From positions 434,001-498,000 of the forward strand of contig NZ_CP117709.1 of assembly GCF_028622875.1 (NCBI RefSeq): a stretch of DNA of 64,000 nucleotides. The letters are read 5' to 3'. Below the pieces are notes generated by a model. That model did no database searches and was not told the DNA's origin. It worked only from the letters and a program-made list of their open reading frames with translations. Each line of letters starts with the position of its first letter. Position 1 is the stretch's first letter. Both the position numbers and the translations under genes were made by a program. Positions 1 to 64,000 of the stretch are shown one piece after another. Source of the DNA: Streptomyces sp. MMBL 11-1 (GTDB lineage Bacteria > Actinomycetota > Actinomycetes > Streptomycetales > Streptomycetaceae).

Positions 1-308
1 GCCTCCTCCGCCGCCGCGATCGGCTCCCACAGGCGGGGCACCATCACCGGCCCGAGTTCGAGCAGGCCGCCGCTGCCGCCGGTGGCCCACTTCGCCAGCA
101 CGTACCGGACGATCGCGCCGACCGGGATGTCCAGGTTCCGGGACATCCCGCGCACGGTCTCCAGCGGATCGAGGAGCCCGTAGTCGACCACCTCGGCCTT
201 GAAGTTGGCATGCGGGTCGTCCGGTGGCCAGCACCGTTCCCACTGGCGCAGCCGAACCGTCGGCGTACCGGTCACGTCGAGGGCCAGGTCATCCATGTCG
301 CCGTCCAT
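1..308 (-). CDS. DUF6027 family protein (3' end beyond window)
   Basis: About 102 residues are visible; the C-terminus lies beyond the window edge. The text resembles the DUF6027 family of Streptomyces: a WP..DPHANFKAEV block, then DPLETVRGMSRNLDIPVG, then an RYVLAKWA helix. Function unknown; small and soluble, with no signal peptide or membrane segment. The ATG at 308 is preceded six bases upstream by TAGGGT, which would fit a leaderless transcript; a second in-frame ATG is at 296. It diverges from the 43-residue peptide gene across 74 bp, so the two probably share a control region. Family call fairly firm, role unknown. Confidence 0.7.
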   Translation of the reverse strand, partial: MDGDMDDLALDVTGTPTVRLRQWERCWPPDDPHANFKAEVVDYGLLDPLETVRGMSRNLDIPVGAIVRYVLAKWATGGSGGLLELGPVMVPRLWEPIAAAEE

Positions 309-382
309 ACCGCCACCCTAGGGCGGCACCGAGCTTGTCCGACCGGGCAGGGATGAACACCGAAGTCAGGAAAGGAGAACCA

Positions 383-514
383 GTGAACGAGAACCTTCGT
401 GAGGAGCACGTCGCGCTCATTCCGACCGACTCGGGGGCCGCGGCCAGCGGCACCGCCACGGCCGACGACGAGGCGATCCGTCAGCAGCTGCGCAGCCTCG
501 GCTACCGCATCTGA
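383..514 (+). CDS. 43-residue peptide, possible RiPP-type precursor
   Basis: GTG start with a strong ribosome binding site (GGAAAGGAG, 370-378) four bases upstream. The product begins [14 protein letters not shown], continues through a small-residue Ala/Ser/Thr/Gly stretch and ends [11 protein letters not shown]. It is acidic overall, has no Cys and no signal peptide. It precedes a hairpin, then an MbtH-like gene, then a B12 radical SAM gene. That order (short peptide, hairpin, modifying enzyme) is common for ribosomally made and modified peptides, but no known precursor family was recognised. It could instead be a small regulatory or accessory protein. Confidence 0.6.
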
Positions 515-520
515 CCCAAC

Positions 521-554
521 CGCCCCGGTCCTCCCGCACGGGCGGGCCGGGGCG
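521..554 (+). terminator. Hairpin after the 43-residue peptide gene
   Basis: CGCCCCGG (521-528) pairs perfectly with CCGGGGCG (547-554), and inner C/G-rich pairing is possible in the 18-base loop. It begins seven bases past the stop codon and has no U-tract. Streptomyces terminators often lack one, so this may be a terminator or attenuator that makes peptide transcripts more abundant than the downstream enzymes. Confidence 0.5.
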
Positions 555-615
555 TCCCCGCCTGAGAGTCCGGGCAGGCCCGCCAGGCACGCGCCGAGCT
601 CCTGGCGGGAGTGTT

Positions 616-643
616 GACCGCCCGGCGGCGACTTGTAGTGTGC
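616..643 (+). promoter_or_regulatory. Putative promoter of the mbtH-like gene
   Basis: TTGACC (616-621), 16-base spacer, TAGTGT (638-643); transcription would start near 650, eleven bases before the MbtH ATG. It lies after the hairpin, so the downstream enzymes may be transcribed separately from the peptide. Both boxes are fair rather than perfect. Confidence 0.45.
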
Positions 644-660
644 GGCGACCTGGAGACGGC

Positions 661-885
661 ATGACTGAGACGACCAACCCGTTCGACGACGACAACGGAG
701 TGTTCCGGGTGCTGCGCAACGACGAGGACCAGCACTCCCTGTGGCCGGAGTTCGCTCCGGTGCCCGCCGGGTGGCACGTGGTGCACGGCCCGGACGGCCG
801 GGCGGCGTGCCTGGCCTACGTCGAGGAGCACTGGACCGACCTGCGTCCCGCCTCCCTGCGCCGCGCCATGGACGGCCGCGGTTGA
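661..885 (+). CDS. MbtH-like protein
   Basis: 74 residues, the usual MbtH length. The family signature is intact: [37 protein letters not shown], then EEHWTDLRP. MbtH-like proteins bind and activate adenylation domains of non-ribosomal peptide synthetases. No NRPS is present in the 63 kb to the right; whether one lies to the left is not visible. The neighbours are a short peptide gene and a radical SAM gene, so here it may be an orphan chaperone for a synthetase elsewhere, or the edge of a larger natural-product cluster. TGGAG lies six bases before the ATG. Confidence 0.93.
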
Positions 886-976
886 ACGTCGGAGCCGGTG
901 GGCCGACCGCCGCACCCGGCGCAGGGCGTGCAGCGCCCGGGGGAACCGTGCGGCCCGGCGGCATAGGGGCGGAACA

Positions 977-2905
977 GTGAGTCAGTCCGTACTTCCGTCA
1001 CCACGACGACGGCCACGTTCACGGGAGAAGCGCGGGCGGGCGCTGATCGTGCAACAGGGCGCCTGGGACATGCCCCAGCAATCGATGCCGCTCGCCGCCG
1101 GCTACCTGACAGCCGCGGCACGGGCCGATCCCGTGGTGGGGCCCGAGTTCGCCGTGGGAATACAGAACTTCCGCGGTGGCGAATCGCTCGGCTCGATGGC
1201 ACGCACGATCTTCTCCGGGACCCTTCCGGACGTGCTGGCGTTCTCGGTCCTCGGCTGGAACTTCAACCAGTTCGGCGCGCTCGCCGAGACCTACAAGTCG
1301 GTGCGCCCGGACGGCTGGGTCGTCTTCGGCGGAACGCACGTCGCCCACCAAGCGGAACGCGTCTTCCGGCGCTTCCCCGAGGTCGACGTCGTCGCCAACG
1401 GCGAGGGCGAGTTCACCTTCCGCGACCTGCTGCTCGCCTTCCTCGAGGAGAAGTCGCCGCACGACCTCGCGCAGGTGCCGGGCATCTCCTACCGCGACGA
1501 GGAAGGCACGATCCACACCACTGCCGAGGCACCGCGCATCGACGACCTGGACATCATTCCGTCGCCGTTCCTCACCGGGGCCATCCCGCTCCTCGACCAC
1601 CATGGCCGGTTCCCCTACGACGTCGCGCTGATGGAGACCAACCGCGGCTGTCCGTACAAGTGCTCGTTCTGCTACTGGGGTGGCGCGGTCGGTCAGAGAA
1701 TGCGCGACTTCTCCCGCGAGCGGCTGCGCGCGGAACTCGACGTCTTCGGCTATCACCAGGTTCCGACGGTGGTGTTGTGCGACTCGAACTTCGGCATGCG
1801 ACAGCCGGACGCGGAGTTCGTCGAGGACCTCGTCCGAACGCGTGAGAAGTACGGGTTCCCGCAGTCGTTGGAGACCTCGTGGGCGAAGAACAAGTCGAAG
1901 ACGTTCCACAACATCATCCGACGGATGAAGGCCGAGGGGTTCAAGAGCTCGTTCACCGTGGCGCTGCAGACACTGGACGACACGGCGTTGCGGGACATGG
2001 GCAGAAGCAACATGCGGCTCAACGAGTGGCAGGACCTGGCGACCTGGCTCGCGGCGGAGGGGCTCGACGCCTACGCCGAGCTGATCTGGGGCGCGCCGGG
2101 TGAGACGGTCGACTCCTTCCTGACGGGATACGACCGACTGTCCGAACACGTGTCCCGCATCGCCGTCTATCCACTGTTGCTGCTGCCCAACACGGACTAC
2201 ACGAAGAACCGCGAGGAGCACGGCTTCGTCACCGTACGCGGCGACAACGACGACTTCGAGTACGTTCTCGCCCACCGCACCGTCACGGTCGCGGAGAACA
2301 CGATGATGCAGCGGTTCATGTTCTGGGCCCGGACGATGAGCGAGAACATGTACTTCCGGCACATCTGGGCGCCGCTGCGGGAGCTCGCCGGGCTCACCCA
2401 GAGCGCCGCCCTGCTGACCCTGTCCGACTGGTTCCAGGGCTCGGCCGATCCCGCCGTCGCCGACCTGCTCGGCCACGGCCGCGAGTTCACCGACTCCGGC
2501 CTCGTCGTCGAGTCGCTGCACAAGCTCTACGCCGATCCCCGGTTCGCGCCGGTCTTCCAGGGGTGGTGGGACGAGGAGATCCTGCCGAAGGTGCCCGAGC
2601 GACACCGGCCGCTGCTGAACGAGATCTTCCGCTACGACAACGCGACCCGCCCGATCTACTCCGGGGCGGGTGCCGAGGACATCGAGGTGCGCAGCATCGA
2701 CGGCCTGCCGCACTACGTCCGCAGCGGCCTGCGGTTCCAGTACGCGATGCCGCGCGTACTCGACGCCATCCGCACGAGCCGGCCGTTCGACGACACACCC
2801 TCACCGGTCGAACTGACGCTCGCGTATCGCGTCGGGTTCGACGACTACCTCGACAACCACGAACTCGCGACCTACTACTCCGGTCGTTGCCTCGACATCC
2901 GGTAG
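977..2905 (+). CDS. B12-binding domain radical SAM enzyme
   Basis: 642 residues. An N-terminal cobalamin-binding-like Rossmann region (about 20-160) is followed by a radical SAM core with CPYKCSFC at 225-232 (Cys225, Cys229, Cys232, the CxxxCxxC cluster site) and a long C-terminal extension. The classical DxHxxG cobalamin motif is not obvious, as in many class B enzymes. Relatives carry out radical C-methylation or other rearrangements of natural products or peptides. The GTG start has GGGGCGGAA upstream. The 92-base gap from mbtH suggests co-transcription. Third-position bias is a little weaker here than in neighbouring genes (for example TTG and GTT codons), which would fit acquisition by transfer. 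Substrate unknown. Confidence 0.85.
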   Translation: MSQSVLPSPRRRPRSREKRGRALIVQQGAWDMPQQSMPLAAGYLTAAARADPVVGPEFAVGIQNFRGGESLGSMARTIFSGTLPDVLAFSVLGWNFNQFGALAETYKSVRPDGWVVFGGTHVAHQAERVFRRFPEVDVVANGEGEFTFRDLLLAFLEEKSPHDLAQVPGISYRDEEGTIHTTAEAPRIDDLDIIPSPFLTGAIPLLDHHGRFPYDVALMETNRGCPYKCSFCYWGGAVGQRMRDFSRERLRAELDVFGYHQVPTVVLCDSNFGMRQPDAEFVEDLVRTREKYGFPQSLETSWAKNKSKTFHNIIRRMKAEGFKSSFTVALQTLDDTALRDMGRSNMRLNEWQDLATWLAAEGLDAYAELIWGAPGETVDSFLTGYDRLSEHVSRIAVYPLLLLPNTDYTKNREEHGFVTVRGDNDDFEYVLAHRTVTVAENTMMQRFMFWARTMSENMYFRHIWAPLRELAGLTQSAALLTLSDWFQGSADPAVADLLGHGREFTDSGLVVESLHKLYADPRFAPVFQGWWDEEILPKVPERHRPLLNEIFRYDNATRPIYSGAGAEDIEVRSIDGLPHYVRSGLRFQYAMPRVLDAIRTSRPFDDTPSPVELTLAYRVGFDDYLDNHELATYYSGRCLDIR

Positions 2906-2929
2906 CGGGCGTGAGAGGGAGGCAGCGGA

Positions 2930-3087
2930 TGGACAGCGACTCGACCGGGGAGGCGGCGGAGCTGCCCGTACGGCCGCTGTCGGTGCCGGCTCGCGTCGGC
3001 GCGCTGAACGTCGTGCTCACGGGCGGTGCCGCCCGCGACCGGCACCGCCCCGCCGCCGGGCTTCAGGCGTTGGTCGACGCCGCGTAG
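2930..3087 (+). pseudogene. 52-residue ORF, probable truncated gene remnant
   Basis: An ATG with a good ribosome binding site (GAGAGGGAGG, 2912-2921) opens a 52-codon frame directly after the radical SAM gene. The product (MDSDSTGEAAELPVRPLSV...ALVDAA) matches no family I recognise. Its last eight codons are antisense to the 3' end of the convergent FUSC gene. A well-initiated frame that runs into a housekeeping gene suggests a longer gene was cut where the island joins ordinary chromosome. A genuine small protein is also possible. Confidence 0.4.
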
Positions 3088-4568
3088 GGAGCGTGGCTCA
3101 GCGGGCTGACAAGTTCGGCGAGGGCGCGTTCCAGGTCGTGGAGATGCGCGAGGGCGGGGTCTGCCGCAGGGGAGCGATGCGCGTGGACGGGCACGGTGGG
3201 GACCGCGCCGGGGCGGGGCGCGGTGAGGATCTCCACCGCGGTCTGGACCCGCCAGCAGGCAGCCGCGAGACGGGCGTCGTGCGAGGCGTCGGGGTCGGCG
3301 GCGATCGAGGCCAGGCCCCGGACCTCGGTCACGCAGTCGTCGAGCAGCGCGAGCACCTGGCGGGCGCGTGCCTTGCGGGCGGGCAGCGGGCTCAGGGGGT
3401 GCACCAGCGGTGCGAGGGAGAGCCGGACCCGGCCGAGCAGCACCTCCAGTTCGGCGACGCGGGGGCCGGGGTCGGCGAGTGTCGAGCCGGCGAGCCGGTC
3501 GGCCGCCTCGGCCGTGCAGGCGTGTACGCACCGCAGGGCCTTCTGGATCCACGCGTCGGTGATGGCGTGGGTGGTGACGGGGAGGACCAGCAGCACGGCG
3601 AGCACCGCGCCGAGGGTGCCGACGGCGGTCTCCGCGACGCGCAGCCAGAGCAGGGCGGCGTCCAGGACGCCCAGCACGCCGTAGAGCAGGCCGGCCATCA
3701 CCGTCACGAAGAACATCATCCAGCTGTACGAAACCGCCGCCGTGTAGAAGATGCCGAAGACGCTGACCGCGACGACGGCGGCGGTCGGGGCCCCCGCGCC
3801 GTCGAGCGGGATGGCCACGGCGAAGCCCGCGACGATGCCGATCACGGTGCCCAGGACGCGCCGGAATCCCCGTACGAGCGTCTCGCCGCGCGAGGTGGTG
3901 TTCACGAAGACCCACCAGGTGGCGCCCACGGCCCAGTACCACCGCTGGTCGGACAGGAGCTGCCCCAGACCGAGCGCGAAGGCTCCGCCCAGGGTGGCCT
4001 GGACGGCCTGCCGGGTGGTGATACGCAGCCGGCCCCGGCCCTCCGGGGGAGCGGGCACGGCCGCGACGGGCAGCCGCCGCTCGTAGCACCACAGGCCGAA
4101 GCGCACGGCGGACGAGGCGCCCAGGGACAGCAGCACGGCGACGTACAGCTCGGGCAGCTGGCCGGGCACGGTGTGCAGGAACTGCGCGGCGAAGAACATC
4201 ATGAACGCGAAGACGCCCAGCGCGTGCCCGCGAGGCCCCCAGCGCCGGGCGTACACGCCCGCCCCCATCACGGCGAGGAAGCTCAGGTCGCGGGCGACCG
4301 GCTGGTCGTGCAGCACGGCGGCCACCGCGAGGACGGGCAGTCCGACGGCCGGGAGCAGGGCCGTGGTGGCCGCCTGGCCGCGCACCGTCGGGTCGGTCAC
4401 GGTGAACAGCGCGAGCAGCGCCGCGAGGCCGCCCGTGATGGCCGCCACCAGCGAGTGCCCGGCGAGGCCGCACAGCGCGACCGCGAGGCCGATGCCGAGA
4501 ACGCCACGGGCGGCGAAGCGCAGCCGCACCCGCCCCGGGTCCGGCGCCACGAACACCTTCTTCAGCAC
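3063..4568 (-). CDS. FUSC family membrane protein
   Basis: 501 residues from GTG 4568; GGGAGGGG lies upstream. There are two hydrophobic blocks (about 10-165 and 205-365), each with several membrane helices, a cytoplasmic linker, and a soluble C-terminal helical domain (about 370-500). The second block carries the FUSC_2-type stretch RWYWAVGATWWVFVNTT followed by the GxxxG-rich VLGTVIGIVAG helix. The family includes aromatic acid and fusaric acid exporters and many uncharacterised actinobacterial proteins, so a role in efflux across the membrane is inferred, substrate unknown. Longer in-frame starts exist upstream but would lie inside the leader hairpin. Confidence 0.85.
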   Translation of the reverse strand: MLKKVFVAPDPGRVRLRFAARGVLGIGLAVALCGLAGHSLVAAITGGLAALLALFTVTDPTVRGQAATTALLPAVGLPVLAVAAVLHDQPVARDLSFLAVMGAGVYARRWGPRGHALGVFAFMMFFAAQFLHTVPGQLPELYVAVLLSLGASSAVRFGLWCYERRLPVAAVPAPPEGRGRLRITTRQAVQATLGGAFALGLGQLLSDQRWYWAVGATWWVFVNTTSRGETLVRGFRRVLGTVIGIVAGFAVAIPLDGAGAPTAAVVAVSVFGIFYTAAVSYSWMMFFVTVMAGLLYGVLGVLDAALLWLRVAETAVGTLGAVLAVLLVLPVTTHAITDAWIQKALRCVHACTAEAADRLAGSTLADPGPRVAELEVLLGRVRLSLAPLVHPLSPLPARKARARQVLALLDDCVTEVRGLASIAADPDASHDARLAAACWRVQTAVEILTAPRPGAVPTVPVHAHRSPAADPALAHLHDLERALAELVSPLSHAPYAASTNA

Positions 4569-4604
4569 ACTTCCGCCCCTCCCGCGTCTCCGCGCGGAAC
4601 TCGC

Positions 4605-4635
4605 ATGAAAAAGGCGCCGCGGAAGTCCGCAGCGC
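4605..4635 (-). terminator. Leader hairpin with U-tract ahead of the FUSC gene (attenuator-like)
   Basis: On the minus strand GGCGCTGCGGACTTCCGCGG (4635-4616) begins a near-perfect stem with a three-base loop, closed by GCGCC and followed directly by TTTTT (4609-4605). It lies between the predicted promoter and the FUSC start, so it would end the transcript before the gene unless read through. Confidence 0.55.
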
Positions 4636-4648
4636 CATCGATGGGTCC

Positions 4649-4678
4649 ATTGCAGCATCCGTCGGGCTCTTGGATCAA
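4649..4678 (-). promoter_or_regulatory. Putative promoter of the FUSC gene
   Basis: On the minus strand TTGATC (4678-4673), 18-base spacer, TGCAAT (4654-4649), in a stretch locally poorer in G+C. Transcription would start near 4642, giving a leader of about 75 bases that includes the U-tract hairpin. Confidence 0.5.
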
Positions 4679-4814
4679 ATCGGGAGGAAAACTGTGTACC
4701 AATGGCTCAGTTTTCTTCACGAAGCTTCGGCCACCAGCGTGCCAACGGACCATCCGGGAAGGCACCGCTCGGCGCAACGGACGCGCGCACCGGACGGCCG
4801 CGCTCCGGTTCGGG

Positions 4815-4850
4815 GACCCGGGGATGAGTACGCGTACTCATCCCCGGGTC
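4815..4850. promoter_or_regulatory. Perfect 36-bp palindrome, candidate operator
   Basis: All 36 bases are self-complementary: outer arm GACCCGGGGATGAGTACG (4815-4832) and its exact complement 4833-4850, with core GAGTACGCGTACTC. It ends 24 bases before the ATG of the small membrane protein and lies about 280 bp upstream of the FUSC start. Perfect symmetry with no loop favours a dimeric regulator site over an RNA hairpin. The regulator is unknown. Confidence 0.6.
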
Positions 4851-4874
4851 GTGCGGGCGGCGCACCATGCCGAC

Positions 4875-5195
4875 ATGGACATGGACCTGCGCACGGACGG
4901 GATCCGGGAGCGCGTGCCCCGGAGCGGAGCGGCGAACCTCCTGGTGTTCCTGGCTCTTCTGCCGCTGAACGCGCTCGTCGGCGGCTACGCCTGGCTCGCG
5001 ATCGGCATGAGCGCCTGGGCCGCCGCGCACAACGGCGAGGAATTCACCGTCGCGGTGACGGAGCTGGCGGGGTACGGCGGCGTACTGGCGGCTGTGGGGC
5101 TGGCTCTCTGCCGGGGGAGGTACTGGGGCGCCGCGGTGGCCCAGTTCGCCCTGACGGCCGCGCTGACGGCCTGGCTGCTGTCGTTCTCCGGGTGA
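4875..5195 (+). CDS. Small three-helix membrane protein, unknown function
   Basis: 106 residues with about three hydrophobic segments (roughly 20-50, 60-80 and 85-105) and a charged N-terminus MDMDLRTDGIRERVPR. The sequence looks like small Streptomyces integral membrane proteins with no assigned role. No good ribosome binding site precedes ATG 4875; an in-frame GTG at 4851 abuts the palindrome and is an alternative start. The 36-bp palindrome directly upstream suggests tight control by a dedicated regulator. Confidence 0.6.
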   Translation: MDMDLRTDGIRERVPRSGAANLLVFLALLPLNALVGGYAWLAIGMSAWAAAHNGEEFTVAVTELAGYGGVLAAVGLALCRGRYWGAAVAQFALTAALTAWLLSFSG

Positions 5196-5285
5196 CGCGC
5201 TGTCCTGGCGCCCCGGCGGCGCGGGCCCCTCGCCCTGGGTACAGTCGGGGCCGCACCGGACGGCTCGGAAGGAGATCTGCGGATC

Positions 5286-5795
5286 ATGGCGGTGGATGCT
5301 CTCGACACCCGGATCCTGCGCCTGCTGATCGAGCAGCCGCGCACCAGCGTCCGGGAGTACGCGCGCGTGCTCGGCGTGGCCCGCGGCACCCTGCAGGCCC
5401 GGCTCGACCGACTGGAGCGCGACGGGGTGATCACCGGCACCGGGCCGACCCTCTCCCCCGCCGCGCTCGGCCATCCCGTGCTCGCCTTCGTCCACCTGGA
5501 GGTCACGCAGGGGCATCTGGTCGAGGTGGGCGACGCCCTGGCGGCGGTGCCCGAGATCATCGAGGCGTTCTCGACGACGGGCGGGGGCGATCTGCTGACC
5601 CGCGTCGTCGCCCGGGACAACGGGCACCTGGAGGACGTCATCCAGCGGCTGATCCAGCTCCCGGGGGTCGTCAGGACGCGGACCGATGTGGCACTGCGCG
5701 AGCGGGTGGCGCACCGGGTGCTGCCGCTGGTCGAATCCGTGGGGCGTACGGCGGGCGACCGGGACCGGCCGGGTTCCGCGCCCGGTCAGGGGTGA
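5286..5795 (+). CDS. Lrp/AsnC family transcriptional regulator
   Basis: 169 residues. An N-terminal helix-turn-helix (about 4-50: LDTRILRLLIEQPRTSVREY, then LGVARGTLQARLDRLERDGVI) is followed by an Lrp ligand-binding RAM domain (about 65-145). The length is normal apart from a basic, Pro-rich tail. GGAAGGAGA (5268-5276) precedes the ATG. The family senses amino acids or other small effectors and often regulates a neighbour; the adjacent candidates are the small membrane protein upstream and the phosphatase downstream. No clear operator was seen. Confidence 0.92.
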   Translation: MAVDALDTRILRLLIEQPRTSVREYARVLGVARGTLQARLDRLERDGVITGTGPTLSPAALGHPVLAFVHLEVTQGHLVEVGDALAAVPEIIEAFSTTGGGDLLTRVVARDNGHLEDVIQRLIQLPGVVRTRTDVALRERVAHRVLPLVESVGRTAGDRDRPGSAPGQG

Positions 5796-5832
5796 CCGGG
5801 ACCGTCACCGGCGGCTGCGGCATGCTGGAGCC

Positions 5833-6546
5833 ATGACTTCCCGCCCCGTGACCACGCCCGGCCCTCATGTGATCTTCGACCTCGACGGGACGCTGGTGGA
5901 CAGCGAGCCGAACTACTACGAGGCGGGGCGCCGGCTCCTCGCCCGGTACGGGGTGCGGGACTTCGACTGGGAGGCCCACACCCGGTTCATCGGCATCGGC
6001 ACCCGGGAGACGCTGACCGTCCTGCGCGCGGAGTACGGGATCGACGCCCCGGTCGAGGAGCTGCTCGCCGGGAAGAACGCCCTGTATCTGGAGCTCGCCG
6101 GGGCGTCGACGGAGGTCTTCCCGCAGATGCGGGTCCTCGTGGAGCGCCTGTACGCGGCGGGGGTGCCGATGGCGGTGGCCTCCGGTTCGTCCCGGGCCGC
6201 GATCGGGGCGGTCCTCGCGGTCACCGGGCTCGACGCGTACATCCCGCTGTACGTCTCCGCCGAGGAGGTCGCACGCGGCAAGCCGGAGCCGGACGTGTTC
6301 CTGGAGGCGGCCCGGCGGATGGGGGCGGCGCCGGCGGACTGCGTGGTGCTGGAGGACGCCCCGCCCGGAGCGGCGGCCGCGCACGCGGCGGGCATGCGGT
6401 GCTTCGCCGTCCCCTACGTGCCGGAGACCGCGTCCGACCCGGCGTTCGAGGCCGCCGACCTGCTGTTCGCGGGCGGGCAGTCCGCGTTCACGGCCGATGC
6501 CGCGTACCGCCGGCTGCTCGGCCGACCCGGGTCCGGCGAGCGCTGA
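5833..6546 (+). CDS. HAD superfamily phosphatase (beta-phosphoglucomutase-like subfamily)
   Basis: 237 residues. Motif I is FDLDGT with nucleophile Asp16 and acid Asp18; motif II is VASGSS; the motif III lysine is in RGKPEPDVF; motif IV is VVLEDAPPG. A helical cap domain lies between motifs I and II. This layout fits subfamily IA hydrolases acting on sugar phosphates or similar small phosphoesters; the substrate cannot be read. It starts 37 bases after the Lrp gene and is probably co-transcribed. Some family members are mutases, but that cannot be told apart by sight. Confidence 0.88.
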   Translation: MTSRPVTTPGPHVIFDLDGTLVDSEPNYYEAGRRLLARYGVRDFDWEAHTRFIGIGTRETLTVLRAEYGIDAPVEELLAGKNALYLELAGASTEVFPQMRVLVERLYAAGVPMAVASGSSRAAIGAVLAVTGLDAYIPLYVSAEEVARGKPEPDVFLEAARRMGAAPADCVVLEDAPPGAAAAHAAGMRCFAVPYVPETASDPAFEAADLLFAGGQSAFTADAAYRRLLGRPGSGER

Positions 6547-6738
6547 CTGCGCGGAGCCGTGCCGGGCGGAGTGCCGGGCCGTCAGCGAAGCCCGGGCAAA
6601 AGGCCGTCAGGGCATCGGAGCCCCGCCGGACCGATATCCTGATCATGTCGTTCGCCGCTCCGCCCAGGGCTCCGCCGGAGACCGGGAATCACGGGCGCCG
6701 GCGGCCGGAGCGGGCCACCATTCGAGATAGGTGTACAG

Positions 6739-8046
6739 GTGCTGGTAGCTGGTCGGTACCGATTGGTATCCCCCATCGGTCGTGGCGGCATGGGCGAGGT
6801 GTGGCGCGCCACGGACGAGGTGCTGGGGCGCGCGGTGGCCGTGAAGCTGCTGTTGGGGGACCAGGCGGACGCCTCGGCGACCGCCCGCTTCCGGCTGGAG
6901 GCGCAGACCGCCGCCCGGTTGAGCCACCCGCACCTGGTGGCCGTGTTCGACTTCGGGGCCTGGGAGGACCGGTTCTTCCTGGTGATGGAGCTGGTCGAGG
7001 GGCAGAGCCTCGGCGACCTGCTGGCCGCCCAGGAGCGGGTCCATCCCGAACAGGTCGCCCTGATCGCGGGCCAGGCGGCCGCCGGGCTGGCCGCCGCGCA
7101 CCGCCAGGGCATCGTCCACCGCGACATCAAGCCGGGCAACCTGATGCTGGACGCGGATGGCTCGGTGAAGATCGGCGACTTCGGGATCGCCCAGTTCGTC
7201 GATGATCCCTCGACCGCGCTGACGACGGCCGGTCACATCGTCGGCACGAGCCTCTACCTGGCTCCCGAGCGGGCGCTGGGACGTACCGCTGACTCCGCGT
7301 CCGACATGTACTCCCTGGGGTGCGTCGTCTATCAACTGCTGCTCGGGCAGCCGCCGTTCCGCTCCGACACGGCGACCGCGACGCTGTACCAGCATGTCGA
7401 CACCCCGCCGGTCCCGCTGCGTCAGCGGGGCGTGGAGATCTCCGCCGCCTTCGACTCGTATCTCCTCGGACTGCTGGCCAAGCAGCCGGAGGAGCGGCCC
7501 ACCGCGCAGCAGGTCTCCGACTGGTTCCGCACCGACGCCTGGCGCGGCCGGCCGGAGCCCCTCCCGCTGCAGACGCCCTCGTCCCACCGGGCGCCCGCCC
7601 CGATGGCGCCGCAGCCCTCCCCCGGCGGGCCGCCGGCGCCGGTCGGCCCGACCACGTACCGGCTCCCGGGGCCCACGGGGCGAAGACGGCAGGCGCCGGC
7701 CCGATCGGCTCCGGCCCGTCGTCGCAGTACCCGTGAGGCGATACGACGGAGGCCCAGGGTGGCCAGCGTCATCGCGGGCACGGCGACGTTCCTGGCCGCC
7801 GTGTATCTCGGAATGATCCTCTTCTCCCCGGACTCCAGCTCCGCCGGAACGCCGGACCAGAGTCCGTCCTCGGGTCCTTCGCAGGACGTTCGCAACGGCG
7901 GGCAGCGGCCGGACCAGCAGGGCGGGCAGGACGGCGGCTCGCCGGAGGAGGGCCGGGAGAACCCGGGCGAGGGTCAGGGCCGAGGCGAGAACCAGGGACA
8001 GGGCCAGGGCCAGGAGGACCGGGACGAGGACGAGCGGGACGACTGA
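6739..8046 (+). CDS. Membrane-anchored Ser/Thr protein kinase
   Basis: 435 residues from GTG 6739. An Hanks-type kinase domain (about 5-265) has the glycine loop GRGGMGEVW, lysine in VAVKLL, catalytic HRDIKPGN, DFG and LAPERA. A Pro/Arg-rich linker leads to one membrane helix (about 340-363). The external tail of some 70 residues is low-complexity Gln/Gly/Glu/Asp (GQGRGENQGQGQGQEDRDED) with no PASTA or other known sensor domain. It probably phosphorylates cytoplasmic targets in response to an unknown signal. The 192 bases upstream contain no clear promoter. No partner gene is adjacent. Confidence 0.93.
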   Translation: MLVAGRYRLVSPIGRGGMGEVWRATDEVLGRAVAVKLLLGDQADASATARFRLEAQTAARLSHPHLVAVFDFGAWEDRFFLVMELVEGQSLGDLLAAQERVHPEQVALIAGQAAAGLAAAHRQGIVHRDIKPGNLMLDADGSVKIGDFGIAQFVDDPSTALTTAGHIVGTSLYLAPERALGRTADSASDMYSLGCVVYQLLLGQPPFRSDTATATLYQHVDTPPVPLRQRGVEISAAFDSYLLGLLAKQPEERPTAQQVSDWFRTDAWRGRPEPLPLQTPSSHRAPAPMAPQPSPGGPPAPVGPTTYRLPGPTGRRRQAPARSAPARRRSTREAIRRRPRVASVIAGTATFLAAVYLGMILFSPDSSSAGTPDQSPSSGPSQDVRNGGQRPDQQGGQDGGSPEEGRENPGEGQGRGENQGQGQGQEDRDEDERDD

Positions 8047-8098
8047 GTCCCGCCCGCTCCTCCCCCGCCCGCTCCGGTCCGCCGCACGCCGCCCGCCG

Positions 8099-9082
8099 TC
8101 ACCAGCGGTCGTGGACCTCCGCGCGGATCGACCGGTCGTACAGGTCCCGCACGGCGTCCAGCGTGGACTGCGGCAGCGGCGGCAGGGCGGCCGCCGCCGC
8201 GTTGGCGCGGGCCTGCTCCACCGAGCGCGCGCCGGGGATCACGCTGGTCACGCCCGGCTGCTGGATGATCCAGCGCAGCGCGGTCTGCGCGGGGGTGGCG
8301 CCCTGGGGAGCCAGCTCGGCGAACTCGGCGGCCGCGGCGACGCCGGTCGCGTAGTCGATGCCGGAGAACGTCTCGCCCTGGTCGAACGCCTCGCCGTGCC
8401 GGTTGTACGTGCGGTGGTCGTCGGGGCCGAAGACGGTGTCCTTGGTGTACCTGCCGGAGAGCAGGCCCGAGGCGAGCGGAACCCGGGCGATGATGCCGAC
8501 GCCCGCTGCTGCCGCCGCCGGGAGGACCTCGTCCAGCGGCTTGAGGCGGAACGGGTTGAGGATGATCTGCACGCTCGCGACGCCGGGGCGCGCGATGGCG
8601 GTCAGCGCCTCGGCGCAGGTCTCGACGCTCACCGCGTAGGCGGCGATCCGCTGCTCGGCGACCAGGGTGTCCAGGGCGTCGTAGACGGCGTCGGAAGAGT
8701 AGACGCCGGTGGGCGGGCAGTGCAGTTGTACGAGGTCGAGTGTGTCGGTGCCGAGGTTCGCGCGGGAACGGTCGTTCCAGGTACGGAAGTTGTCCAGGAC
8801 GTAGTTCTCCTCGACCTGGTCCGCGCGGCGGCCCATCTTGGTGGCGACGAGGACGTGGGCGTCGGGGCGGTTCTTCAGGTAGCGGCCGATGAGCTGTTCG
8901 CTGCGGCCGTCCCCGTACACGTCCGCGGTGTCGAAGAAGGTGACGCCGGATTCGACGGCCGCGTCGAGAATCCCGAACGCGTCGTCCTCCGCGATCTCGC
9001 CCCAGTCGCCCCCGAGCTGCCAGGTGCCCTGTCCGACGACCGAGACGTCACGGCCGGTCCTGCCGAGTGTGCGCTGTTCCAT
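8099..9082 (-). CDS. Aldo/keto reductase
   Basis: 327 residues from ATG 9082 (an in-frame GTG at 9091 is an alternative). The catalytic tetrad of the NADPH-dependent AKR barrel is visible: Asp51 and Tyr56 in FFDTADVYGDG, Lys82 in ATKMG, His121 in VQLHCPP. The C-terminal NADP-binding portion SVIPGARSVEQARANAAA is also typical. It reduces carbonyl compounds in the cytosol; the substrate is not deducible. It converges on the kinase gene, and the 52 bases between show no hairpin. Confidence 0.92.
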   Translation of the reverse strand: MEQRTLGRTGRDVSVVGQGTWQLGGDWGEIAEDDAFGILDAAVESGVTFFDTADVYGDGRSEQLIGRYLKNRPDAHVLVATKMGRRADQVEENYVLDNFRTWNDRSRANLGTDTLDLVQLHCPPTGVYSSDAVYDALDTLVAEQRIAAYAVSVETCAEALTAIARPGVASVQIILNPFRLKPLDEVLPAAAAAGVGIIARVPLASGLLSGRYTKDTVFGPDDHRTYNRHGEAFDQGETFSGIDYATGVAAAAEFAELAPQGATPAQTALRWIIQQPGVTSVIPGARSVEQARANAAAAALPPLPQSTLDAVRDLYDRSIRAEVHDRW

Positions 9083-9181
9083 GAGGATCACCCTATTCCG
9101 CTCCCGGGCCGGGGGTGGACGGCGGCAGGAGCACCTCTGCCACCGCCCACGTTTCGGGGCCGCCCCGGGGTGGGCCGGTGG

Positions 9182-10090
9182 TCAGTCGCCGGTCGTCACG
9201 CGGACGTAGTCGATGACCATCTGCTGCGGGAACCGCGTGCTGCCGTCGGGGTCGCCGGGCCAGTAGCCGCCGACCGCGAGGTTCAGGATGAGGAAGAAGG
9301 GCTTGTTGAACACCCACTGGTTGCCGCCCAGATCGGCCGGGGTGCGCCGCTGGAAGACCTGGCCGTCGACGGACCAGGTGATGGAGTCGGGCGCCCAGTC
9401 GACGGCGAAGGTGTGGAAGTCGTCGGCGAACGCCTGCCCGTCGGGCAGCGTGTACGCGGCGCCGATGCCACCCGAGCCGGAGTAGCCGGGACCGTGCAGG
9501 GTGCCGTGAACGGTGCCCGGTTCGAAGCCGACGTTCTCCATCACGTCGATCTCACCGCTGTTCGGCCAGCCGACGTTGCCGATGTCGTCGCCCAGCATCC
9601 AGAACGCGGGCCAGATGCCCTGGCCGCGCGGGATCTTGATACGCGCCTCGACGTGACCGTAGGCGGCGGCGAACTTGCCGGAGGTGTTGAGCCGGGACGA
9701 GGTGTACTCACAGGTCCCGTACCAGCACTGGTAGTTGCCCGGGTTCTCCTTCCGGGCGGTGATCACGAGGTTGCCCTGGCCGTCGAGCGCGGCGTTGTCG
9801 TTGCCCGGCGTGTAGAACTGCCGCTCGTGGTTGTTGACGTTGTCGCCGGTCTCGATCTGCCACTTGCCGCCGTCCACGGCGGCGCCGGCCGGTCCGTCGA
9901 ACTGGTCCTCGAAGGCGACGGCCCGCGCCCCGGGCCCGGGAGCCGGGGAGCCGGCGGCGGGCGCGGCGGACGCTCCCCCGGGGAGCGCGGTCAGGATGGC
10001 GGAACAGCAGAGCAGCGAGGCCGCGTGGAGAGCGACGCGGCGGCGCCGGGAGACGCTGCGCGCGGTGGAGTGCGGGGGGTGCACGGTCAT
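9182..10090 (-). CDS. Secreted glycoside hydrolase family 16 (laminarinase-like endo-beta-glucanase)
   Basis: 302 residues from ATG 10090. An export signal (SRRRRVALHAAS, hydrophobic core, ASAAPA cleavage region near 43) precedes a GH16 jelly-roll domain. The catalytic motif EIDVME is complete: Glu180 nucleophile, Asp182, Glu185 acid/base. The flanking stretch IWPAFWMLGDDI is typical of bacterial beta-1,3- or 1,3-1,4-glucanases. No carbohydrate-binding module is attached. The enzyme probably degrades beta-glucan outside the cell. A strong promoter with an operator-like element in its spacer lies upstream, suggesting sugar-responsive repression. Confidence 0.92.
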   Translation of the reverse strand: MTVHPPHSTARSVSRRRRVALHAASLLCCSAILTALPGGASAAPAAGSPAPGPGARAVAFEDQFDGPAGAAVDGGKWQIETGDNVNNHERQFYTPGNDNAALDGQGNLVITARKENPGNYQCWYGTCEYTSSRLNTSGKFAAAYGHVEARIKIPRGQGIWPAFWMLGDDIGNVGWPNSGEIDVMENVGFEPGTVHGTLHGPGYSGSGGIGAAYTLPDGQAFADDFHTFAVDWAPDSITWSVDGQVFQRRTPADLGGNQWVFNKPFFLILNLAVGGYWPGDPDGSTRFPQQMVIDYVRVTTGD

Positions 10091-10184
10091 CACATCACTT
10101 CGCGTGGGGGGCATGCGCATGACAGATCAACACCGAGAGGTGAACGGTTGGGGCGATCACCTCTGGCGCATATTTCACTACTTG

Positions 10185-10213
10185 ATTTAAGGGAGCGCCC
10201 CAGGAGCCGTCAA
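10185..10213 (-). promoter_or_regulatory. Promoter of the GH16 gene with LacI-type operator in the spacer
   Basis: On the minus strand TTGACG (10213-10208), 17-base spacer, TTAAAT (10190-10185): close to the vegetative consensus. The spacer contains GGGGCGCTCCC, close to the CebR-type operator TGGGAGCGCTCCCA (10 of 14 matches). A LacI-family repressor bound there would block the promoter. No LacI gene is in this window. Confidence 0.6.
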
Positions 10214-10361
10214 TAACCTGGTCCGGACCGGAGAGGGACCGGCACGCCCCAGAGGCATATGCGCCTGAAGGCGGTGGGCTCACCGTGCGATCCGTCCCGG
10301 GCAGCCGCAGAGTGGAGACACGGACCGGCGGGACGGGCCGGGGCCACGAAGGGAGCACGAC

Positions 10362-10925
10362 GTGGAGAACAACGGCACACCGCGGCCCCACTTCGTCGTG
10401 CAGATCCATGACGCGCGGCGCCTGCACTTCGATTTCCGGCTGGAGGTCGACGGCGTACTGAAGTCCTGGGCGGTGCCGCGCGGGCCCTCCGAGAACCCCA
10501 GCGACCGCCGGCTCGCCGTGCCGACGGAGGATCACGCCCTGGAGTACCGCGAGTTCGAGGGAGTCATCCCCCGGGGCGAGTCCGGCAGCGGCACGGTCAT
10601 CGTCTGGGACCAGGGCACCTACCGGCCGCTCGGGCACGACGGACAGGGCGGGTCCCTCCCGTTCTCCGAGTCCCTGGCGCTCGGCCACGCGACGTTCTGG
10701 CTGTACGGGTCGAAGCTGCACGGCGAGTTCGCGCTGACCCGCGTCCAGAAGGGCGACGAGCCGGACAGCGGCGGCCACGAGGCGTGGCTGCTGATCAAGG
10801 CCAACGACCGCCTCGCCGTGCGCGGCAGGCCCGGCTCCCCGGACCCGTACCACGCCCGGTCCGCCCGTACGGGACGGACGCTGCACCAGGTCGCGGCAGC
10901 GGCGTCCCGGGGTGCCGGGGACTGA
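10362..10925 (+). CDS. LigD-type 3'-phosphoesterase domain protein
   Basis: 187 residues from GTG 10362, preceded by GAAGGGAG. It is a stand-alone version of the phosphoesterase domain of bacterial ligase D: HFVVQIHDARRLHFDFRLE, then LKSWAVPRGPS and VPTEDHALEYREFEGVIP, with conserved His, Asp and Arg metal/phosphate ligands. In LigD the domain trims 3' ends during non-homologous end joining. Here no ligase or polymerase domain is attached, so it may work in trans with Ku/LigD encoded elsewhere. It converges on the HEAT-repeat gene. Confidence 0.88.
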   Translation: MENNGTPRPHFVVQIHDARRLHFDFRLEVDGVLKSWAVPRGPSENPSDRRLAVPTEDHALEYREFEGVIPRGESGSGTVIVWDQGTYRPLGHDGQGGSLPFSESLALGHATFWLYGSKLHGEFALTRVQKGDEPDSGGHEAWLLIKANDRLAVRGRPGSPDPYHARSARTGRTLHQVAAAASRGAGD

Positions 10926-10958
10926 CCGCACACCCTCGGGCGGTGCGCGCGTGCCCCG

Positions 10959-13900
10959 TCAGCTCCCCGCACCGGAGATCTCGGCGAGCACGTCCGTGTA
11001 GAGCGGCCGCCGGTCGGGCCGGGCGTGGGCCGCGGCCCGGCGCAGGACCGGGACCGCCGCGCCGCCGAAGCCGGCGAGCGCGTCCCGGGCGGCTTTGCGG
11101 ACCACCGGCTTCGCGTGGTCGAGGAGCCGGACGAGGCCGGGCAGCGCGGGCTCCCAGGCGGCGCGGCCGAGCGTCCGCGCCGCCATGCGCACCACGTCCG
11201 GCAGCGGATCGGACAGCAGGAGCGCGGTGAGCCGGGCATGGGTGCCCCGGTCGAACAGGGCGCGCGACGTCCGGTGTGCGTGCAGGCGTACCCCGGCGCG
11301 CGGGTGACGCAGCAGCTCCTCGACCAGCGCGCGCAGTTCCGGAGGCGGTCCAGCTCCGGGCGCGGGAGCGTACTCCTCGACGAGGCGGGTGAGGACCTGG
11401 CGGGTCTGCTCGGGTGTTCCCGCACGGGCGAGGCCGAGCAGCTCCGGCAGCGACGGACGGTCCGCCGGGGCGTCCGCCGGATCGCGGAACGGGGTGCGCA
11501 GGGCGGCGAGCGCGGCAGCGTCCTCGTGTTCCGCCCCGGTCGCGCGCAGGGGGCCGTCGACGAGGACGAGCGCGTCGGCCAGGGCGTCGCGGCCTTCGGT
11601 ACGCAGCCGGCGCTCGACCCTGGTCAGCGCGGGGGTCCGGAGCAGCCGCACACCGGTCAGCAGGTCGAGGAGCCCGAGGCCGCCCGCCTCCACGCGCGGC
11701 ACGAGAACGGGGGCGAGGACATCGGCGGGCACGCCGCGCAGCGTGGCGCGGGCCGCCTCGTGCACGGCGGGCGAGCCGTGTTCCCACCATCCGACGATCA
11801 GCGGGAGGAGCGGCGGCAGGTCGTCCTCGGGCAGCCGCGCCGCCCAGCGCAGCGCCCTCTCGGGCAGCACCCCGCGGGAGGCCAGTTCCACGAGGGCGGG
11901 GTGTCGGCCGTCGCCCTCTTCGGGGTGGGCGCCCGGATGGGCCCCGGCGGGGCCCTCCGGGTGTGCGAGGAGATCCAGGGTGGCGGTGGCGGGGAGGACG
12001 TCGGTCCGGCCGCGCAGATACGCCCGCAGCACGGCGCTCGACACCCCAGGCTCGGGCCAGTCGAGCAGGGCCCGCGCGGCGGCGGTCCGGCGTTCCGGCC
12101 GCTCCGCGTCCAGCATGGCCAGCAGCCGGGACCGCTGGGCGGCCGACCGGGGCTGGTCGAGATCGTCCGCCCGCACCGGGCGCGACGAGGCGGGGGAGGC
12201 CGTGCCCGCCGCCCTGGTCTCGGCGATGATCCACTCGGGTGCGTCGATCGGCTGGAGCTCGGTCATCCAGTCGACGAGTCGCCCGCGCACGTCGGGCGCG
12301 GCCTTCGGGTACGCCTCGACGAGCGCGGAGAGCAGTTCCCGGGACGTGGGTGCGGTGGGGGTACGCCCGGCACCGTCCGTGACGGAGGCACGCCCGGGTC
12401 CGGCCCCGGCGGCGACATCACGTGCCCGGAACTCCGCCAGCGCCTCGGGGGCCCGTACCGACTCGGTCAACTCGGCACGCCAGGCGGCTGGTTCATCGAC
12501 GATCGCTTGCTCCCCCGGTACGCCGAACGCCTCCCGGAGCACGGCGGGCGCGGCGTTCCAGGGGTCCACGCCGAGGTGGGCGGCGTCCAGGGCCCGGTCG
12601 AGATCGGCGCGGACGAGCACCGCGCCCAGCTGACGGAGCAGCGTGAGGCCGCACACGGCCGTCCCGGGCCGCGGCGATCCGGCCGGGCCGACGGGAGGCA
12701 GGGCGCGCAGCCCTTCGACGACGCCGAAACGCTGGACGGCGGACAGGTGCGGCGCGAGGGCGTGCAGGACCTCGATCAGGTCCCCGGCCGCCGGCCCCGC
12801 GGCGGTGGCCCGGGGAGACCCGTCCGCCGCTCCCCCGCCCATGGCGGCGTCGAACGCGTCGGTCACCGTACCGGCGTGCCGGGCGAGAACCGCCACCTCA
12901 TCGGCGGACCACGGCCCCGGGCACAGGCGCAGGGCGCACCGCAGGACGCGGCTGCGGAGCCCGGTCTCGACGGTGCTGCCGGCCAGGCCGAGCCAGTCAC
13001 CCAACAGCGCGCGGGCCGCCGGGCGTTCGTGGGCGGCAACGGCGTCCGGGAGGGCGGACCGCCGGGCGATGCGCAGAGCGAGCGCCGGGTCCCAGCCGGA
13101 GCGCAGCAGAGCCGTCACCTCGGGGTCGGACCTGTCCGGGGGCCCGCCCGGGGCGGCGGGCGGCGTGGGCACACCGTGCCGGGCCAGGGGTTCCGCCAGG
13201 TCCTCCACGGAACCGGCGGCGAGCCGCACACCGCCGTCGGCGACGAGCGCCAGCAGGGCGGGGACGACCGGCGATCCCCCCGCGTCGAGGGCGAGCACGG
13301 CGCGGGCGGTCACCTCCTGGTCGAGGGCGCGGAGCAGGAGGCGGCGGGTGCGCTCGCCGCGAGCCGCTTCGGCGGCGGCGAGGAGGGTCGCGGCACGGGC
13401 GCGGCCCACGACGGCGCGCAGCGCCCGGGTCAGCGCGGACCGCAGCCCCGGGTTGTCGTCGCGGCCGAGCGCCCGCAGGAGATGCGGGACGGCGGACGGC
13501 GCGCCCGCTTCGATGAGGGTGGCCGCCGCGGTCTTCCTGATGTTCATGTTCGGGTGGTGGAGACAGCGGGCGATCTCCTCGGCCGCCCAGCGGGCCCGTG
13601 CCGCGCCCAGCGCCGACAGGGCCGCGCGCACGGTCCGGATGTCCGCGTCGCGGGTGAGCGGGACGAGGGTCGCGGACAGGGCCCGCGCGTCCTCGCCCGA
13701 GGCGTCGTGGGCCAGCAGGGCGATGACGTGCTTGCGCACGTGCGGGTCGCGGTCGCGCAGCAGGCGGTGGACCCGGGCGCGGGTGGACGGGGTCGCCGGG
13801 ACCTGGAGCAACGCCTTGAGGAGCACCGCCCGTTCGCCGCCGGTGAGCCCGGGGCGCTCCAGCAGGCCGAGTACCGTCGCGGTGAGGAACGCGTGGCCCG

Positions 13901-15863
13901 CTCCGGTGTCGTCCGGTGCGTCGAGCAGACAGACCGGCCTGATCCGCCGCCGCCTCCACAACCGGCTCCCGTGGGCGCGCATCGCGTCCAACACCTCGGG
14001 CGGCAGCTCCGGTTCGCCGTCCGGGCGGGCCGGTCCCACAGGTGTGGAGCCGGGGCCCGGGGCGTCCGTACCCGGCCCGAGCCGGCCTGCGGCGAGGTCG
14101 CGCACGATACGCAGGAGCAGGTCGGCCAGGGGGACGCCCCCCGAGGAGACGGTTCCCGCGCCGGCGTACGCCGCGATCCGGCAGAAAGCCGCCACGGGGG
14201 CGTCCACGTCCACACGGGCGCGCAGAACGGCCAGTTCCCGCTCGTCGGGGGCTCCGAGATCGGCCTCGATGCCACGCGGGAGGTCCTGGGGGGCGAGGCG
14301 GGCGAGGAGGTCCTGCCGCTGCCCGGGTTCGCGGGTGAGGTGCCACAGGAGCGCGAGCGCCCGGTCGCGTACGGGGCGCAGTTCGCGGGCGACCGGGAGG
14401 CGTGGCGGGCCGTCCGTGGCCGTGGGCGGTCCGTCCGCCGGGCCGCCGACGCCGAACGCGCGGGCCAGCGCCGAGCGCGTACGGTCCCCGCCGATGGCTT
14501 CCAGGGCGTCCAGGGCGGCCGACGGGGCCCCGGGAAGCAGGGCCAGCACCGCTTCCTCGGCGGACGGCGGTCGCAGGACGCGGATCGCGGCGAGGAACGG
14601 GCGCAGGGCGCGGACGGCCGGAAGGAGTCGGGTGACGGCCTCGCCGATGGGAACGTCCGCGGCCCCCTGCCGCCACAGGGCGATGAGCAGTTCCAGGCGG
14701 CGTGGCCAGTCGGGGGCGGTGGGCGGGGCGTCGGTGAGGGCGTCGAACAGCGGGCGACGGGAGGTGTAGAGGACCGTGGCGAGGTCCTCCGCCGGAAGCG
14801 TGTGGTCGGCCAGGGCCAGGGAGAGGAGCGGGCCGACGTCCGGGTCCGCCGGGAAATGGCCGCGCCGGTGCAGTGCGCGCAGACAGGTCAGCACAGGTCC
14901 GGCCAGCAGGAGGGGATCCGTGGCGGCCAGGGCCACCAGGCGGCCGATGTCGGCGCGTTCCGCCCGTTCGCCCAGGAGTTCCACGGCCTGACCGCGCAGG
15001 GCCGGAGCCTCGGCCGGATTCTCCGCCGTGCCCCACAGCACCGTGGAGTGACCGTGCCGGGCCGCGGCGCGGAGGGAGGCGGCCGCGAGCGCGGCCGACG
15101 CCCCGTCGCGGTCGGCGGACCGTCCGGCCAGGGCCCTCGCCGGACGGGTCAGCGGTCGTGCGTCCACGGGGGTGACCGCCGCCCAGGGCTCGGCGAGTTC
15201 GCGCAGCGCGTCGGTCACGACGCCGGGGTCGGGCGAGTCAAGCAGCCGCACCAGATGGCCGCGTACGAACGCCGGTGCGAGCAGTCCGGCGTGCAGCCCG
15301 TCGCGGGCCAGCCGCAGCGCCTCGGTCCCCAGGACCGGGTCCCCGGTGTCGACGAGTTCGGCCACGAGCCGGTCGGGGCGGTACGCCCCGGCGGCGTCTA
15401 TCTCGCACACGGCCCGGTAGAGGAGCTCGCCCGCCGGTTCCGTACGGAGGACCGCCGGGTCGCCGAGGAGTTCCGCCCGCAGCCACGCGATCCGTACCCG
15501 GGCGGGCAGCGCGGCCGCACGCCAGTCGGGCAGCGGGTGCCGCGGCTTCCGCGCCCGGAGCCGGGCGTGGAGGCCCGCGAGCAGGAGGGACTCCTCGGGC
15601 GAAGCCCCGGGGGTGTCGGGCAACAGGCGGGCCACCGGGGCGTGATGACCTGCCCCGCTCGCTCCCTCTCCACCGGTGTCCGCAGTGTCCGCGCGTTCGG
15701 CGAGGAGGGTGAGGCCGAGGTGCCGGATCCGGGGCGCGGGGTGCCGGACCATCCGGCCGAGCGGTTCCGGCGGACAGGTACGGGCATCGAGGCACCGGGC
15801 GAGGAGCGCGGCGTCGGCACGGTCGAGGGCGTCGGCGATCGTTTCGTCCGGCGGGGTGGTCAC
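10959..15863 (-). CDS. Giant HEAT-repeat protein, unknown function
   Basis: 1634 residues from GTG 15863. Almost the whole length consists of paired helices with HEAT/armadillo-like repeats, for example HHPNMNIRKTAAATLIEAGA and the C-terminal block HAKPVVRKAARDALAGFGG. There is no signal peptide, membrane segment or recognisable catalytic motif, so it is probably a large cytoplasmic solenoid scaffold. The start lacks a Shine-Dalgarno sequence but has a TANNNT box seven bases upstream, suggesting a leaderless mRNA. It is divergent from an FAD oxidoreductase. An equally long antisense frame is a G+C-bias shadow. Partners are not indicated by the context. Confidence 0.85.
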   Translation of the reverse strand: MTTPPDETIADALDRADAALLARCLDARTCPPEPLGRMVRHPAPRIRHLGLTLLAERADTADTGGEGASGAGHHAPVARLLPDTPGASPEESLLLAGLHARLRARKPRHPLPDWRAAALPARVRIAWLRAELLGDPAVLRTEPAGELLYRAVCEIDAAGAYRPDRLVAELVDTGDPVLGTEALRLARDGLHAGLLAPAFVRGHLVRLLDSPDPGVVTDALRELAEPWAAVTPVDARPLTRPARALAGRSADRDGASAALAAASLRAAARHGHSTVLWGTAENPAEAPALRGQAVELLGERAERADIGRLVALAATDPLLLAGPVLTCLRALHRRGHFPADPDVGPLLSLALADHTLPAEDLATVLYTSRRPLFDALTDAPPTAPDWPRRLELLIALWRQGAADVPIGEAVTRLLPAVRALRPFLAAIRVLRPPSAEEAVLALLPGAPSAALDALEAIGGDRTRSALARAFGVGGPADGPPTATDGPPRLPVARELRPVRDRALALLWHLTREPGQRQDLLARLAPQDLPRGIEADLGAPDERELAVLRARVDVDAPVAAFCRIAAYAGAGTVSSGGVPLADLLLRIVRDLAAGRLGPGTDAPGPGSTPVGPARPDGEPELPPEVLDAMRAHGSRLWRRRRIRPVCLLDAPDDTGAGHAFLTATVLGLLERPGLTGGERAVLLKALLQVPATPSTRARVHRLLRDRDPHVRKHVIALLAHDASGEDARALSATLVPLTRDADIRTVRAALSALGAARARWAAEEIARCLHHPNMNIRKTAAATLIEAGAPSAVPHLLRALGRDDNPGLRSALTRALRAVVGRARAATLLAAAEAARGERTRRLLLRALDQEVTARAVLALDAGGSPVVPALLALVADGGVRLAAGSVEDLAEPLARHGVPTPPAAPGGPPDRSDPEVTALLRSGWDPALALRIARRSALPDAVAAHERPAARALLGDWLGLAGSTVETGLRSRVLRCALRLCPGPWSADEVAVLARHAGTVTDAFDAAMGGGAADGSPRATAAGPAAGDLIEVLHALAPHLSAVQRFGVVEGLRALPPVGPAGSPRPGTAVCGLTLLRQLGAVLVRADLDRALDAAHLGVDPWNAAPAVLREAFGVPGEQAIVDEPAAWRAELTESVRAPEALAEFRARDVAAGAGPGRASVTDGAGRTPTAPTSRELLSALVEAYPKAAPDVRGRLVDWMTELQPIDAPEWIIAETRAAGTASPASSRPVRADDLDQPRSAAQRSRLLAMLDAERPERRTAAARALLDWPEPGVSSAVLRAYLRGRTDVLPATATLDLLAHPEGPAGAHPGAHPEEGDGRHPALVELASRGVLPERALRWAARLPEDDLPPLLPLIVGWWEHGSPAVHEAARATLRGVPADVLAPVLVPRVEAGGLGLLDLLTGVRLLRTPALTRVERRLRTEGRDALADALVLVDGPLRATGAEHEDAAALAALRTPFRDPADAPADRPSLPELLGLARAGTPEQTRQVLTRLVEEYAPAPGAGPPPELRALVEELLRHPRAGVRLHAHRTSRALFDRGTHARLTALLLSDPLPDVVRMAARTLGRAAWEPALPGLVRLLDHAKPVVRKAARDALAGFGGAAVPVLRRAAAHARPDRRPLYTDVLAEISGAGS

Positions 15864-15869
15864 CGACGG

Positions 15870-15875
15870 AGCGTA
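15870..15875 (-). promoter_or_regulatory. Putative -10 box for a leaderless HEAT-repeat mRNA
   Basis: TACGCT on the minus strand followed by six bases and the GTG start, the usual geometry of actinobacterial leaderless transcripts. No good -35 was found. Confidence 0.4.
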
Positions 15876-16000
15876 GACGGCGGGGTCGCTCGGCCGCCCG
15901 CGGTTTTCGACGCCTGGTACCGCCCCGTCCCGTCCTGATCGATGATGTTGCCCTGGGCCGCCGCCCCGGCAGGAGCAACGGCCGCTGGGACGAAGGGGTT

Positions 16001-17413
16001 GTGATGCGGGAACTGCCACCGGACCCGACGACGACGGACGCACAGGAGGCTCCCCCTGCGGGAGCCCCGCGGGAAACGTCCCGCACGGAGAACACGCGGG
16101 AGGTGTCCCCTACGGGAGAGGACGCCCAGGTGATCGTGGTGGGGGCGGGTCCGGCCGGCTCCTCGGCCGCGTACCACCTGGCGCGGGCCGGAGTGGACGT
16201 GATCCTGCTGGAGAAGGCCCGCTTCCCCCGGGAGAAGGTGTGCGGCGACGGCCTCACCCCGCGCGCGGTGCACCAGCTCATCCGGATGGGCGTCGACATC
16301 ACCGCGCCGGGCTGGACCCGTTCGCGCGGTATGCGCTGGGTGGCCGGTGAGCACCGCGTGCATATCGACTGGCCCGCGCTGGGCCGCTACCCGGACTTCG
16401 GGCTCTCCCGCAGCCGGCACGACTTCGACGACATCCTGGCCCGGCACGCCGTGGCGGCCGGGGCCCGGCTGTACAGCGGCTGGAAGGCTGAGCGCCCGCT
16501 GACGGACCGGGCGGGCCGGGTCACGGGGGTCGCCGCGTCCTCGGACTCCCCGGACGTCCCGGAGCCGGTCGACTTCCGCGCGCCGGTCGTCATCGCCGCC
16601 GACGGGGCGTCGGCCCGCCTCGCCCTGGCGCTGGGGCTCGACCGGGACCCCCGGCGGCAGATCGCGACGGCCGCCCGGCGCTACTACCGCAGCCCCGAAC
16701 GCTCCCGGGAGGAGTACCTGGAGCTGTGGGCCGACCTCCGCTACCCGGACGGGGGCCCGTACCTTCCCGGCTACGGCTGGATCTTCCCGATGGGCGACGG
16801 CCGGGTCAACGTCGGGCTCGGGGCGCTTCCCCACCGGCGGCACGGCAAGGCGGACCTGCGCGCCACCCTGGACCAGTGGCTGGCCCGGACCCCGGAGGGC
16901 TGGGGTCTGCGCGAGGAGAACGCGGAGGGTCCGGTCCGCAGCGCCGCCCTGCCACTGGGTTTCAACCGCCATCCGCTGTACGCACGCGGGCTGCTGCTGG
17001 TCGGCGACTCCGGCGGGATGGTCAGCCCCTGGAACGGCGAGGGCATCGCCCAGGCGATGGAGGCGGGCGAGGTCGCCGCCGGGGCCGCGGCCCTCGCCCT
17101 GGCCCACGCGAAGGGGCCGCGGCGCGAACAGGTGCTGCGCGGCTACCCGGTGGAGATGAACCGCCGCTGGGGCCGCTACTACCGCCTCGGGAACACCGCC
17201 GCCGACCTGATCTTCAGCCGCTCGGGCTTCCAGCCGGTCCTCAACCGGCACGTCATGGGATCGCCGTTCCTCCTCAACACGCTGGCCCGGCTGCTCACCG
17301 ACCTGACGGACAAGCCCTCGCGCGATGTGATCGACCACGTCCTCAACACGGCGTTCCGCCTCGTCCCCGCCCCGAAGCCGGGGCCCGCGCGGCGAGGGGC
17401 CCGGAAGCGCTGA
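16001..17413 (+). CDS. Geranylgeranyl reductase family FAD-dependent oxidoreductase
   Basis: 470 residues. After a 40-residue Pro/Thr-rich tail, a dinucleotide-binding fold (VVGAGPAGSSAAYHLARAG, about 46-66) is followed by the family motif KVCGDGLTPRA and the second FAD motif VGDSGGMVSPWNGEGIAQAM. Relatives reduce isoprenoid double bonds, for instance in menaquinone side chains, acting at the membrane surface; the substrate here is inferred only from the family. GTG 16001 and ATG 16004 are adjacent possible starts behind GAAGGGG. Monocistronic, divergent from the HEAT gene. Confidence 0.88.
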   Translation: MMRELPPDPTTTDAQEAPPAGAPRETSRTENTREVSPTGEDAQVIVVGAGPAGSSAAYHLARAGVDVILLEKARFPREKVCGDGLTPRAVHQLIRMGVDITAPGWTRSRGMRWVAGEHRVHIDWPALGRYPDFGLSRSRHDFDDILARHAVAAGARLYSGWKAERPLTDRAGRVTGVAASSDSPDVPEPVDFRAPVVIAADGASARLALALGLDRDPRRQIATAARRYYRSPERSREEYLELWADLRYPDGGPYLPGYGWIFPMGDGRVNVGLGALPHRRHGKADLRATLDQWLARTPEGWGLREENAEGPVRSAALPLGFNRHPLYARGLLLVGDSGGMVSPWNGEGIAQAMEAGEVAAGAAALALAHAKGPRREQVLRGYPVEMNRRWGRYYRLGNTAADLIFSRSGFQPVLNRHVMGSPFLLNTLARLLTDLTDKPSRDVIDHVLNTAFRLVPAPKPGPARRGARKR

Positions 17414-17434
17414 CGGGCCTGCGGCGGGGACCCG

Positions 17435-17541
17435 CGACGGGGGCCGGGGTCCGGGCCGGCTCAGGTGTCCCAGCCGCGCGTGCCCGTGGCCAGGGCCTCC
17501 AGGCCCTCGACGGGGGCCGGGCGTCCGGGCCGGCTCAGGTG
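17435..17541. repeat. Pair of imperfect 33-bp direct repeats
   Basis: 17435-17467 and 17508-17541 are the same except for a one-base indel; both contain TCCGGGCCGGCTCAGGTG. The second copy includes the stop region of the uracil-DNA glycosylase gene. The 40 bases between would encode, on the minus strand, a GLEALATGTRGWDT-like tail ending in the other TGA. This looks like duplicated or recombined 3' gene ends. Confidence 0.6.
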
Positions 17542-18311
17542 GCGATCCCCGCGACGGTGGCCGCCTCCTGGACCACGTCGACCAGCATGGGCATGGTCAG
17601 CCGGCCCGTGAAGGTGTTGCGCTGGCTGGGGTGGTAGCTGCCCAGCAGATGCAACTGCTGCCGACGCCCGGTGGCGGGCAGCACGACCCGGGCGCCGTGT
17701 CCGAAGGCGGGACGCGGGCGCGGGACCTCCCACCCCGCCTCCGCGAGGGCCGGAAGCAGCGCCTGCCAGCCGAAGCCGCCGAGGACGACCACCGAGGTCA
17801 GCCCCGGGCTCAGCAGGTCCAGCTCCGCCGCGAGCCAGGGACGACAGGTGTCGCGTTCTTCGGGGGTCGGCCGGTTCTCCGGAGGCGCGCAGTGCACGGG
17901 CGAGGTCAGTCGCACGCCCCGCAGACGGAGCCCGTCCTCGGCGTGGACCGAGGTCGGCTGCGAGGCGAGGCCCACCGTGTGCAGCGCGGAGAGGAGGAAG
18001 TCACCGGTCGCGTCACCGGTGAACATCCGCCCGGTCCTGTTGCCGCCGTGGGCGGCGGGCGCCAGCCCCACCACCGCCACCCTGGCGTCCGCCGGGCCGA
18101 AGCCCGGCACCGGTCGCGCCCAGTAGTCCTGGTCCCGGAAAGCGGCGCGTTTGACCCCGCCGACCTCCTCCCGCCACGCCACCAGCCGCGGACAGGCCCG
18201 GCAGTGGGGAACGAGCGCGTCGAGCTCGGCGAGCCCGGTGCACGAGGGCGCGTGCCGCGCCGGGAATCCCCGGTCGTCGGCCGGCGCCGTCGGATCCGCC
18301 GCCTCGTCCAT
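17535..18311 (-). CDS. Uracil-DNA glycosylase, family 5 (UDGb-type)
   Basis: 258 residues. Four-Cys iron-sulfur site begins with Cys37-x2-Cys40 (HCRACPRL). Motif 1 is VGLAPAAHGGNRTGRMFTGD (80-99), close to the family 5 GLAPGAHG form that lacks the usual active-site polar residue; motif 2 is GSYHPSQRNTFTG near the C-terminus. It removes uracil and other deaminated bases from DNA, important in a G+C-rich genome. It is the last gene of a minus operon with two CNNM proteins (9-base gap). Length is normal for the family. Confidence 0.93.
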   Translation of the reverse strand: MDEAADPTAPADDRGFPARHAPSCTGLAELDALVPHCRACPRLVAWREEVGGVKRAAFRDQDYWARPVPGFGPADARVAVVGLAPAAHGGNRTGRMFTGDATGDFLLSALHTVGLASQPTSVHAEDGLRLRGVRLTSPVHCAPPENRPTPEERDTCRPWLAAELDLLSPGLTSVVVLGGFGWQALLPALAEAGWEVPRPRPAFGHGARVVLPATGRRQQLHLLGSYHPSQRNTFTGRLTMPMLVDVVQEAATVAGIAT

Positions 18312-18320
18312 GCCTCCACG

Positions 18321-19358
18321 CTACTTCCCGGTCTGCCGCGGTGCCGTGGGGGGATGCAGCAGCCGGGCGAGCAGGTCGTCCAGGCTCACCAGTCCGGTGA
18401 GCCCGCCCTCCCCGTCGCGTACGACGGCGATCGTCGCCCGCCGCTCACGCAACTGCTCCACCGCGTGTGCCGCGGTCGCGTCCGGGGCCAGCTCCGGGAC
18501 GGGACGGGCCAGGTCGCGGGCGAGGACGTCCCGGCCTCCGGCGCGGGCCACGAGGGCGTCCCTGGCATGCACCGACCCGAGGATCTCCTCCCCGTCCCGT
18601 ACCAGCAGACGGGTGCGGTCGGCCTCGGCGGCGGTGGCCAGGATCCGGTCGAGCCCGGCGTCCGCCGGGACGGTCGCGATCCGCTCCACGGGGGTCCGGA
18701 GCGCGGAGACCGGGGTCCCCGGCTCGGTCAGGGACCTGGTCATCAGTCCGGAGTCGCCCTTGCTGATCAGCCCCAGACGTTCGGACTCCTCGATCAGGTG
18801 GGTGAGCTGGTCGCGGTTGTGCACCGAGGCGAGTTCGTCGCGCGGGGTGACCCGGCACAGCCGCACGAGGGCGTTACTGATCGCGTTCAACAGCCGGATC
18901 AGCGGGCGTACGGCGCCCACGACGGCGCGGAAGGCGGGGCTCAGCAGCATCGCGGAGCGCTCCGGGTGGGCGATGGCCCAGGATTTCGGGGCCATTTCGC
19001 CGACCACCATGTGCAGGAAGACGACGACGATCATCGCCAGCGCGAAGGCGATGCCGTAGCTGAGGGCGGCGGGCAGCCCGAGCCGTTCCAGCAGCGGGTC
19101 CAGCTCGTGGGAGATCGCCGGCTTGGACACGGAGCCCAGGCCCAGGGTGCAGATGGTGATGCCGAGCTGCACTCCCGCGAGCATCAGCGACAGCTCGCGC
19201 ATCCCGTCGAGCGCGGCCCCGGCCCCGCGCTGCCCCCGGGCGGCGGCCTGTTCCATGCGGTGTCGCTTGGAAGCGACCAGGGCGAATTCGGCGGCGACGA
19301 AGAACCCACTGCCGATCAGGAGCAGGACCGTCACGAAGAGCGCCATGGGGAAGCTCAT
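18321..19358 (-). CDS. CNNM/CBS domain membrane protein (CorC/HlyC-like), second of a pair
   Basis: 345 residues. The DUF21/CNNM membrane domain (about 1-140, three to four helices; FFVAAEFALVASKRHRMEQA and VVGEMAPKSWAIAHPE are diagnostic) is followed by two CBS motifs (about 200-330). Unlike its upstream partner it has no C-terminal transporter-associated CorC_HlyC domain. Relatives are implicated in magnesium or cobalt efflux, with CBS domains binding adenine nucleotides. Its ATG overlaps the partner's TGA, so the two are probably made in fixed ratio and may form a heterodimer. Confidence 0.92.
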   Translation of the reverse strand: MSFPMALFVTVLLLIGSGFFVAAEFALVASKRHRMEQAAARGQRGAGAALDGMRELSLMLAGVQLGITICTLGLGSVSKPAISHELDPLLERLGLPAALSYGIAFALAMIVVVFLHMVVGEMAPKSWAIAHPERSAMLLSPAFRAVVGAVRPLIRLLNAISNALVRLCRVTPRDELASVHNRDQLTHLIEESERLGLISKGDSGLMTRSLTEPGTPVSALRTPVERIATVPADAGLDRILATAAEADRTRLLVRDGEEILGSVHARDALVARAGGRDVLARDLARPVPELAPDATAAHAVEQLRERRATIAVVRDGEGGLTGLVSLDDLLARLLHPPTAPRQTGK

Positions 19359-20740
19359 GCCTGCGGCTCCTGTTCGGTGGGCCCGGTGCGTTCGGTGGAC
19401 CCGGTGCGGCTGGTGCGTTCCGTGGGTCCGGTGCGGCCGGTGCGTTCCGTGGGGTCGATGCGGACGTACTCGGCGACATGCCGGTCGAGGGTGCGCACCT
19501 CAATCCGGACCTCGCCTACGGTGAGCCGGTCGCCCACGGTGGGGAAGCGTCCGAGCCTGTCGATGATCAGCCCGGCCAGGGTGTCGTAGTCGTCGCTCTC
19601 CTGGGGCAGTGCGGCGCCGGTGGCCTCCTCGATCTCGTCGAGGCGGCGGCCCGCGTCCACGATCCAGCCGGAGCCGTCGGCGACCGCGAGTTCGACGACG
19701 GTGTCGGACTCGTCGGCGATGTCCCCGACGAGTTCCTCGGCGATGTCCTCGTACGTGACGATCCCGGCCAGGCCGCCGTGCTCGTCGAGGACGACGGCGA
19801 ACTCGTCGTCGCGCTCGCGCATCTGGGCGACCGCCGCCGGGAGTCTGAGGAGTTCCGGCAGCAGAAGGGGGCGGCGGGCCAGGGAGCCCACGGTGGTGCG
19901 ACCGATCTCGGCGGCGGGCAGCCGCATCAGCTCCCGTACGCCGAGCACTCCGGCGGGGTCGTCCGGGTGGTCGCCGAGCACCGGGTAGTTCGAGTGTCCG
20001 TGCCGAGCGATCAGCTCGACCGCCTCGGCGGCGAGGGCGTCCCGGCGGACGAACGCCACGTCGGCGCGCGGGATCATCACCTCGCCCAGATTCCGCTCGG
20101 AGAACTCCAGCGCGTGGTCCATGAGTTCGGCCGTGGCGGCCGGGAGTTCACCCTGTTCGTGGGATTCGCCGATGAGGTGGCCCAGCTCCTCCAGGGTCGC
20201 GCCGTGGTGGAGCTCCTCGACCGGTTCGATGCCGATGCGGCGCAGCAGCCGGTTGGCGACGCCGTCGAAGACGTGGACCACGGGGCCGACGATCCGCAGG
20301 TAGAGCAGGGTGGAGGAGGCGAGGGACTTCGCCATGCTCTCGGGCACGGCCAGGGCGAGGTTCTTGGGGGCGAGTTCACCGAGGACCATCTGGATGACGG
20401 TCGCCACCACGAACGACAGCGCCACGGAGATGCCCGAGACGAGTCCGTCGGAGAGGCCCGTCCCGTTCAGGGCGGGCCGCAGCAGGGCGGAGACGGACGG
20501 TTCCGCGAGGAAGCCGACGACGAGGCCCGTGACGGTGATGCCGAGCTGCGCGCCGGACAGCATGAAGGAGAGCCGCTCCAGCACCTTCACGGCACGGGCG
20601 GCCCGCTTGTCCCCGGCGGCGGCCTCCCGGGCGAGGGTCAGCCGGTCGGCGGAGACGTACGCGAACTCCTGGGCCACGAAGTAGCCGGTCCCGGCGGTGA
20701 GGACGAACACGGCCAGCAGGCCGAGCAGGGCGGAGGTCAT
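19355..20740 (-). CDS. CNNM/CBS/CorC_HlyC membrane protein, first of a pair
   Basis: 461 residues. CNNM membrane domain (about 1-180: GYFVAQEFAYVSADRLTLAR, GELAPKNLALAVPE), two CBS motifs (about 205-335: VMIPRADVAFVRRD, DEHGGLAGIVTYEDIAEELV) and a C-terminal CorC_HlyC domain (about 345-425). The last 30 residues are a Thr/Arg/Gly/Glu/Pro repeat tail not expected in the family. Likely role: divalent cation homeostasis at the membrane. It is first in an operon with the second CNNM gene and a uracil-DNA glycosylase. A BlaI-type operator and a leader of about 250 bases lie upstream, linking it to the BlaI/M56 pair. Confidence 0.93.
   Translation of the reverse strand: MTSALLGLLAVFVLTAGTGYFVAQEFAYVSADRLTLAREAAAGDKRAARAVKVLERLSFMLSGAQLGITVTGLVVGFLAEPSVSALLRPALNGTGLSDGLVSGISVALSFVVATVIQMVLGELAPKNLALAVPESMAKSLASSTLLYLRIVGPVVHVFDGVANRLLRRIGIEPVEELHHGATLEELGHLIGESHEQGELPAATAELMDHALEFSERNLGEVMIPRADVAFVRRDALAAEAVELIARHGHSNYPVLGDHPDDPAGVLGVRELMRLPAAEIGRTTVGSLARRPLLLPELLRLPAAVAQMRERDDEFAVVLDEHGGLAGIVTYEDIAEELVGDIADESDTVVELAVADGSGWIVDAGRRLDEIEEATGAALPQESDDYDTLAGLIIDRLGRFPTVGDRLTVGEVRIEVRTLDRHVAEYVRIDPTERTGRTGPTERTSRTGSTERTGPTEQEPQA
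19376..19452. repeat. Short tandem repeat coding the CNNM tail
   Basis: Degenerate units around GTGCGTTC(G/C)GTGG and CCGGTGCGG recur five to six times and encode T-E-R-T-G/S-x-T units. It falls entirely inside the 3' end of the first CNNM gene. Repeat number may vary between strains. Confidence 0.6.
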
Positions 20741-20988
20741 CGGTCACCCGCCCCGCGCTGGAGGCGGCGGGCGGCCCTGCCGGGGGCCGCGGGTCGGCGG
20801 CTGTGGGGGTCGGGCCCCGAGGGGCCCGGACTGGCGGACAACGCGTGGCTCCTGTCCGGCTGGATTCTCCAGCCATGGGTTCGAGTGGGGCGCACTCCGG
20901 CGGGAGGTGAGCACCCGGGCATGATTCTGCATGCCGGGCGGGTGAAGAACCGCCGTCGACGGGGCCCACGTTCCGCGGCTGATGAACT
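20741..20988 (-). promoter_or_regulatory. Long structured leader of the CNNM operon
   Basis: About 250 bases lie between the BlaI-type site and the ATG. On the minus strand there are at least two small hairpins with AGAAT in the loop: GGCTGG-AGAAT-CCAGCC (20873-20857) and a GCATG-CAGAAT-CATGC stem near 20935-20920, then a C/G-rich stem GGGCCCCTCGGGGCCC near 20826-20811. No known Mg or Mn riboswitch consensus was recognised. No gene is supported here. Confidence 0.35.
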
Positions 20989-21002
20989 CTACAACTCTGT
21001 AG
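20989..21002. promoter_or_regulatory. BlaI-type operator upstream of the CNNM operon
   Basis: CTACAACTCTGTAG keeps both half sites (CTACA and TGTAG) and spacing of the operator in front of the blaI-like gene at 22581-22606. It lies between the end of the M56 protease gene and the CNNM operon, so the BlaI-like repressor probably also controls the CNNM genes. Confidence 0.55.
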
Positions 21003-21062
21003 CGAAAGGGGTCGGGCCGGTCTTCGCGGCTCCGGACCGGCTCACCCGAGGGGCGCTCCGGA

Positions 21063-21998
21063 CTACAGCGGCGTCGCGGCCTCCAGGACCAGGAACAGCG
21101 CGACGGCCGCGTTCAGCGCGGAAAGCGCGGAGACGGTCGTCCCGGCCGCGGCGACGAACGCGGCGATACCGGCCGGGGTGAGGGCGGGGGGCCAGCCCCG
21201 GTCCGGCGGTACCGGGCCCAGGAGCGCCGCGACCCGCCGCGGCACCGGCCCCGCGGCGGCGAAGGCGGCGAAGGCCGCGCCGCCGGGCACCGGGCGGGAG
21301 ACGAGCGCCGCCTTGCCGACCGCGCGTGCGGTCAGCCGGCGGTCGCCGGTGATCCGGGCCGCCTCCTCGTCCGCCCAGCGCTCCGTGCTGTAGACCAGGG
21401 CCCCGAGCAGCGGCCACAGCAGCGGGTTGACACAGGCGGCCAGCCGGGTCGCGAGCAGCAACCGGTGGTGGCGCCCCGCCAGATGGGCCCGTTCATGGGC
21501 GAACAGCGCCCGGCGCTCGGCCGGTTCGAGGGAGGCGAGCAGTGCCGTGGAGACCATCACCCGCCCCGGGGAGCCGGGGAGCGCGTAGGCGTACGGGATG
21601 GCGTCGGGCAGCACGGCGACGTCGCCACCGCCCGGCAGGCCCGCGAGCGCCCGGTGGGCCCGCGCCCGGAAGCGGTAGTGGCGGCGGAGGGTGAATCCGC
21701 AGGCGGCCGTCACGACGACGATCGCGAGGATGGAAGCCTTGCCCGCGAACGCGTCGTGCGGCACGGCGTCGCGGACCTCGGCGTCGGACCAGCCGTCCGG
21801 CAGCGGGTTGCCGGGCAGCTGGGCCGTGCCCACCACCACCAGCAGTCCGAGGCACACCAGGCTGCAGGAGGCGAGGATCACGGCGACGGTGGTGAGCAGC
21901 CGGGCGGCCCTGCGGGGGTGCAGGTGCTGCTCGGCCAGGCGCGCGATCGGCAACGCGGTCAGGGGCAGAACGAGGGGCAGGTAGACGAAGACGCCCAT
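21063..21998 (-). CDS. M56 family metallopeptidase (BlaR1/MecR1-like)
   Basis: 311 residues from ATG 21998, two bases after the TGA of the blaI-like gene. Several membrane helices (about 5-25, 36-58, 88-104, 290-310) surround a zinc protease site, HERAH at 168-172. There is no extracellular penicillin-binding sensor domain, so it is the short actinobacterial form rather than full BlaR1. In the family, signal-activated proteolysis relieves BlaI repression. The tight linkage to blaI supports this. The signal is unknown. Confidence 0.9.
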   Translation of the reverse strand: MGVFVYLPLVLPLTALPIARLAEQHLHPRRAARLLTTVAVILASCSLVCLGLLVVVGTAQLPGNPLPDGWSDAEVRDAVPHDAFAGKASILAIVVVTAACGFTLRRHYRFRARAHRALAGLPGGGDVAVLPDAIPYAYALPGSPGRVMVSTALLASLEPAERRALFAHERAHLAGRHHRLLLATRLAACVNPLLWPLLGALVYSTERWADEEAARITGDRRLTARAVGKAALVSRPVPGGAAFAAFAAAGPVPRRVAALLGPVPPDRGWPPALTPAGIAAFVAAAGTTVSALSALNAAVALFLVLEAATPL

Positions 21999-22000
21999 CG

Positions 22001-22432
22001 TCAGCGCTCCGGCCGGTCCGAGGGCGTGCCGGGGCCGTCGGGACCGTTCTCGGCGAGCAGGGCACGCAGCAGGTCCTCGTCGTGCGAGGAGAGGACGGAG
22101 ACGAAGCTGGAGAGCACCGCGTCGCGGTCGCTCTGCTTGTCGAGGAGCCGGCGCATCCGCAGGGCGGCGAGCCCCGCCTCGTTCGCCACGGGCTCCCACA
22201 GGACGGGGCGCCCCCGTCCGGTGCGCGTGACCGCCTGCTTGGCGTGCAGCCGCGTCAGGATCGTGATGACGGTGCTGTACGACAGGCCGGCGCCGAGCCG
22301 TTCCTGCACCCAGGCGGCGGTCACCGGCTCACTCGCCCCGCCCAGCACCGACAGCACCTGGGCCTCCAGCTCGCCCTGGCCACGCCTGCGGACAGGCGAT
22401 TCCCGCTCGCCACCGGCTCCTTCGGCGTCCAC
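22001..22432 (-). CDS. BlaI/MecI/CopY family repressor
   Basis: 143 residues from GTG 22432, preceded by GAGAGGGG. A winged helix-turn-helix domain (about 15-90: GELEAQVLSVLGG, VTAAWVQERL, LSYSTVITILTRLHAKQAV) is followed by a C-terminal dimerisation helix (DAVLSSFVSVLSSHDEDLLRALL). Length is near the family norm. A perfect operator lies about 150 bases upstream, as expected for autoregulation. Together with the M56 protease it forms a repressor/protease switch. The long in-frame extension upstream is a bias artefact. Confidence 0.93.
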   Translation of the reverse strand: MDAEGAGGERESPVRRRGQGELEAQVLSVLGGASEPVTAAWVQERLGAGLSYSTVITILTRLHAKQAVTRTGRGRPVLWEPVANEAGLAALRMRRLLDKQSDRDAVLSSFVSVLSSHDEDLLRALLAENGPDGPGTPSDRPER

Positions 22433-22580
22433 GGCCCGACCCCTCTCTCCGTCCGTCCGCCCGGCTTCGTCCGTTCGGCCGCCCGGCCGTGGCGTTCCGC
22501 CCGCCGGGTGTCGGGAAATCGTATCCAGTCGGCGGAGCGACCGACGACCGGCCAGGGGGGCCGACACACCTCCTGGCCCC

Positions 22581-22606
22581 AAAAATCTACAGTGCTGTAG
22601 ATTTTT
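22581..22606. promoter_or_regulatory. BlaI-type operator between blaI-like and terD-like genes
   Basis: Perfect 12-bp inverted repeat AAAAATCTACAG / CTGTAGATTTTT with a two-base centre. A/T-rich arms stand out in this G+C background. It lies in the 255-bp divergent region, so it could control both the repressor/protease operon and the TerD genes. Confidence 0.8.
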
Positions 22607-22687
22607 CTCGTAGTCGCAGCGTGCCCGCGCCGTCACCCATGGCGTGGCCGCCACCACGTGAACACCCGTCGCACAAGGGAGAACATC

Positions 22688-23263
22688 ATGGGCGTGAGCC
22701 TCGCCAAGGGCGGAAATGTCTCGCTGAGCAAGGAGGCCCCGGGGCTGACCGCGATCCTCGTCGGTCTCGGCTGGGACGTCCGCACGACCACCGGCACCGA
22801 CTACGACCTGGACGCGAGCGCGCTGCTCTGCGACGAGGCGGGCAAGGTGGTGTCCAACGAGCACTTCGTCTTCTACAACAACCTCAAGAGCCCCGACGGG
22901 TCGGTCGAGCACACCGGTGACAACCTCACCGGCGAGGGCGAGGGCGACGACGAGATCGTCAAGGTCGACCTCTCCTCGGTGCCCGCGACCGTCGCGAAGA
23001 TCGTGTTCCCGGTCTCGATCCACGACGCGGAGAGCCGGGGGCAGAGCTTCGGCCAGGTGCGGAACGCGTACATCCGCGTGGTGAACCAGGCGGGCGGCGC
23101 GGAGATCGCGCGTTACGACCTGAGCGAGGACGCTTCCACCGAGACGGCGATGGTCTTCGGCGAGCTGTACCGGCACGGCGCCGAGTGGAAGTTCCGTGCG
23201 GTCGGGCAGGGTTACGCATCCGGCCTGAGCGGCATCGTCGCCGACTTCGGCGTCAGCCTCTGA
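22688..23263 (+). CDS. TerD family protein
   Basis: 191 residues, standard TerD length. Starts [16 protein letters not shown], with the calcium-binding acidic loop [31 protein letters not shown] and [12 protein letters not shown]. TerD proteins are calcium-binding cytoplasmic proteins linked to tellurite and general stress resistance; in Streptomyces they also affect development. The ATG follows AAGGGAG. Second TerD gene 69 bases downstream. The upstream region contains the BlaI-type operator. Confidence 0.95.
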
Positions 23264-23332
23264 GCCGCCGGGCCCGGAAGCACACGCCCCCACCGAAGCC
23301 ACCCCAGGCACCCAGTCACCGAAGGCGGAACG

Positions 23333-23914
23333 ATGACGATCAACCTCACCAAGGGCCAGCAGGTCAGCCTCACCAAGTCCGGCGGCGGCGAGCTCGGCGT
23401 CGTACGGATGGGACTGGGCTGGAAGTCCGCTCCCCGGAAGGGATTCCTGGCGCGGCTGACCGCCCGCGAGATCGACCTGGACGCCTCGGCGGTGCTCTTC
23501 TCGGGCCGGACCCCGCAGGACGTGGTCTTCTTCCAGCATCTGACCAGTGACGACGGTTCGGTCCAGCACACCGGGGACAACCGGGTCGGCGGGGCGGGCG
23601 AGGGCGGTGACGACGAGTCCATCGTCGTCGACCTGCGGCGCGTGCCGGTCCATGTGGACCAGATCGTCTTCACGGTGAACTCGTTCACCGGCCAGACCTT
23701 CGAGGAGGTCGAGGCGGCCTTCTGCCGTCTGGTCGACGAGAGCAACGGCCAGGAGCTGGCCCGCTACACCCTGACCGGCGGCGGGCGGAACACCGCCCAG
23801 ATCATGGCCAAGGTCCAGCGGTCCGGCGCGGGCTGGCAGATGACCGCGATCGGCGCGGCGGCGGACGGGCGGACCTTCCAGGACCTGATGCCCGCGGTCG
23901 CACAGCACCTCTAG
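23333..23914 (+). CDS. TerD family protein, second copy
   Basis: 193 residues, diverged from its neighbour. MTINLTKGQQVSLTKSGGG opens a TerD domain with the acidic loop DLDASAVLFSG, VVFFQHLTSDDGSVQHTGDN and DESIVVDLRRVP. An insertion of basic residues (GWKSAPRKGFLARLT) near position 32 is shared with a TerD subgroup. Probably co-transcribed with the first copy and ended by the strong hairpin at 23954. Role inferred from the family: calcium-linked stress response. Confidence 0.94.
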   Translation: MTINLTKGQQVSLTKSGGGELGVVRMGLGWKSAPRKGFLARLTAREIDLDASAVLFSGRTPQDVVFFQHLTSDDGSVQHTGDNRVGGAGEGGDDESIVVDLRRVPVHVDQIVFTVNSFTGQTFEEVEAAFCRLVDESNGQELARYTLTGGGRNTAQIMAKVQRSGAGWQMTAIGAAADGRTFQDLMPAVAQHL

Positions 23915-23953
23915 AACGCCTTTCCGGAACGGCTCGAACGCCTCACCGGACAG

Positions 23954-23992
23954 CCGTGGGGGTGCGCACGCGGCACGCGCGCACCCCCACGG
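23954..23992 (+). terminator. Strong hairpin after the TerD pair
   Basis: Perfect 14-bp stem: CCGTGGGGGTGCGC (23954-23967) with GCGCACCCCCACGG (23979-23992), 11-base loop, no U-tract. It lies 39 bases past the second TerD stop. Confidence 0.75.
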
Positions 23993-24053
23993 CCCGGCGG
24001 GCGGAACACCCACCACACAGGTGTCGGCACATCTGTGTCGACCGAGGGACAGC

Positions 24054-24824
24054 ATGGGCAGACCTTCCCGGCTCGGGGACGAGGACAGATCCGACTACGG
24101 ACGCGCACTCGACGAGGTGATCGCCTCCCCCGACATCCAGCGCCTGCTCGAACGCTCGGGGGTTCCCGGCGGGCGGCTGCGCGTCAGGGGCCTGGCGGCC
24201 GTGGCACGCACGACGTCCGCCGCCGACGCCGAGTACCGGCGGTACGCGGCCCTGCGGCGACGGGCCCAGGGCGGGCGGCAGGGCGCCGGGGTGTCGCCGC
24301 TCTCCGGACCGGGCGATCAGGAGCGGCCGGGGGCGGGAGTCCTGGCGGTCCTCGGGGTGCTGACGCCGGTGCTCGCCGCCGTGGCCGCGGCGACGTTCCT
24401 GCTGCTGGGCCACGGTCTGCGGCTCGCGGGGGCCCTGCCCGACCTGGCGGGCACGCTCGTCGGCGTCGGCTGGTTCAGTCTGGTGGTCGCGGCGGTCACG
24501 GCCCTGGTCAGCGTCGTCGCCCTCTACCGCACGGCGGCGAAGCAGTCGGCGGACGTCACGGCGACCGAGCCCGACCGGTCACCCGTTGTCGAGGACGCCC
24601 GTGCGGCATGGCTCACGGCGCTGCGCGACCGGGGTATCAGGCCGTTCCTCCTCCAGGAGCTGGCCGGGGCGGCATCGCCCGCGCCCCGTGCGGGCGACGC
24701 CCACGGCTCCCGCTTCAGCTCGCCGGCGTTCGCGGGACCGGACTTCTCCGGCCCCGGCTACGAGGGCTCCGGCTTCGAGGGCTCCGGCAGGCCCGCCCCG
24801 GGCGGCTCCGGCCCCCGCCGCTGA
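24054..24824 (+). CDS. Two-helix membrane protein, unknown function
   Basis: 256 residues from ATG 24054 behind GAGGGA. The soluble N-terminus (about 1-95) has MGRPSRLGDEDRSDYGRALD; two hydrophobic segments follow (about 98-122 and 132-165: VLAVLGVLTPVLAAVAAATF and GWFSLVVAAVTALVSVVALY), then a cytoplasmic part with a helical TALRDRGIRPFLLQEL segment and a Gly/Ser/Phe repeat tail (GPDFSGPGYEGSGFEGSG). I do not recognise a named family. It follows the TerD genes after a terminator, so it may be independent of them. Confidence 0.65.
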   Translation: MGRPSRLGDEDRSDYGRALDEVIASPDIQRLLERSGVPGGRLRVRGLAAVARTTSAADAEYRRYAALRRRAQGGRQGAGVSPLSGPGDQERPGAGVLAVLGVLTPVLAAVAAATFLLLGHGLRLAGALPDLAGTLVGVGWFSLVVAAVTALVSVVALYRTAAKQSADVTATEPDRSPVVEDARAAWLTALRDRGIRPFLLQELAGAASPAPRAGDAHGSRFSSPAFAGPDFSGPGYEGSGFEGSGRPAPGGSGPRR

Positions 24825-24864
24825 CCGGCAGGGGCGGCGACCGCGAGACCGCCGCCCCTGCCGG
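24825..24864. terminator. Bidirectional terminator between convergent genes
   Basis: Perfect 15-bp stem: CCGGCAGGGGCGGCG (24825-24839) and CGCCGCCCCTGCCGG (24850-24864), 10-base loop, starting directly after the membrane protein stop codon. Confidence 0.8.
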
Positions 24865-24873
24865 GTCGGACCG

Positions 24874-24914
24874 GGGCGGTCAGGTCAGGGCGGTGGGCGG
24901 TCAGGTCAGGGCGC
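24874..24914. repeat. Two direct repeats at the 3' end of the amidotransferase gene
   Basis: GGGCGGTCAGGTCAGGGCG occurs at 24874-24892 and again at 24896-24914. The second copy contains the stop codon of the minus-strand gene, echoing the repeat pair at 17435-17541. Confidence 0.6.
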
Positions 24915-25644
24915 GTACGGGCGCTTCGACGGCGGGAAGGGCACCGGGCGGGCCCGACCGGCCCTGGGCGGCCTGGACCAGGGCGGCCATGACCCGGGGG
25001 TCCTCGCCCATCTCCGGGTGCCACTGCACCCCGAGCACCAGGCTCCCGTGCCCGGGGAGTTCCAGGGCCTCCACGGTCCCGTCGGGTGCGTGGGCGGAGG
25101 CCACCAGGCCGCCGCCGAGCCGGTCGACGGCCTGGTGGTGGTAGGCGGGCACCACGGCGGTCTCCGGCACGGCGTCCGCGTACGCGGTGCCGGGGACGGG
25201 GGTCACGGGGTGGCTGCCGAAGACGCCGGTGCCGCCGGTGTGGTCGTCCAGGTGCTGGTGCAGGGTGCCGCCGAGGGCGACGTTCAGCAGCTGCATGCCC
25301 CGGCAGATGCCGAGCAGCGGTACCTCGTGTTCGATCGCCGCCCGGATCAACGCCAGCTCCCAGGCGTCGCGTTCGCGGGCCGGGGGGCCGGTACGAGGAT
25401 CGGCGACCGCCCCGTAGCGCGCCGGTTCGACGTCCGCTCCCCCGGCGATCACCAGCCCGTCGAGGGCGGCGACGGTGTCCCGGGCCGCGTCCCGCGCGTC
25501 GTCGGGCGGCAGCAGCACGGCGAGCCCGCCCGCCGCCCGGACGAGTCGGGGGTAGGCGGCGGGCAGCAGCACCGCGGGCATCTCCCACACACCCCAGCGG
25601 GCCGGGTCCTGGTAGGTACTGATGCCGATGACGGGCCGGGGCAT
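24901..25644 (-). CDS. Class I glutamine amidotransferase-like gamma-glutamyl hydrolase (PuuD-like)
   Basis: 247 residues from ATG 25644 behind GAAGGAG. Triad: Cys114 in LLGICRGMQLLNVALGG, then GVQWHPE with His and Glu near 220; GGADVEPARYG is typical of PuuD-type gamma-glutamyl-GABA hydrolases. It cleaves gamma-glutamyl amides to glutamate and the free amine or acid. Next to an amine permease, a GlnA4-like synthetase and an aldehyde dehydrogenase, it is the likely last step of a gamma-glutamylated amine pathway. It is 107 bases downstream of the permease in the same direction. Confidence 0.88.
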   Translation of the reverse strand: MPRPVIGISTYQDPARWGVWEMPAVLLPAAYPRLVRAAGGLAVLLPPDDARDAARDTVAALDGLVIAGGADVEPARYGAVADPRTGPPARERDAWELALIRAAIEHEVPLLGICRGMQLLNVALGGTLHQHLDDHTGGTGVFGSHPVTPVPGTAYADAVPETAVVPAYHHQAVDRLGGGLVASAHAPDGTVEALELPGHGSLVLGVQWHPEMGEDPRVMAALVQAAQGRSGPPGALPAVEAPVRALT

Positions 25645-25751
25645 GGAACGGGCTCCTTCGGGTCGGGATGATCGCGTGGCCGCTCTCCGGGGCGGGCTTC
25701 CCTCCCGTACGCCTCCGAGCGGCGGGAGGCCGCCGCCGCGGGGCGGCCGGC

Positions 25752-27221
25752 TCAATCGCGGGCGAGTTCGGCCTCGGCCGCCGCCAGTGCGGCGAACTCC
25801 TCCTCCGGGGCTCCCGCGACCAGCCGGTGACGGCTGTAGAGGGCGAAGTAGGCCAGCGCCACCGCGTACACGCCGAGGGCGATGAACGCCGCGTCGCGGT
25901 CCACCAGGAAGGTCGCCACCAGGGCCGAGCATGCCAGAACGAAGGCCACGGACGAGGTGAGCGCGCCGCCGGGGGTGCGGTAGGGACGCGGCAGTTCCGG
26001 TTCGCGGCGGCGCAGCACCAGATGGGAGAGCGCCATGAGGGCGTAGCTGATCGTGGCGCCGAGGACGGCCACGTTCAGCATCCGGCCGCCGTCGCCGCTC
26101 CAGGCTGCGAGCGTGAATCCGATGATTCCGGGGATCAGCAGGCCGAGGTAGGGGGACTTGCGGCGGTTGGTCAGCGAGAGGAAGCGCGGCAGGTAGCCGG
26201 CCCGGGAGAGGGCGAACAGCTGGCGGGACCCGGCGAAGATCAGGGAGAAGAAGGAGGCCACGAGTCCGGCGAGGCCCGCGTAGTTCACGAAGCGGCTCAG
26301 GGCGGTCGGCTCCCCGGTGCCCTGCAGGGCCACCACGAGCGGGTTCCCGGCCTCCTTGATGGCGTTGGCCCCCTGGGCGCCGGTGGCGGAGATGAAGGTG
26401 ATGACGGCCAGGAAGACCAGCACGACGAGCGAGATGGCCAGCGCTTTCGGCATCGAGCGGACCGGGTCCTTGGCCTCCTCGGCGGCGAGGGGCACGCCTT
26501 CCACGCCGAGGAAGAACCACATGCCGAAGGGGAAGGCCGCCCAGATCCCAAGGAGCCCGAACGGCAGCCAGGAGGAGGAGCCGAAGGCGGAGGCGTCCGC
26601 CGGGATGTCGTTGAGGCGGCCCGCGTCGAACTCGGTGAACGCGCCGACGGCGAAGATCAGCAGCGCGGCCACCGCGATGGCGGTCACCACCAGGCTGAAG
26701 CGGAGCGCCTCTCCGACTCCCCAGAGGTGGATGCCGATGAAGATCGCGAAGCAGGCGAGGTAGACGGGCCAGCCGGAGGTGAGGCCGAACAGGCCGAGGG
26801 ACTCGACGTAGTCGCCGATGAACAGCGCGATCGCGGCGGGCGCGAGGATGTACTCGATGAGGATGGCCGTGCCGGTGAGGAAGCCGCCCCAGGTGCCGAG
26901 CGCTCGCCGGGCGAAGCCGTAACCGCCGCCCGCCGTGGGCAGGATGGCGGAGAGTTCGGCCAGCGCGAAGACCAGACAGGCGTACATGACGCCCATCAGG
27001 ACCATGGCGGCGGCGAGTCCGCCGAAGCCTCCCTTGGACAGGCCGATGTTCCAGCCGGAGAAGTCGCCGGAGACGACGTAGGCGACGCCGAGCCCGGTCA
27101 GCAGGAGCCAGCCGGCGCTGCCCCGGCGCAGGGTCCTGCGGTGCAGATACGCGTCGGTGCCGGACGCTTCCGAAGTGGCGTCACCGGGTGGGCCGGCGGG
27201 TTTTTCGGTTCCCTGAGCCAT
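25752..27221 (-). CDS. APC family amino acid/amine permease (ethanolamine permease-like)
   Basis: 489 residues from ATG 27221 behind TGGAGCG. Twelve membrane helices are expected; first-helix signature GLGVAYVVSGDFSGWNIGLS and GGGYGFARRALG fit the ethanolamine permease group. Helix 6 has GVEGVPLAAEEAKDPVRSMPKAL, the conserved APC E-x-x-D-P motif. Imports a small amine or amino acid by proton symport at the cytoplasmic membrane. Ethanolamine is inferred from the family look and from the neighbouring GlnA4-like gene; other amines remain possible. Confidence 0.87.
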   Translation of the reverse strand: MAQGTEKPAGPPGDATSEASGTDAYLHRRTLRRGSAGWLLLTGLGVAYVVSGDFSGWNIGLSKGGFGGLAAAMVLMGVMYACLVFALAELSAILPTAGGGYGFARRALGTWGGFLTGTAILIEYILAPAAIALFIGDYVESLGLFGLTSGWPVYLACFAIFIGIHLWGVGEALRFSLVVTAIAVAALLIFAVGAFTEFDAGRLNDIPADASAFGSSSWLPFGLLGIWAAFPFGMWFFLGVEGVPLAAEEAKDPVRSMPKALAISLVVLVFLAVITFISATGAQGANAIKEAGNPLVVALQGTGEPTALSRFVNYAGLAGLVASFFSLIFAGSRQLFALSRAGYLPRFLSLTNRRKSPYLGLLIPGIIGFTLAAWSGDGGRMLNVAVLGATISYALMALSHLVLRRREPELPRPYRTPGGALTSSVAFVLACSALVATFLVDRDAAFIALGVYAVALAYFALYSRHRLVAGAPEEEFAALAAAEAELARD

Positions 27222-27266
27222 GAGGCGCTCCAGATGTGTGTCGACTTCAGCGTGGGCACTGCTTCG

Positions 27267-27275
27267 ACCAATGGT
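27267..27275. promoter_or_regulatory. ACCAATGGT motif upstream of the permease
   Basis: Nine-base palindrome ACCA-A-TGGT, 46 bases before the permease ATG. Its right part CAATGGT recurs at 28315-28321 in front of the GntR and synthetase genes. A candidate operator for the local GntR repressor; short, so uncertain. Confidence 0.3.
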
Positions 27276-27433
27276 TCGTCGGCACACCTTTGTGGAACGC
27301 CGGGAGAATGGCAAGGGGCGTGCGTCGAAGAGTGGTTACGGATGCGCCTCCGCGCCGGACTCCCGCGCCCCGGGGGCGCCGCCCACCGAGGGCCTCCCGC
27401 CGGATGCCTCCCGCCGGTCGGGCCGGGGCCGGC

Positions 27434-28294
27434 TCAGGCGAGGAAGCCGCGCAGCAGGGCCGCCGTGCCCCCGCAGTGCTCGCGCATCATCTCGCGGGCG
27501 GCGTCCGCGTCCCGGTCGAGCACCGCCTCGACGACGGCCGCGTGCTGGCGCTGGGAGTGCTCCAGGTTGCGCACCAGCAGCGGGATGCAGTCGAGCAGTT
27601 CGTTGAGGGTGGCCCGGACCGCGGCGTACTGGGCGGCGAGCGTACGGGAGCCGGAGAGTTCGGCGAGTGTGAGGTGGAGCAGGGTGTCCTGGCGCCGGTA
27701 GTCCTCCAGCCGGGCGCCCCGCGTCGCGTCGAGCGCGGACCGCAGTCTGGCCCCGCCGTCCGCCGGGAGCACTTCGGCGCACAGGCCCGCCGCTCCGGTC
27801 TCCAGCACCTCGCGGAAGCGCAGGGTGTCCTCCACGTCGGCGGCGGCGACGCGGCGGCGCAGTTCGCCGCCGTCGGGGGCCGCGGTGCGCGGCAGGACGA
27901 ACGTTCCTCCGTAACGGCCCCGTCGGCTCTCGACCATGTTCTGGTCCTGGAGGACCTTGAGGACCTCGCGCAGCGTCACCCTGCTGATCTTCAGATGCTG
28001 GGACAACTCGCGTTCGGGGGGCAGTCGTTCGCCGGGCGGGACCAGGCCCAGCCGCAGGAGCTGGAGGACCTGCTCCAGTGCCTCCTCGAAGCCGTTGCCC
28101 GCGCGGACGGGCCGCAGCACGGAGCCCGGCCGGCCGGTCGCGGCGCCGCTCCCGCCCCCGGAGGTGCCGGCCCCCGCCCCTGCGGCCGCGGCCGTTCCCG
28201 CCACCCCTGACGTTCCCGCAGCCCCTGACGCCCCCGCCGTTCCCGCCGTTACTGCCGCCGGACGGGTGTCGTCCGCTCGCCGCCTCGTGGCCAC
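27434..28294 (-). CDS. GntR family regulator, FadR/FCD subfamily (EpuRI-like)
   Basis: 286 residues from GTG 28294 with GAAGGGGA upstream. The first 60 residues are a low-complexity Ala/Gly/Thr/Ser extension; then a winged helix (about 68-135: LRLGLVPPGERLPPERELSQ, ISRVTLREVLKVLQDQNMV) and an all-helical FCD effector domain (about 145-280, with His/Asp metal-site type residues). It sits divergently to the GlnA4-like gene, as the known EpuRI repressor does to glnA4 in S. coelicolor. It probably represses synthetase and permease until the amine is present. The long N-terminal tail is unusual. Confidence 0.87.
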   Translation of the reverse strand: MATRRRADDTRPAAVTAGTAGASGAAGTSGVAGTAAAAGAGAGTSGGGSGAATGRPGSVLRPVRAGNGFEEALEQVLQLLRLGLVPPGERLPPERELSQHLKISRVTLREVLKVLQDQNMVESRRGRYGGTFVLPRTAAPDGGELRRRVAAADVEDTLRFREVLETGAAGLCAEVLPADGGARLRSALDATRGARLEDYRRQDTLLHLTLAELSGSRTLAAQYAAVRATLNELLDCIPLLVRNLEHSQRQHAAVVEAVLDRDADAAREMMREHCGGTAALLRGFLA

Positions 28295-28314
28295 TGGCCG
28301 ATCCCCTTCCCAAG

Positions 28315-28331
28315 CAATGGTCCCCTGCCAT
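28315..28331. promoter_or_regulatory. Candidate GntR operator between regulator and synthetase
   Basis: CAATGGT (28315-28321) lies within ATGG-N7-CCAT (28317-28331) in the 73-bp divergent gap. The same CAATGGT occurs upstream of the permease. Position suits control of both divergent genes. Confidence 0.4.
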
Positions 28332-28367
28332 ACCTTAAGCCTCCCGGTTCACCCAAGGAGGAATCCC

Positions 28368-29732
28368 GTGGCAGACCGCACACCCCCGCTCGGCATCGAC
28401 GAGCTCCGCTCACGGGTCGCCGACGGGTCGACAGACACCGTGGTGCTGGCCTTCCCGGACATGCAGGGCCGGCTCCAGGGCAAGCGGTTCGCGGCCGGGT
28501 TCTTCCTCGACGAGGTGCTGGAGCACGGCACCGAGGGCTGCAACTACCTCCTGGCCGTCGACACCGAGATGCGGACCGTCGACGGCTACGCGATGTCCTC
28601 GTGGGAGAACGGCTACGGCGACTTCGGCATGGTCCCCGATCCGGCCACCCTGCGCCCCGTCCCCTGGCACGAGGGGACCGCCCTGCTGATCGCGGATCTC
28701 GCGTGGCCCGACGGCAGTCCGGTGGTGGCGGCCCCGCGTCAGATCCTGCGCCGCCAGCTCGACCGGCTGGCGGAGCTCGGTTGCACCGCCCAGGTGGGCA
28801 CGGAGCTGGAGTTCATCGTCTTCCGGGACAGTTACGAGGAGGCCTGGGACCGCGACTACCGGGGGCTGACCCCGGCCAACCAGTACAACATCGACTACTC
28901 GATCCTCGGCACCGGGCGTATCGAGCCGCTGCTGCGCCGGATCCGCAACGAGATGCAGGCGGCCGGGCTGACCGTCGAGTCCGCCAAGGGCGAGTGCAAT
29001 CCCGGCCAGCACGAGATCGTCTTCCGCTACGACGAGGCGCTCACCACCTGTGACCAGCACGCCGTCTACAAGACGGGCGCCAAGGAGATCGCGGCACAGG
29101 AGGGCGTCTCGCTGACGTTCATGGCCAAGTACGACGAGCGCGAGGGCAACTCCTGCCATATTCACCTCTCGCTGACCGACGCGGACGGCACGAACCTGAT
29201 GGCGGGCGAGGGCGAGGGCGGCATGTCCGAGCTGATGCGGCACTTCCTGGCCGGCCAGCTCGCCGCCCTGCGGGACTTCTCCCTTCTCTACGCGCCCACC
29301 ATCAACTCCTACAAGCGTTTCCAGCCCGGCTCCTTCGCCCCCACGGCCGTCGCCTGGGGCGTCGACAACCGCACCTGTGCCCTGCGGGTCGTCGGCCACG
29401 GGCGCTCGATGCGCTTCGAGAACCGGCTGCCCGGCGGTGACGTCAACCCGCACCTTGCCGTCGCCGGTCTGGTCGCCGCCGGACTGTACGGGGTCGAGCA
29501 CGGGCTGGAGCTGCCCGAGGCCTGTACGGGCAACGCCTACACCGGGGACTACGACCAGGTGCCGACGACCCTGCGCGAGGCCGCCGAGCTGTGGGAGGCC
29601 AGCCCCATCGCCAAGGAGGCGTTCGGCGAGGAGGTCGTCGCGCACTACCTGAACATGGCCCGTGTCGAACTGACCGCGTACGACTCCGCGGTGACCGACT
29701 GGGAGCTGCGCCGCTCCTTCGAACGCCTCTGA
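28368..29732 (+). CDS. glnA4: Glutamine synthetase-like gamma-glutamyl-amine ligase (GlnA4-type)
   Basis: 454 residues from GTG 28368, with a perfect AAGGAGG seven bases upstream. Type I synthetase fold: beta-grasp N-terminus (about 10-105: VVLAFPDMQGRLQGKRF) and catalytic barrel with metal-binding GTELEFIVF, GECNPGQHEIVF, HIHLSL, and R-containing RFQPGSFAPTAVAWG and RFENRLPGGDVNPHLA. The changes from true glutamine synthetase and the gene neighbourhood match S. coelicolor GlnA4, which makes gamma-glutamylethanolamide from glutamate, ATP and ethanolamine. Polyamine ligation (GlnA3-like) is the main alternative. First gene of a plus operon with aldehyde dehydrogenase and SDR. Confidence 0.85.
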   Translation: MADRTPPLGIDELRSRVADGSTDTVVLAFPDMQGRLQGKRFAAGFFLDEVLEHGTEGCNYLLAVDTEMRTVDGYAMSSWENGYGDFGMVPDPATLRPVPWHEGTALLIADLAWPDGSPVVAAPRQILRRQLDRLAELGCTAQVGTELEFIVFRDSYEEAWDRDYRGLTPANQYNIDYSILGTGRIEPLLRRIRNEMQAAGLTVESAKGECNPGQHEIVFRYDEALTTCDQHAVYKTGAKEIAAQEGVSLTFMAKYDEREGNSCHIHLSLTDADGTNLMAGEGEGGMSELMRHFLAGQLAALRDFSLLYAPTINSYKRFQPGSFAPTAVAWGVDNRTCALRVVGHGRSMRFENRLPGGDVNPHLAVAGLVAAGLYGVEHGLELPEACTGNAYTGDYDQVPTTLREAAELWEASPIAKEAFGEEVVAHYLNMARVELTAYDSAVTDWELRRSFERL

Positions 29733-29783
29733 CAGCCGGCAACCCTCCGTGCCACCACCCGCTTCCGTGATCGGAGTCCGAAC

Positions 29784-31166
29784 GTGCCACCACCCACCCT
29801 GGACGTCCTGAACCCGGCGACCGCCGAGGTCGTCGCCACCGTCCCCGCGGCCTCCGCCGCCGATGTGGACGCGGCCGTCCACGTCGCCGCCTCGGCCCAG
29901 CGCCGCTGGGCGGCCGCCGCCCCTGCCGACCGGGCGCGGCTGCTGCGCCGCTTCGCCGTCGTCGTCGACGAACACATCGAGGAACTGGCCCGGCTGGAGG
30001 TGCGGGAGGCCGGCCACACCATCGGCAACGCCCGGTGGGAGGCCGGCAACGTCCGCGATCTCCTCGACTACAGCGCGGGCGGGGCCGAACGGCTGCTCGG
30101 CCGGCAGATCCCGGTGGCGGGCGGTATCGACTTCACGGTCCTGGAGCCGCTGGGGGTCATCGGGGTCATCGCCCCGTGGAACTTCCCGATGCCGATCGCC
30201 GCCTGGGGTCTCGCCCCGGCCCTCGCGGCGGGCAACGCCGTCCTTCTCAAGCCCGCCGAGACGACGCCGCTGACCGCTCTCCGGCTGGCCGAACTCGCCC
30301 TGGAGGCAGGCCTTCCCGAGGGGCTGTTCCAGGTGCTGCCCGGTGAGGGCCCGGTGGCCGGCAGCGCCCTGGTCGAACACCCGGGCGTCGCGAAGATCGT
30401 GTTCACCGGCTCCACCCGCACCGGCAAGCACATCATGACCCGCTGCGCCGAGCGGGTGAAGCGGCTCACCCTGGAGCTGGGCGGCAAGAGCCCCAACGTC
30501 ATCTTCGCCGACGCCGATGTGGCGGCCGCCGCGGCGGCCGTACCGATGTCCTTTCTGGACAACGCCGGTCAGGACTGCTGCGCCCGCACCCGGATCCTGG
30601 TCGAGCGGTCCGTGTACGACCGCTTCCTCGACCTGCTCGTCCCGGCGGTGTCCGCCGTCGTGGTGGGCGATCCGGCGGACGAGAAGACCCAGATGGGGCC
30701 GCTGATCTCGGCCGTCCAGCGCGACCGCGTCCGGGGCCTCGTCGACGGCGGCCGGAAAGCCGACGGCGCCCGGACCATCCTCGGAACGGCCCCGGAGGGC
30801 CCCGGGTTCTGGTACCCGCCGACCGTCCTCACCGGGGTGTCGCCCGAGGCGCCGGTGGCGGTCGAGGAGGTCTTCGGGCCGGTCGCCGTGGTCCTGCCGT
30901 TCGAGGACGAACAGGACGCGCTGCGCCTCGCCAACGCCACCGACTACGGGCTCGCCGGCTCGGTCTGGACCCGGGACGTGGGCCGCGCGCTGCGCGTGAG
31001 CCAGGGGCTGCGGGCGGGCAACCTCTCCGTCAACTCGCACGCCAGTGTGCGCTATGCGACCCCCTTCGGCGGCTACAAGCAGTCGGGCCTGGGCCGCGAG
31101 CTCGGCCCGGACGCGCTGGCCGCCTTCACCGAGACCAAGAACGTCTTCATCAGCACGGAGGCCTGA
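29784..31166 (+). CDS. NAD(P)-dependent aldehyde dehydrogenase
   Basis: 460 residues from GTG 29784. Cofactor motif [20 protein letters not shown] (129-148), general base Glu231 in LELGGKSPN and nucleophile Cys265 in [11 protein letters not shown] (a second Cys follows). In this operon it probably oxidises the aldehyde derived from the gamma-glutamylated amine, the equivalent of PuuC. The next gene begins five bases after its stop, so the two are translationally linked. Confidence 0.92.
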
Positions 31167-31171
31167 GCACC

Positions 31172-31957
31172 ATGACCGACACCTCTTCCGTCTGCCGCCG
31201 CCTGGTCGGCCGCACCGCCGTCGTCACCGGAGCCGGCAGCGGCATCGGCCTGGCCACCGCCCGGCGGCTGGCCGCCGAGGGCGCGCACGTCGTCTGCGCC
31301 GATGTGGACGAGGAGCGCGGCGAGGCCGCCGCCGCCGAGACCGCCGGGCTCTTCGTCCGTACCGACGTCACCGACGCCGAGCAGGTCGACGCCCTCTTCA
31401 CGACCGCGTTCGACACCTACGGCTCGGTCGACGTCGCGTTCAACAACGCGGGCATCTCCCCACCGGACGACGACTCCATCCTGGACACCGGCCTGGAGGC
31501 CTGGCGGCGGGTGCAGGAGGTCAACCTGACCTCGGTGTACCTCTGTTGCAAGGCGGCGATCCCCTATATGCGCGACCAGGGCAAGGGCTCCATCATCAAC
31601 ACGGCGTCCTTCGTGGCCCGGATGGGCGCGGCCACCTCACAGATCTCGTACACCGCGTCCAAGGGCGGGGTCCTGGCGATGTCGCGCGAGCTGGGCGTGC
31701 AGTTCGCGCGCGACGGGATCCGGGTCAACGCCCTGTGCCCCGGCCCGGTCAACACCCCGCTGCTGCAGGAGCTGTTCGCCAAGGACCCGGAGCGGGCCGC
31801 CCGGCGTCTTGTGCACATCCCGGTCGGCCGGTTCGCCGAGCCGGCCGAGATCGCCGCCGCCGTCGCGTTCCTGGCGAGCGACGATTCCTCGTTCGTGAAC
31901 GCCACGGACTTCCTGGTCGACGGCGGGCTCGCCGGGGCGTACGTCACCCCGGTCTGA
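31172..31957 (+). CDS. Short-chain dehydrogenase/reductase
   Basis: 261 residues. Classical SDR: TGAGSGIG (19-26) cofactor loop, Asp44-x-Asp46 after strand 2 favouring NAD, NNAG (91-94), catalytic Ser near 146, Tyr160 and Lys164 in YTASKGG. It starts five bases after the aldehyde dehydrogenase. An alcohol-oxidising enzyme beside an aldehyde dehydrogenase fits a substrate with a terminal hydroxyl, such as gamma-glutamylethanolamide. Confidence 0.92.
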   Translation: MTDTSSVCRRLVGRTAVVTGAGSGIGLATARRLAAEGAHVVCADVDEERGEAAAAETAGLFVRTDVTDAEQVDALFTTAFDTYGSVDVAFNNAGISPPDDDSILDTGLEAWRRVQEVNLTSVYLCCKAAIPYMRDQGKGSIINTASFVARMGAATSQISYTASKGGVLAMSRELGVQFARDGIRVNALCPGPVNTPLLQELFAKDPERAARRLVHIPVGRFAEPAEIAAAVAFLASDDSSFVNATDFLVDGGLAGAYVTPV

Positions 31958-31977
31958 GCCCGAAGGTCCCGGCGATC

Positions 31978-32004
31978 CCGGCGGCCGGGCCGACCGGCCG
32001 CCGG
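31978..32004. terminator. Bidirectional terminator between SDR and PucR genes
   Basis: Perfect 11-bp stem CCGGCGGCCGG (31978-31988) and CCGGCCGCCGG (31994-32004) with a five-base loop, ending at the stop of the convergent PucR gene. Confidence 0.75.
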
Positions 32005-33210
32005 TCAGCCCGTGGTGGTGGCCGAATCGTCCCGAAGACGCCGGGCGCGGAGCACCAGGAGCATCTCGAAGCGCTGGTCCGGTTCGTCGATGGCGTCACC
32101 CCACAGCTCGCGGATCTGCCGCAGCCGGTAGCGGGCCGTCTGCGGGTGGATGCCGAGGCGGGCGGCCACCTCCGGGGCGCCCCCGGGGGTCTCGATCCAG
32201 GCGAGCAGCGTCTCGGACAGGCGCCGGGCCTGGGTCGGACCGAGGTCGTCCAGCGGGGCGAGGCAGCGGCGGGCGGACGCGTCGATCAGCTCCTCGGCGG
32301 GGAGCAGCAGCAGTTCCTCCGTCCGCTCGGTGCAGTACAGCACCTCGCCCTGCGGCAGCAGGCCCTTCTTGATCAGCTGGACCGCGGTCTCCGCCCAGCG
32401 CAGCGAGGTGGCCGCGGCCGCCAGCGGTACCGCCGGGCCGATCGCCCCGGACCAGCCGGCCGTGGCGCGCCGCAGGATCTCCGCACGGCCCGCCGTGTCC
32501 GGGTCCGGGATGACGATGCGCGGCTGCTCGCTCTCCATCTCCAGCAGAATGCCCTGCCCGACCGCCGGGGCCACGGCCTCGCGGGCCGGGCGCATGAGCA
32601 CGCCCACGGAGATCGTCTCCGGAAGCTCCCAGCCGATGCGGGCGGCCCGCTCGGCCAGGGCCACGGACACGTCGCCCCGGTGTTCCACCAGGAGGAGATC
32701 GATCAGCTGGCGCTGGAGGCGGAGCCGTTCGCTGGCGCGCCGGGCCGCCGCCTCGGCGTAGCCCCGTACCGACTGTTCCACGAGCCCGTCCAGATACTCG
32801 AATCCCGATTCGGCGAGCTCGTACATCGCGGGCGCGGGGATGTCGGCCTGCTGGCCGATCTCGGCGAGCCTGCGCCAGGTGAGCCGGACCCCGAGGCGAT
32901 AGATGGCCTGGAGCGCGTCGAGGCTGCGGCCCTCAAGGCCCTCGCCCCGCCCGAACTCCTGGAACATCTCCGGCGGCACCCGTGGGTGGGCTCCCTCGGT
33001 GAGGTTGTGGACGAAGCCTTCGATGGCGCGGCGAATTCCGACGAGGGCCAGCGGCTCCCCGGACTCGTCCTCGACCAGGTGCAGATAGGGGTATTCCTGA
33101 CGTATCTGGTGCAAAATCGTCTGGGCGAGCTCCGGGGCCTCGGCCCGGGCGATCGCCTCGAAACGGTCGAGCTTCGACCGGGGGACGTCCTGCCAGGCCG
33201 GGCGGGTCAC
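32005..33210 (-). CDS. PucR/CdaR-type helix-turn-helix regulator
   Basis: 401 residues from GTG 33210. A long helical N-terminal region (about 1-170), a central GGDEF-like/CdaR region (about 175-320) and the C-terminal PucR helix-turn-helix (about 345-395: EVAARLGIHPQTARYRLRQI). Members activate purine, nitrogen or morphogenesis genes. Its GTG overlaps the TGA of the upstream 50-residue peptide gene, so it is translationally coupled. It closes the ethanolamine-type locus but converges on it, so a regulatory tie to that locus is only a guess. Confidence 0.88.
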   Translation of the reverse strand: MTRPAWQDVPRSKLDRFEAIARAEAPELAQTILHQIRQEYPYLHLVEDESGEPLALVGIRRAIEGFVHNLTEGAHPRVPPEMFQEFGRGEGLEGRSLDALQAIYRLGVRLTWRRLAEIGQQADIPAPAMYELAESGFEYLDGLVEQSVRGYAEAAARRASERLRLQRQLIDLLLVEHRGDVSVALAERAARIGWELPETISVGVLMRPAREAVAPAVGQGILLEMESEQPRIVIPDPDTAGRAEILRRATAGWSGAIGPAVPLAAAATSLRWAETAVQLIKKGLLPQGEVLYCTERTEELLLLPAEELIDASARRCLAPLDDLGPTQARRLSETLLAWIETPGGAPEVAARLGIHPQTARYRLRQIRELWGDAIDEPDQRFEMLLVLRARRLRDDSATTTG

Positions 33211-33359
33211 GGAGCCGCCGGGGCGGTGTCGTAGCTGATCAGGGGCGTGTTGGGCTGGTCGGGAGTGGCGTCGAGCAGTGCCACGACACCGACCGCCGCG
33301 CCAACGGCGAGCGTGGCGGCCACCAGGACGGTGACAGCTGCGGCGATGAGTCTGCGCAT
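33207..33359 (-). CDS. 50-residue membrane or secreted peptide coupled to the PucR regulator
   Basis: From ATG 33359, preceded by AAGGAG. MRRLIAAAVTVLVAATLAVG begins a single hydrophobic segment (about 4-30), followed by a 20-residue polar tail ending SYDTAPAAP. No known family recognised. The TGA overlaps the regulator GTG by four bases, so PucR translation depends on it. It may be a small membrane sensor or anchor for the regulator. Confidence 0.6.
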   Translation of the reverse strand: MRRLIAAAVTVLVAATLAVGAAVGVVALLDATPDQPNTPLISYDTAPAAP

Positions 33360-33440
33360 AGTCGGGTCAGCTCCTTGCTGGAGGCGATCCCCACCCCTGC
33401 AGCCGGGCCCCTCCGGCTGGGACACAGTGTCGACAGCACA

Positions 33441-33469
33441 TTGACATCCGTCAAGGGCGTGCCTACTGT
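33441..33469 (+). promoter_or_regulatory. Vegetative promoter of the glycan operon
   Basis: TTGACA (33441-33446), 17-base spacer, TACTGT (33464-33469): very close to the HrdB/sigma-70 consensus. TTGAC-ATCC-GTCAA (33441-33454) is also an inverted repeat over the -35, a possible operator. It lies about 75 bases before the DUF3068 start. Confidence 0.75.
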
Positions 33470-33541
33470 TCACGCCAATCAAGGGCTGACCGGCCCGGGC
33501 CCGTGCACCTCCGCGAAGAGATTCGACCCAGGAGTGCCCGG

Positions 33542-34525
33542 ATGCGCCACAACGCTTCACCCCTGTCGCTTGTCCTGCTGGGCGCAGGGGTTTTCCTGCT
33601 CGTCCTCGCGCCGCTGCTCGTCTGGTACGTCCAGCCGCATGCCAAGCGCACCCCCATCGACATCGACACCACCACCGTCTTCACCGGGACGGGCAGCTAT
33701 TTCGACACGTCCGAGGTGGAGACGGTCGAGGGCAGAACGATCACGATCACGCGGCAGGTGCGCGGGGACGTGGCCGACAGCGAGAAGAGCGGCAACGCCG
33801 TGTGGGACGTCTCCACCTCGGTCGACCACCAGGGCACCCTGCCCGCCTCGGACCCCCGTGACGCCCTCCAGTGGACGCTGGAGCGCTGGGTGACCGACCG
33901 GACCACGAACGAGCCGGTCCACTGCTGCGAGGAGTCCCCGACGTTCGACGGGGAGGCCTATCTCAAGTTCCCCTTCGACGTCGAGAAGCGTTCCTACCGC
34001 TGGTGGGACAGCACGCTCGGCGGGGTGGTGCGGCTCTCCTACGCCGGTGAGCAGGAGGTTCAGGGCTACTCCGGTCTGCTCTTCAAGGGCGAGGTCGAGC
34101 CCACGAAGACCGGGGTGCGCCAGGTGCCCGGAGTGCTCGTGGGGAAGAAGAAGATCCCCCAGGTGCTGGCGGAGGAGTGGTATGCCAACAGCGGCATCGA
34201 GCTGGTGGTGGACCGGCGCACCGGCCGCATCATGAACGCGGCGATCGGCCCGAGGAAGACGCTGCGCGCGCCGGGCTCGGAGAAGGACGCCGTCGTGCTC
34301 CTGGAGAGCAAGCGCGTGGAGTTCACCGAGGAGACCCAGCTCAAGCAGGTCGAGCTGGCGTCGGCGGACAGCGACCGGCTGGCGATGCTCGGCACGACCG
34401 CGCCGGCCGGGGCGGCGGGGCTGGGCGTCGTGCTCGCGGTGGCGGGCGTCGTGCTCGTCGTCCGGGGGCGCCGGACGGAGCCGGAAGCGTCGAATACTCA
34501 CATGATGACGATTCCGCGCATCTGA
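33542..34525 (+). CDS. DUF3068 membrane-anchored protein
   Basis: 327 residues from ATG 33542 behind CAGGAG (GTG 33503 is a longer alternative). One N-terminal helix (about 9-30: LVLLGAGVFLLVLAPLLVWY), a large external domain (31-280) and one C-terminal helix (about 283-303) match the DUF3068/PorA-like family of actinobacteria. Function unknown; relatives are cell-envelope proteins found near lipid and glycan genes. It is first in the glycan gene run but separated from the GT4 gene by 305 bases. Confidence 0.85.
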   Translation: MRHNASPLSLVLLGAGVFLLVLAPLLVWYVQPHAKRTPIDIDTTTVFTGTGSYFDTSEVETVEGRTITITRQVRGDVADSEKSGNAVWDVSTSVDHQGTLPASDPRDALQWTLERWVTDRTTNEPVHCCEESPTFDGEAYLKFPFDVEKRSYRWWDSTLGGVVRLSYAGEQEVQGYSGLLFKGEVEPTKTGVRQVPGVLVGKKKIPQVLAEEWYANSGIELVVDRRTGRIMNAAIGPRKTLRAPGSEKDAVVLLESKRVEFTEETQLKQVELASADSDRLAMLGTTAPAGAAGLGVVLAVAGVVLVVRGRRTEPEASNTHMMTIPRI

Positions 34526-34830
34526 GTTACCGGCAAGTTGTTGCACCGGTGAGTAGCCGGGCGCGTACCGGTGCCGAAAACTGTCTATCCCCACCAGAGC
34601 ACGGCCCCCCGGTCCTGTCCCCGTCCGCCCTCTCCTCTTCACTTCCTCACCCTCCTCATCACCCTCATCGCCTCTTCTCTCACCACCCTTCTCGATCCCT
34701 CGCCCCGCAGCCGGGCTCCCGGCCCGGCGCACCCCTGTCCCGGCCCCCCGGTACGTCCCCTCTCCAAGCGGCCCCCGCCCCGGGTGCCGCTCCCCCGAGT
34801 CCCCTCTCCCCGAGCCGAGTTGGAGCACTC
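34526..34830 (+). other. 305-bp gap with pyrimidine-rich tract
   Basis: From about 34613 to 34707 the plus strand is almost entirely C and T, with repeated CCTCA/CCCTC units; purines are rare. The gap also has a small inverted repeat CACCGGTG near 34544. Translation in one frame gives a hydrophobic stretch (HFLTLLITLIASSLTTLL), but there is no convincing start, so no gene is called. It could form a triplex or act as an unstructured leader to the GT4 gene. Confidence 0.4.
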
Positions 34831-36024
34831 ATGCCCCAGCACGTCCCTCCCCCACTGCTTGACGCCGTCGCGCGTCCGGGTCAGGGCCCGGCGCCCGCCA
34901 CGGTCCCCGCCACCCCGAGACGCATCGTCTTCCTCGCCCACCGCGACCTGGGCAATCCGGCCGCCGGCGGCTCCGAACTGCTGGTCGACCAGCTCGCCCT
35001 GGGCCTCACCGAGCAGGGCCACGACGTCACGCTGCTGTGCGGCGGACCGGCCTCGCGCCGGCCCTACCGGGTCGTCTCGGCGGGCTCCGCCCTGGGGCAC
35101 TACGTCGGCGCGCGGTCCGCGTTCGCCCGGCGGATCGGAACGTGCGACCTGCTCGTCGAGGTCTGCAACGGCATGCCGTACCTGGCCCCGCTGTGGCACC
35201 GAGGCCCCACGGTGTGCCTGGTCAACCATGTGCACACCGACCTGTGGGACATGCGCTTCCCGGCGCCGGTGGCCCGTGCCGGGCGGAGGCTCGAACACTG
35301 GGCCCTGTCCCGGGCCTACCGCGACCACCTGATGATCGCGGTGTCCCCGTCCACGGCGGGCGCCCTGCGTGAACTGGGCGTGCCCGACCGGCGGATCCGG
35401 GTGGTGCACAACGGAGTCCAGGAACCGAGCCCGCAGGGCGAGCGGTCCGCCACACCGCTGTTCGTGGCGCTGGGCCGGCTCGTCGACTACAAGCGCATCG
35501 ATCTGCTGCTCCAGCTCTGGGAGCGGGTCCGGCCGGTCACCGGAGGCCGGCTCGTCATCGTCGGCGACGGCCCCGAGCGGGCCCGGCTGGAACAACTCGC
35601 CGGTCCGGGAGTGGAGTTCGCCGGGCATGTGACCGAGGCGGAGAAGCACCGGCTGCTCTGCGCCGCGTGGATGCTGCTGCACCCGGCAGCCGTGGAGGGG
35701 TGGGGTCTTGTGGTCACGGAGGCCGCTGCCCGGTCCACCCCGACCTTGGGCTTCGACGTGCCGGGGCTGCGCGACTCCGTCGAGGACGGTGTCACCGGGA
35801 TCCTCGCCCCGGGCGCGTCCTCCTTCGCCGCCTCCTGGTGCGCGCTGGCGCTGGACGACGAGCGGCGCGAGGCGATGGGCAGGGCGGCCCGCGAACGGGC
35901 CGCCGACTACCGGTGGACCGCCAGTGTGCACAGGTTCGCGGCGGTGGCCGCCGAGGCGGCGGCCGGTTCCGCGGCTCCGGCGGCGAACGGCCCGAACGCC
36001 CCGACGATCGGCGCGAGCGCGTGA
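34831..36024 (+). CDS. GT4 family glycosyltransferase
   Basis: 397 residues from ATG 34831; GGAG lies six bases upstream. GT-B fold: N-terminal acceptor domain with FLAHRDLGNPAAGGSELLVD (glycine loop), C-terminal nucleotide-sugar domain with VALGRLVDYKRIDLLLQLW, VGDGPERARLEQL and EGWGLVVTEAAA (E-x7-E motif). It transfers a sugar from a nucleotide donor with retention, on the cytoplasmic face. It overlaps the following methyltransferase by four bases (GTGA), so both serve one pathway. Confidence 0.92.
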   Translation: MPQHVPPPLLDAVARPGQGPAPATVPATPRRIVFLAHRDLGNPAAGGSELLVDQLALGLTEQGHDVTLLCGGPASRRPYRVVSAGSALGHYVGARSAFARRIGTCDLLVEVCNGMPYLAPLWHRGPTVCLVNHVHTDLWDMRFPAPVARAGRRLEHWALSRAYRDHLMIAVSPSTAGALRELGVPDRRIRVVHNGVQEPSPQGERSATPLFVALGRLVDYKRIDLLLQLWERVRPVTGGRLVIVGDGPERARLEQLAGPGVEFAGHVTEAEKHRLLCAAWMLLHPAAVEGWGLVVTEAAARSTPTLGFDVPGLRDSVEDGVTGILAPGASSFAASWCALALDDERREAMGRAARERAADYRWTASVHRFAAVAAEAAAGSAAPAANGPNAPTIGASA

Positions 36025-36740
36025 AGGATCCATCGTTCCGGCGGTCGGCCGCCCTGTTCCGCGCCTTCCTGCGCGAACAGGGCGACCCCGCCACGGCGTA
36101 CACCCTGCTGGCCCGTGACGCGGCCGACCAGGTCGAGCGGCACGGCCCGCTCCGCGACAAGGTCGTCGTGGACATCGGCGGCGGCGACGGCTACTTCACC
36201 CGCGAGTTCCGGCGGCGCGGGGCGCACAGCTACCTCTTCGAACCGGATCCGGCGGAGATCGGCCCCGGGCAGCGCGCGGACACCGTCGTCGCCGACGGCT
36301 ATCTGCTGCCGCTCGCCGACGGCGCGGCCGACGTCTGCTTCTCCTCCAACGTGCTGGAGCACGTCGCCGATCCGCACACCTTCCTCAGCGAGATGGCGCG
36401 GGTGACCCGCCCCGGCGGCCTCATCTACGTCTCGTACACCAACTGGCTCTCCCCGTGGGGCGGCCATGAGTGGGCGCCCTGGCACTACCTCGGCGCCGAA
36501 CGCGCCCGGAGCCGCTACGAGCGGCGCACCGGCCACCCGGCCAAGCACCGGCTCGGCGAGAACCTCTTCAAGATCGGCGTCGGGGAGACCCTGAGCCACG
36601 TCCGGAGCCGCTCCGACGTGTCCGTCGTCTCAGCACGCTCGCGCTACTGGCCCGTCCTTCCCCAGCTCGTGCCGCGCATCCCCGTCCTGCGGGAATTCGC
36701 CACCTGGAACCTCCTCCTCATCCTCCGGCGGTGTTCATGA
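36021..36740 (+). CDS. SAM-dependent methyltransferase (class I)
   Basis: 239 residues from GTG 36021. SAM site VVVDIGGGDGYFTREF (about 48-63), then LFEPDPAEI, VADGYLLPLADGAADVCFSSNVLEHVADP, the methyltransferase-11 layout. WLSPWGGHEWAPWHYLG, shared with methyltransferases in cell-wall glycan clusters, suggests sugar or lipid-linked glycan methylation. Start and stop overlap both neighbours by four bases. Confidence 0.9.
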   Translation: MKDPSFRRSAALFRAFLREQGDPATAYTLLARDAADQVERHGPLRDKVVVDIGGGDGYFTREFRRRGAHSYLFEPDPAEIGPGQRADTVVADGYLLPLADGAADVCFSSNVLEHVADPHTFLSEMARVTRPGGLIYVSYTNWLSPWGGHEWAPWHYLGAERARSRYERRTGHPAKHRLGENLFKIGVGETLSHVRSRSDVSVVSARSRYWPVLPQLVPRIPVLREFATWNLLLILRRCS

Positions 36741-39700
36741 CCAGCGCTGTCCACCCACCCCGGTCCACGGCCCCGGACGGCGCGGGTCCCGCGCCCTCCG
36801 GCCCCGCCGACGGGCCGCCCACGCCTCGTTCACGGCGCTGGCTGCTGGGCTTCTGGGCCGCCGTGTTCGCGGCGTTCCTCGCGGTGTCGCCCGGCCGGAT
36901 GACGTTCGACACCAAGCTCGGCGTCGTCGTGGACCCCTGGCGCTTCCTGGGCGATCTGGGCGAGCTGTGGCACAGCCGGGCCGGGTTCGGCGGGATCGCC
37001 GACCAGTACGTCGGCTACGCCGTCCCGATGCTGCCGTACTACGGGGCCGCCGACCTGCTGCACGTGCCGGTCTGGCTCGCGGAGCGGCTGTGGCTGTCGC
37101 TGATCGTGGCGACCGCCTTCTGGGGTGCGCTGCGGCTGGCGGAGCGGCTGGCCGTGGGCTCCCCGGCCACCCGGCTGCCGGCGGCGGTCGCGTACGCGCT
37201 GTGGCCGACGTACACCATCGTCGTGGGCTCGACCTCGGCGGCGGCCCTGCCGGGCGCCCTGCTGCCGTGGGTGCTGCTGCCGCTGACGAACCCGCGCCTC
37301 GCGCCGAGGACCGCCGCGGCCCGGTCCGCGCTGCTGATCCCGCTGATGGGCGGCGTCAACGCCGCCTCCACGCTCGCCTCATTGCTGCCGGTGGGCCTGT
37401 ATCTGCTGTCCCGTCCCGGCGGGCCACGCAAGCGCGCCCTGCTGGGGTGGTGGATCCCGGGCGTGATCCTGGCGACCGCCTGGTGGGTCGTTCCGCTGCT
37501 GCTGCTGGGCATCTTCGGCGAGAACTTCATGCCGTACGTGGAGTCCTCGTACACCACCACCACGACCATGTCGGCGACCGAGGTGTTGCGCGGCGGCGGG
37601 AACTGGGTCGGCTATCTGAACTTCGGCGAGGCCTGGCTGCCGGCCGGCTGGACCGTCGCCACCGCGACCGTCACCATCCTGGGCTCGGCGCTCGCCGCCG
37701 CCCTGGGCCTGGCGGGGCTGGCGCGCCGTGATCTGCCCGAGCGCCGCTGGCTGGTGCTGACCGTGCTGTGCGTCGCGCTCATCACGCTCGCCGGGTACGG
37801 CGGTGCGCTGGGCGGGCTGTTCCACGGGACCGTGCAGGACTGGCTGGACGGCTGGCTGGTGCCGTTCCGCAACATCTACAAGTTCCAGACGGGTCTTGCG
37901 CTGGCCCTGGCCCTGGGACTCGCGCACCTCACCGCGGTGGTCTCCGTCGCAGCGGCGGCGCGTGGCGGCGGCAACCCGGTGCGCGCCCGGCGGCTCGTGC
38001 CGGTGGTCGCCGCGGCGCTCGTGCTGCCGGGGCTCGCCTGGCCGTACGTCAACGGCTCGATCCTGCAGACGGGTTCGTTCCAGCAGCTGCCCACGTACTG
38101 GGAGACGACCGGGAGCTGGCTGAAGAAGAACTCGGCCAACGACCGCGCCCTGGTCGTCCCCGCGACCGCGCACGGCATCTACACCTGGGGCTCCCCCATC
38201 GACCAGCCGCTGGACGTGCTGGCGAACTCGCCCTGGGCGCAACGGGATTACGTGCCGTTCGGCACGCCGGGCAACCGGCGGGCGATGGACGCCGTCGAAC
38301 AGGCGCTGACCACCGGCGGCGAGGTCCCCGGACTGAGCGAGTACCTCAACCGGGCGGGGCTGCACTATGTGGTGGTCCGCAACGACCTGGATCCCGACCA
38401 GTTGGGGTACGTCCCCACGACCACGGTGAAGCGCACCCTGGAGGCGTCCGGATACCGGCGCGTCACCGGCTTCGGTCCCGTGATGACCGGCGGCCGGATC
38501 GCGGCGGACACCCCCGTGCAGGTCGAGGGACTCTATCCGCGGCAGCGGGCCGTGGAGATCTACGAGCCGCCGGCCGGGACGGAGCGTCCGGGGCGGGCGA
38601 CCACGTCCCCGGTGGCCTCGACGGCCGTCGTGAGCGGCGGCCCCGAGTCCCTGCTGCCGCTGTCGGCGAGCGGCGCGCTGAACGGCCGGCCGGCCGTGCT
38701 GGCCGGCGACGCGCACCCGGGCCTGGGGCGGCCGTCGCTGTACGCGGCGGGCGACGGGCTGCGACGCGCCGACACCCGGTTCGGGCTGGTCAACTCCAAC
38801 ACCTCGTACACGTACACCTCCGATGAGCGCAACGCGGTGGACGCCGCGCAGGATCCGGACCGCAGACCCCGGCAGATCCTGCCGACGTCCGGCGCGGAGC
38901 ACCAGACCACCGCCGTACTGCGGGGCGCGAAGAAGGTCAGCGCCTCGTCGGTGGGGAACTGGCTGTTCCATCTGCCGCAGTACGACCCGGTCAACGCCTT
39001 CGACGGCAACCCGGACACCGGCTGGGCGGAAGGGTCCCCCGGCTCGCCGGAGAACGAGTGGGTGCGGATCGACTTCACCGCCCCGACGGAGCTTCCGGCC
39101 TCGCTCCAGGTGACGCCGCTGCCCAGCGCGAACGTACGGGCCGCGCCGACCGTCGTGCGCGTCGAAACCGAGCGGGGCTTCAAGGACAGCCCGCTGAAGC
39201 CGGACGGATCGACGCAGACCGTGGCCGCGCCCACCGGGCAGGCGGCCTGGCTGAAGGTGACGATCCTGGAGTCCCAGCAGGGGCGCCCCGGGCTCACCGG
39301 CGCCGGGTTCACCGACATCGCGGTCCCCGGGGTGCAGGTGACCCGGATGCTGGAGCTGCCCTCGGACGCGCCGCGCGAGGGCGCGGACTCCACGGTCTAC
39401 TCGCTGCGGCGGGGCAGCGACCCGGGCGGTCTGTCGTCGGTGGCGGCCGAGGTCGGCCTGCACCGGCAGTTCACCGCCCAGGAGGCGGGCCCGTACCGGG
39501 TGTCCGCGAGCGCGGTGCCGGTGCCCGGCGAGGAGCTGGACAAGCTGCTGTTCGAGCTGACGGGCGAGCGGGACAAGATCGAGGTGAGCGCCGACTCCAC
39601 CGCACGGCTGGGCACCAACCTCAGCCCGCGCAATCTGACCGACGGTGATCTGACCACGGCGTGGATCGCGGGCGAACGCCCCACGCTGCGTCTGTCCTGG

Positions 39701-41131
39701 CCGGAGAAGAAGGAGGTCGGGGAGATCGTCTTCGCGGCGGCCGGCGGTCTGTCCACCCGCCCCGAGCAGGTGCAGATCAGCTCCCCCGACGGCACGGCGG
39801 TGGCCTCCGTGGACGAGAACGGCATGGCCCGCTTCTCGCCCATCAGGACCGACCGGATGGACATCACCATCTCGCGTCAGGCGCCGCTGACCGTCCACAA
39901 CCCGGTCGCCGACGACCAGTTGCAGTTGCCGGTGGGGCTGAGCGAGGTCTACATCCCCGCCCTGGAGGAGTACCGCTCGCCGCAGCCGAAGCCGGGCAAG
40001 AAGTTCAGCCTGGCCTGCGGCAAGGGACCGGTCCTGTCCGTCGGCGGTACGTTCCTGGAGACCCGCGCCGAGGGCCTGGTGCGGGACCTGACACAGCGCC
40101 GCCCCATCGAGGTCACGCCGTGCACCGAGGGCGGCACGGTGGAACTGGCCGCCTCGTCCACCACCGTCGAGGCGGGTGACGCGGGACCGCTCGCCATCAC
40201 GGACGTCACGCTGAGCAGGGGGAACTCGAAGGCCGCGTCGAGCACGCCGCGTTCCGTGGACGTCGAGCGGGGCGACGGCGACCGGCGCACGATCGCCGTC
40301 GGCGCGGGCGAGGCCTCCTACCTGCAGATCCACGAGAACCACAACAAGGGCTGGAAGGCCACCCTGGACGGCGAGGAGCTGACGCCGCTGCGGATCGACG
40401 GCTGGCAGCAGGCCTGGCTGGTCCCGGAGGGCGAGGGCGGCAAGGTCACCCTGGAGTACGAGCCGGCCCGGATCTACCAGGTGGGTCTGATCGGCGCGGG
40501 GGTCCTGCTCCTGGTGCTCGTGGGGCTCGCCTTCGGGCGTCGGCGGGGAGCCGAGCCGTACGCGGCCGGGGAGCAGCCCGTCGTGTCCGGCCCGGGTCCG
40601 GTCCTGGGCACGGTGGCGCTCACCCTGGTGGGGGTGGTGATCGCGGGGCCGCTCGCCCTGGCGGTGCCGGTCCTCGCCGTACTCGCCCACTTCCGGCCGA
40701 AGCTGCTCGCGCCGCTCGCGTTCGCGGCGATGGCCGCCGCGGGTGTCGTCGCCGCGGTGGGCACCGGGGACGCCACGGCCGAGGGCGAGGGCGCGTTCGG
40801 TGCGACGGCCCAGTTCCTGGCCCTGGTCGGGCTGTTCGCCGCCCTGGTCACGGTCGGACGCGGGCCGCTCGGCAGGCGCGCCGCCGGGGGACGGAGCACG
40901 GTGGCCCCCGCGGGCGGCGAGGCGTCCACGGTGCCGGCGCAGGTCACCGGTTCGGGCCGGACGCTGTCCACCGACCCGAAGCATCCACGGGGAACTCCGC
41001 CTCCCGCGCCCGGTATCGGATACGGAGCCGGCTCGGGCGAAGGGGCCGGCGACGGCCAAGGCGGTGACGGCCCGGCGCGGCAGTCCGGCGGTCAGCAGCC
41101 ACCTCCTTCCCGTCCCGGGGAAGGCACCTGA
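36737..41131 (+). CDS. AftD-like (DUF3367) giant membrane glycosyltransferase
   Basis: 1464 residues from ATG 36737 (ATGA overlap). A GT-C type membrane half (about 30-500, multiple helices; VSPGRMTFDTKLGVVVDPWRF and QYVGYAVPMLPYYG) is followed by a large external region (about 510-1255) with two discoidin/F5-8-type beta domains (about 735-880: NAFDGNPDTGWAEG; about 960-1110: NLTDGDLTTAWIAG), then four helices and a Pro/Gly tail. Length and plan match mycobacterial AftD, an arabinofuranosyltransferase using lipid-linked donors. Streptomyces lack arabinogalactan, so it probably adds a sugar to another wall or lipid-linked glycan. Confidence 0.87.
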   Translation: MTSAVHPPRSTAPDGAGPAPSGPADGPPTPRSRRWLLGFWAAVFAAFLAVSPGRMTFDTKLGVVVDPWRFLGDLGELWHSRAGFGGIADQYVGYAVPMLPYYGAADLLHVPVWLAERLWLSLIVATAFWGALRLAERLAVGSPATRLPAAVAYALWPTYTIVVGSTSAAALPGALLPWVLLPLTNPRLAPRTAAARSALLIPLMGGVNAASTLASLLPVGLYLLSRPGGPRKRALLGWWIPGVILATAWWVVPLLLLGIFGENFMPYVESSYTTTTTMSATEVLRGGGNWVGYLNFGEAWLPAGWTVATATVTILGSALAAALGLAGLARRDLPERRWLVLTVLCVALITLAGYGGALGGLFHGTVQDWLDGWLVPFRNIYKFQTGLALALALGLAHLTAVVSVAAAARGGGNPVRARRLVPVVAAALVLPGLAWPYVNGSILQTGSFQQLPTYWETTGSWLKKNSANDRALVVPATAHGIYTWGSPIDQPLDVLANSPWAQRDYVPFGTPGNRRAMDAVEQALTTGGEVPGLSEYLNRAGLHYVVVRNDLDPDQLGYVPTTTVKRTLEASGYRRVTGFGPVMTGGRIAADTPVQVEGLYPRQRAVEIYEPPAGTERPGRATTSPVASTAVVSGGPESLLPLSASGALNGRPAVLAGDAHPGLGRPSLYAAGDGLRRADTRFGLVNSNTSYTYTSDERNAVDAAQDPDRRPRQILPTSGAEHQTTAVLRGAKKVSASSVGNWLFHLPQYDPVNAFDGNPDTGWAEGSPGSPENEWVRIDFTAPTELPASLQVTPLPSANVRAAPTVVRVETERGFKDSPLKPDGSTQTVAAPTGQAAWLKVTILESQQGRPGLTGAGFTDIAVPGVQVTRMLELPSDAPREGADSTVYSLRRGSDPGGLSSVAAEVGLHRQFTAQEAGPYRVSASAVPVPGEELDKLLFELTGERDKIEVSADSTARLGTNLSPRNLTDGDLTTAWIAGERPTLRLSWPEKKEVGEIVFAAAGGLSTRPEQVQISSPDGTAVASVDENGMARFSPIRTDRMDITISRQAPLTVHNPVADDQLQLPVGLSEVYIPALEEYRSPQPKPGKKFSLACGKGPVLSVGGTFLETRAEGLVRDLTQRRPIEVTPCTEGGTVELAASSTTVEAGDAGPLAITDVTLSRGNSKAASSTPRSVDVERGDGDRRTIAVGAGEASYLQIHENHNKGWKATLDGEELTPLRIDGWQQAWLVPEGEGGKVTLEYEPARIYQVGLIGAGVLLLVLVGLAFGRRRGAEPYAAGEQPVVSGPGPVLGTVALTLVGVVIAGPLALAVPVLAVLAHFRPKLLAPLAFAAMAAAGVVAAVGTGDATAEGEGAFGATAQFLALVGLFAALVTVGRGPLGRRAAGGRSTVAPAGGEASTVPAQVTGSGRTLSTDPKHPRGTPPPAPGIGYGAGSGEGAGDGQGGDGPARQSGGQQPPPSRPGEGT

Positions 41132-42459
41132 TGGCGACCACACGGCACCCCCGGGCGCGGGGCGGTACGCCCTGGCCCGGGGCCCCGGGCCGGGTGCCGT
41201 TCCCGGTGGTCGACGAGGTGGCCCGGCACTGTGCCCAGGACGCCGAGCCGAACACGGTGCACATCGAGATCCATCTGCCCGGCCGGGTGGACGAGGGGCG
41301 GCTGCGCTCCGCGTTCGCCGAGGCGCTCGCCCGGCACCCCCGGGCGCTGATGCGGGAGCGCCCGCGCTCCCCGTTCGCCCGGCGCTACGAGTGGGAGCTG
41401 ACCGGGGGCCCCGACACGGATCCGGTCTCCTTCCCGCCGTCCGCGCCCGGGGCGCTCGCCCGGGCCCGGGCGCGGGCGCTGGACGAGGCCCCGCCGCTTA
41501 CGGCCTCGCCGCCGCTGCGGCTCGCCGTGGTCCAGGAGCCGGGGACCGAGGGGTGCGCGCTGCTCTTCACCGTGCACCACACCGCCCTCGACGGCCCGGC
41601 CTGCATGCGGCTGGCGGCGACGGCCGCCGAGGTCTACGGCGCGCACCGCGTACCGCCGGCCTCCGCACCGGCGCGGCCGGCGTCCGGGCCGCTCGCCGGG
41701 GAGTCCCCGGCGGCGCCGCTGGCCCGGCCCGTCCGGGTCGCGGCGGGCTCACCGGGGCCCGCGCCCGTACCGGGCAACGCCATGCTGCTGGCCGAACTGC
41801 CGGTCCCCCGGCGGGAGTCCGGCGCTCCGTACACGGTGAACGACCAGCTGATGGTGGCCACCGCGCTCACGGTGGCCGACTGGAACCGGACGCAGGGCGC
41901 GCCGGGGGCCGACCGCCGGCCGTTGCGGATCACCATGCCGGTCGACGACCGCACCCGGGGGCCCGAGATGCCGATCGGGAACGGCACCCGGCTGGTGGAG
42001 GTCGGCTTCGCCGCGTCCGAACTGGCGCCCGGGGCGGACATCCCCGCGCTGCTCCGGGTGACCGCTGGACGTACCCGGGCGCTCAAGGCGCGCCCCCGCC
42101 CCCCGCTGGGCCGCTCCGCTTCCCTGCTGACCGCGCCGCTGCTGCCGGTGACCGCCCGCGCCGCCCTCACCCGGGGGCTGCGGGTGCTGGCGGGGCCGTG
42201 GACCTCGACGACGCTGCTGAGCAACATCGGCCGGGTGCCGTACCCGCTGGACTTCGGGGAGGCTGGCCGGGCCACCGCCGTGTGGTTCTCCGCGCCCGCC
42301 CGGATGCCCCGGGGGCTGACGTTCACCACGGCGTCCACGGGCGGCCGGCTGCATCTGACGCTGCGCTGGTCGCGCACCCTGCTGGGGGACGAGGACGGCG
42401 TACGCCTGCGCGAGATGTTCACCCGACACCTGGCATCGACGTCCTCGGAGACCGTATGA
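41131..42459 (+). CDS. Condensation-domain-like acyltransferase (PapA-like)
   Basis: 442 residues; its ATG shares one base with the upstream TGA. The condensation/BAHD/PapA active site HHTALDG is at 149-155 (His150 base, Asp154). Downstream LSNIGRVPYPLDFG corresponds to the DFGWG-region. No carrier or adenylation domain is attached, so it is a free-standing acyltransferase like PapA5 or the trehalose-ester acylases. With its neighbours it suggests esterification of the glycan or lipid product. Ala/Pro-rich insert near 170-200. Confidence 0.82.
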   Translation: MATTRHPRARGGTPWPGAPGRVPFPVVDEVARHCAQDAEPNTVHIEIHLPGRVDEGRLRSAFAEALARHPRALMRERPRSPFARRYEWELTGGPDTDPVSFPPSAPGALARARARALDEAPPLTASPPLRLAVVQEPGTEGCALLFTVHHTALDGPACMRLAATAAEVYGAHRVPPASAPARPASGPLAGESPAAPLARPVRVAAGSPGPAPVPGNAMLLAELPVPRRESGAPYTVNDQLMVATALTVADWNRTQGAPGADRRPLRITMPVDDRTRGPEMPIGNGTRLVEVGFAASELAPGADIPALLRVTAGRTRALKARPRPPLGRSASLLTAPLLPVTARAALTRGLRVLAGPWTSTTLLSNIGRVPYPLDFGEAGRATAVWFSAPARMPRGLTFTTASTGGRLHLTLRWSRTLLGDEDGVRLREMFTRHLASTSSETV

Positions 42460-43181
42460 CCGGCACCACCTCTCCCCCGTCCGGGCTGCGGGACTTCTAC
42501 GAGAACCCGGCCGTCCCGGTCGCGTCGGGCGACGGGCGCACCCTTCGGCAGGCCCGACTGCTGGCCGACGCCCTGGGCGAGCCGGGCCAGGTGATCCTCG
42601 ACATCGGGTGCGGCGACGGCACGGCGGCGGCCACGGCGGCCCCGGTTCTCGCCGGTCACCGGCTGGTCGGCGTCGACTGGTCGCAGGACGCGCTGCGCAG
42701 GGCCCGGCCCCGGATGGGGCTCGTGGTGCGCGGCGAGCTGGAGCACGGTGGGCTGCCGCTGGCCGACGGATGCGCGGACGCGGTGCTGTTCAGCGAGATC
42801 CTGGAACATCTGGTCGACCCGGACCAGGCGCTGGACGAACTGCGGCGGGTCCTGCGGCCCGGCGGCCATCTGATGCTGTCCACCCCGAACCTGGCGGCCT
42901 GGTACAACCGGGCGCTGTTGCTCGCCGGGGTGCAGCCGGTGTTCTCGGAGGTCAGTCTGCGCGGGATCCACGGCCGCCCCGGCTCGGAGGTGGTCGGGCA
43001 TCTGCGGCTGTACACGGCCCGTGCGCTGCGCTCGTTCCTGGCGGCGTCCGGCTTCGACGACGTGAGGATCACGGGCGCCCCCTTCCACGGGGTTCCGCGT
43101 GCGCTGCGGCTGCTGGACCGGGCGGCGTGCGCGGTGCCCGGGGCGGCCTCCATCCTGCTGGCCCACGCGCGGCGGAGGTAG
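42456..43181 (+). CDS. SAM-dependent methyltransferase (class I), second
   Basis: 241 residues; ATG overlaps the previous TGA. SAM site VILDIGCGDGTAAATA (about 47-62), VGVDWSQDALRRARPRMG, LPLADGCADAVLFSEILEHLVDP. The last third has HLRLYTARALRSFLAASGFD, typical of methyltransferases working on glycans or lipid-linked sugars. Different sequence from the first methyltransferase, so two distinct positions are probably methylated. Confidence 0.9.
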   Translation: MTGTTSPPSGLRDFYENPAVPVASGDGRTLRQARLLADALGEPGQVILDIGCGDGTAAATAAPVLAGHRLVGVDWSQDALRRARPRMGLVVRGELEHGGLPLADGCADAVLFSEILEHLVDPDQALDELRRVLRPGGHLMLSTPNLAAWYNRALLLAGVQPVFSEVSLRGIHGRPGSEVVGHLRLYTARALRSFLAASGFDDVRITGAPFHGVPRALRLLDRAACAVPGAASILLAHARRR

Positions 43182-43182
43182 C

Positions 43183-44079
43183 GTGGTGTGGTGGGGCGTC
43201 GGCGCGGCGCTGGTGGCCAACGCGCTGTACAGCGTGGGGTTTGTGGTGGAGAAGCGGGCCCTGGGCTCGCTGCCCGCGCTCTCCGCCGGCCGACCGCTGC
43301 GGGTGGTCCGGGTGCTGCTGACCAGTCCGCTGTGGATCGTCGGCGCGCTGGCGCTGGCGGCCGGGTTCGGGGCCCAGCTGATCGTCTACCGGGCGCTGCC
43401 GATCGCGGCGGCGCAGGGCATCTTCGTCTCCGGTCTGGTGCTGCTCCTGCTGTTGTCGTCGGCCGTGCTCGGCGAGGAGTCGACGGGCCGCGAACGCTAC
43501 GCGCTGGGCGGGGTGCTGGTCGCCCTGCTGATGGTGGTCGCCTCGGTGCGCGAGGGCGAGGACGTGGTGAGCGGCGGCGCCCCGTGGGCGCTGGTGCTGC
43601 TGGTCTGCCTGCCCGCGCTGGGGGCGGGCGTCTGGCTGTACGTACGGGTCGAGGGCCGGGCGGCCAAACGGCACCGGGTCCCGACCAGCGGCATCGGGTA
43701 CGGGGTGGCGGTGGGCCTGCTCTACGGGGTCAGCTCGCTGGCCATCAAGGGCACGTCCAGCCGGCTGACCGGCACCGATCTGGGCGAGGCCGCGCTGTCG
43801 CTGCTGGCGTCCCCGTATCCGTATCTGCTGTTGTTCACCGCGGGGGCGGGTCTGGTGATGTCGCAGACCGCGTTGCAGCGCTGCCGGGCCTCCCTCATCG
43901 TGCCGGTGTGCACCACGGTGACCTGCCTGTTCACCGCGGTCCTCGGGACGCTCGCGTTCGGCGAGACGCTTCCCGACGATCCGCTGCTGCTGACCCTGCG
44001 GGTGGGCGGCACGGCGCTCGCCCTCTCCGTCCTGCTGGCCATGCCGCGCCACGACCCCCAGCCCGCCGCCCCGTCCTGA
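43183..44079 (+). CDS. DMT/EamA-like integral membrane protein
   Basis: 298 residues from GTG 43183, one base after the previous stop, with GGAGG six bases upstream. Nine to ten hydrophobic helices in two halves; SVGFVVEKRALGSLPALS and QLIVYRALPIAAAQGIF resemble the DMT superfamily of transporters and nucleotide-sugar or lipid-sugar flippases. In this setting it may move a lipid-linked sugar or precursor across the membrane. Substrate not readable. Confidence 0.78.
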   Translation: MVWWGVGAALVANALYSVGFVVEKRALGSLPALSAGRPLRVVRVLLTSPLWIVGALALAAGFGAQLIVYRALPIAAAQGIFVSGLVLLLLLSSAVLGEESTGRERYALGGVLVALLMVVASVREGEDVVSGGAPWALVLLVCLPALGAGVWLYVRVEGRAAKRHRVPTSGIGYGVAVGLLYGVSSLAIKGTSSRLTGTDLGEAALSLLASPYPYLLLFTAGAGLVMSQTALQRCRASLIVPVCTTVTCLFTAVLGTLAFGETLPDDPLLLTLRVGGTALALSVLLAMPRHDPQPAAPS

Positions 44080-44143
44080 CCCGGGTCCGGTACCACCGGC
44101 ACTCCCGGCATCCCCGCCACCCCCGACCCCGAGGAGCCACCCG

Positions 44144-44374
44144 ATGAACCCCGACGACCCGCTGCTCGCCCTGCTGGCCTGCCCGCTCGACAAGGGCCCA
44201 CTGTCCCTGGTGGCCGACGAGGAGACGGCGGAGGCGGCGCTCTACAATCCCCGGCTGCGCCTGAGTTACCCGATCGTGGACGGCATCCCGCAGCTGCTGC
44301 CCTCATCGGGCCGGAAGGTCGGGGCGGACGACCACGAGCGCCTGCTCACGCGGCTCAAGGCCTCGGCCACATGA
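44144..44374 (+). CDS. Trm112 family small protein
   Basis: 76 residues: LLACPLDKGPLSL, YNPRLRLSYPIVDGIPQLLPS, the compact Trm112/UPF0434 fold. One Cys of the usual zinc set is visible (Cys14) and the others are replaced, common in bacterial members. Trm112 proteins stabilise methyltransferases as partners. Here it lies directly before an FkbM methyltransferase (ATGA overlap) and in a locus with two others, so a methyltransferase-activating role is plausible. Confidence 0.88.
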   Translation: MNPDDPLLALLACPLDKGPLSLVADEETAEAALYNPRLRLSYPIVDGIPQLLPSSGRKVGADDHERLLTRLKASAT

Positions 44375-45141
44375 CCACGTTCGCCGCGGCGGTGGCGTCC
44401 CGGCTGCCCGGGGGCCTCGTCGGATCGGCCGCCGTCGCCCTGTACCCGCGCTTCGAGCCCGAGCTCCGGCGGCTCGCCGACTTCTGCCCGCCGGACGGTG
44501 TCGCCGTCGACATCGGGGGCTGGTACGGCCCCTGGTCGCGGCGGCTCGCCGCCCGCTGCGGCGAGGTGGTCACCATCGAGCCCGTGCCGCATCTGGCCGA
44601 ACACCTGCGCCGGACGCTGCCGTCGAACGCCCGGGTGGTCCAGGGCGCGGCGACCGACCGGACGGGTACGGCGCGGCTGTGGTTCCCGGAGGGAGACCGG
44701 GGCGACCGGGGGGTGTCGTCGCTGGCCCGCCGCGACATCCACGCGCACTGCCTGGAGGTGCCGTCGATCACCGTCGACAGCCTCGGGCTGAGCGGGGTCG
44801 GCTTCGTGAAGATGGACGTCGACGGCGGCGAGCGGGCGGCGCTGCGCGGTGCGGCGGAGCTGCTGCGCAGGGACCGCCCGGCCCTGCTCATCGAGCTGGA
44901 GAGCCGGCTCGGCCCGATCGCCCCGGCGGTTGACCTGCTGACCGGCCAGGGTTACGCGGGCTGGCTCCTGGCGGACCGGCGCTGGATCCCGCTCGACGGG
45001 TTCGACCTGGTGGCCCACCAGGCACGGACGGAGCACCTGGTGCACCAGGGACTGCTCCGCCGGGCCTTCGTCCCGCACCGCGAGCGGTACATCAACTCGG
45101 TGCTCTTCCTGCCGGACGGTCGGACCCCGGGCACCACCTGA
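44371..45141 (+). CDS. FkbM family methyltransferase
   Basis: 256 residues from ATG 44371. SAM site VAVDIGGWYGPWSRRLA (about 45-61), TIEPVPHLAEHLRR, then the FkbM hallmark VGFVKMDVDGGERAALRGA (about 145-163) and LLIELESRL. FkbM enzymes O-methylate sugars or polyketides. The third methyltransferase of the gene run and its last member, followed by a hairpin at 45211. Confidence 0.91.
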   Translation: MTTFAAAVASRLPGGLVGSAAVALYPRFEPELRRLADFCPPDGVAVDIGGWYGPWSRRLAARCGEVVTIEPVPHLAEHLRRTLPSNARVVQGAATDRTGTARLWFPEGDRGDRGVSSLARRDIHAHCLEVPSITVDSLGLSGVGFVKMDVDGGERAALRGAAELLRRDRPALLIELESRLGPIAPAVDLLTGQGYAGWLLADRRWIPLDGFDLVAHQARTEHLVHQGLLRRAFVPHRERYINSVLFLPDGRTPGTT

Positions 45142-45210
45142 CCGACTCTGACCGGCCCTGCCCTGACCTGCGATACCGCCGTGCCCCTCGCTCACTGACC
45201 GCCAGGGCGT

Positions 45211-45239
45211 CGTCGCCCGCCCCTCACCGGCGGGCGACG
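45211..45239. terminator. Terminator between the glycan run and the convergent kinase gene
   Basis: 11-bp stem CGTCGCCCGCC (45211-45221) with GGCGGGCGACG (45229-45239), seven-base loop. Confidence 0.7.
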
Positions 45240-45268
45240 CGACCCGGGGGCCACGCCCGGGCGTGCCG

Positions 45269-47107
45269 TCAGCTCCGCCGGGCCTCCTCGGCGTTGCGCC
45301 AGACCGTCAGGTCGATGGTGATGTAGCGGCTGGGATCGTTGGCACCCGACTTGCCGCGATAGGTCACCACGGCGATGTGCCCGGCCTTGCTGAGCACACA
45401 GATCTGCGATCCGGACGTGAGCTGGTCGAGTCCGATCTTCTCGGTGAAGCGGGTCTCCTCGCGGCAGACCTTCAACGAGCCCTTCTGCGAGTTCTTCAGC
45501 ACGACCAGCTTCCCGTTCGCGCTGCCCACCTGCTCGTCGCCGAAGAGGGAGTCCCGGTAGAAGTAGAAGTCCTTCTTGCCGTACATGACGCCGCTGTCCT
45601 CGTCCTCCAGCGGCCGGGGCGGGTTGTCGGCGAGCTGCAGCGCGTAGTTCGCCGTGACGTCGATGCCCTTGTACGCGACAGGCTCGGGATCGACCGGCTT
45701 CTCCCGGCCCTCGCCCCCGGAACCGCCCCCGCTCGCACCGCCGTTGGAGGACGCCTCGGACCGGTCGCCCTTGCCGGAGGTGTCGGGGTCCTCCGGCAGC
45801 AGCGCTCCGATGACACCGAGGACGACCAGCGCGCCGAAGACCGAAGCGGCGACGATCAGACCTGTCCGCTTGGGGCGCGGCGCGGCGGGCTGGAAACCGG
45901 GCGAGACCCAGCCGGGCTGCTGGTGGCCGGGCTGAGCGAATCCGGACGGGTGGTGGGGCGGCGGAGTGGCGTAGCCCTGGGGGCGGGTGTTCTGCTGCCA
46001 GTGACCGGTCGGCACGGTTCCCGGCGCCCCGGGAGCCCCCGGCGCTCCGGGTGCGGCCGGCCCGGTCTGGGTGGGTGCGGCGGCCACGGCGTAACCGGTC
46101 GGGGTGTACGGGTGGGCGGGGCCCGGTCCCGGGGGCTGCGAGGAGTGCTGCGTGGGCGTGGGCCCGGTGGTGGGCAGTGGTGGCGGGGTGGGTGCGGGGG
46201 CGGGGAGCCGGTGCCGTTCGGTGATGGAGCCGGCGACTGCCTGCGGGAGCCAGTCCTCGCCCTGGCGCAGTGGTTCGGGGGAGATCTCGTGGCACATCCG
46301 GATGATGTCGGTCAGGGCGGGGCGGTCAGCGGCGTCGCGGCTGAGGCAGCGGGTGACCAGGGGGCGCAGCTCGTCGGGCAGCCGGCTGAGGTCGGGGTCC
46401 TCGTGGACGATCCGGTAGAGGACCGCGTGCGAGGGGCCGTCGCCGAACGCGGGTGCGCCGATCGCGGCGTAGGCGACGATCTGGCCGAGGGCGAAGACGT
46501 CGGTGGCCGGGGTGACGGTGCCGACGGCCGCCTGCTCCGGTGACATGAACGCCGGGGTGCCGACGCTGACGCCGGTGCCGGTGAGGGCGGTCGCGTCGGC
46601 GGCCCGGGCGATACCGAAGTCGATCACCCGGGGCCCGTCGGCGGCGAGCAGGACGTTCGCGGGCTTCAGGTCACGGTGGACGATGCCCGCACCGTGGATG
46701 ACACCGAGCGCCTCGGCCACCCCGATGGTCAGCAACAGGACACTTTGCAAAGGGAGTCGGCCGTGCCGGGTCACCGCGTGCGCGAGCGAGGGGCCCGGCA
46801 CATAGGCCGTCGCCAGCCACGGCTGCGCCCCCTCGGTGTCATCATCGATGACCGGCGCGGTGTACAGGCCCTGCACCCGCTGCGCGGCCCGCACCTCCTG
46901 CCGGAAACGCCGCCGGAACTCCGGATCCTCGCTGAACTCCGCCCGGATCACCTTGATCGCGAGAGGACGGCCGCCCGGCGTGTAGGAGAGGTACACCTTG
47001 CCCATACCGCCCGCGCCCAGCACGGCGGCCAGCCGATAGCCGCCCACGACAGCCGGATCATCGGCCTTGAGCGGCTGGAACGGGTCGGTCGAAGGCGCGC
47101 TGCTCAT
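45269..47107 (-). CDS. Receptor-type Ser/Thr protein kinase
   Basis: 612 residues. Kinase domain (about 20-280): GAGGMGKVYL, lysine in LAIKVI, catalytic HRDLKPAN, DFG, MSPEQA. A Pro/Gly/Gln-rich linker (about 300-410, with GAPGAPGAPG) precedes one membrane helix (about 413-433: TGLIVAASVFGALVVLGVIG). The external domain of about 180 residues has no PASTA repeats; it contains two Cys and many Lys/Tyr. It should phosphorylate cytoplasmic proteins in response to an extracellular cue. It faces the glycan operon; any link is speculative. Confidence 0.93.
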   Translation of the reverse strand: MSSAPSTDPFQPLKADDPAVVGGYRLAAVLGAGGMGKVYLSYTPGGRPLAIKVIRAEFSEDPEFRRRFRQEVRAAQRVQGLYTAPVIDDDTEGAQPWLATAYVPGPSLAHAVTRHGRLPLQSVLLLTIGVAEALGVIHGAGIVHRDLKPANVLLAADGPRVIDFGIARAADATALTGTGVSVGTPAFMSPEQAAVGTVTPATDVFALGQIVAYAAIGAPAFGDGPSHAVLYRIVHEDPDLSRLPDELRPLVTRCLSRDAADRPALTDIIRMCHEISPEPLRQGEDWLPQAVAGSITERHRLPAPAPTPPPLPTTGPTPTQHSSQPPGPGPAHPYTPTGYAVAAAPTQTGPAAPGAPGAPGAPGTVPTGHWQQNTRPQGYATPPPHHPSGFAQPGHQQPGWVSPGFQPAAPRPKRTGLIVAASVFGALVVLGVIGALLPEDPDTSGKGDRSEASSNGGASGGGSGGEGREKPVDPEPVAYKGIDVTANYALQLADNPPRPLEDEDSGVMYGKKDFYFYRDSLFGDEQVGSANGKLVVLKNSQKGSLKVCREETRFTEKIGLDQLTSGSQICVLSKAGHIAVVTYRGKSGANDPSRYITIDLTVWRNAEEARRS

Positions 47108-47561
47108 AAGGAACCATCCCCCTGGTCACGGCAGTCCGGAGCCTGCACACGCCCCGAAGATCAGACGAGAGCGTACCCAATGCCGGGGCGGGCCAGGGCT
47201 TGGCCGCAGGGAGGCATCCCGCGGCGGCACGCGGACTCGACCCACGTCGCGTCACCGCCCCCAGCAGGGCTCGGCGCCGAGGTCCGCCGTTCCGTCGTCG
47301 GCCGCCTTGCTCGTGGCCCTGCCCAGCGGTTCGTCGGGGTCTCCGTCGGCACCCGCCCGACCGGGACGCGCCGCATGGCCGGGGGCGACGACGCGAGCGA
47401 CATGCCACGGCACCGGTTCAACAGGTCACCCAACGGATCGCACGGACCGAGAGGTGAACCGAACGCCATCGGCGATGTCAGCTCCGGGGAGGCGAAGGCT
47501 TTCCCACGCGAACGCGATGTCGACCGCCCGTAAACAGAGGTGGTGCCCCGGCGTGACCCGG
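47108..47561. other. 454-bp region without a supported gene
   Basis: Lies between the kinase start and the end of the ATPase gene, both on the minus strand. Open frames here are G+C-bias shadows with no credible start or family. It should contain the kinase promoter; no clear -35/-10 pair was found. The only symmetry noted is the 12-bp palindrome CTCGGCGCCGAG at 47270-47281. Confidence 0.5.
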
Positions 47562-49481
47562 TCATCCGGAGTCGGATCCTCCGCCTCCGCCTCCGCCGAT
47601 CGATCCCCCGACGGACCGGATGAGGGCCCGGGCCTCGTCCTCCAGGCCCCTCGTCACCGTACGGTCCCGGAATCCGTGCGCGGCCAGTCGCGTCGCGAGC
47701 GCGTCGAAATAACCCGAAGCCGTCAGGACATGCCTCGGCACGTCCAGCCTGCCGCCGTCGGCCTGCTCGCCCCGGGACGCCTCTGCCGCGGCCATGACCT
47801 GCGCGATCTCGACGTACACCTCCTCCCGTGTTCCGTCCGGCAGGTCGGACCGGGACAGTTGCCGGAGCAACCGGTCTCCCGCGGCGGTCACCTCGTTGAG
47901 CAGGCGCACGTTCCGGTTGACCGTGAGGCCGACGTCGGCGGCGGTGATCGCGGCGGCGAGCGAGCCGTGTCCCACGACCGGATGGCGGGCGCGGCTGGGC
48001 AGATAGGCGGGCAGCTCCATCGCTCCGAGACAGTTCAGCGCCGGCCTGAAGCATGGGTGCACATGGAACTCGTGCTCGTCGGGCAGCGGCGGCGTGGCGC
48101 TGCCGCCGGCGTAAACGGTGTCGTTCCCACGCTTCACCCCGATGAAGCCGACTCCGTAGAGGGCATCGATGACGCCTTGGGTGGTGAGACTCTCGGTGTA
48201 GTCGGAGAACTCCCGGTGCAGGGTTTCCCTGCGGCCCTCGAAGCGTTCCTCCAAGGTGGACCGCATCACGACGTAACCCGTGTTCTCGAAAAGCGGGAAG
48301 AGAGAACGCAGGAAGGGATGATTGATCAGGTATTCCTTGGCCAGGTCCTGGAGCTTCCAGCGCGAGAACTGGTCCGTGGCGGCCAGCACGTCATCCTCGG
48401 AAATCGTGTAGCGACCCGCCTCGTCGGCGATGTTACGACAGACGTTGAGAAATTGGATGGTGTCGCGCGGGCGCGGCAACGAGCGCCGGAAAATGTAATC
48501 GGACGTCCGCTCGCCCATGACGCTCACCGGGAACAGCCCCTCCCACAGCTCATGCCTGGTGAGCGGAAGTCCGATCGAGGCTCGCGCCCGGGAGAGCGCC
48601 AGGTCCTCCAGGGCTTCCCGCGTCCAGGAAATGCGGATCTCGTCGCTGTGGAATTTGTCGCCGTCACCGAAGTTCAGGGTGTCGTAGATGTCCGCACGGA
48701 TGAACAGTGCCGTGCGGACAGCGTTGCCGTAGAAGGAGACGGCGTGCTTCGCGGCCAGCAGCAGACCCGTCACCAGTGCGTGGCTCTCGGGCTCGATGGT
48801 CCACACCTGCTCCAACTGGTCGACGAGGAGCAGGAGCGGTGGATGCAGGCGGGCGCAGTCGAGATCGGCGAACCCGGCCCGCACCCCCGCTTCCAGGACA
48901 TCGAGCTGGCGGGAGGCCTCCGCACCCTCGGAAGCGCCGCCGATACCCAGAGCCGCTTCGACACCGAAGGCCTTGAGCGAGAGATCAGCGGACTGGAGCC
49001 GCCCGATGCCTCGGCGAAGCCTCTCGTACAGACGCGCGTCGTCCGACTCTCCGTTGGCCTCCAGGAAGGAACGCACCGCACGGACGGAACCCGGCACTCG
49101 GCGGCCGTGGGCGGCTCGTGCGTGGCCGGTGAGATGGCGTGCCGCGTGAACGGCGAAAAGGTAACGCCAGATCAGCGATTTGGCCGTGTCCGGAGTAAGT
49201 CCCTGCAGCGCGAAACGACGGATCTCGTCTCCGGCCGCGTCGTCCGGCGCGATGAGGACCGAGGCGCCAGGGTGGCCCTCAGGAGTGGCCAGTTGACGGC
49301 AGATCGCGCTCTTTCCCGAGCCTTTTCGGCCGATGATGAGAGACTTCCGGCCGGACAGTGCCTCACGATAGGCGTATGTGGGACGGAAGACCGGCCCTTT
49401 CAGGAGGCCGTCCCGCAGGTCCGTTTCGGCGTCATCACGCCCGAAGAACAGAATACTGACCGGCCCTGTATCCGGCTGCAC
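47562..49481 (-). CDS. P-loop ATPase resembling the Sll1717 family
   Basis: 639 residues from GTG 49481 behind GGGGGAAG. SILFFGRDDAETDLRDGLLK opens the domain; Walker A is LIIGRKGSGKSAI (about 46-58) and Walker B LLLLVDQLEQVW (about 180-190). The rest is helical STAND/AAA-like with TLEERFEGRRETLHREF and a Gly/Ser tail. The opening block and Walker A look like the group annotated as P-loop ATPase Sll1717, found in variable genomic loci and often suspected in conflict systems. It is divergent from a coiled-coil membrane protein and kinase. Family call by eye; activity is ATP-dependent signalling or remodelling by inference. Confidence 0.7.
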   Translation of the reverse strand: MQPDTGPVSILFFGRDDAETDLRDGLLKGPVFRPTYAYREALSGRKSLIIGRKGSGKSAICRQLATPEGHPGASVLIAPDDAAGDEIRRFALQGLTPDTAKSLIWRYLFAVHAARHLTGHARAAHGRRVPGSVRAVRSFLEANGESDDARLYERLRRGIGRLQSADLSLKAFGVEAALGIGGASEGAEASRQLDVLEAGVRAGFADLDCARLHPPLLLLVDQLEQVWTIEPESHALVTGLLLAAKHAVSFYGNAVRTALFIRADIYDTLNFGDGDKFHSDEIRISWTREALEDLALSRARASIGLPLTRHELWEGLFPVSVMGERTSDYIFRRSLPRPRDTIQFLNVCRNIADEAGRYTISEDDVLAATDQFSRWKLQDLAKEYLINHPFLRSLFPLFENTGYVVMRSTLEERFEGRRETLHREFSDYTESLTTQGVIDALYGVGFIGVKRGNDTVYAGGSATPPLPDEHEFHVHPCFRPALNCLGAMELPAYLPSRARHPVVGHGSLAAAITAADVGLTVNRNVRLLNEVTAAGDRLLRQLSRSDLPDGTREEVYVEIAQVMAAAEASRGEQADGGRLDVPRHVLTASGYFDALATRLAAHGFRDRTVTRGLEDEARALIRSVGGSIGGGGGGGSDSG

Positions 49482-49535
49482 GCTTCCCCCGCCCTGCTGT
49501 GCTGTCCATGAATCTTCAGAGTAGGCCCCGCCGGG

Positions 49536-49548
49536 CGGGAACGTCCCG
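49536..49548. promoter_or_regulatory. Candidate operator between the ATPase and membrane-protein genes
   Basis: CGGGA-ACG-TCCCG, an inverted repeat in the 139-bp divergent region, adjoining GATAAT (49548-49553), a possible -10 box for the plus-strand gene. On the minus strand TACTCT (49523-49518) could serve the ATPase gene. No good -35 for either. Confidence 0.35.
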
Positions 49549-49620
49549 ATAATGGGTGCATGAGCTCGGCCGACAGTGCCGGGCCCGGCCGTCATGTTGC
49601 GCGCACGCCCAGGGGGACCG

Positions 49621-51441
49621 GTGCAGGGACCTGAAGATCCGCAGGAGGACCTGGTGGCGTTACTCGACGCGCTCTCCGATGTGGGGCGCGATGTCACCAC
49701 GCTCAAGGAGCGGCAGGAACAGGACCGTTCCGGGGCGGCCCGCGAGCTGAGCTCCCTGCGGACGAACGTCAGCGGTATTCAGAACCGGCTGGAGAGCGTG
49801 GCCGACGAGGTGTCCCGCACGGAGACGTCATTGCGTGCCGTGCGGAAGACCACGGAGGAGACGCACAAAGCGCTGGAGGACTTCGTCGAGCGCTACGGCC
49901 GCGACCAGATCGTGGCCCACGCGCAGGCGGACCTGACCCGGCTGACCATCGAATGGACGGCCCGGTTCGCTCAACGGCAGCACACGCGTGCGCTCGCCCG
50001 GGGGCTGGCGCACGCGTTGACGGAAGACGCTCTCGCGCGGCAGCTCACGGACAGTGCGACGATCGAGGCGTGTCTCAAGGAGCAGTTCCTCCTGGAGCCG
50101 ACGTTCTGGCTCGCGCCCGCCGTTCTGGCGGTGGCCGCCGAGCTGACGGGCGATTCACGGAAGGCCGCGCGGGCCCGCAGTCACGCCCTGACGCTCGGCC
50201 AGAACAAGGCCACCTTGTTCTTCGCGCTGATCGCCTCCCGCCGCAAGATGCAGGCGGAGGCGGCCCATTGGATGGACTCGTACCTCGGCGGGCTGGACGC
50301 CTCCCACCTGGGTGAGGAGTTCCGCGTGGTTCTGGAAGCCGTGGCCTGCGCGGAACTGGGGTACGACGCGCTGTCCTACGCGCGTCAGGCGATGAACCGC
50401 TGGGACCGGGAGAGGAACGCCCGGATCTACGCCCGGCACCAAGGGGGCAACGTGGCGAACCTGATCCGGTGGGAGCCCTGGATCGTCCGACGGACCGAGG
50501 TCGCCTCGACGGGGTTCGACGCACTGCGCCGACTGTCCGGTGACGGCTGGGAGCTGTTGGAGGAGGGCTGGGAGACGGCTTCGGCGGTGCAGGCGACGGC
50601 CGGGTTCCTCCGCGAGTCGTACTCGGAGCAGCCCACCGTGGACACGGGGAACCACCGGTCGGACACCGCGCTGCGACACCTGATCGGCCAGCTCGACCCC
50701 GATGAGTCCGAGGTCCAGGAGCAGATGCGGCGGCTCAAGAGGATCATCGCCGACGGGGGCCGCACCCCGCCGGAAGAGATGTCCGGCGTGGTCGCGGACG
50801 CGACAGACTTCGGAACGCTCCTGGAGCAGGCCGTCTTCGAGCCCGAGGCGGCGGACCTGGAATATCCCGCCCGGCTACTCGCCCTGCACAGCGCGTGGCC
50901 GAGTCTGCGAACCGCCGTCGCCATGCTGACGCGCCGTTCGCGGTCGCTGGTACCGGACCACCTGGACCTCCATGTGGACGGCTGGAGCTGCCGCCTGACC
51001 ACCTCGTCGAGCACTCCGGACGAGCGGGAACGGCTGTTGCGCGAGCTGGTGACGTACGTGGACGATCGGACGTCGGCGAGCACGCGTGCGGTCGCTCCGC
51101 TGTGGCCGCGCATTCTCGGTGGTCTGGCCTGCGCGCTCCTCGGAGTGATGCTCGGCCTGTGGCTGCGGGGCGGCGTGGGCGGCATCGTCATCACCGTGTC
51201 CCTGTTCGTGCTGGTCTACGCCGTTTGGGGAGTGGTCAGCGTCCCCGTACGCCGCCTTCTGATCCGGCAGGACGGAGCCAGACAGCGGACCCGGGCGGCA
51301 GCCGATCTCACGGCCGCCTTCGACCAGCATGATGCGCTGATGTACCAGTGGCAGAGCGGTCTCGCCACAGCGGCCCGGTTCGGTTCCTGGTCGCCCTCTC
51401 CGGGATACGGGTCGGTGCCACGACAGGCCGACACACCGTGA
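49621..51441 (+). CDS. Coiled-coil protein with C-terminal membrane hairpin, unknown function
   Basis: 606 residues from GTG 49621, with AGGGGGA ahead (ATG 49594 is an alternative). A coiled coil (about 15-90: LKERQEQDRSGAARELSSLR, VSRTETSLRAVRKTTEETHK) is followed by a helical middle with TPR-like pairs, two membrane helices (about 497-514 and 520-538) and a basic cytoplasmic tail. No family recognised. Codon 14 is TTA (49660-49662), the rare bldA-dependent leucine codon. The GTG of the kinase gene overlaps its stop, so the two are translationally coupled. Probably a membrane-tethered sensor or effector controlled by the kinase. Confidence 0.75.
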   Translation: MQGPEDPQEDLVALLDALSDVGRDVTTLKERQEQDRSGAARELSSLRTNVSGIQNRLESVADEVSRTETSLRAVRKTTEETHKALEDFVERYGRDQIVAHAQADLTRLTIEWTARFAQRQHTRALARGLAHALTEDALARQLTDSATIEACLKEQFLLEPTFWLAPAVLAVAAELTGDSRKAARARSHALTLGQNKATLFFALIASRRKMQAEAAHWMDSYLGGLDASHLGEEFRVVLEAVACAELGYDALSYARQAMNRWDRERNARIYARHQGGNVANLIRWEPWIVRRTEVASTGFDALRRLSGDGWELLEEGWETASAVQATAGFLRESYSEQPTVDTGNHRSDTALRHLIGQLDPDESEVQEQMRRLKRIIADGGRTPPEEMSGVVADATDFGTLLEQAVFEPEAADLEYPARLLALHSAWPSLRTAVAMLTRRSRSLVPDHLDLHVDGWSCRLTTSSSTPDERERLLRELVTYVDDRTSASTRAVAPLWPRILGGLACALLGVMLGLWLRGGVGGIVITVSLFVLVYAVWGVVSVPVRRLLIRQDGARQRTRAAADLTAAFDQHDALMYQWQSGLATAARFGSWSPSPGYGSVPRQADTP

Positions 51442-52592
51442 GCGGCCACCTGGTGGCCGACCGCTATCGGCTGGAACACCTGCAGGGAAGCGGCGGCATG
51501 GGAGACGTCTGGCTCGCGCTGGACACACATCTGGACCGGCCTGTCGCCATCAAGTTCCTCGCGCTGAACCGGCTGCACGAGCGCCACGACAACCTGCCCG
51601 GACTGACCGCGCGGGAAACGAACCGGTTCCTGCGGGAAGCACGGGCGTTGGCCCGAATCAACAGCCCGCATGTCGTCACCGTTCACGACCAGGGCGAGCA
51701 CGACGGACGTATCTACCTCGTCATGGAGCAGGTAGAAGGACGAGCGCTGACGCGTCTCATGGGAGAGGGCACGCCGGCGACTCTGGCCCAGACCACCCGC
51801 TGGGGAGCCCAGGTGTGCGAGGGTCTGGCCGACGCCCACGAGGTGGATGTCGTCCACCGGGACGTCAAGCCCGCCAACATCATGATCACCGGACGCAGCG
51901 ACGTGAAGCTGGTCGACTTCGGGCTCGCCCGCCTGATCGACAACACCGTCACCCATGGCACTGGCCTGACCTGGCTCTACGCCTCTCCCGAGCGGTGCGA
52001 AGGCCGGCCCGGTGATCATCGCACCGACCTGTACTCCCTGGGCTGCGTCCTCTACGAGATGCTGACCGGCCGACCGCCCTTCGGAGATACGGAGACAGCG
52101 CTGTTGGCCATCGCGAACATGCATCTGCATGCGGTTCCCGCCGCGCCCCAGGACGTGCGCCCGGGCGTCCCCGCCGGGCTCGGCGATCTGGTGCTGCATC
52201 TGCTCGCCAAGAATCCGGACGACCGTCCGAAAGACGCCCGGTCGGTAGCCCGCCTCATTCACCAGGTCGAGCATGTTCCCGAGGCCCCGCCTTCCGGGAC
52301 CGTCGTGCTCTCCGTCGACCCGCATGTCAATCCCGACTACATGGAGCGGATCCGCGAGCTGGAAAGCATGATCGACCGGCTCCGGTCGACGCACCGCGCG
52401 ACGGATCCGGTCGTGCTCGACGCGCGGATGCAACTCGCGGACATCACCGGGGAGTCCGGTGACACGCGCGGGGCGATCACGCTGTACCGGACGCTGGCCG
52501 GAGAATGCCGTGCGGATCTCGGCCCTTACGACACCCGCACCCTGGACGCGTTCGAGGCGATGGCCCGATGGATCTCCGGCTCCGGCCGGTAG
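51438..52592 (+). CDS. Soluble Ser/Thr protein kinase with C-terminal helical repeat
   Basis: 384 residues from GTG 51438 (GTGA overlap with the membrane protein). Kinase domain (about 8-275): GSGGMGDVWLA, lysine in VAIKFL, HRDVKPANIM, DFGLARL, YASPERC. No membrane helix. The tail (about 300-384) has a short coiled coil (MERIRELESMIDRLRS) and one TPR-like pair (ITGESGDTRGAITLYRTLAG). It probably phosphorylates the coupled membrane protein or the divergent ATPase. It ends at a perfect terminator. Confidence 0.93.
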   Translation: MSGHLVADRYRLEHLQGSGGMGDVWLALDTHLDRPVAIKFLALNRLHERHDNLPGLTARETNRFLREARALARINSPHVVTVHDQGEHDGRIYLVMEQVEGRALTRLMGEGTPATLAQTTRWGAQVCEGLADAHEVDVVHRDVKPANIMITGRSDVKLVDFGLARLIDNTVTHGTGLTWLYASPERCEGRPGDHRTDLYSLGCVLYEMLTGRPPFGDTETALLAIANMHLHAVPAAPQDVRPGVPAGLGDLVLHLLAKNPDDRPKDARSVARLIHQVEHVPEAPPSGTVVLSVDPHVNPDYMERIRELESMIDRLRSTHRATDPVVLDARMQLADITGESGDTRGAITLYRTLAGECRADLGPYDTRTLDAFEAMARWISGSGR

Positions 52593-52607
52593 CTCCCTGA
52601 CGCCGGC

Positions 52608-52639
52608 GTGGGTCCGCAGGAGCGCTCCTGCGGACCCAC
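52608..52639. terminator. Perfect 32-bp palindrome, bidirectional terminator
   Basis: GTGGGTCCGCAGGAGC (52608-52623) and its exact complement 52624-52639, between the convergent kinase and acyl-CoA dehydrogenase genes. Fifteen bases after the kinase stop. Confidence 0.8.
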
Positions 52640-52666
52640 CACGCGCCTGTGGCGGCTCGGAGAGGG

Positions 52667-54418
52667 CTACTGCCCCATCTCGTACGCCCCCGACAGCGCC
52701 TCGACGCGTTCCCAGATCCGCCCCGAACGGGCCGCGTCGACGACGGGTCGGCGTACCGCTCCGAGCGCCCAGCCCTGCTGGTCCTCGGTGGCGGAGTCCT
52801 TGCCGTGCAGTTCGACGGCGTGGGCGGAGAAGTCGCGTACGAGCACGGCGAACAGTTCGTCGAGCAGCTCCTCGTCCAGGCCGGTCAGGCGGGCCTGCTC
52901 CAGGATCAGCTGGCCGTGGACGACGAGCGCGAACAACTGGCCGACGGCGAGCAGGAGATCGAGGTCACGGCTCTGCTCCTCGTCGGGGGCGGCCGTCTCG
53001 ACGAAGGCGCACAGGGCGTCCGCCTGCTCACGGAAGCGGGCGACGTTCGGCACCTCGGCGTACGCGTCGAACGCGGGGCGCCAGTCGTGGAAGCGTACGG
53101 AGCCGAGGCCGCGCGCCGGGCCCTGCTGGAAGAGGAACGCGTCGTCGGCGGCGTCCAGGCGCGTCGGGACGGCCGGGAAGTCGACCGGGTTCAGCAGGTG
53201 GTTGCGCATGAACTTGAGGATCAGCGCGAGGTTCACGTGGACCGTGCCCTCCAGCTTCGGCAGGCCCCGGATCTCGACGGCGGCCTGCGCGAAGTAGTTG
53301 TCCTTCTCGAAGCCCTTGGCGGCGATGACGTCCCACATGAGGTCGATCACCTTCTCGCCCTCCGTGGTCACCTTCATCTTCGTCATCGGGTTGAAGAGCA
53401 GGTAGCGGCGGTCCTCGGGCCCGGCGGAGCGGAAGTAGTCGACGGCGCGGTCGCTGAACAGCTTCATTCCGACGAGCCGGACGTAGGCGTCGGTCAGCTC
53501 GCGGCGCACGTGCGGGAAGGCGGTGACGGGGCGGCCGTACAGGATGCGGTTGCTCGCGTGGGTGACTGCCTCGTACATCGCGTGCTCGCAGATGCCGATG
53601 GAGGCGGTGCAGAGGTTGAACTTGCCGACGTTGACGGTGTTGAGCGCGGCGTCGAAGGCGGCTCGGCCCGTGTGCAGGATGTCGGCGGGGGCCACCGGAT
53701 AGCCGTCGAGGCGGAACTCGCTGACGTACTTGGAGGAGTCGACGACGTTCTTCACCAGGTGGTACGCCCCGTGGCGGCTGTCGGCCGCGAAGAAGACGTA
53801 ACCGTCGGGGCCCTCGACGTCCGTGCGCCGGCCGAAGACGGAGACGAGGCCGGCGGCGTTGCCGTTGCCGATGTAGTACTTGGAGCCGGAGGCCCGGAAG
53901 CCGCCGTCGACCTCGCTGTCCGGCTCCAGCAGCATGTCGGTGGAGTAGATGTCGGCGCCGTGGGTCTTCTCGGAGAGGCCGAAGGCGAACACCTCGCCCT
54001 GGGAGAGGAGTTCGGCCGCCCGTTCGCGGGCCGCGGCGTTGTCGCTCTGCCAGACCGGGCCGAGGCCGAGGATGGTCACCTGCCAGGCGTACCAGTAGTC
54101 CAGGCCGTAGAACCCGAAGATCTCGTTGAGCGCGGCGATCCGGGCGGTGTCCCAGCGCCGGTCCTCGCCCGCCGCGGAGGACGGGGCGGAGGACGTGGCG
54201 GAGACGGGGGTGAGGAAGGTGGCGAACAGCCCCTCCTTCGCGGAGAAGGCGAGAAAGTCGCCGAGCCAGGCGCGGGAGCGGTAGTCCTCGATCAGCCGGC
54301 GCTTGCCGCGCGCCTCGAACCAGTCGACGGTGGCGCGCAGCAGCCTGCGGGTCTCCGGGTCGAAGTGCTGGGGATCGTAGGTGTGCGGGTTGAACAGCGG
54401 GGACGCGGACTCAGCCAT
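52667..54418 (-). CDS. Acyl-CoA dehydrogenase/oxidase family protein
   Basis: 583 residues from ATG 54418. FAD-binding acyl-CoA oxidoreductase: FAFGLSEKTHGADIYSTDML matches the ALTE.HGS flavin/substrate strand, SKYYIGNGNAAG the middle beta domain, and IGICEHAMYEAVTHASNR the C-terminal helical domain. Its length (583) is closer to acyl-CoA oxidases or long acyl-CoA dehydrogenases than the usual 380. It oxidises the alpha-beta bond of an acyl-CoA. Gene 62 bases downstream of a PadR regulator, whose operator probably governs both. Confidence 0.88.
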   Translation of the reverse strand: MAESASPLFNPHTYDPQHFDPETRRLLRATVDWFEARGKRRLIEDYRSRAWLGDFLAFSAKEGLFATFLTPVSATSSAPSSAAGEDRRWDTARIAALNEIFGFYGLDYWYAWQVTILGLGPVWQSDNAAARERAAELLSQGEVFAFGLSEKTHGADIYSTDMLLEPDSEVDGGFRASGSKYYIGNGNAAGLVSVFGRRTDVEGPDGYVFFAADSRHGAYHLVKNVVDSSKYVSEFRLDGYPVAPADILHTGRAAFDAALNTVNVGKFNLCTASIGICEHAMYEAVTHASNRILYGRPVTAFPHVRRELTDAYVRLVGMKLFSDRAVDYFRSAGPEDRRYLLFNPMTKMKVTTEGEKVIDLMWDVIAAKGFEKDNYFAQAAVEIRGLPKLEGTVHVNLALILKFMRNHLLNPVDFPAVPTRLDAADDAFLFQQGPARGLGSVRFHDWRPAFDAYAEVPNVARFREQADALCAFVETAAPDEEQSRDLDLLLAVGQLFALVVHGQLILEQARLTGLDEELLDELFAVLVRDFSAHAVELHGKDSATEDQQGWALGAVRRPVVDAARSGRIWERVEALSGAYEMGQ

Positions 54419-54480
54419 GGCGGTGCCTTCCCGAAGGGTGAGGGTCGTGGTGGTTACGGAGGTGGCGGCCGGGGCGCCGT

Positions 54481-55047
54481 TCAGGCGTCCGGCCCCGGGG
54501 CCGCGAGGCGGTTGAGGGTGTCGAGCACGTCGTCGAGCCAGGCGACCGTCATGCGCTCGAACGCGATGCCGCCGCGCAGCACGACGTGCTGGAGTTCCTG
54601 GCCGGCGTCCAAGGACGCGGGGGCGTCGGGCCCGGTGAAGTCGCGCAGTTCCCCGGCGAGGTAGTGCGCGAGCCGGTCCCGGTGCACCTGGTGGTGCCGC
54701 TCGACCTCGCGGATCAGGGCGGCCGGGTCGTCGAAGGCCGCGCCCCGGATCTTCACGGCGAGGTCGTGCCGGAGGCTCTCCGGTTCGATCGGCTTGTGCA
54801 GCCACGCGGCGAGGGCCGAACGGCCGGGCCCGGTGACGGAGTATTCCTTCTTGTCCGGCCGGCCCTCCTGCGGCACCTCGCGCACGAGGAGCAGGCCGTC
54901 GGTCACCATCCGACCGAGCACGCGGTAGATCTGCTGGTGGGTGGCGGTCCAGAAGTAGCCGATGGACCGCTCGAACCGCCGGGCCAGCTCATAGCCGGAG
55001 CCGGGCTGCTCCAGCAGGGAGACGAGGATCGCGTGGTCGAGGGCCAT
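54481..55047 (-). CDS. PadR family transcriptional regulator
   Basis: 188 residues. Winged helix N-terminus (about 3-85: LDHAILVSLLEQPGSGYELA, HQQIYRVLGRMVTDGLLLV, GRPDKKEYSVTGPGR) and a C-terminal helical dimerisation domain (PadR_C, about 95-180) with HHQVHRDRLAHYL. PadR proteins repress genes for phenolics, lipids or efflux. The perfect operator 12 bases before its start implies autoregulation and control of the acyl-CoA dehydrogenase. Confidence 0.93.
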   Translation of the reverse strand: MALDHAILVSLLEQPGSGYELARRFERSIGYFWTATHQQIYRVLGRMVTDGLLLVREVPQEGRPDKKEYSVTGPGRSALAAWLHKPIEPESLRHDLAVKIRGAAFDDPAALIREVERHHQVHRDRLAHYLAGELRDFTGPDAPASLDAGQELQHVVLRGGIAFERMTVAWLDDVLDTLNRLAAPGPDA

Positions 55048-55058
55048 ACCGCAATCCT

Positions 55059-55080
55059 TCTATGCAACTCGTTGCATAGA
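55059..55080. promoter_or_regulatory. PadR operator
   Basis: TCTATGCAAC-TC-GTTGCATAGA: a perfect 10-bp inverted repeat with a two-base centre, containing the ATGC/GCAT half-sites typical of PadR boxes. It lies directly upstream of the PadR ATG (minus strand). Confidence 0.85.
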
Positions 55081-55223
55081 CAAGTCGAGGAGCCCCGGTG
55101 AGACACGGCTCACCCGGGCCCGGCCGGGCTCACCGCCGGGACCGCGGGCGCCCCCGGCGGCACATCACCGGCCCGAGCCGATGCGCGTGATTGATCCACA
55201 CCGCCCCCGGGAAAGCGTGCAGA

Positions 55224-56696
55224 ATGACTCCGAACCATCACGAAGCACCCGTTCTCGATGCCCTCGCCGCCTACCACGAGCGGGACGAACTGGGCTTCTC
55301 GCCGCCCGGTCACAAGCAGGCCCGGGGCGCGTCCCCCGCGGTGCGCTCCCTGCTGGGGGACGCGGTGTTCTACGGAGACGTGCTCGCCACGGGCGGGCTG
55401 GACGACCGGCGGGAGAGGTCCGGTGTGCTGCGGCGCGCGGAGAAGCTCATGGCGGACGCCGTTCACGCGGAGCACACGTTCTTCTCCACCTGCGGCAGTT
55501 CCCTCTCGGTGAAGGCCGCCATGCTGAGTGTCGCCGCCCCTCATCGGAAGCTGCTGGTCGGCCGCGACGCGCACAAGTCCGTCATCGCCGGCCTCATCCT
55601 GTCCGGTGTCGAGCCCGTCTGGCTGGAGCCCCAGTGGGACGCGGAGCGCCACCTGGCGCACCCGCCGTCGCCCGCGACCCTGGAGGCGGCCTTCGCGGAG
55701 CACCCCGACGCGTGCGGCGCCCTGGTCACAAGCCCCACCCCGTACGGAACGGCGGCCGATCTGCGCGCGATGGCCGACGTCTGCCACCGACGCGGCAAGC
55801 CGCTGATCGTCGACGAGGCCTGGGGCGCCCATCTGCCGTTCCACCCGGACCTGCCCTCCTGGGCGATGGACGCGGGCGCGGACGTCTGCGTCACCAGCAT
55901 CCACAAGATGGGCAGCGGACTGGAACAGGGTTCCGTCTTCCACCTCCAGGGCGATCTGGTGGACCACGACACCCTGGCCTCGCGCGCGGACCTCCTCGGC
56001 ACCACCAGCCCGTCCGTACTGCTCTACGCGGGAATCGACGGCTGGCGCCGCCAGATGGCCCTGGACGGGCAGGATCTGCTCTCCCGGGCCCTGGAACTCA
56101 CCGCGGGGGTGCGCGAGAGCATCGAGCGGATCGACGGGATGCACGTCAACGGGGAGGAGGACTTCTGCGGACCCGGCGCCGCCGCCGAGTTCGACCCCCT
56201 GCCCGTGATCATCGATGTCGAGGGGCTGGGCACCACCGGCTACCGGGCGGCCGACTGGCTGCGCCGGCATCACCGGATCGACATGCACCTCGTGGACCAC
56301 CGCCGGATCAGCGCCCAGTTCACCCACGCCGACGACGCGACCACCGCCGACCGCCTCCTGACCGCGCTGCGGGACCTCTCCCGGAACGCGCACGCGCTCC
56401 GTCCCGCCCCTCAGGTGGACGTACCCACGCCGGAGGAACTCCGCCCCGTCCAGGACTGCCTCCCTCGCGACGCCTACTTCGCCGCGACGGAGGACGTCCC
56501 GGCCGCGAAGGCCGTGGGGCGGGTCGCCGCCGAGATGATGACGCCGTACCCTCCCGGCATTCCCGCCGTGCTGCCGGGTGAGCGGATCACCGAACCCCTG
56601 CTGCGCTATCTGCGCTCCGGGGTCGAGGCGGGCATGAACGTGCCCGACCCGGCGGATCCGACCCTGGAGACCGTCCGGGTGCGGGCCGAGCGGTAG
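55224..56696 (+). CDS. Orn/Lys/Arg decarboxylase-family PLP enzyme
   Basis: 490 residues from ATG 55224 (GTG 55191 is a longer option). Fold type I with PPGHKQARG substrate motif near the N-terminus (about 32), EHTFFSTCGSSLSVKAAMLS, DEAWGAH (cofactor Asp) and SIHKMGSGLEQG with PLP-lysine Lys228. C-terminal YPPGIPAVLPGERI is the family signature. Length matches the short group lacking the response-regulator-like wing domain. Likely makes a diamine or agmatine, but some short members are aminotransferase-like. It is followed by a hairpin and the convergent hydrolase gene. Confidence 0.9.
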   Translation: MTPNHHEAPVLDALAAYHERDELGFSPPGHKQARGASPAVRSLLGDAVFYGDVLATGGLDDRRERSGVLRRAEKLMADAVHAEHTFFSTCGSSLSVKAAMLSVAAPHRKLLVGRDAHKSVIAGLILSGVEPVWLEPQWDAERHLAHPPSPATLEAAFAEHPDACGALVTSPTPYGTAADLRAMADVCHRRGKPLIVDEAWGAHLPFHPDLPSWAMDAGADVCVTSIHKMGSGLEQGSVFHLQGDLVDHDTLASRADLLGTTSPSVLLYAGIDGWRRQMALDGQDLLSRALELTAGVRESIERIDGMHVNGEEDFCGPGAAAEFDPLPVIIDVEGLGTTGYRAADWLRRHHRIDMHLVDHRRISAQFTHADDATTADRLLTALRDLSRNAHALRPAPQVDVPTPEELRPVQDCLPRDAYFAATEDVPAAKAVGRVAAEMMTPYPPGIPAVLPGERITEPLLRYLRSGVEAGMNVPDPADPTLETVRVRAER

Positions 56697-56749
56697 GGCC
56701 GCCGGGCGCGCCGAGGACGGCGGCGCTCCGCCCGGACGGGCCGAAGAGG

Positions 56750-56789
56750 GGGCGGGCCCCGGTGGTGACCGGCACGTCCGGGCCCGCCC
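56750..56789. terminator. Hairpin between decarboxylase and hydrolase genes
   Basis: GGGCGGGCCC (56750-56759) pairs with GGGCCCGCCC (56780-56789) around a 20-base loop, just before the hydrolase stop codon. Confidence 0.55.
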
Positions 56790-56803
56790 TCCCCGCCGTG
56801 CCG

Positions 56804-58837
56804 TCAGGCCAGATCCCGGGGAACGGTCTCGTTCCAGGTGCGGGAGAAGACCCGGCGGCCGTCCTCGTAGCCGTCCAGGGTGGCGTCGACGCTGAACTCG
56901 TCCGCGTTCGCCGTCAGGACGGTGCTCGTCTCGACCCGCACGTCCCAGCCGGGCCGGGAGAACCGCATGGTCCACGCGGACCGGCCGCTCGGCGAGGTGA
57001 AGTCGTCGGCCACGGAGGTGTACTTCTCACAGGCCCGCAGCCCCACCTCGATGCCGTTCTCCTCGTACCGCTGCCTGCCCCGGTCCTTCACGATGTCGAG
57101 GGCCGAGTGGTAGTCCACCAGGCTCCTGGAGACGTTCCAGGCCTGCTCGGGCTCGCTCAGCCGGGTGACGGGGGGCGGCCGGCAGCCCTCCGGCTCCCCG
57201 AAGCCCGTCCGGGGCATGCCGTCCGGCTCCTCGGTGGGACGCACGGGCAGGATCAGTTCACCGCCGTCCTCATGGACGGTGAGCAGGACGGGTTCCGGCG
57301 CCGGCCACACCAGGGGCCAGTACGAGGTCGAGAGGGAGAGCCGGACGCGGTGGCCGGGCGGGAACGCCTGGGCGACCCCGTTCAGCGGGATCCGGACGCG
57401 GCAGCGCCGGCCGGGCTCCAGTGGTTCGGGGTGCTCGTCGCTCTCGCGGTGGGTCAGGTTCAGCACGCCGTACGTCACCCGGGTGGCGCTGCCGTCGGGC
57501 GCGACGTCGGAGATCCTGGCCGTGACCTGGGCGACCGGGGCGGAGGCGGAGACCTCCAGGCCGACGGAGGGCGAGCCGAGGATCTCCAGTCGGTCGGCAA
57601 GCGGTTCGGTCTCGAAGACCAGGGAGCCGCCGTCCTCCTCGCGCTGGTCGTAGGGCAGATCCGGCGGAGCGTTGTACGAGGCCCACTTGCCGGCGAACTG
57701 GCCGACGGACAGCGGCGACCGGACGGTGCGGGTCCGGCCTCGCGGGAGGGGCTCCTCGTCGTCCGCCGTCACGATGGTGGAACCCCGCAGCGGGTGCGCC
57801 ACTTCCGTGATCCGCGGTGACGGCCAGGAGGGCTCGGCGACCCAGCGGCCGGGGCGTTCCTCGTAGGACGTGGACGGCGGGACGCTCTCCTGCATCCATG
57901 CCTGGAGCATCGGCCCGTCCATCACCCCGTTGTCGATGCCCTTGAGCCAGTGGTCCCACCACTTGACGACTTCCTGGAGGTAGCCGATGGCCGGGCCGGG
58001 CTCCCCGAGGTGCGGCAGCTTGTGGGACCAGGGGCCGATCAGCCCCTTGCGCGGGACGTCCACATGCGCCAGGAGCCGGGTGACGGCGTTGGAGTAGCCG
58101 TCCGCCCAGCCGCTGGAGGCCAGGACGGGGCAGCGAAGCCTGCTGTAGTCCTCGTTGAGCGAGGCGTGCTGCCAGTAGGAGTCACGGTGCGGGTGGCGGA
58201 GCCATTCGAGGACCCAGGGCCGGGCGGCCTCCAGCCGTTCCCGCCACATGTCGCGCCACCGCTCCCCCACCACGTCGGGGTCGGGTGGGCAGGTGGCGTA
58301 GGCGAACATCGTCCCGGCTTCGGCGAGGTTGTCGGAGAGCATGGCGCCACCGAGGTAGTGCATGTCGTCCGCGTACCGGTTGTCGGTGAAGGAGGCGATG
58401 ACGATGGCCTTCAGGCTCTCGGGCCGCCGGGCCGCCGTCTGGAGCGCGGCGAAGGCTCCCCAGGAGATGCCCATCATGCCGGTCCTCCCGTCGCACCAGG
58501 GCTGCGCGGCGACCCAGGCCAGCACCTCCTCCGTGTCGCGCTGTTCCTGCTCCAGGTACTCGTCCAGGAGCACGCCCTCCGACTCCCCCGTCCCCCGCAG
58601 GTCCACGCGTACGCAGGCGTAGCCGTGGCCCGCGATGTACGGATGGTGGATGGCGTCACGGGTCGAGGTGAGGTCGTTCTTGCGGTAGGGGACGCACTCC
58701 ACGACCGCGGGGACCGGCTCCCCGTCGGACGAGACGGGCCGCCAGATCCTCGCCGACAGGCGTACCCCGTCCCCCATGGTGATGGTGACGTGCTTCTCTT
58801 CCCTCGTCTCGTGAGGGAACTGCTCGACGTATCGCAT
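56804..58837 (-). CDS. CocE/NonD family hydrolase (X-Pro dipeptidyl-peptidase-like)
   Basis: 677 residues from ATG 58837; AGGAAGGAAG lies upstream. Alpha/beta-hydrolase domain with nucleophile Ser125 in GISWG, then ASSGWADGYSNA (acid) and IGPWSHK (His), a helical cap, and a C-terminal jelly-roll domain (about 400-600: GPWS... to LSLSTSYWPL). No signal peptide, so cytoplasmic. The family cleaves esters or X-Pro peptide bonds. It follows an ATP-grasp ligase gene by 56 bases, so it may hydrolyse that enzyme's product or a related amide. Confidence 0.88.
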   Translation of the reverse strand: MRYVEQFPHETREEKHVTITMGDGVRLSARIWRPVSSDGEPVPAVVECVPYRKNDLTSTRDAIHHPYIAGHGYACVRVDLRGTGESEGVLLDEYLEQEQRDTEEVLAWVAAQPWCDGRTGMMGISWGAFAALQTAARRPESLKAIVIASFTDNRYADDMHYLGGAMLSDNLAEAGTMFAYATCPPDPDVVGERWRDMWRERLEAARPWVLEWLRHPHRDSYWQHASLNEDYSRLRCPVLASSGWADGYSNAVTRLLAHVDVPRKGLIGPWSHKLPHLGEPGPAIGYLQEVVKWWDHWLKGIDNGVMDGPMLQAWMQESVPPSTSYEERPGRWVAEPSWPSPRITEVAHPLRGSTIVTADDEEPLPRGRTRTVRSPLSVGQFAGKWASYNAPPDLPYDQREEDGGSLVFETEPLADRLEILGSPSVGLEVSASAPVAQVTARISDVAPDGSATRVTYGVLNLTHRESDEHPEPLEPGRRCRVRIPLNGVAQAFPPGHRVRLSLSTSYWPLVWPAPEPVLLTVHEDGGELILPVRPTEEPDGMPRTGFGEPEGCRPPPVTRLSEPEQAWNVSRSLVDYHSALDIVKDRGRQRYEENGIEVGLRACEKYTSVADDFTSPSGRSAWTMRFSRPGWDVRVETSTVLTANADEFSVDATLDGYEDGRRVFSRTWNETVPRDLA

Positions 58838-58893
58838 GCGGGCAGCGGCTTCCTTCCTGACGTCGGGTCCGGGGGGCACGGATACCCGGGACG

Positions 58894-60210
58894 TCACGAT
58901 GAATTCCGGCCGCGCCCGCCCGGTCGTGTGTCGTCGAAACGCAGGCCGAGGGCGGCGACGCACGCGTCGAACTTGCGGCGCAGGTCGTCCTCGTCGTCGC
59001 CGCCGGTGAAGATGTGGGCGACCTCGTAGCTGTAGCTGTCCTGGCCCTTGACCGAGGAGAGCAGCTGGCCCTCGGTGGGGACCATGTCGATGTGGACGCC
59101 CGGGATGTCCCGCTCGATGGCGGCGATCTCCTCCGCGGTCGGCACCTGGTGGACGCGGCCTTCGCCGAACCAGCGGTAGTACCACTTGGCGGCCGTTTTG
59201 TAGCGGCCGCCCCCCGGCGGCAGGGCCGGGTCGCCGCCCAGGGCGAGCCGGAACATCCGGTGGTGGTTGGGCACACCGTCGACGAACGCGAACAGCTCCG
59301 CGTGCGACTGGGAGTGCCGGGGGTTGATCTCCAGCAGGCTGATGTCGCCGGTCTTCGGGTCGTAGAAGTACTCGATGCTGAAGGTCGCCGCGTCCATGCC
59401 GATCTGCCGCATGGTGCGTTCGCTGACCTCGTGCAGCCGCCGGATCACCGGGGCCGGAAGGGTACTGGGGTACTGGTGGCGCAGGAACGACGAGGAGTCC
59501 GGGTAGTTGATCGAGTCGAGCACGCCGTAGACAGTGACCTCGCCCCGGTGCGCGTAGCCCTCGACGGCCACCTGGATACCCGTCATGGCCTCCTCGGCCA
59601 GACAGACCTGCCCGCCGACCCCTGCCATCTCCGGGGGGAGTTCCAGCAGATCGAGTACGGCCTCGAAGGGCTTGCCCACCCGGGCTATTCCCTCGCGTAT
59701 CTCCGCGACCGCCGCCCGGAACTCCGCCATGTCCGAGACGCCGAACGCCAGCTCGGAGGAGTAGGCCAGTGCGGGCTTGAGCCACATGGGGAAGCTCATG
59801 CCGTCCGGCGGGCGAGGGTCGTCACTGTGCAGATCCACCATGCCGAAGCGGGGGTGCTCCTCGATGACCTTCCGCTGCTCCAGCCGGCTCCAGTACTTGT
59901 GCTCACACTTGACGACGGATTCCAGGCTGGTACTGGTCGTGCCGTACTCCTTGCTCAGCAGGGGTACGAGGGTGCTCACGGGAAAGTCCCAGTAACCGAC
60001 GATCGCGTCGATGTCACCGTCGTGCGCGTCGAGCACGGCCCGTGCCCGCGCCATCAGCTCCTCGACGGTGTTGCTGTCCTCCTGCAACTCCTTGACGCTG
60101 AGCAGCGGGTGCAGACGGTGGTCGTCGGCGTCCGGAACGGCCTCCAGCGTTCGCAGGTTGGCCTCGTCCATTCCGATGACGAAGATGTTCTTGCGCCGGT
60201 CTCGGGACAC
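58894..60210 (-). CDS. ATP-grasp ligase
   Basis: 438 residues from GTG 60210, with GAGAGGAG close upstream. An N-terminal domain (FVIGMDEANLRTLEAVP, about 10-100), then ATP-grasp with MWLKPALAYSSELAFGVSD (lysine), VAVEGYAHRGEVTVYGVLD and the metal/ATP motif ISLLEINPRHSQSHAE (about 310-325). Members form amide, thioester or peptide bonds from carboxylates with ATP. Product unknown. Co-directional with the hydrolase gene; together they may make and trim a small peptide or amide. Confidence 0.85.
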   Translation of the reverse strand: MSRDRRKNIFVIGMDEANLRTLEAVPDADDHRLHPLLSVKELQEDSNTVEELMARARAVLDAHDGDIDAIVGYWDFPVSTLVPLLSKEYGTTSTSLESVVKCEHKYWSRLEQRKVIEEHPRFGMVDLHSDDPRPPDGMSFPMWLKPALAYSSELAFGVSDMAEFRAAVAEIREGIARVGKPFEAVLDLLELPPEMAGVGGQVCLAEEAMTGIQVAVEGYAHRGEVTVYGVLDSINYPDSSSFLRHQYPSTLPAPVIRRLHEVSERTMRQIGMDAATFSIEYFYDPKTGDISLLEINPRHSQSHAELFAFVDGVPNHHRMFRLALGGDPALPPGGGRYKTAAKWYYRWFGEGRVHQVPTAEEIAAIERDIPGVHIDMVPTEGQLLSSVKGQDSYSYEVAHIFTGGDDEDDLRRKFDACVAALGLRFDDTRPGGRGRNSS

Positions 60211-60415
60211 GGGGTCTCCTCTCGCACGGGTCCGTCGGGATCTGCGCCGTCTACCCACGCGCGGACGTTCAAACGGGGCCCGGCCCCTCCCGTTCGCCGG
60301 CGTACGCGGTGCTCGGGCGCCGGCCGGCCGGGAGAACAGCCGTCGGTGCCGCCCGCCGGCTTCGGGGTCGCCACACCTGAAGGACGCCTCCGGGGGCGGG
60401 ACAGCGGTGTGCGTT

Positions 60416-60439
60416 GTTTAGTGGGATCCGTACGGGAAA
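60416..60439 (+). promoter_or_regulatory. SigB-like stress promoter
   Basis: GTTT (60416-60419), 14-base spacer, GGGAAA (60434-60439). This resembles the Streptomyces SigB consensus (GNNT-N14-16-GGGTAC/T) in layout, though the -10 is GGGAAA. It lies 45 bases before the first gene of a stress-type trio. Confidence 0.45.
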
Positions 60440-60483
60440 CGCGGTGGTCGCTCCCGGAACCCACGAGAGAGCGGAGACATCCC

Positions 60484-60810
60484 ATGCCCGCTGGATCCAA
60501 CAAGAAGCGTGAACGGCAGTACGAGCACATCAAGGAGAGCCAGGAGGAACGGGGCGCCTCGAAGGGGCGTGCGAAGGAGATCGCGGCCCGGACCGTGAAC
60601 AAGCAGCGTGCCCGGTCCGGCGAGTCGGAGACGGCGAGCAAGACCTCCACACAGGACAAGAAGTCCGCCTATCAGCGTGGTGGCGAGCGCTCCCACAAGG
60701 GCGCGCAGGGTCCCACCAAGGACCAGCTCTACGAAGAGGCCAAGAAGAAGAACATCGACGGACGTTCCTCGATGAACAAGGAACAGCTCCGCAAGGCCCT
60801 CGGGCGCTGA
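60484..60810 (+). CDS. Plasmid-stabilisation-like basic protein
   Basis: 108 residues, highly charged: MPAGSNKKRERQYEHIKESQ, ASKGRAKEIAARTVNKQRAR, then a C-terminal SAP/Rho-N-like helix pair (TKDQLYEEAKKKNIDGRSSM, KEQLRKALGR). This sequence type is annotated in Streptomyces as plasmid stabilisation protein; the name is probably historical. It may bind nucleic acid in stressed or dormant cells. Predicted to be SigB-controlled. Confidence 0.82.
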   Translation: MPAGSNKKRERQYEHIKESQEERGASKGRAKEIAARTVNKQRARSGESETASKTSTQDKKSAYQRGGERSHKGAQGPTKDQLYEEAKKKNIDGRSSMNKEQLRKALGR

Positions 60811-60879
60811 CGCCCGACGTACGCCGAAGAGCGCCCATCAACGCCCAGGGCGGCCGCCCGGACGAGGGAGGAACAGGAC

Positions 60880-61353
60880 ATGCCCGCAGACGCGCGCGGC
60901 GACGATGTGTACCAGCCGCAGGACGACGACGGACAGGACCCGCCGAACGATGACCTAGACCTGCAGAACACGCTCGGCGAACGGGGTCTGGACGACCACA
61001 TGGAGGAGGGTTACTCCCCTCCCGAGCGTCCCTTGGGCGTGAACAAGTTCGGCACCACGGGGGCGGAGGAACACCGCGGTGAGTCCCTGGACCAGCGGCT
61101 CGCACAGGAGACCGCCGATGTGGAGCCGCCCCCCGGCGACGGCATCGGCGATCTCGCCGGGGGCGAGGGCGAACCCCTGGACGTGTCCGAGCGTGAGCCC
61201 CGGGCAGGCCGGCTGAGGGAGGCGGACGACGCGACCGGACGGGAGAGCGACGTCTTCGCCGAGGACGTGGGCATCGACGGCGGCGCCGCGTCGGCGGAGG
61301 AAGCGGCCGTCCATGTCACGGACGAGGCGGACGTCCAGGGGCGCGAAGCCTGA
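60880..61353 (+). CDS. DUF5709 family acidic protein
   Basis: 157 residues, strongly acidic. DDVYQPQDDDGQDPPNDDLD, GYSPPERPLGVNKFGTT and LDQRLAQETADV are the conserved DUF5709 blocks; the C-terminus has RLREADDATGRESDVFAEDV and AASAEEAAVHVTDE. Likely disordered and cytoplasmic; role unknown. It is preceded by GAGGGAGG and lies between the basic protein and the phosphatase in a probable stress operon. Confidence 0.85.
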   Translation: MPADARGDDVYQPQDDDGQDPPNDDLDLQNTLGERGLDDHMEEGYSPPERPLGVNKFGTTGAEEHRGESLDQRLAQETADVEPPPGDGIGDLAGGEGEPLDVSEREPRAGRLREADDATGRESDVFAEDVGIDGGAASAEEAAVHVTDEADVQGREA

Positions 61354-61374
61354 CGGCGGGAGAAACGGGAGACC

Positions 61375-62043
61375 ATGGCAGGCGCGGCGATCTTCGATGT
61401 GGACGGCACGCTCACCGACACCAACCACCTCCATGTGGTGGCGTGGTGGGAGGCCTTCCGGCAGGCCGGGCACACCGTGCCGATGCCGGACATCCACCGG
61501 GCCGTCGGCCTCGGCTCCGGTGATCTGATCGAGCGGCTGCTGGGGTCCGACCGGGACCCCGGGCAGGATGCCGACATCAGCTCCGCCCACACCGTGCTCT
61601 ACGCGACGTATTTCGACCGCCTCCCCGCCTTCCGGGGTGCGGGCGAGCTGCTGCGCACGCTGGCCGGACGCGACTGGCGGGTCGTTCTCGCCACGTCGGC
61701 GAGCGGGGCGGAACTGGCGGCGCTGCGGCGTGCGGTGGACGCGGACGACGCGATCTCGGCCACGGCGAGCTCGGACGACGTCGACCGGGGCAAACCCTCC
61801 CCGGAGCCCGTGGAGCTGGCCTGCTGGCTGGCCGGGGTCGACGCGGAGCAGGCGGTCTTCGTGGGTGACACCGTGTGGGACATGGAGGCGGCGGCCCGCG
61901 CGGGCGTGGGCGCGGTGGCCCTCCTGTCGGGCGGTATCCCGCGCGCCGACCTGGAGCGGGCGGGGGCGGAAGCGGTCTACCGGGACGTCGCAGAGCTGCT
62001 CGACCGCCTCGACGAGAGCCCTTTCGGGCCGGGCCCCGACTGA
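61375..62043 (+). CDS. HAD family phosphatase
   Basis: 222 residues. FDVDGT with Asp8 and Asp10, motif II VLATSAS, motif III lysine in RGKPSPEPV, motif IV VFVGDTVWDM. A small cap sits between motifs I and II, as in subfamily IA. Substrate unknown. It begins 21 bases after the DUF5709 stop and is probably in the same operon. Distinct from the HAD gene at 5833. Confidence 0.88.
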   Translation: MAGAAIFDVDGTLTDTNHLHVVAWWEAFRQAGHTVPMPDIHRAVGLGSGDLIERLLGSDRDPGQDADISSAHTVLYATYFDRLPAFRGAGELLRTLAGRDWRVVLATSASGAELAALRRAVDADDAISATASSDDVDRGKPSPEPVELACWLAGVDAEQAVFVGDTVWDMEAAARAGVGAVALLSGGIPRADLERAGAEAVYRDVAELLDRLDESPFGPGPD

Positions 62044-62115
62044 CGCTCGGCTCACCAAGCCGCCGGCGGCTCCGGCTCACACGGCCGTCGGCGGCTCTCG
62101 GCGCGTCGGCGGCTG

Positions 62116-63147
62116 TCAGCTCGTCAGGGGTGTGCGCAGCGCCGAGCGCCCGTCACGCCACGCCGCCAGCAGGTGATCCCCGAGGAGGTCCTCCAGGTGA
62201 CCGGTCGCCTCGATGCCCAGGACGATGTCGGCCGCCAGTGCGGGCTCGTCCTCCAGCAGGCCGCCGATCACCTCGTGGCGCACCACCTGTTCGTGGACCG
62301 CGTCGGCTTCCACGTGCTCGTCGTAGAACCGCTGGGCCGCGCCGCCCGCGCCCGCGCGGCGCAGCGCCTCGGCCAGCCTCCTCGACCCGGGTGACGAGGT
62401 GATCTCCACGGCGGCGAAGTGCCCGACCAGCGCGCCGCGCAGCCGCCGGTGGAGTCCGAACAGGGACATCAGGTTGACCGTGGCGAGCGCCTGGGCGGGC
62501 GCGGCGTCGAGGTAGCGGCCGTACCGCGCGTCGAGGCCGAGGTCGGTCATCAGGTCGGCGAAGAGCTGGGCGTGGATGTCCTCCGCCCGGCCCGCTCCGA
62601 ATTCGTCGAACTCCACGGCGACCATCGCCGCCTTCGCCCGGCCGCGCAGCCTGGGGACCACCCACAGATGCGGATCGGCTTCCTTCAGGTGGTACAGGGA
62701 GCGCACGGCGGCGTACTCGCGCAGCTGCCACAGCTCCCCCTCCCGCTGGAGGTGGTGGCTGACGCTGTGGCCGTCGTCCCCGACGGGTTCCAGCTGGAGC
62801 GCGTCGACCGCCTGCGCCACGTCCTTCCCACCCGGGCCGCTGTCACGGCGCAGGGCGTCCAGGAAGACGTCCTCGGCCGCGGCGCGCACGCCGAGCAGGG
62901 CGGGGTCCCATTCCAGACGCTCGTCCACGCCCGTGAACCCCCGGTAGTGGAGCTCGTACAGGACGTACAGGAGCAGGTGCAGGTCGTCCCCGTACGGGTC
63001 GGAGCGGCGGACCGCCCCGGGATCGGGCAGGCCGGTGCCGCCGCCCGCCAGTACGGCGAGGACGTTCTCACTCAGGGGTCCGCGCGCCCGGGGAAGTCCG
63101 GAGGGGGCGGCGGGGCCCCTGTCGGTGGTGGTGGCCGGGGTCGTCAC
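62116..63147 (-). CDS. Haem-oxygenase-like iron-containing redox enzyme
   Basis: 343 residues from GTG 63147, with GGAGGA upstream. All-helical haem-oxygenase-like (HDO) fold: YELHYRGFTGVDERLEWDP, EYAAVRSLYHLKEADPHLW, AAMVAVEFDEFGAGRAEDIH, HGH-like AVEITSSPG and YDEHVEADAVHEQVVRHEV. Glu and His ligands for a non-haem diiron site are visible in FDEFG and DEHVEADAVHE. Such enzymes catalyse oxidative N-oxygenation, desaturation or C-C cleavage. Translationally coupled to a CDGSH protein (GTGA overlap). Confidence 0.85.
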   Translation of the reverse strand: MTTPATTTDRGPAAPSGLPRARGPLSENVLAVLAGGGTGLPDPGAVRRSDPYGDDLHLLLYVLYELHYRGFTGVDERLEWDPALLGVRAAAEDVFLDALRRDSGPGGKDVAQAVDALQLEPVGDDGHSVSHHLQREGELWQLREYAAVRSLYHLKEADPHLWVVPRLRGRAKAAMVAVEFDEFGAGRAEDIHAQLFADLMTDLGLDARYGRYLDAAPAQALATVNLMSLFGLHRRLRGALVGHFAAVEITSSPGSRRLAEALRRAGAGGAAQRFYDEHVEADAVHEQVVRHEVIGGLLEDEPALAADIVLGIEATGHLEDLLGDHLLAAWRDGRSALRTPLTS

Positions 63148-63407
63148 GGTCGGGAGTCCTCCTCGCCCTCCTGGGGCTGTCGGCCGCCGGGCGGGGCCCC
63201 GGAGGGCCCGGCGGGCTTGCGGCGGCGGTGGCTGGTGTCGCACCAGGGGTAGGCGCGGCTGCGGCGGCAGGTGCAGACGGCGACGACGAAGCGGTCGGAC
63301 CGGGCCGTCGTGCCGTCGTCGCCCACGACCTCGACCGGCCCTTCCACCAGAATCGGGCCTTTCGGGTTCAGCACCACGCGTCGCGGTTTCTCATTCCTTC
63401 CGGGCAC
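63144..63407 (-). CDS. CDGSH iron-sulfur domain protein
   Basis: 87 residues. The 2Fe-2S motif CTCRRSRAYPWCDTSH (about 45-60) has the three Cys and one His of the CDGSH fold; an N-terminal strand region PKGPILVEGPVEVVGDDG precedes it. A Pro/Gly-rich tail follows. It probably transfers electrons or iron-sulfur clusters. The stop overlaps the start of the iron enzyme by four bases, and the start overlaps the upstream methyltransferase by 17, so three genes form a coupled operon; it may be the electron donor of the iron enzyme. Confidence 0.92.
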   Translation of the reverse strand: MPGRNEKPRRVVLNPKGPILVEGPVEVVGDDGTTARSDRFVVAVCTCRRSRAYPWCDTSHRRRKPAGPSGAPPGGRQPQEGEEDSRP

Positions 63408-64000
63408 GGATCACCACCAGTTCTTCGCGGTCCAGATGGTCCCGCAGCAGGCCCCGGGCCCGCAGCCAGGCGGCCCGGCCGCGGGTGACCGGTCCGAACG
63501 GGATCGTCACCCGGTCGGTCACCGTGACGTCCAGCCCGGCCTCGGACAGCCGGCCGACCGTGTCCTCGGGCCGGCTCAGTCCCGACTGGACCAGCAGGAG
63601 CAGACCGCCGGGGCGCAGGGCGGCGAAGGCGTCGTCGCAGATGCGGTCGAGGACGGCCCGGCCGTCGGGGCCCGCGTCCCAGGAGCGGCCGGCCCCGTGA
63701 CGGGGTACGGACAGACCGGGGGCGGGAACGTACGGGGGGTTGCTGACGACGGCGTCGAACGTGCGGCCCGGCAGGGCCCGGAGCAGGTCCCCCCGCCGTA
63801 CGGTGACGGGCAGCCGGGCGAGCGCGGTGTTCAGCCGTGCGGACGCCACGGCCCGGCGGCTGATGTCCACCGCGGTGACGCGGGCGCCGAGCCGGGCGGC
63901 GTGCACGGCCAGTGCGCCGCTCCCGGTGCAGAGATCCAGCAGGTCCGTGCCCGGGCCGATTCCCTCGCGGCGCATGGCCAGGGCGAGGAGAAGCGTGTCG
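63391..64000 (-). CDS. HemK2/MTQ2-like methyltransferase (5' end beyond window)
   Basis: At least 202 residues; the N-terminus lies beyond 64000. The visible start DTLLLALAMRREGI precedes the SAM site LLDLCTGSGALAVHAARLGA, and SNPPYVPAPGL contains NPPY, the glutamine-amide methylation motif of N5-glutamine methyltransferases. MTQ2/HemK2 forms modify release factors or other proteins. It heads the operon with CDGSH and iron-enzyme genes. Confidence 0.87.
   Translation of the reverse strand, partial: DTLLLALAMRREGIGPGTDLLDLCTGSGALAVHAARLGARVTAVDISRRAVASARLNTALARLPVTVRRGDLLRALPGRTFDAVVSNPPYVPAPGLSVPRHGAGRSWDAGPDGRAVLDRICDDAFAALRPGGLLLLVQSGLSRPEDTVGRLSEAGLDVTVTDRVTIPFGPVTRGRAAWLRARGLLRDHLDREELVVIRARKE

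Follow-up and report, generated by a model that had tools for sequence, protein, structure and literature searches.

Organization of the locus

In the 64,000-nucleotide stretch of the Streptomyces sp. MMBL 11-1 genome analyzed here (the window), a gene for a P-loop ATPase, P0001, diverges from two genes that encode a membrane protein, P0002, and a Ser/Thr kinase. Coordinates and profile matches agree on this layout, which the first-pass annotation had described, and its figure of 139 bp for the gap between the ATPase and P0002 genes was right. The features, in window positions, are:

47562..49481, minus strand: Sll1717-family P-loop ATPase P0001, 639 aa; GTG at 49481, stop at 47562
48810..48836, minus strand: Walker B-like LLLLVDQLE, aa 216-224 of P0001 (alignment A2)
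49308..49331, minus strand: Walker A, GRKGSGKS, aa 51-58 of P0001 (alignment A2)
49482..49620, no strand: divergent intergenic region, 139 bp, putative promoter region
49517-49525: CAGAGTAGG, resembling blocks in the gaps of relatives
49548-49556: GATAATGGG, resembling blocks in the gaps of relatives
49621..51441, plus strand: P0002, coiled-coil/TPR-like membrane protein, 606 aa, GTG start, no named family
49741..50016, plus strand: long N-terminal helix of P0002, aa 41-132 (AF2 model, block pLDDT about 60-80)
49963..50880, plus strand: TPR-like helical region of P0002, aa 115-420
51109..51237, plus strand: predicted membrane hairpin of P0002, aa 497-539 (hydropathy and AF2), at the tip of helices 466-514 and 518-589
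51438..52592, plus strand: soluble Ser/Thr kinase, 384 aa, GTG start, domain aa 12-265 (Pkinase, 1.9e-46)
52608-52639, no strand: 32-bp perfect palindrome 3′ of the kinase gene (z -3.98)

P0001 belongs to the family "P-loop ATPase, Sll1717 family" (NF047389), whose model it matches from end to end (1-454 of 454) at 332.5 bits against a cut-off of 75. Across the 15 sequences of alignment A2, Walker A is identical save at aa 55 (S or A), and D221 and E224 are invariant. The structure model is of the AAA+ type and nearest to Orc1/Cdc6 (aa 7-486), with a C-terminal helical region (aa 523-625); BrxC, RdrA, and Dark rank lower in the fold comparison. P0001 models as an AAA+ switch of ORC/Cdc6 leaning.

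P0002 was rejected as a member of a known family, since nothing exceeded the curated cut-offs of Pfam or NCBIfam and PADLOC matches were marginal (best, 0.034); no solved structural relative was found below an E value of 0.5. Its AlphaFold model consists of a long N-terminal helix and a helical hairpin at the C terminus, and hydropathy peaks lie at aa 497-515 and 521-539. The membrane hairpin proposed earlier is predicted from the window sequence and the model: in a crude hydropathy scan of relatives, two C-terminal peaks were seen in 6 of 20 and a single peak in 14. Fold comparison of the C-terminal helices gave a weak similarity to alpha-pore-forming proteins.

The kinase is soluble, as had been stated, with no transmembrane segment predicted, and its GTG at 51438 overlaps the P0002 stop at 51441 by 4 bp, the overlap that the first reading had noticed; 9 of 10 trio relatives allow the same arrangement. 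It has the GSGGMG, VAIK, HRD, and DFG motifs of a Hanks-type Ser/Thr kinase. The PASTA kinase model (NF033483) was matched in its kinase part only, at 273 bits versus a cut-off of 450 and without a transmembrane segment.

An inverted repeat had also been reported in the control region, but it did not survive scrutiny: its best arms, 6 bp long, were matched by 491/1000 dinucleotide-preserving shuffles, and the divergent gaps of the window and nine relatives contain no arms of ≥7 bp, so we rejected it as an operator. In the alignment of these gaps, a (C/A)AG(A/G)NTAGG-like block looks alike, and (A/G)ATAATGG is common to the gaps of the window, L053, L055, and L056. The palindrome downstream of the kinase, absent from the first-pass annotation, is likely a terminator that also serves the convergent gene called at 52667. 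No Rfam match at the gathering score and no tRNA was found in the 64-kb window.

Recurrence and variation of the cassette

A genome scan with the single P0002 sequence found no loci, and a scan with an alignment profile gave 21. The expectation that the three genes recur together was borne out by this co-occurrence search, with the full trio at 10/21 loci. At the other 11, the ATPase is replaced by an unrelated gene, SAVMC3_10250/DUF7019, in the divergent slot; the kinase is present at 20/21. Among 32 sequence-distinct loci, 30 have the kinase, 11 the ATPase, 17 the SAVMC3_10250 gene (one truncated), none both, and 4, as far as each locus was read, neither of the two divergent genes. P0002 and the kinase are therefore a conserved pair, and the divergent slot holds mostly the ATPase or SAVMC3_10250, never both. 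The trio recurs at varying sites, but it is not an invariant unit: P0002 and the kinase are its core, and the ATPase is swapped or missing.

The active-site Lys, the catalytic Asp, and DFG are kept in 21/21 kinases; HHD stands in place of HRD in 5 SAVMC-type copies, and the glycine loop is altered in the 10 SAVMC-type copies and in L056. Two loci are altered more extensively. At L071, the P0002 frame is open, its hydrophobic segment is lost, and the kinase was not found; at L139, the frame is open and the segment kept, with the kinase undetected and the SAVMC gene truncated.

In a second sample, 21 P0002 loci were found in 20/392 Streptomyces genomes (∼5%), with the kinase adjoining P0002 at 20/21, and the core is accordingly not general to Streptomyces. 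The two samples overlap, 11 of 21 compared second-sample stretches being identical to named loci. Sites vary (16 flank groups among 22 loci), and in 12/12 relatives read, no trio protein of >45% identity lay near the conserved downstream gene. Strong P0002 matches within the order fell in the window's genus only. The cassette is patchy and strain-variable and lies at varying sites.

Distant relatives and comparison with known systems

Distant relatives are homologous to P0002 (hhalign, 99.9% over 482 columns) and sit in an operon with an AAA ATPase that is carried by plasmids, by a Streptococcus satellite phage, and by a Fusobacterium replicon. In Streptomycetales, 13 of the 16 weak P0002 places were read (all save L018, L134, and L135); AAA was present at 12 of these 13 loci, CHAT at 12, and caspase at 11, sometimes with RES. 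The AAA, CHAT, and caspase families were confirmed by a scan on L146, and no NCBIfam model exceeded its cut-off on 9 proteins of the caspase-type loci L146, L149, and L143. None of 28 pattern matches in viral contigs was a relative. We found no name for this operon. It resembles the cassette in pairing a homologous membrane protein with an AAA-class ATPase, and differs in that the ATPase is Cdc48/IetA-like, extra small genes are present, and no kinase was noticed among the recurring genes; the Streptomycetales copies differ further in having caspase, CHAT, and, in some cases, RES. In both copies scanned, the operon's AAA is matched by PADLOC IetA models (2.1e-34 in the satellite phage, 3.3e-25 in Comamonas), whereas the trio ATPase has no IetA match, which sets the cassette apart from IetAS, in which IetS is a protease.

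The resemblance to conflict or abortive-infection loci that had been suggested for the cassette gains from where these distant relatives lie (a satellite phage, plasmids, and the neighborhood of caspase, CHAT, and RES genes), but not from flank counts. Gabija genes adjoin L053, where the GajA match covers 145-588 of 589 model positions, and an SduA-like domain, the C-terminal domain of SduA only, adjoins L061. The flanks of 16 of the 21 named loci supplied 102 proteins, which matched 59 PADLOC families at 1e-20; the first 25 listed comprise GajA, GajB (two proteins), HEase, RecD-like, SduA, RT, and PDC-S68, about 7-8 proteins provided that no two names share a protein. A control set of 100 proteins matched 3 families on at most 6 proteins; it represents one kind of locus, beside an acyl-CoA-oxidase-like gene. 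Near-duplicate contexts (L058, L059, L063, L066, and L072) and the window's own flanks were excluded from the flank set, and kinases, module genes, and proteins of <120 or >1000 aa from both sets. The flank matches are not clearly above the control, and we did not accept defense-island enrichment by count.

Apart from generic kinase models and a weak match to PDC-M28C, searches of PADLOC, Pfam, and NCBIfam with the three proteins gave no named multi-gene system, in agreement with the first impression. The PADLOC models for PD-T4-6, a single-gene kinase system, are the best matches of the window kinase (7.6e-83); since another Streptomyces kinase, at L046, matches them equally well (6.4e-93), this similarity is generic. 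P0001 matches PDC-M28C, of the PADLOC candidate PDC-M28, weakly and partially (5.7e-07, 26.7 bits). Pgl/BREX type 2, a Streptomyces defense system, requires both a protein kinase and an ATPase, according to PMC4365076. The cassette likewise pairs a kinase with an ATPase, as do PglW and PglY. PglY is the BrxC of BREX type 2; the cassette ATPase belongs instead to NF047389, and a membrane protein participates. With the PglW model the window kinase reaches only 89 bits (cut-off, 990), and the sole PglZ (PF08665) match in the genome is sub-threshold, at C1:6274265, far from the window.

In the predicted VMAP, EACC1, and CATRA conflict systems, NTPase switches occur with exchangeable partners, kinases, and caspases in multicellular prokaryotes, Streptomyces included, as PMC7159879 and PMC8195603 describe. 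The cassette is similar in its NTPase, kinase, and exchangeable partner, and P0001 matches nSTAND1 (PF20703) at 25.1 bits, just under the gathering score of 27.1. In vWA-MoxR systems most kinase domains are disrupted, according to PMC7159879, whereas the cassette kinase keeps its catalytic residues. A scan of the three cassette proteins gave no match to MoxR, vWA, trypsin, caspase, or EACC1/CATRA components.

Proposed mechanism and alternatives

Taken together, these data lead us to favor, tentatively, a strain-variable signaling and effector cassette that would act by a switch-kinase-membrane mechanism. In this reading, P0002 would be a membrane effector or scaffold under kinase control, its sensor would be exchangeable, and the role would probably lie in conflict or cell death. 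Sensing or switching would fall to the divergent gene. Its product in the window, the ATPase, would bind ATP, and nucleic acid as well perhaps; a cue from invasion or damage would alter its assembly state, and the signal would pass to its TPR/coiled-coil partner, P0002. The kinase, probably made with P0002 through coupled translation, would act by phosphorylation on P0002, and perhaps also on the ATPase, either setting the threshold of P0002 or releasing it. P0002 would be anchored in the inner membrane via its hairpin with both ends cytosolic, and may oligomerize there and either permeabilize the membrane or recruit a downstream effector. Most likely, the affected hyphal compartment would stop growing or die. 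Recurrence in scattered species with an exchangeable switch gene would fit an immune or cell-death alarm of an undescribed kind.

It is possible, if rather unlikely, that the cassette instead serves accessory developmental or envelope-stress signaling, in which a membrane scaffold and a kinase are tuned by the ATPase or the DUF7019 protein with no conflict role. Ordinary signaling is suggested because SAVMC3_10250 and Sll1717 genes also lie near other kinases, one of them bearing a DivIVA domain; outside the cassette, 14 of 24 SAVMC3_10250 places were read, and another kinase was nearby in 6 (L182, L184, L185, L186, L188, and L191), with L183 ambiguous. The window's genome has many kinase-like DNA matches and no C14 match, hence no caspase downstream of the cassette, and in a scan of named genomes the core P0002 family was confined to Streptomyces and Kitasatospora. 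The 5% distribution, the varying sites, and the altered copies L139 and L071 speak against such a role, as do the distant relatives on mobile elements and beside caspase, CHAT, and RES.

We consider it improbable that P0002 and the kinase are the working unit and the ATPase a separate regulatory or selfish neighbor sharing only the promoter region. The slot is exchangeable and empty of both genes in the stretch read at 4/32 loci, and the Sll1717 family often lies elsewhere, also without P0002; across 150 Streptomyces genomes, only that of the window belongs to both sets. However, the ATPases of the 11 trio loci group on a single branch (100/100) versus 8 other Streptomyces Sll1717 relatives, all 11 loci of this branch carry P0002 and the kinase, and the distance matrices correlate (r, 0.943-0.971; 0/5000 permutations each). 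Very little likelihood attaches to a toxin-antitoxin-like unit in which P0002 permeabilizes the membrane unless held in check by the kinase or ATPase: the membrane segment, the translational coupling, and the L071 copy fit, but the pore similarity is weak, and L139 keeps an open P0002 with its hydrophobic segment though the kinase is undetected and SAVMC truncated.

The favored signaling and effector cassette may also be one case of something broader, a reading we hold to be doubtful: P0002 would be a cross-phylum coiled-coil/TPR family, the membrane arm of ATPase-driven immunity, wired to at least three triggers. The triggers proposed within it are a Cdc48-like AAA operon of a satellite phage and plasmids, to which Streptomycetales add caspase, CHAT, and RES; the ORC/Cdc6-leaning ATPase with its kinase; and DUF7019 with a related kinase. 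The kinase would gate a membrane effector, and replacement of the divergent gene would swap its sensor. Our literature search found no publication behind the names Sll1717 or SAVMC3_10250/DUF7019, and these two families and P0002 would acquire a candidate, testable role. If true, the proposal would define an undescribed membrane component common to several ATPase-linked systems and link Streptomyces Ser/Thr kinases to it, and the cassette would offer a natural experiment in sensor exchange, in which one P0002-kinase pair works with two unrelated divergent partners.

The three genes and the exchangeable divergent partner

The window, G000:C1:434001-498000 in an 8.5-Mb genome, carries the cassette in the layout that the first-pass annotation described:

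47562..49481, minus strand: P0001, P-loop ATPase of the Sll1717 family
49621..51441, plus strand: P0002, coiled-coil/TPR-like membrane protein
51438..52592, plus strand: Ser/Thr kinase

P0001 was assigned to NF047389 (332.5 bits), P0002 matched no named family, and the third gene encodes a soluble Hanks kinase with intact motifs. An inverted repeat had been proposed for the 139-bp control region, where we found no significant palindrome; a 32-bp perfect palindrome lies 3′ of the kinase gene (fold z -3.98). By sequence, the window has two more Ser/Thr kinase-like genes, at 6739-8046 and at 45269-47107, the latter adjoining the far side of the ATPase gene.

Searching named Streptomyces and Kitasatospora genomes with a P0002 profile built from A1, an alignment of 17 sequences of P0002 relatives, returned 21 loci. 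The three families, whose co-occurrence had been put forward for checking, recurred together, the Sll1717 ATPase being divergent, in 10 of these (identity to the window 62-73% for the ATPase, 39-50% for P0002 and 53-69% for the kinase), but 11 held instead a SAVMC3_10250 gene in the divergent slot (P0002 36-40%, kinase 43-48%; assigned by NF040893/DUF7019, two copies checked). No locus of the 21 had both. In L054 a stretch of about 2.7 kb, with other genes called in it, separates off the ATPase gene; among SAVMC-type loci, L071 gave no match to the kinase, and between its SAVMC and P0002 genes L073 has two frames that by eye resemble an IS3-type transposase. In a second sample, P0002 was found at E 1e-60 or better in 20 of 392 Streptomyces genomes, at 21 loci, adjoined by the kinase in 20, the ATPase in 5, SAVMC in 12 (counting L139, where SAVMC is truncated and the kinase was not detected) and neither partner in 4. 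The samples overlap, 11 of 21 stretches compared being identical to named loci. Pooled as 32 sequence-distinct loci (the 21 named, the window, L037, L038, L039, L139, L141, L210, L211, L214, L217 and L218), the kinase was present in 30, the ATPase in 11, SAVMC in 17, neither in 4 and both in none. In the window and 9 of the 10 trio relatives, the P0002 stop and the kinase start could overlap by 4 bp; in most loci of the SAVMC type about 45 nt lie between the two genes.

The cassette is real and conserved. Set against 8 other Sll1717 relatives from Streptomyces, the 11 trio ATPases formed one branch (support 100/100); the distance matrices of the three trio proteins correlated at 0.943-0.971 (0 of 5000 permutations each). 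The single branch and correlated distances show joint descent, with a contribution from shared species history. Among 150 genomes, 10 had P0002 relatives and 12 had P0001 relatives, the two coinciding only in the window's own genome, and this near-separate occurrence counts against the trio as a fixed set.

Distribution, site and neighboring defense genes

Being present in 20 of 392 genomes, the cassette is not a general feature of Streptomyces; this frequency and the 16 flank groups among 22 loci show that it is patchy and variably placed. None of the other 21 loci had as many as two flanking genes in common with the window at over 50% identity. Four trio loci have flanks in common, and so the cassette is not mobile throughout. 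Downstream of the window's trio lies an acyl-CoA-oxidase-like gene (by eye) that is conserved in relatives; a long match was present in 21 other genomes, and in the 12 of these relatives that were read, no other window protein, the trio included, was found in the stretch at >45% identity. Altered copies comprise L139, L071, whose P0002 frame is without the hydrophobic segment, and P0016 (Streptomyces sp. 35M1), in which part of P0002 is fused to a kinase without its N-lobe, perhaps through a deletion within the cassette.

Gabija genes adjoin the ATPase gene of L053 (GajB, 2e-155; GajA, 2.4e-167 over model positions 145-588 of 589), and 3′ of the kinase gene in L061 is a gene whose product has an SduA-type domain at its C-terminus (3.1e-67). 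Because defense-gene counts did not clearly separate 102 flank from 100 control proteins, such neighbors are no more than suggestive of a defense role. Beside the SAVMC-type cassette of L065 (11302-15150) we noted by eye ADP-ribosylglycohydrolase-like and DarT-like genes, which had no PADLOC match at 1e-5, and a UvrD-like helicase gene matching the GajB model (1.4e-21).

Relatives outside the cassette

Other Sll1717 ATPase genes are followed by a kinase gene with a long C-terminus in L046, L047, L049 and, by coordinates, L048; of two such kinases scanned, that of L049 had a DivIVA domain above cut-off. Of 121 genomes, 21 had a SAVMC3_10250 match above cut-off, and another kinase was close in 6 of 14 places read (24 in total) outside the cassette. 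Both divergent partners therefore adjoin kinases elsewhere too. An arginyl-tRNA synthetase-like gene (by eye) is close in L046, L050 and L052. L182 (4063-10318) may be a further version of the cassette, with consecutive genes for SAVMC3_10250, a 707-aa protein that weakly matches AbiU (2.8e-7) and a kinase; its divergent gene matches LmuB models (1.1e-22). SAVMC3_10250 relatives also adjoin very large kinase proteins (1170-1512 aa) at L184 1664-6900, L188 6160-10732 and L191 2976-7131, and the one at L184 has a further match, to an FxSxx-COOH system TPR protein. Distant P0001 relatives occur in 229 plasmid records, mostly enterobacterial (22-24% identity and 71-74% cover for the best 15 of the 229).

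Thirteen Streptomycetales loci (L040-L042 and L142-L151; 13 of 16 weak places were read) encode a distantly related P0002-like membrane protein of 22-26% identity, with an AAA gene in 12, a CHAT protein in 12, a caspase in 11, two small unknown genes and, within the stretch read, a RES gene in 5; the L147 stretch ends at the contig end. Pfam confirmed AAA, Peptidase_C14, CHAT and RES on L146, and this type of locus matched no named system. Alignment of A1 with 11 of these relatives by hhalign gave a probability of 99.9% (E 3.9e-34, 482 columns, 21% identity). Since the window's genome had no caspase (C14) match, its tie to the caspase loci is a family link and not a present partner.

With P0002 as the query, tblastn also picked up the satellite phage Javan368 of Streptococcus, one plasmid from Comamonas, two from Komagataeibacter and a 2.1-Mb record from Fusobacterium that is filed as a plasmid, at 20.8-24.7% identity over 79-87%. 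AAA operons with a P0002-like protein, carried by the satellite phage, a Komagataeibacter and the Comamonas plasmid and the Fusobacterium replicon, lie at:

L219, 6974-11557
L220, 1106-5629
L221, 7513-12048
L222, about 7974-12450

The order in Komagataeibacter (one of the two plasmids read), Comamonas and Fusobacterium is P0002-like, small gene, C4-like and AAA, with a C5-like gene at one or other end; in Javan368, the P0002-like, C4-like, AAA and C5-like genes together occupy the end that lies opposite the integrase. The AAA proteins are 43-74% identical across these copies and two Streptomyces loci, and the two scanned, from Comamonas and Javan368, match PADLOC IetA models.

A candidate conflict cassette

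The cassette combines a conserved P0002-kinase pair, an exchangeable divergent partner and a patchy distribution, and its sequences have the kinase active-site residues and a predicted membrane segment. In the Pgl system of Streptomyces coelicolor, a kinase and an ATPase are coupled to phage resistance (PMC4365076), and related logic has been described in multicellular prokaryotes (PMC7159879, PMC8195603); the components of the trio differ from those of Pgl and of the other systems. Within the part of the literature covered, no paper was found under the family names SAVMC3_10250, Sll1717 or DUF7019, and titles and abstract openings made no mention of such a cassette. As far as searched, it is undescribed and of a known general kind. 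A conflict function is our leading reading, a tentative one to which we give somewhat less than an even chance. The divergent protein would act as the sensor and the kinase would gate P0002, which may then act at the membrane, with cell arrest or death as the likely outcome.
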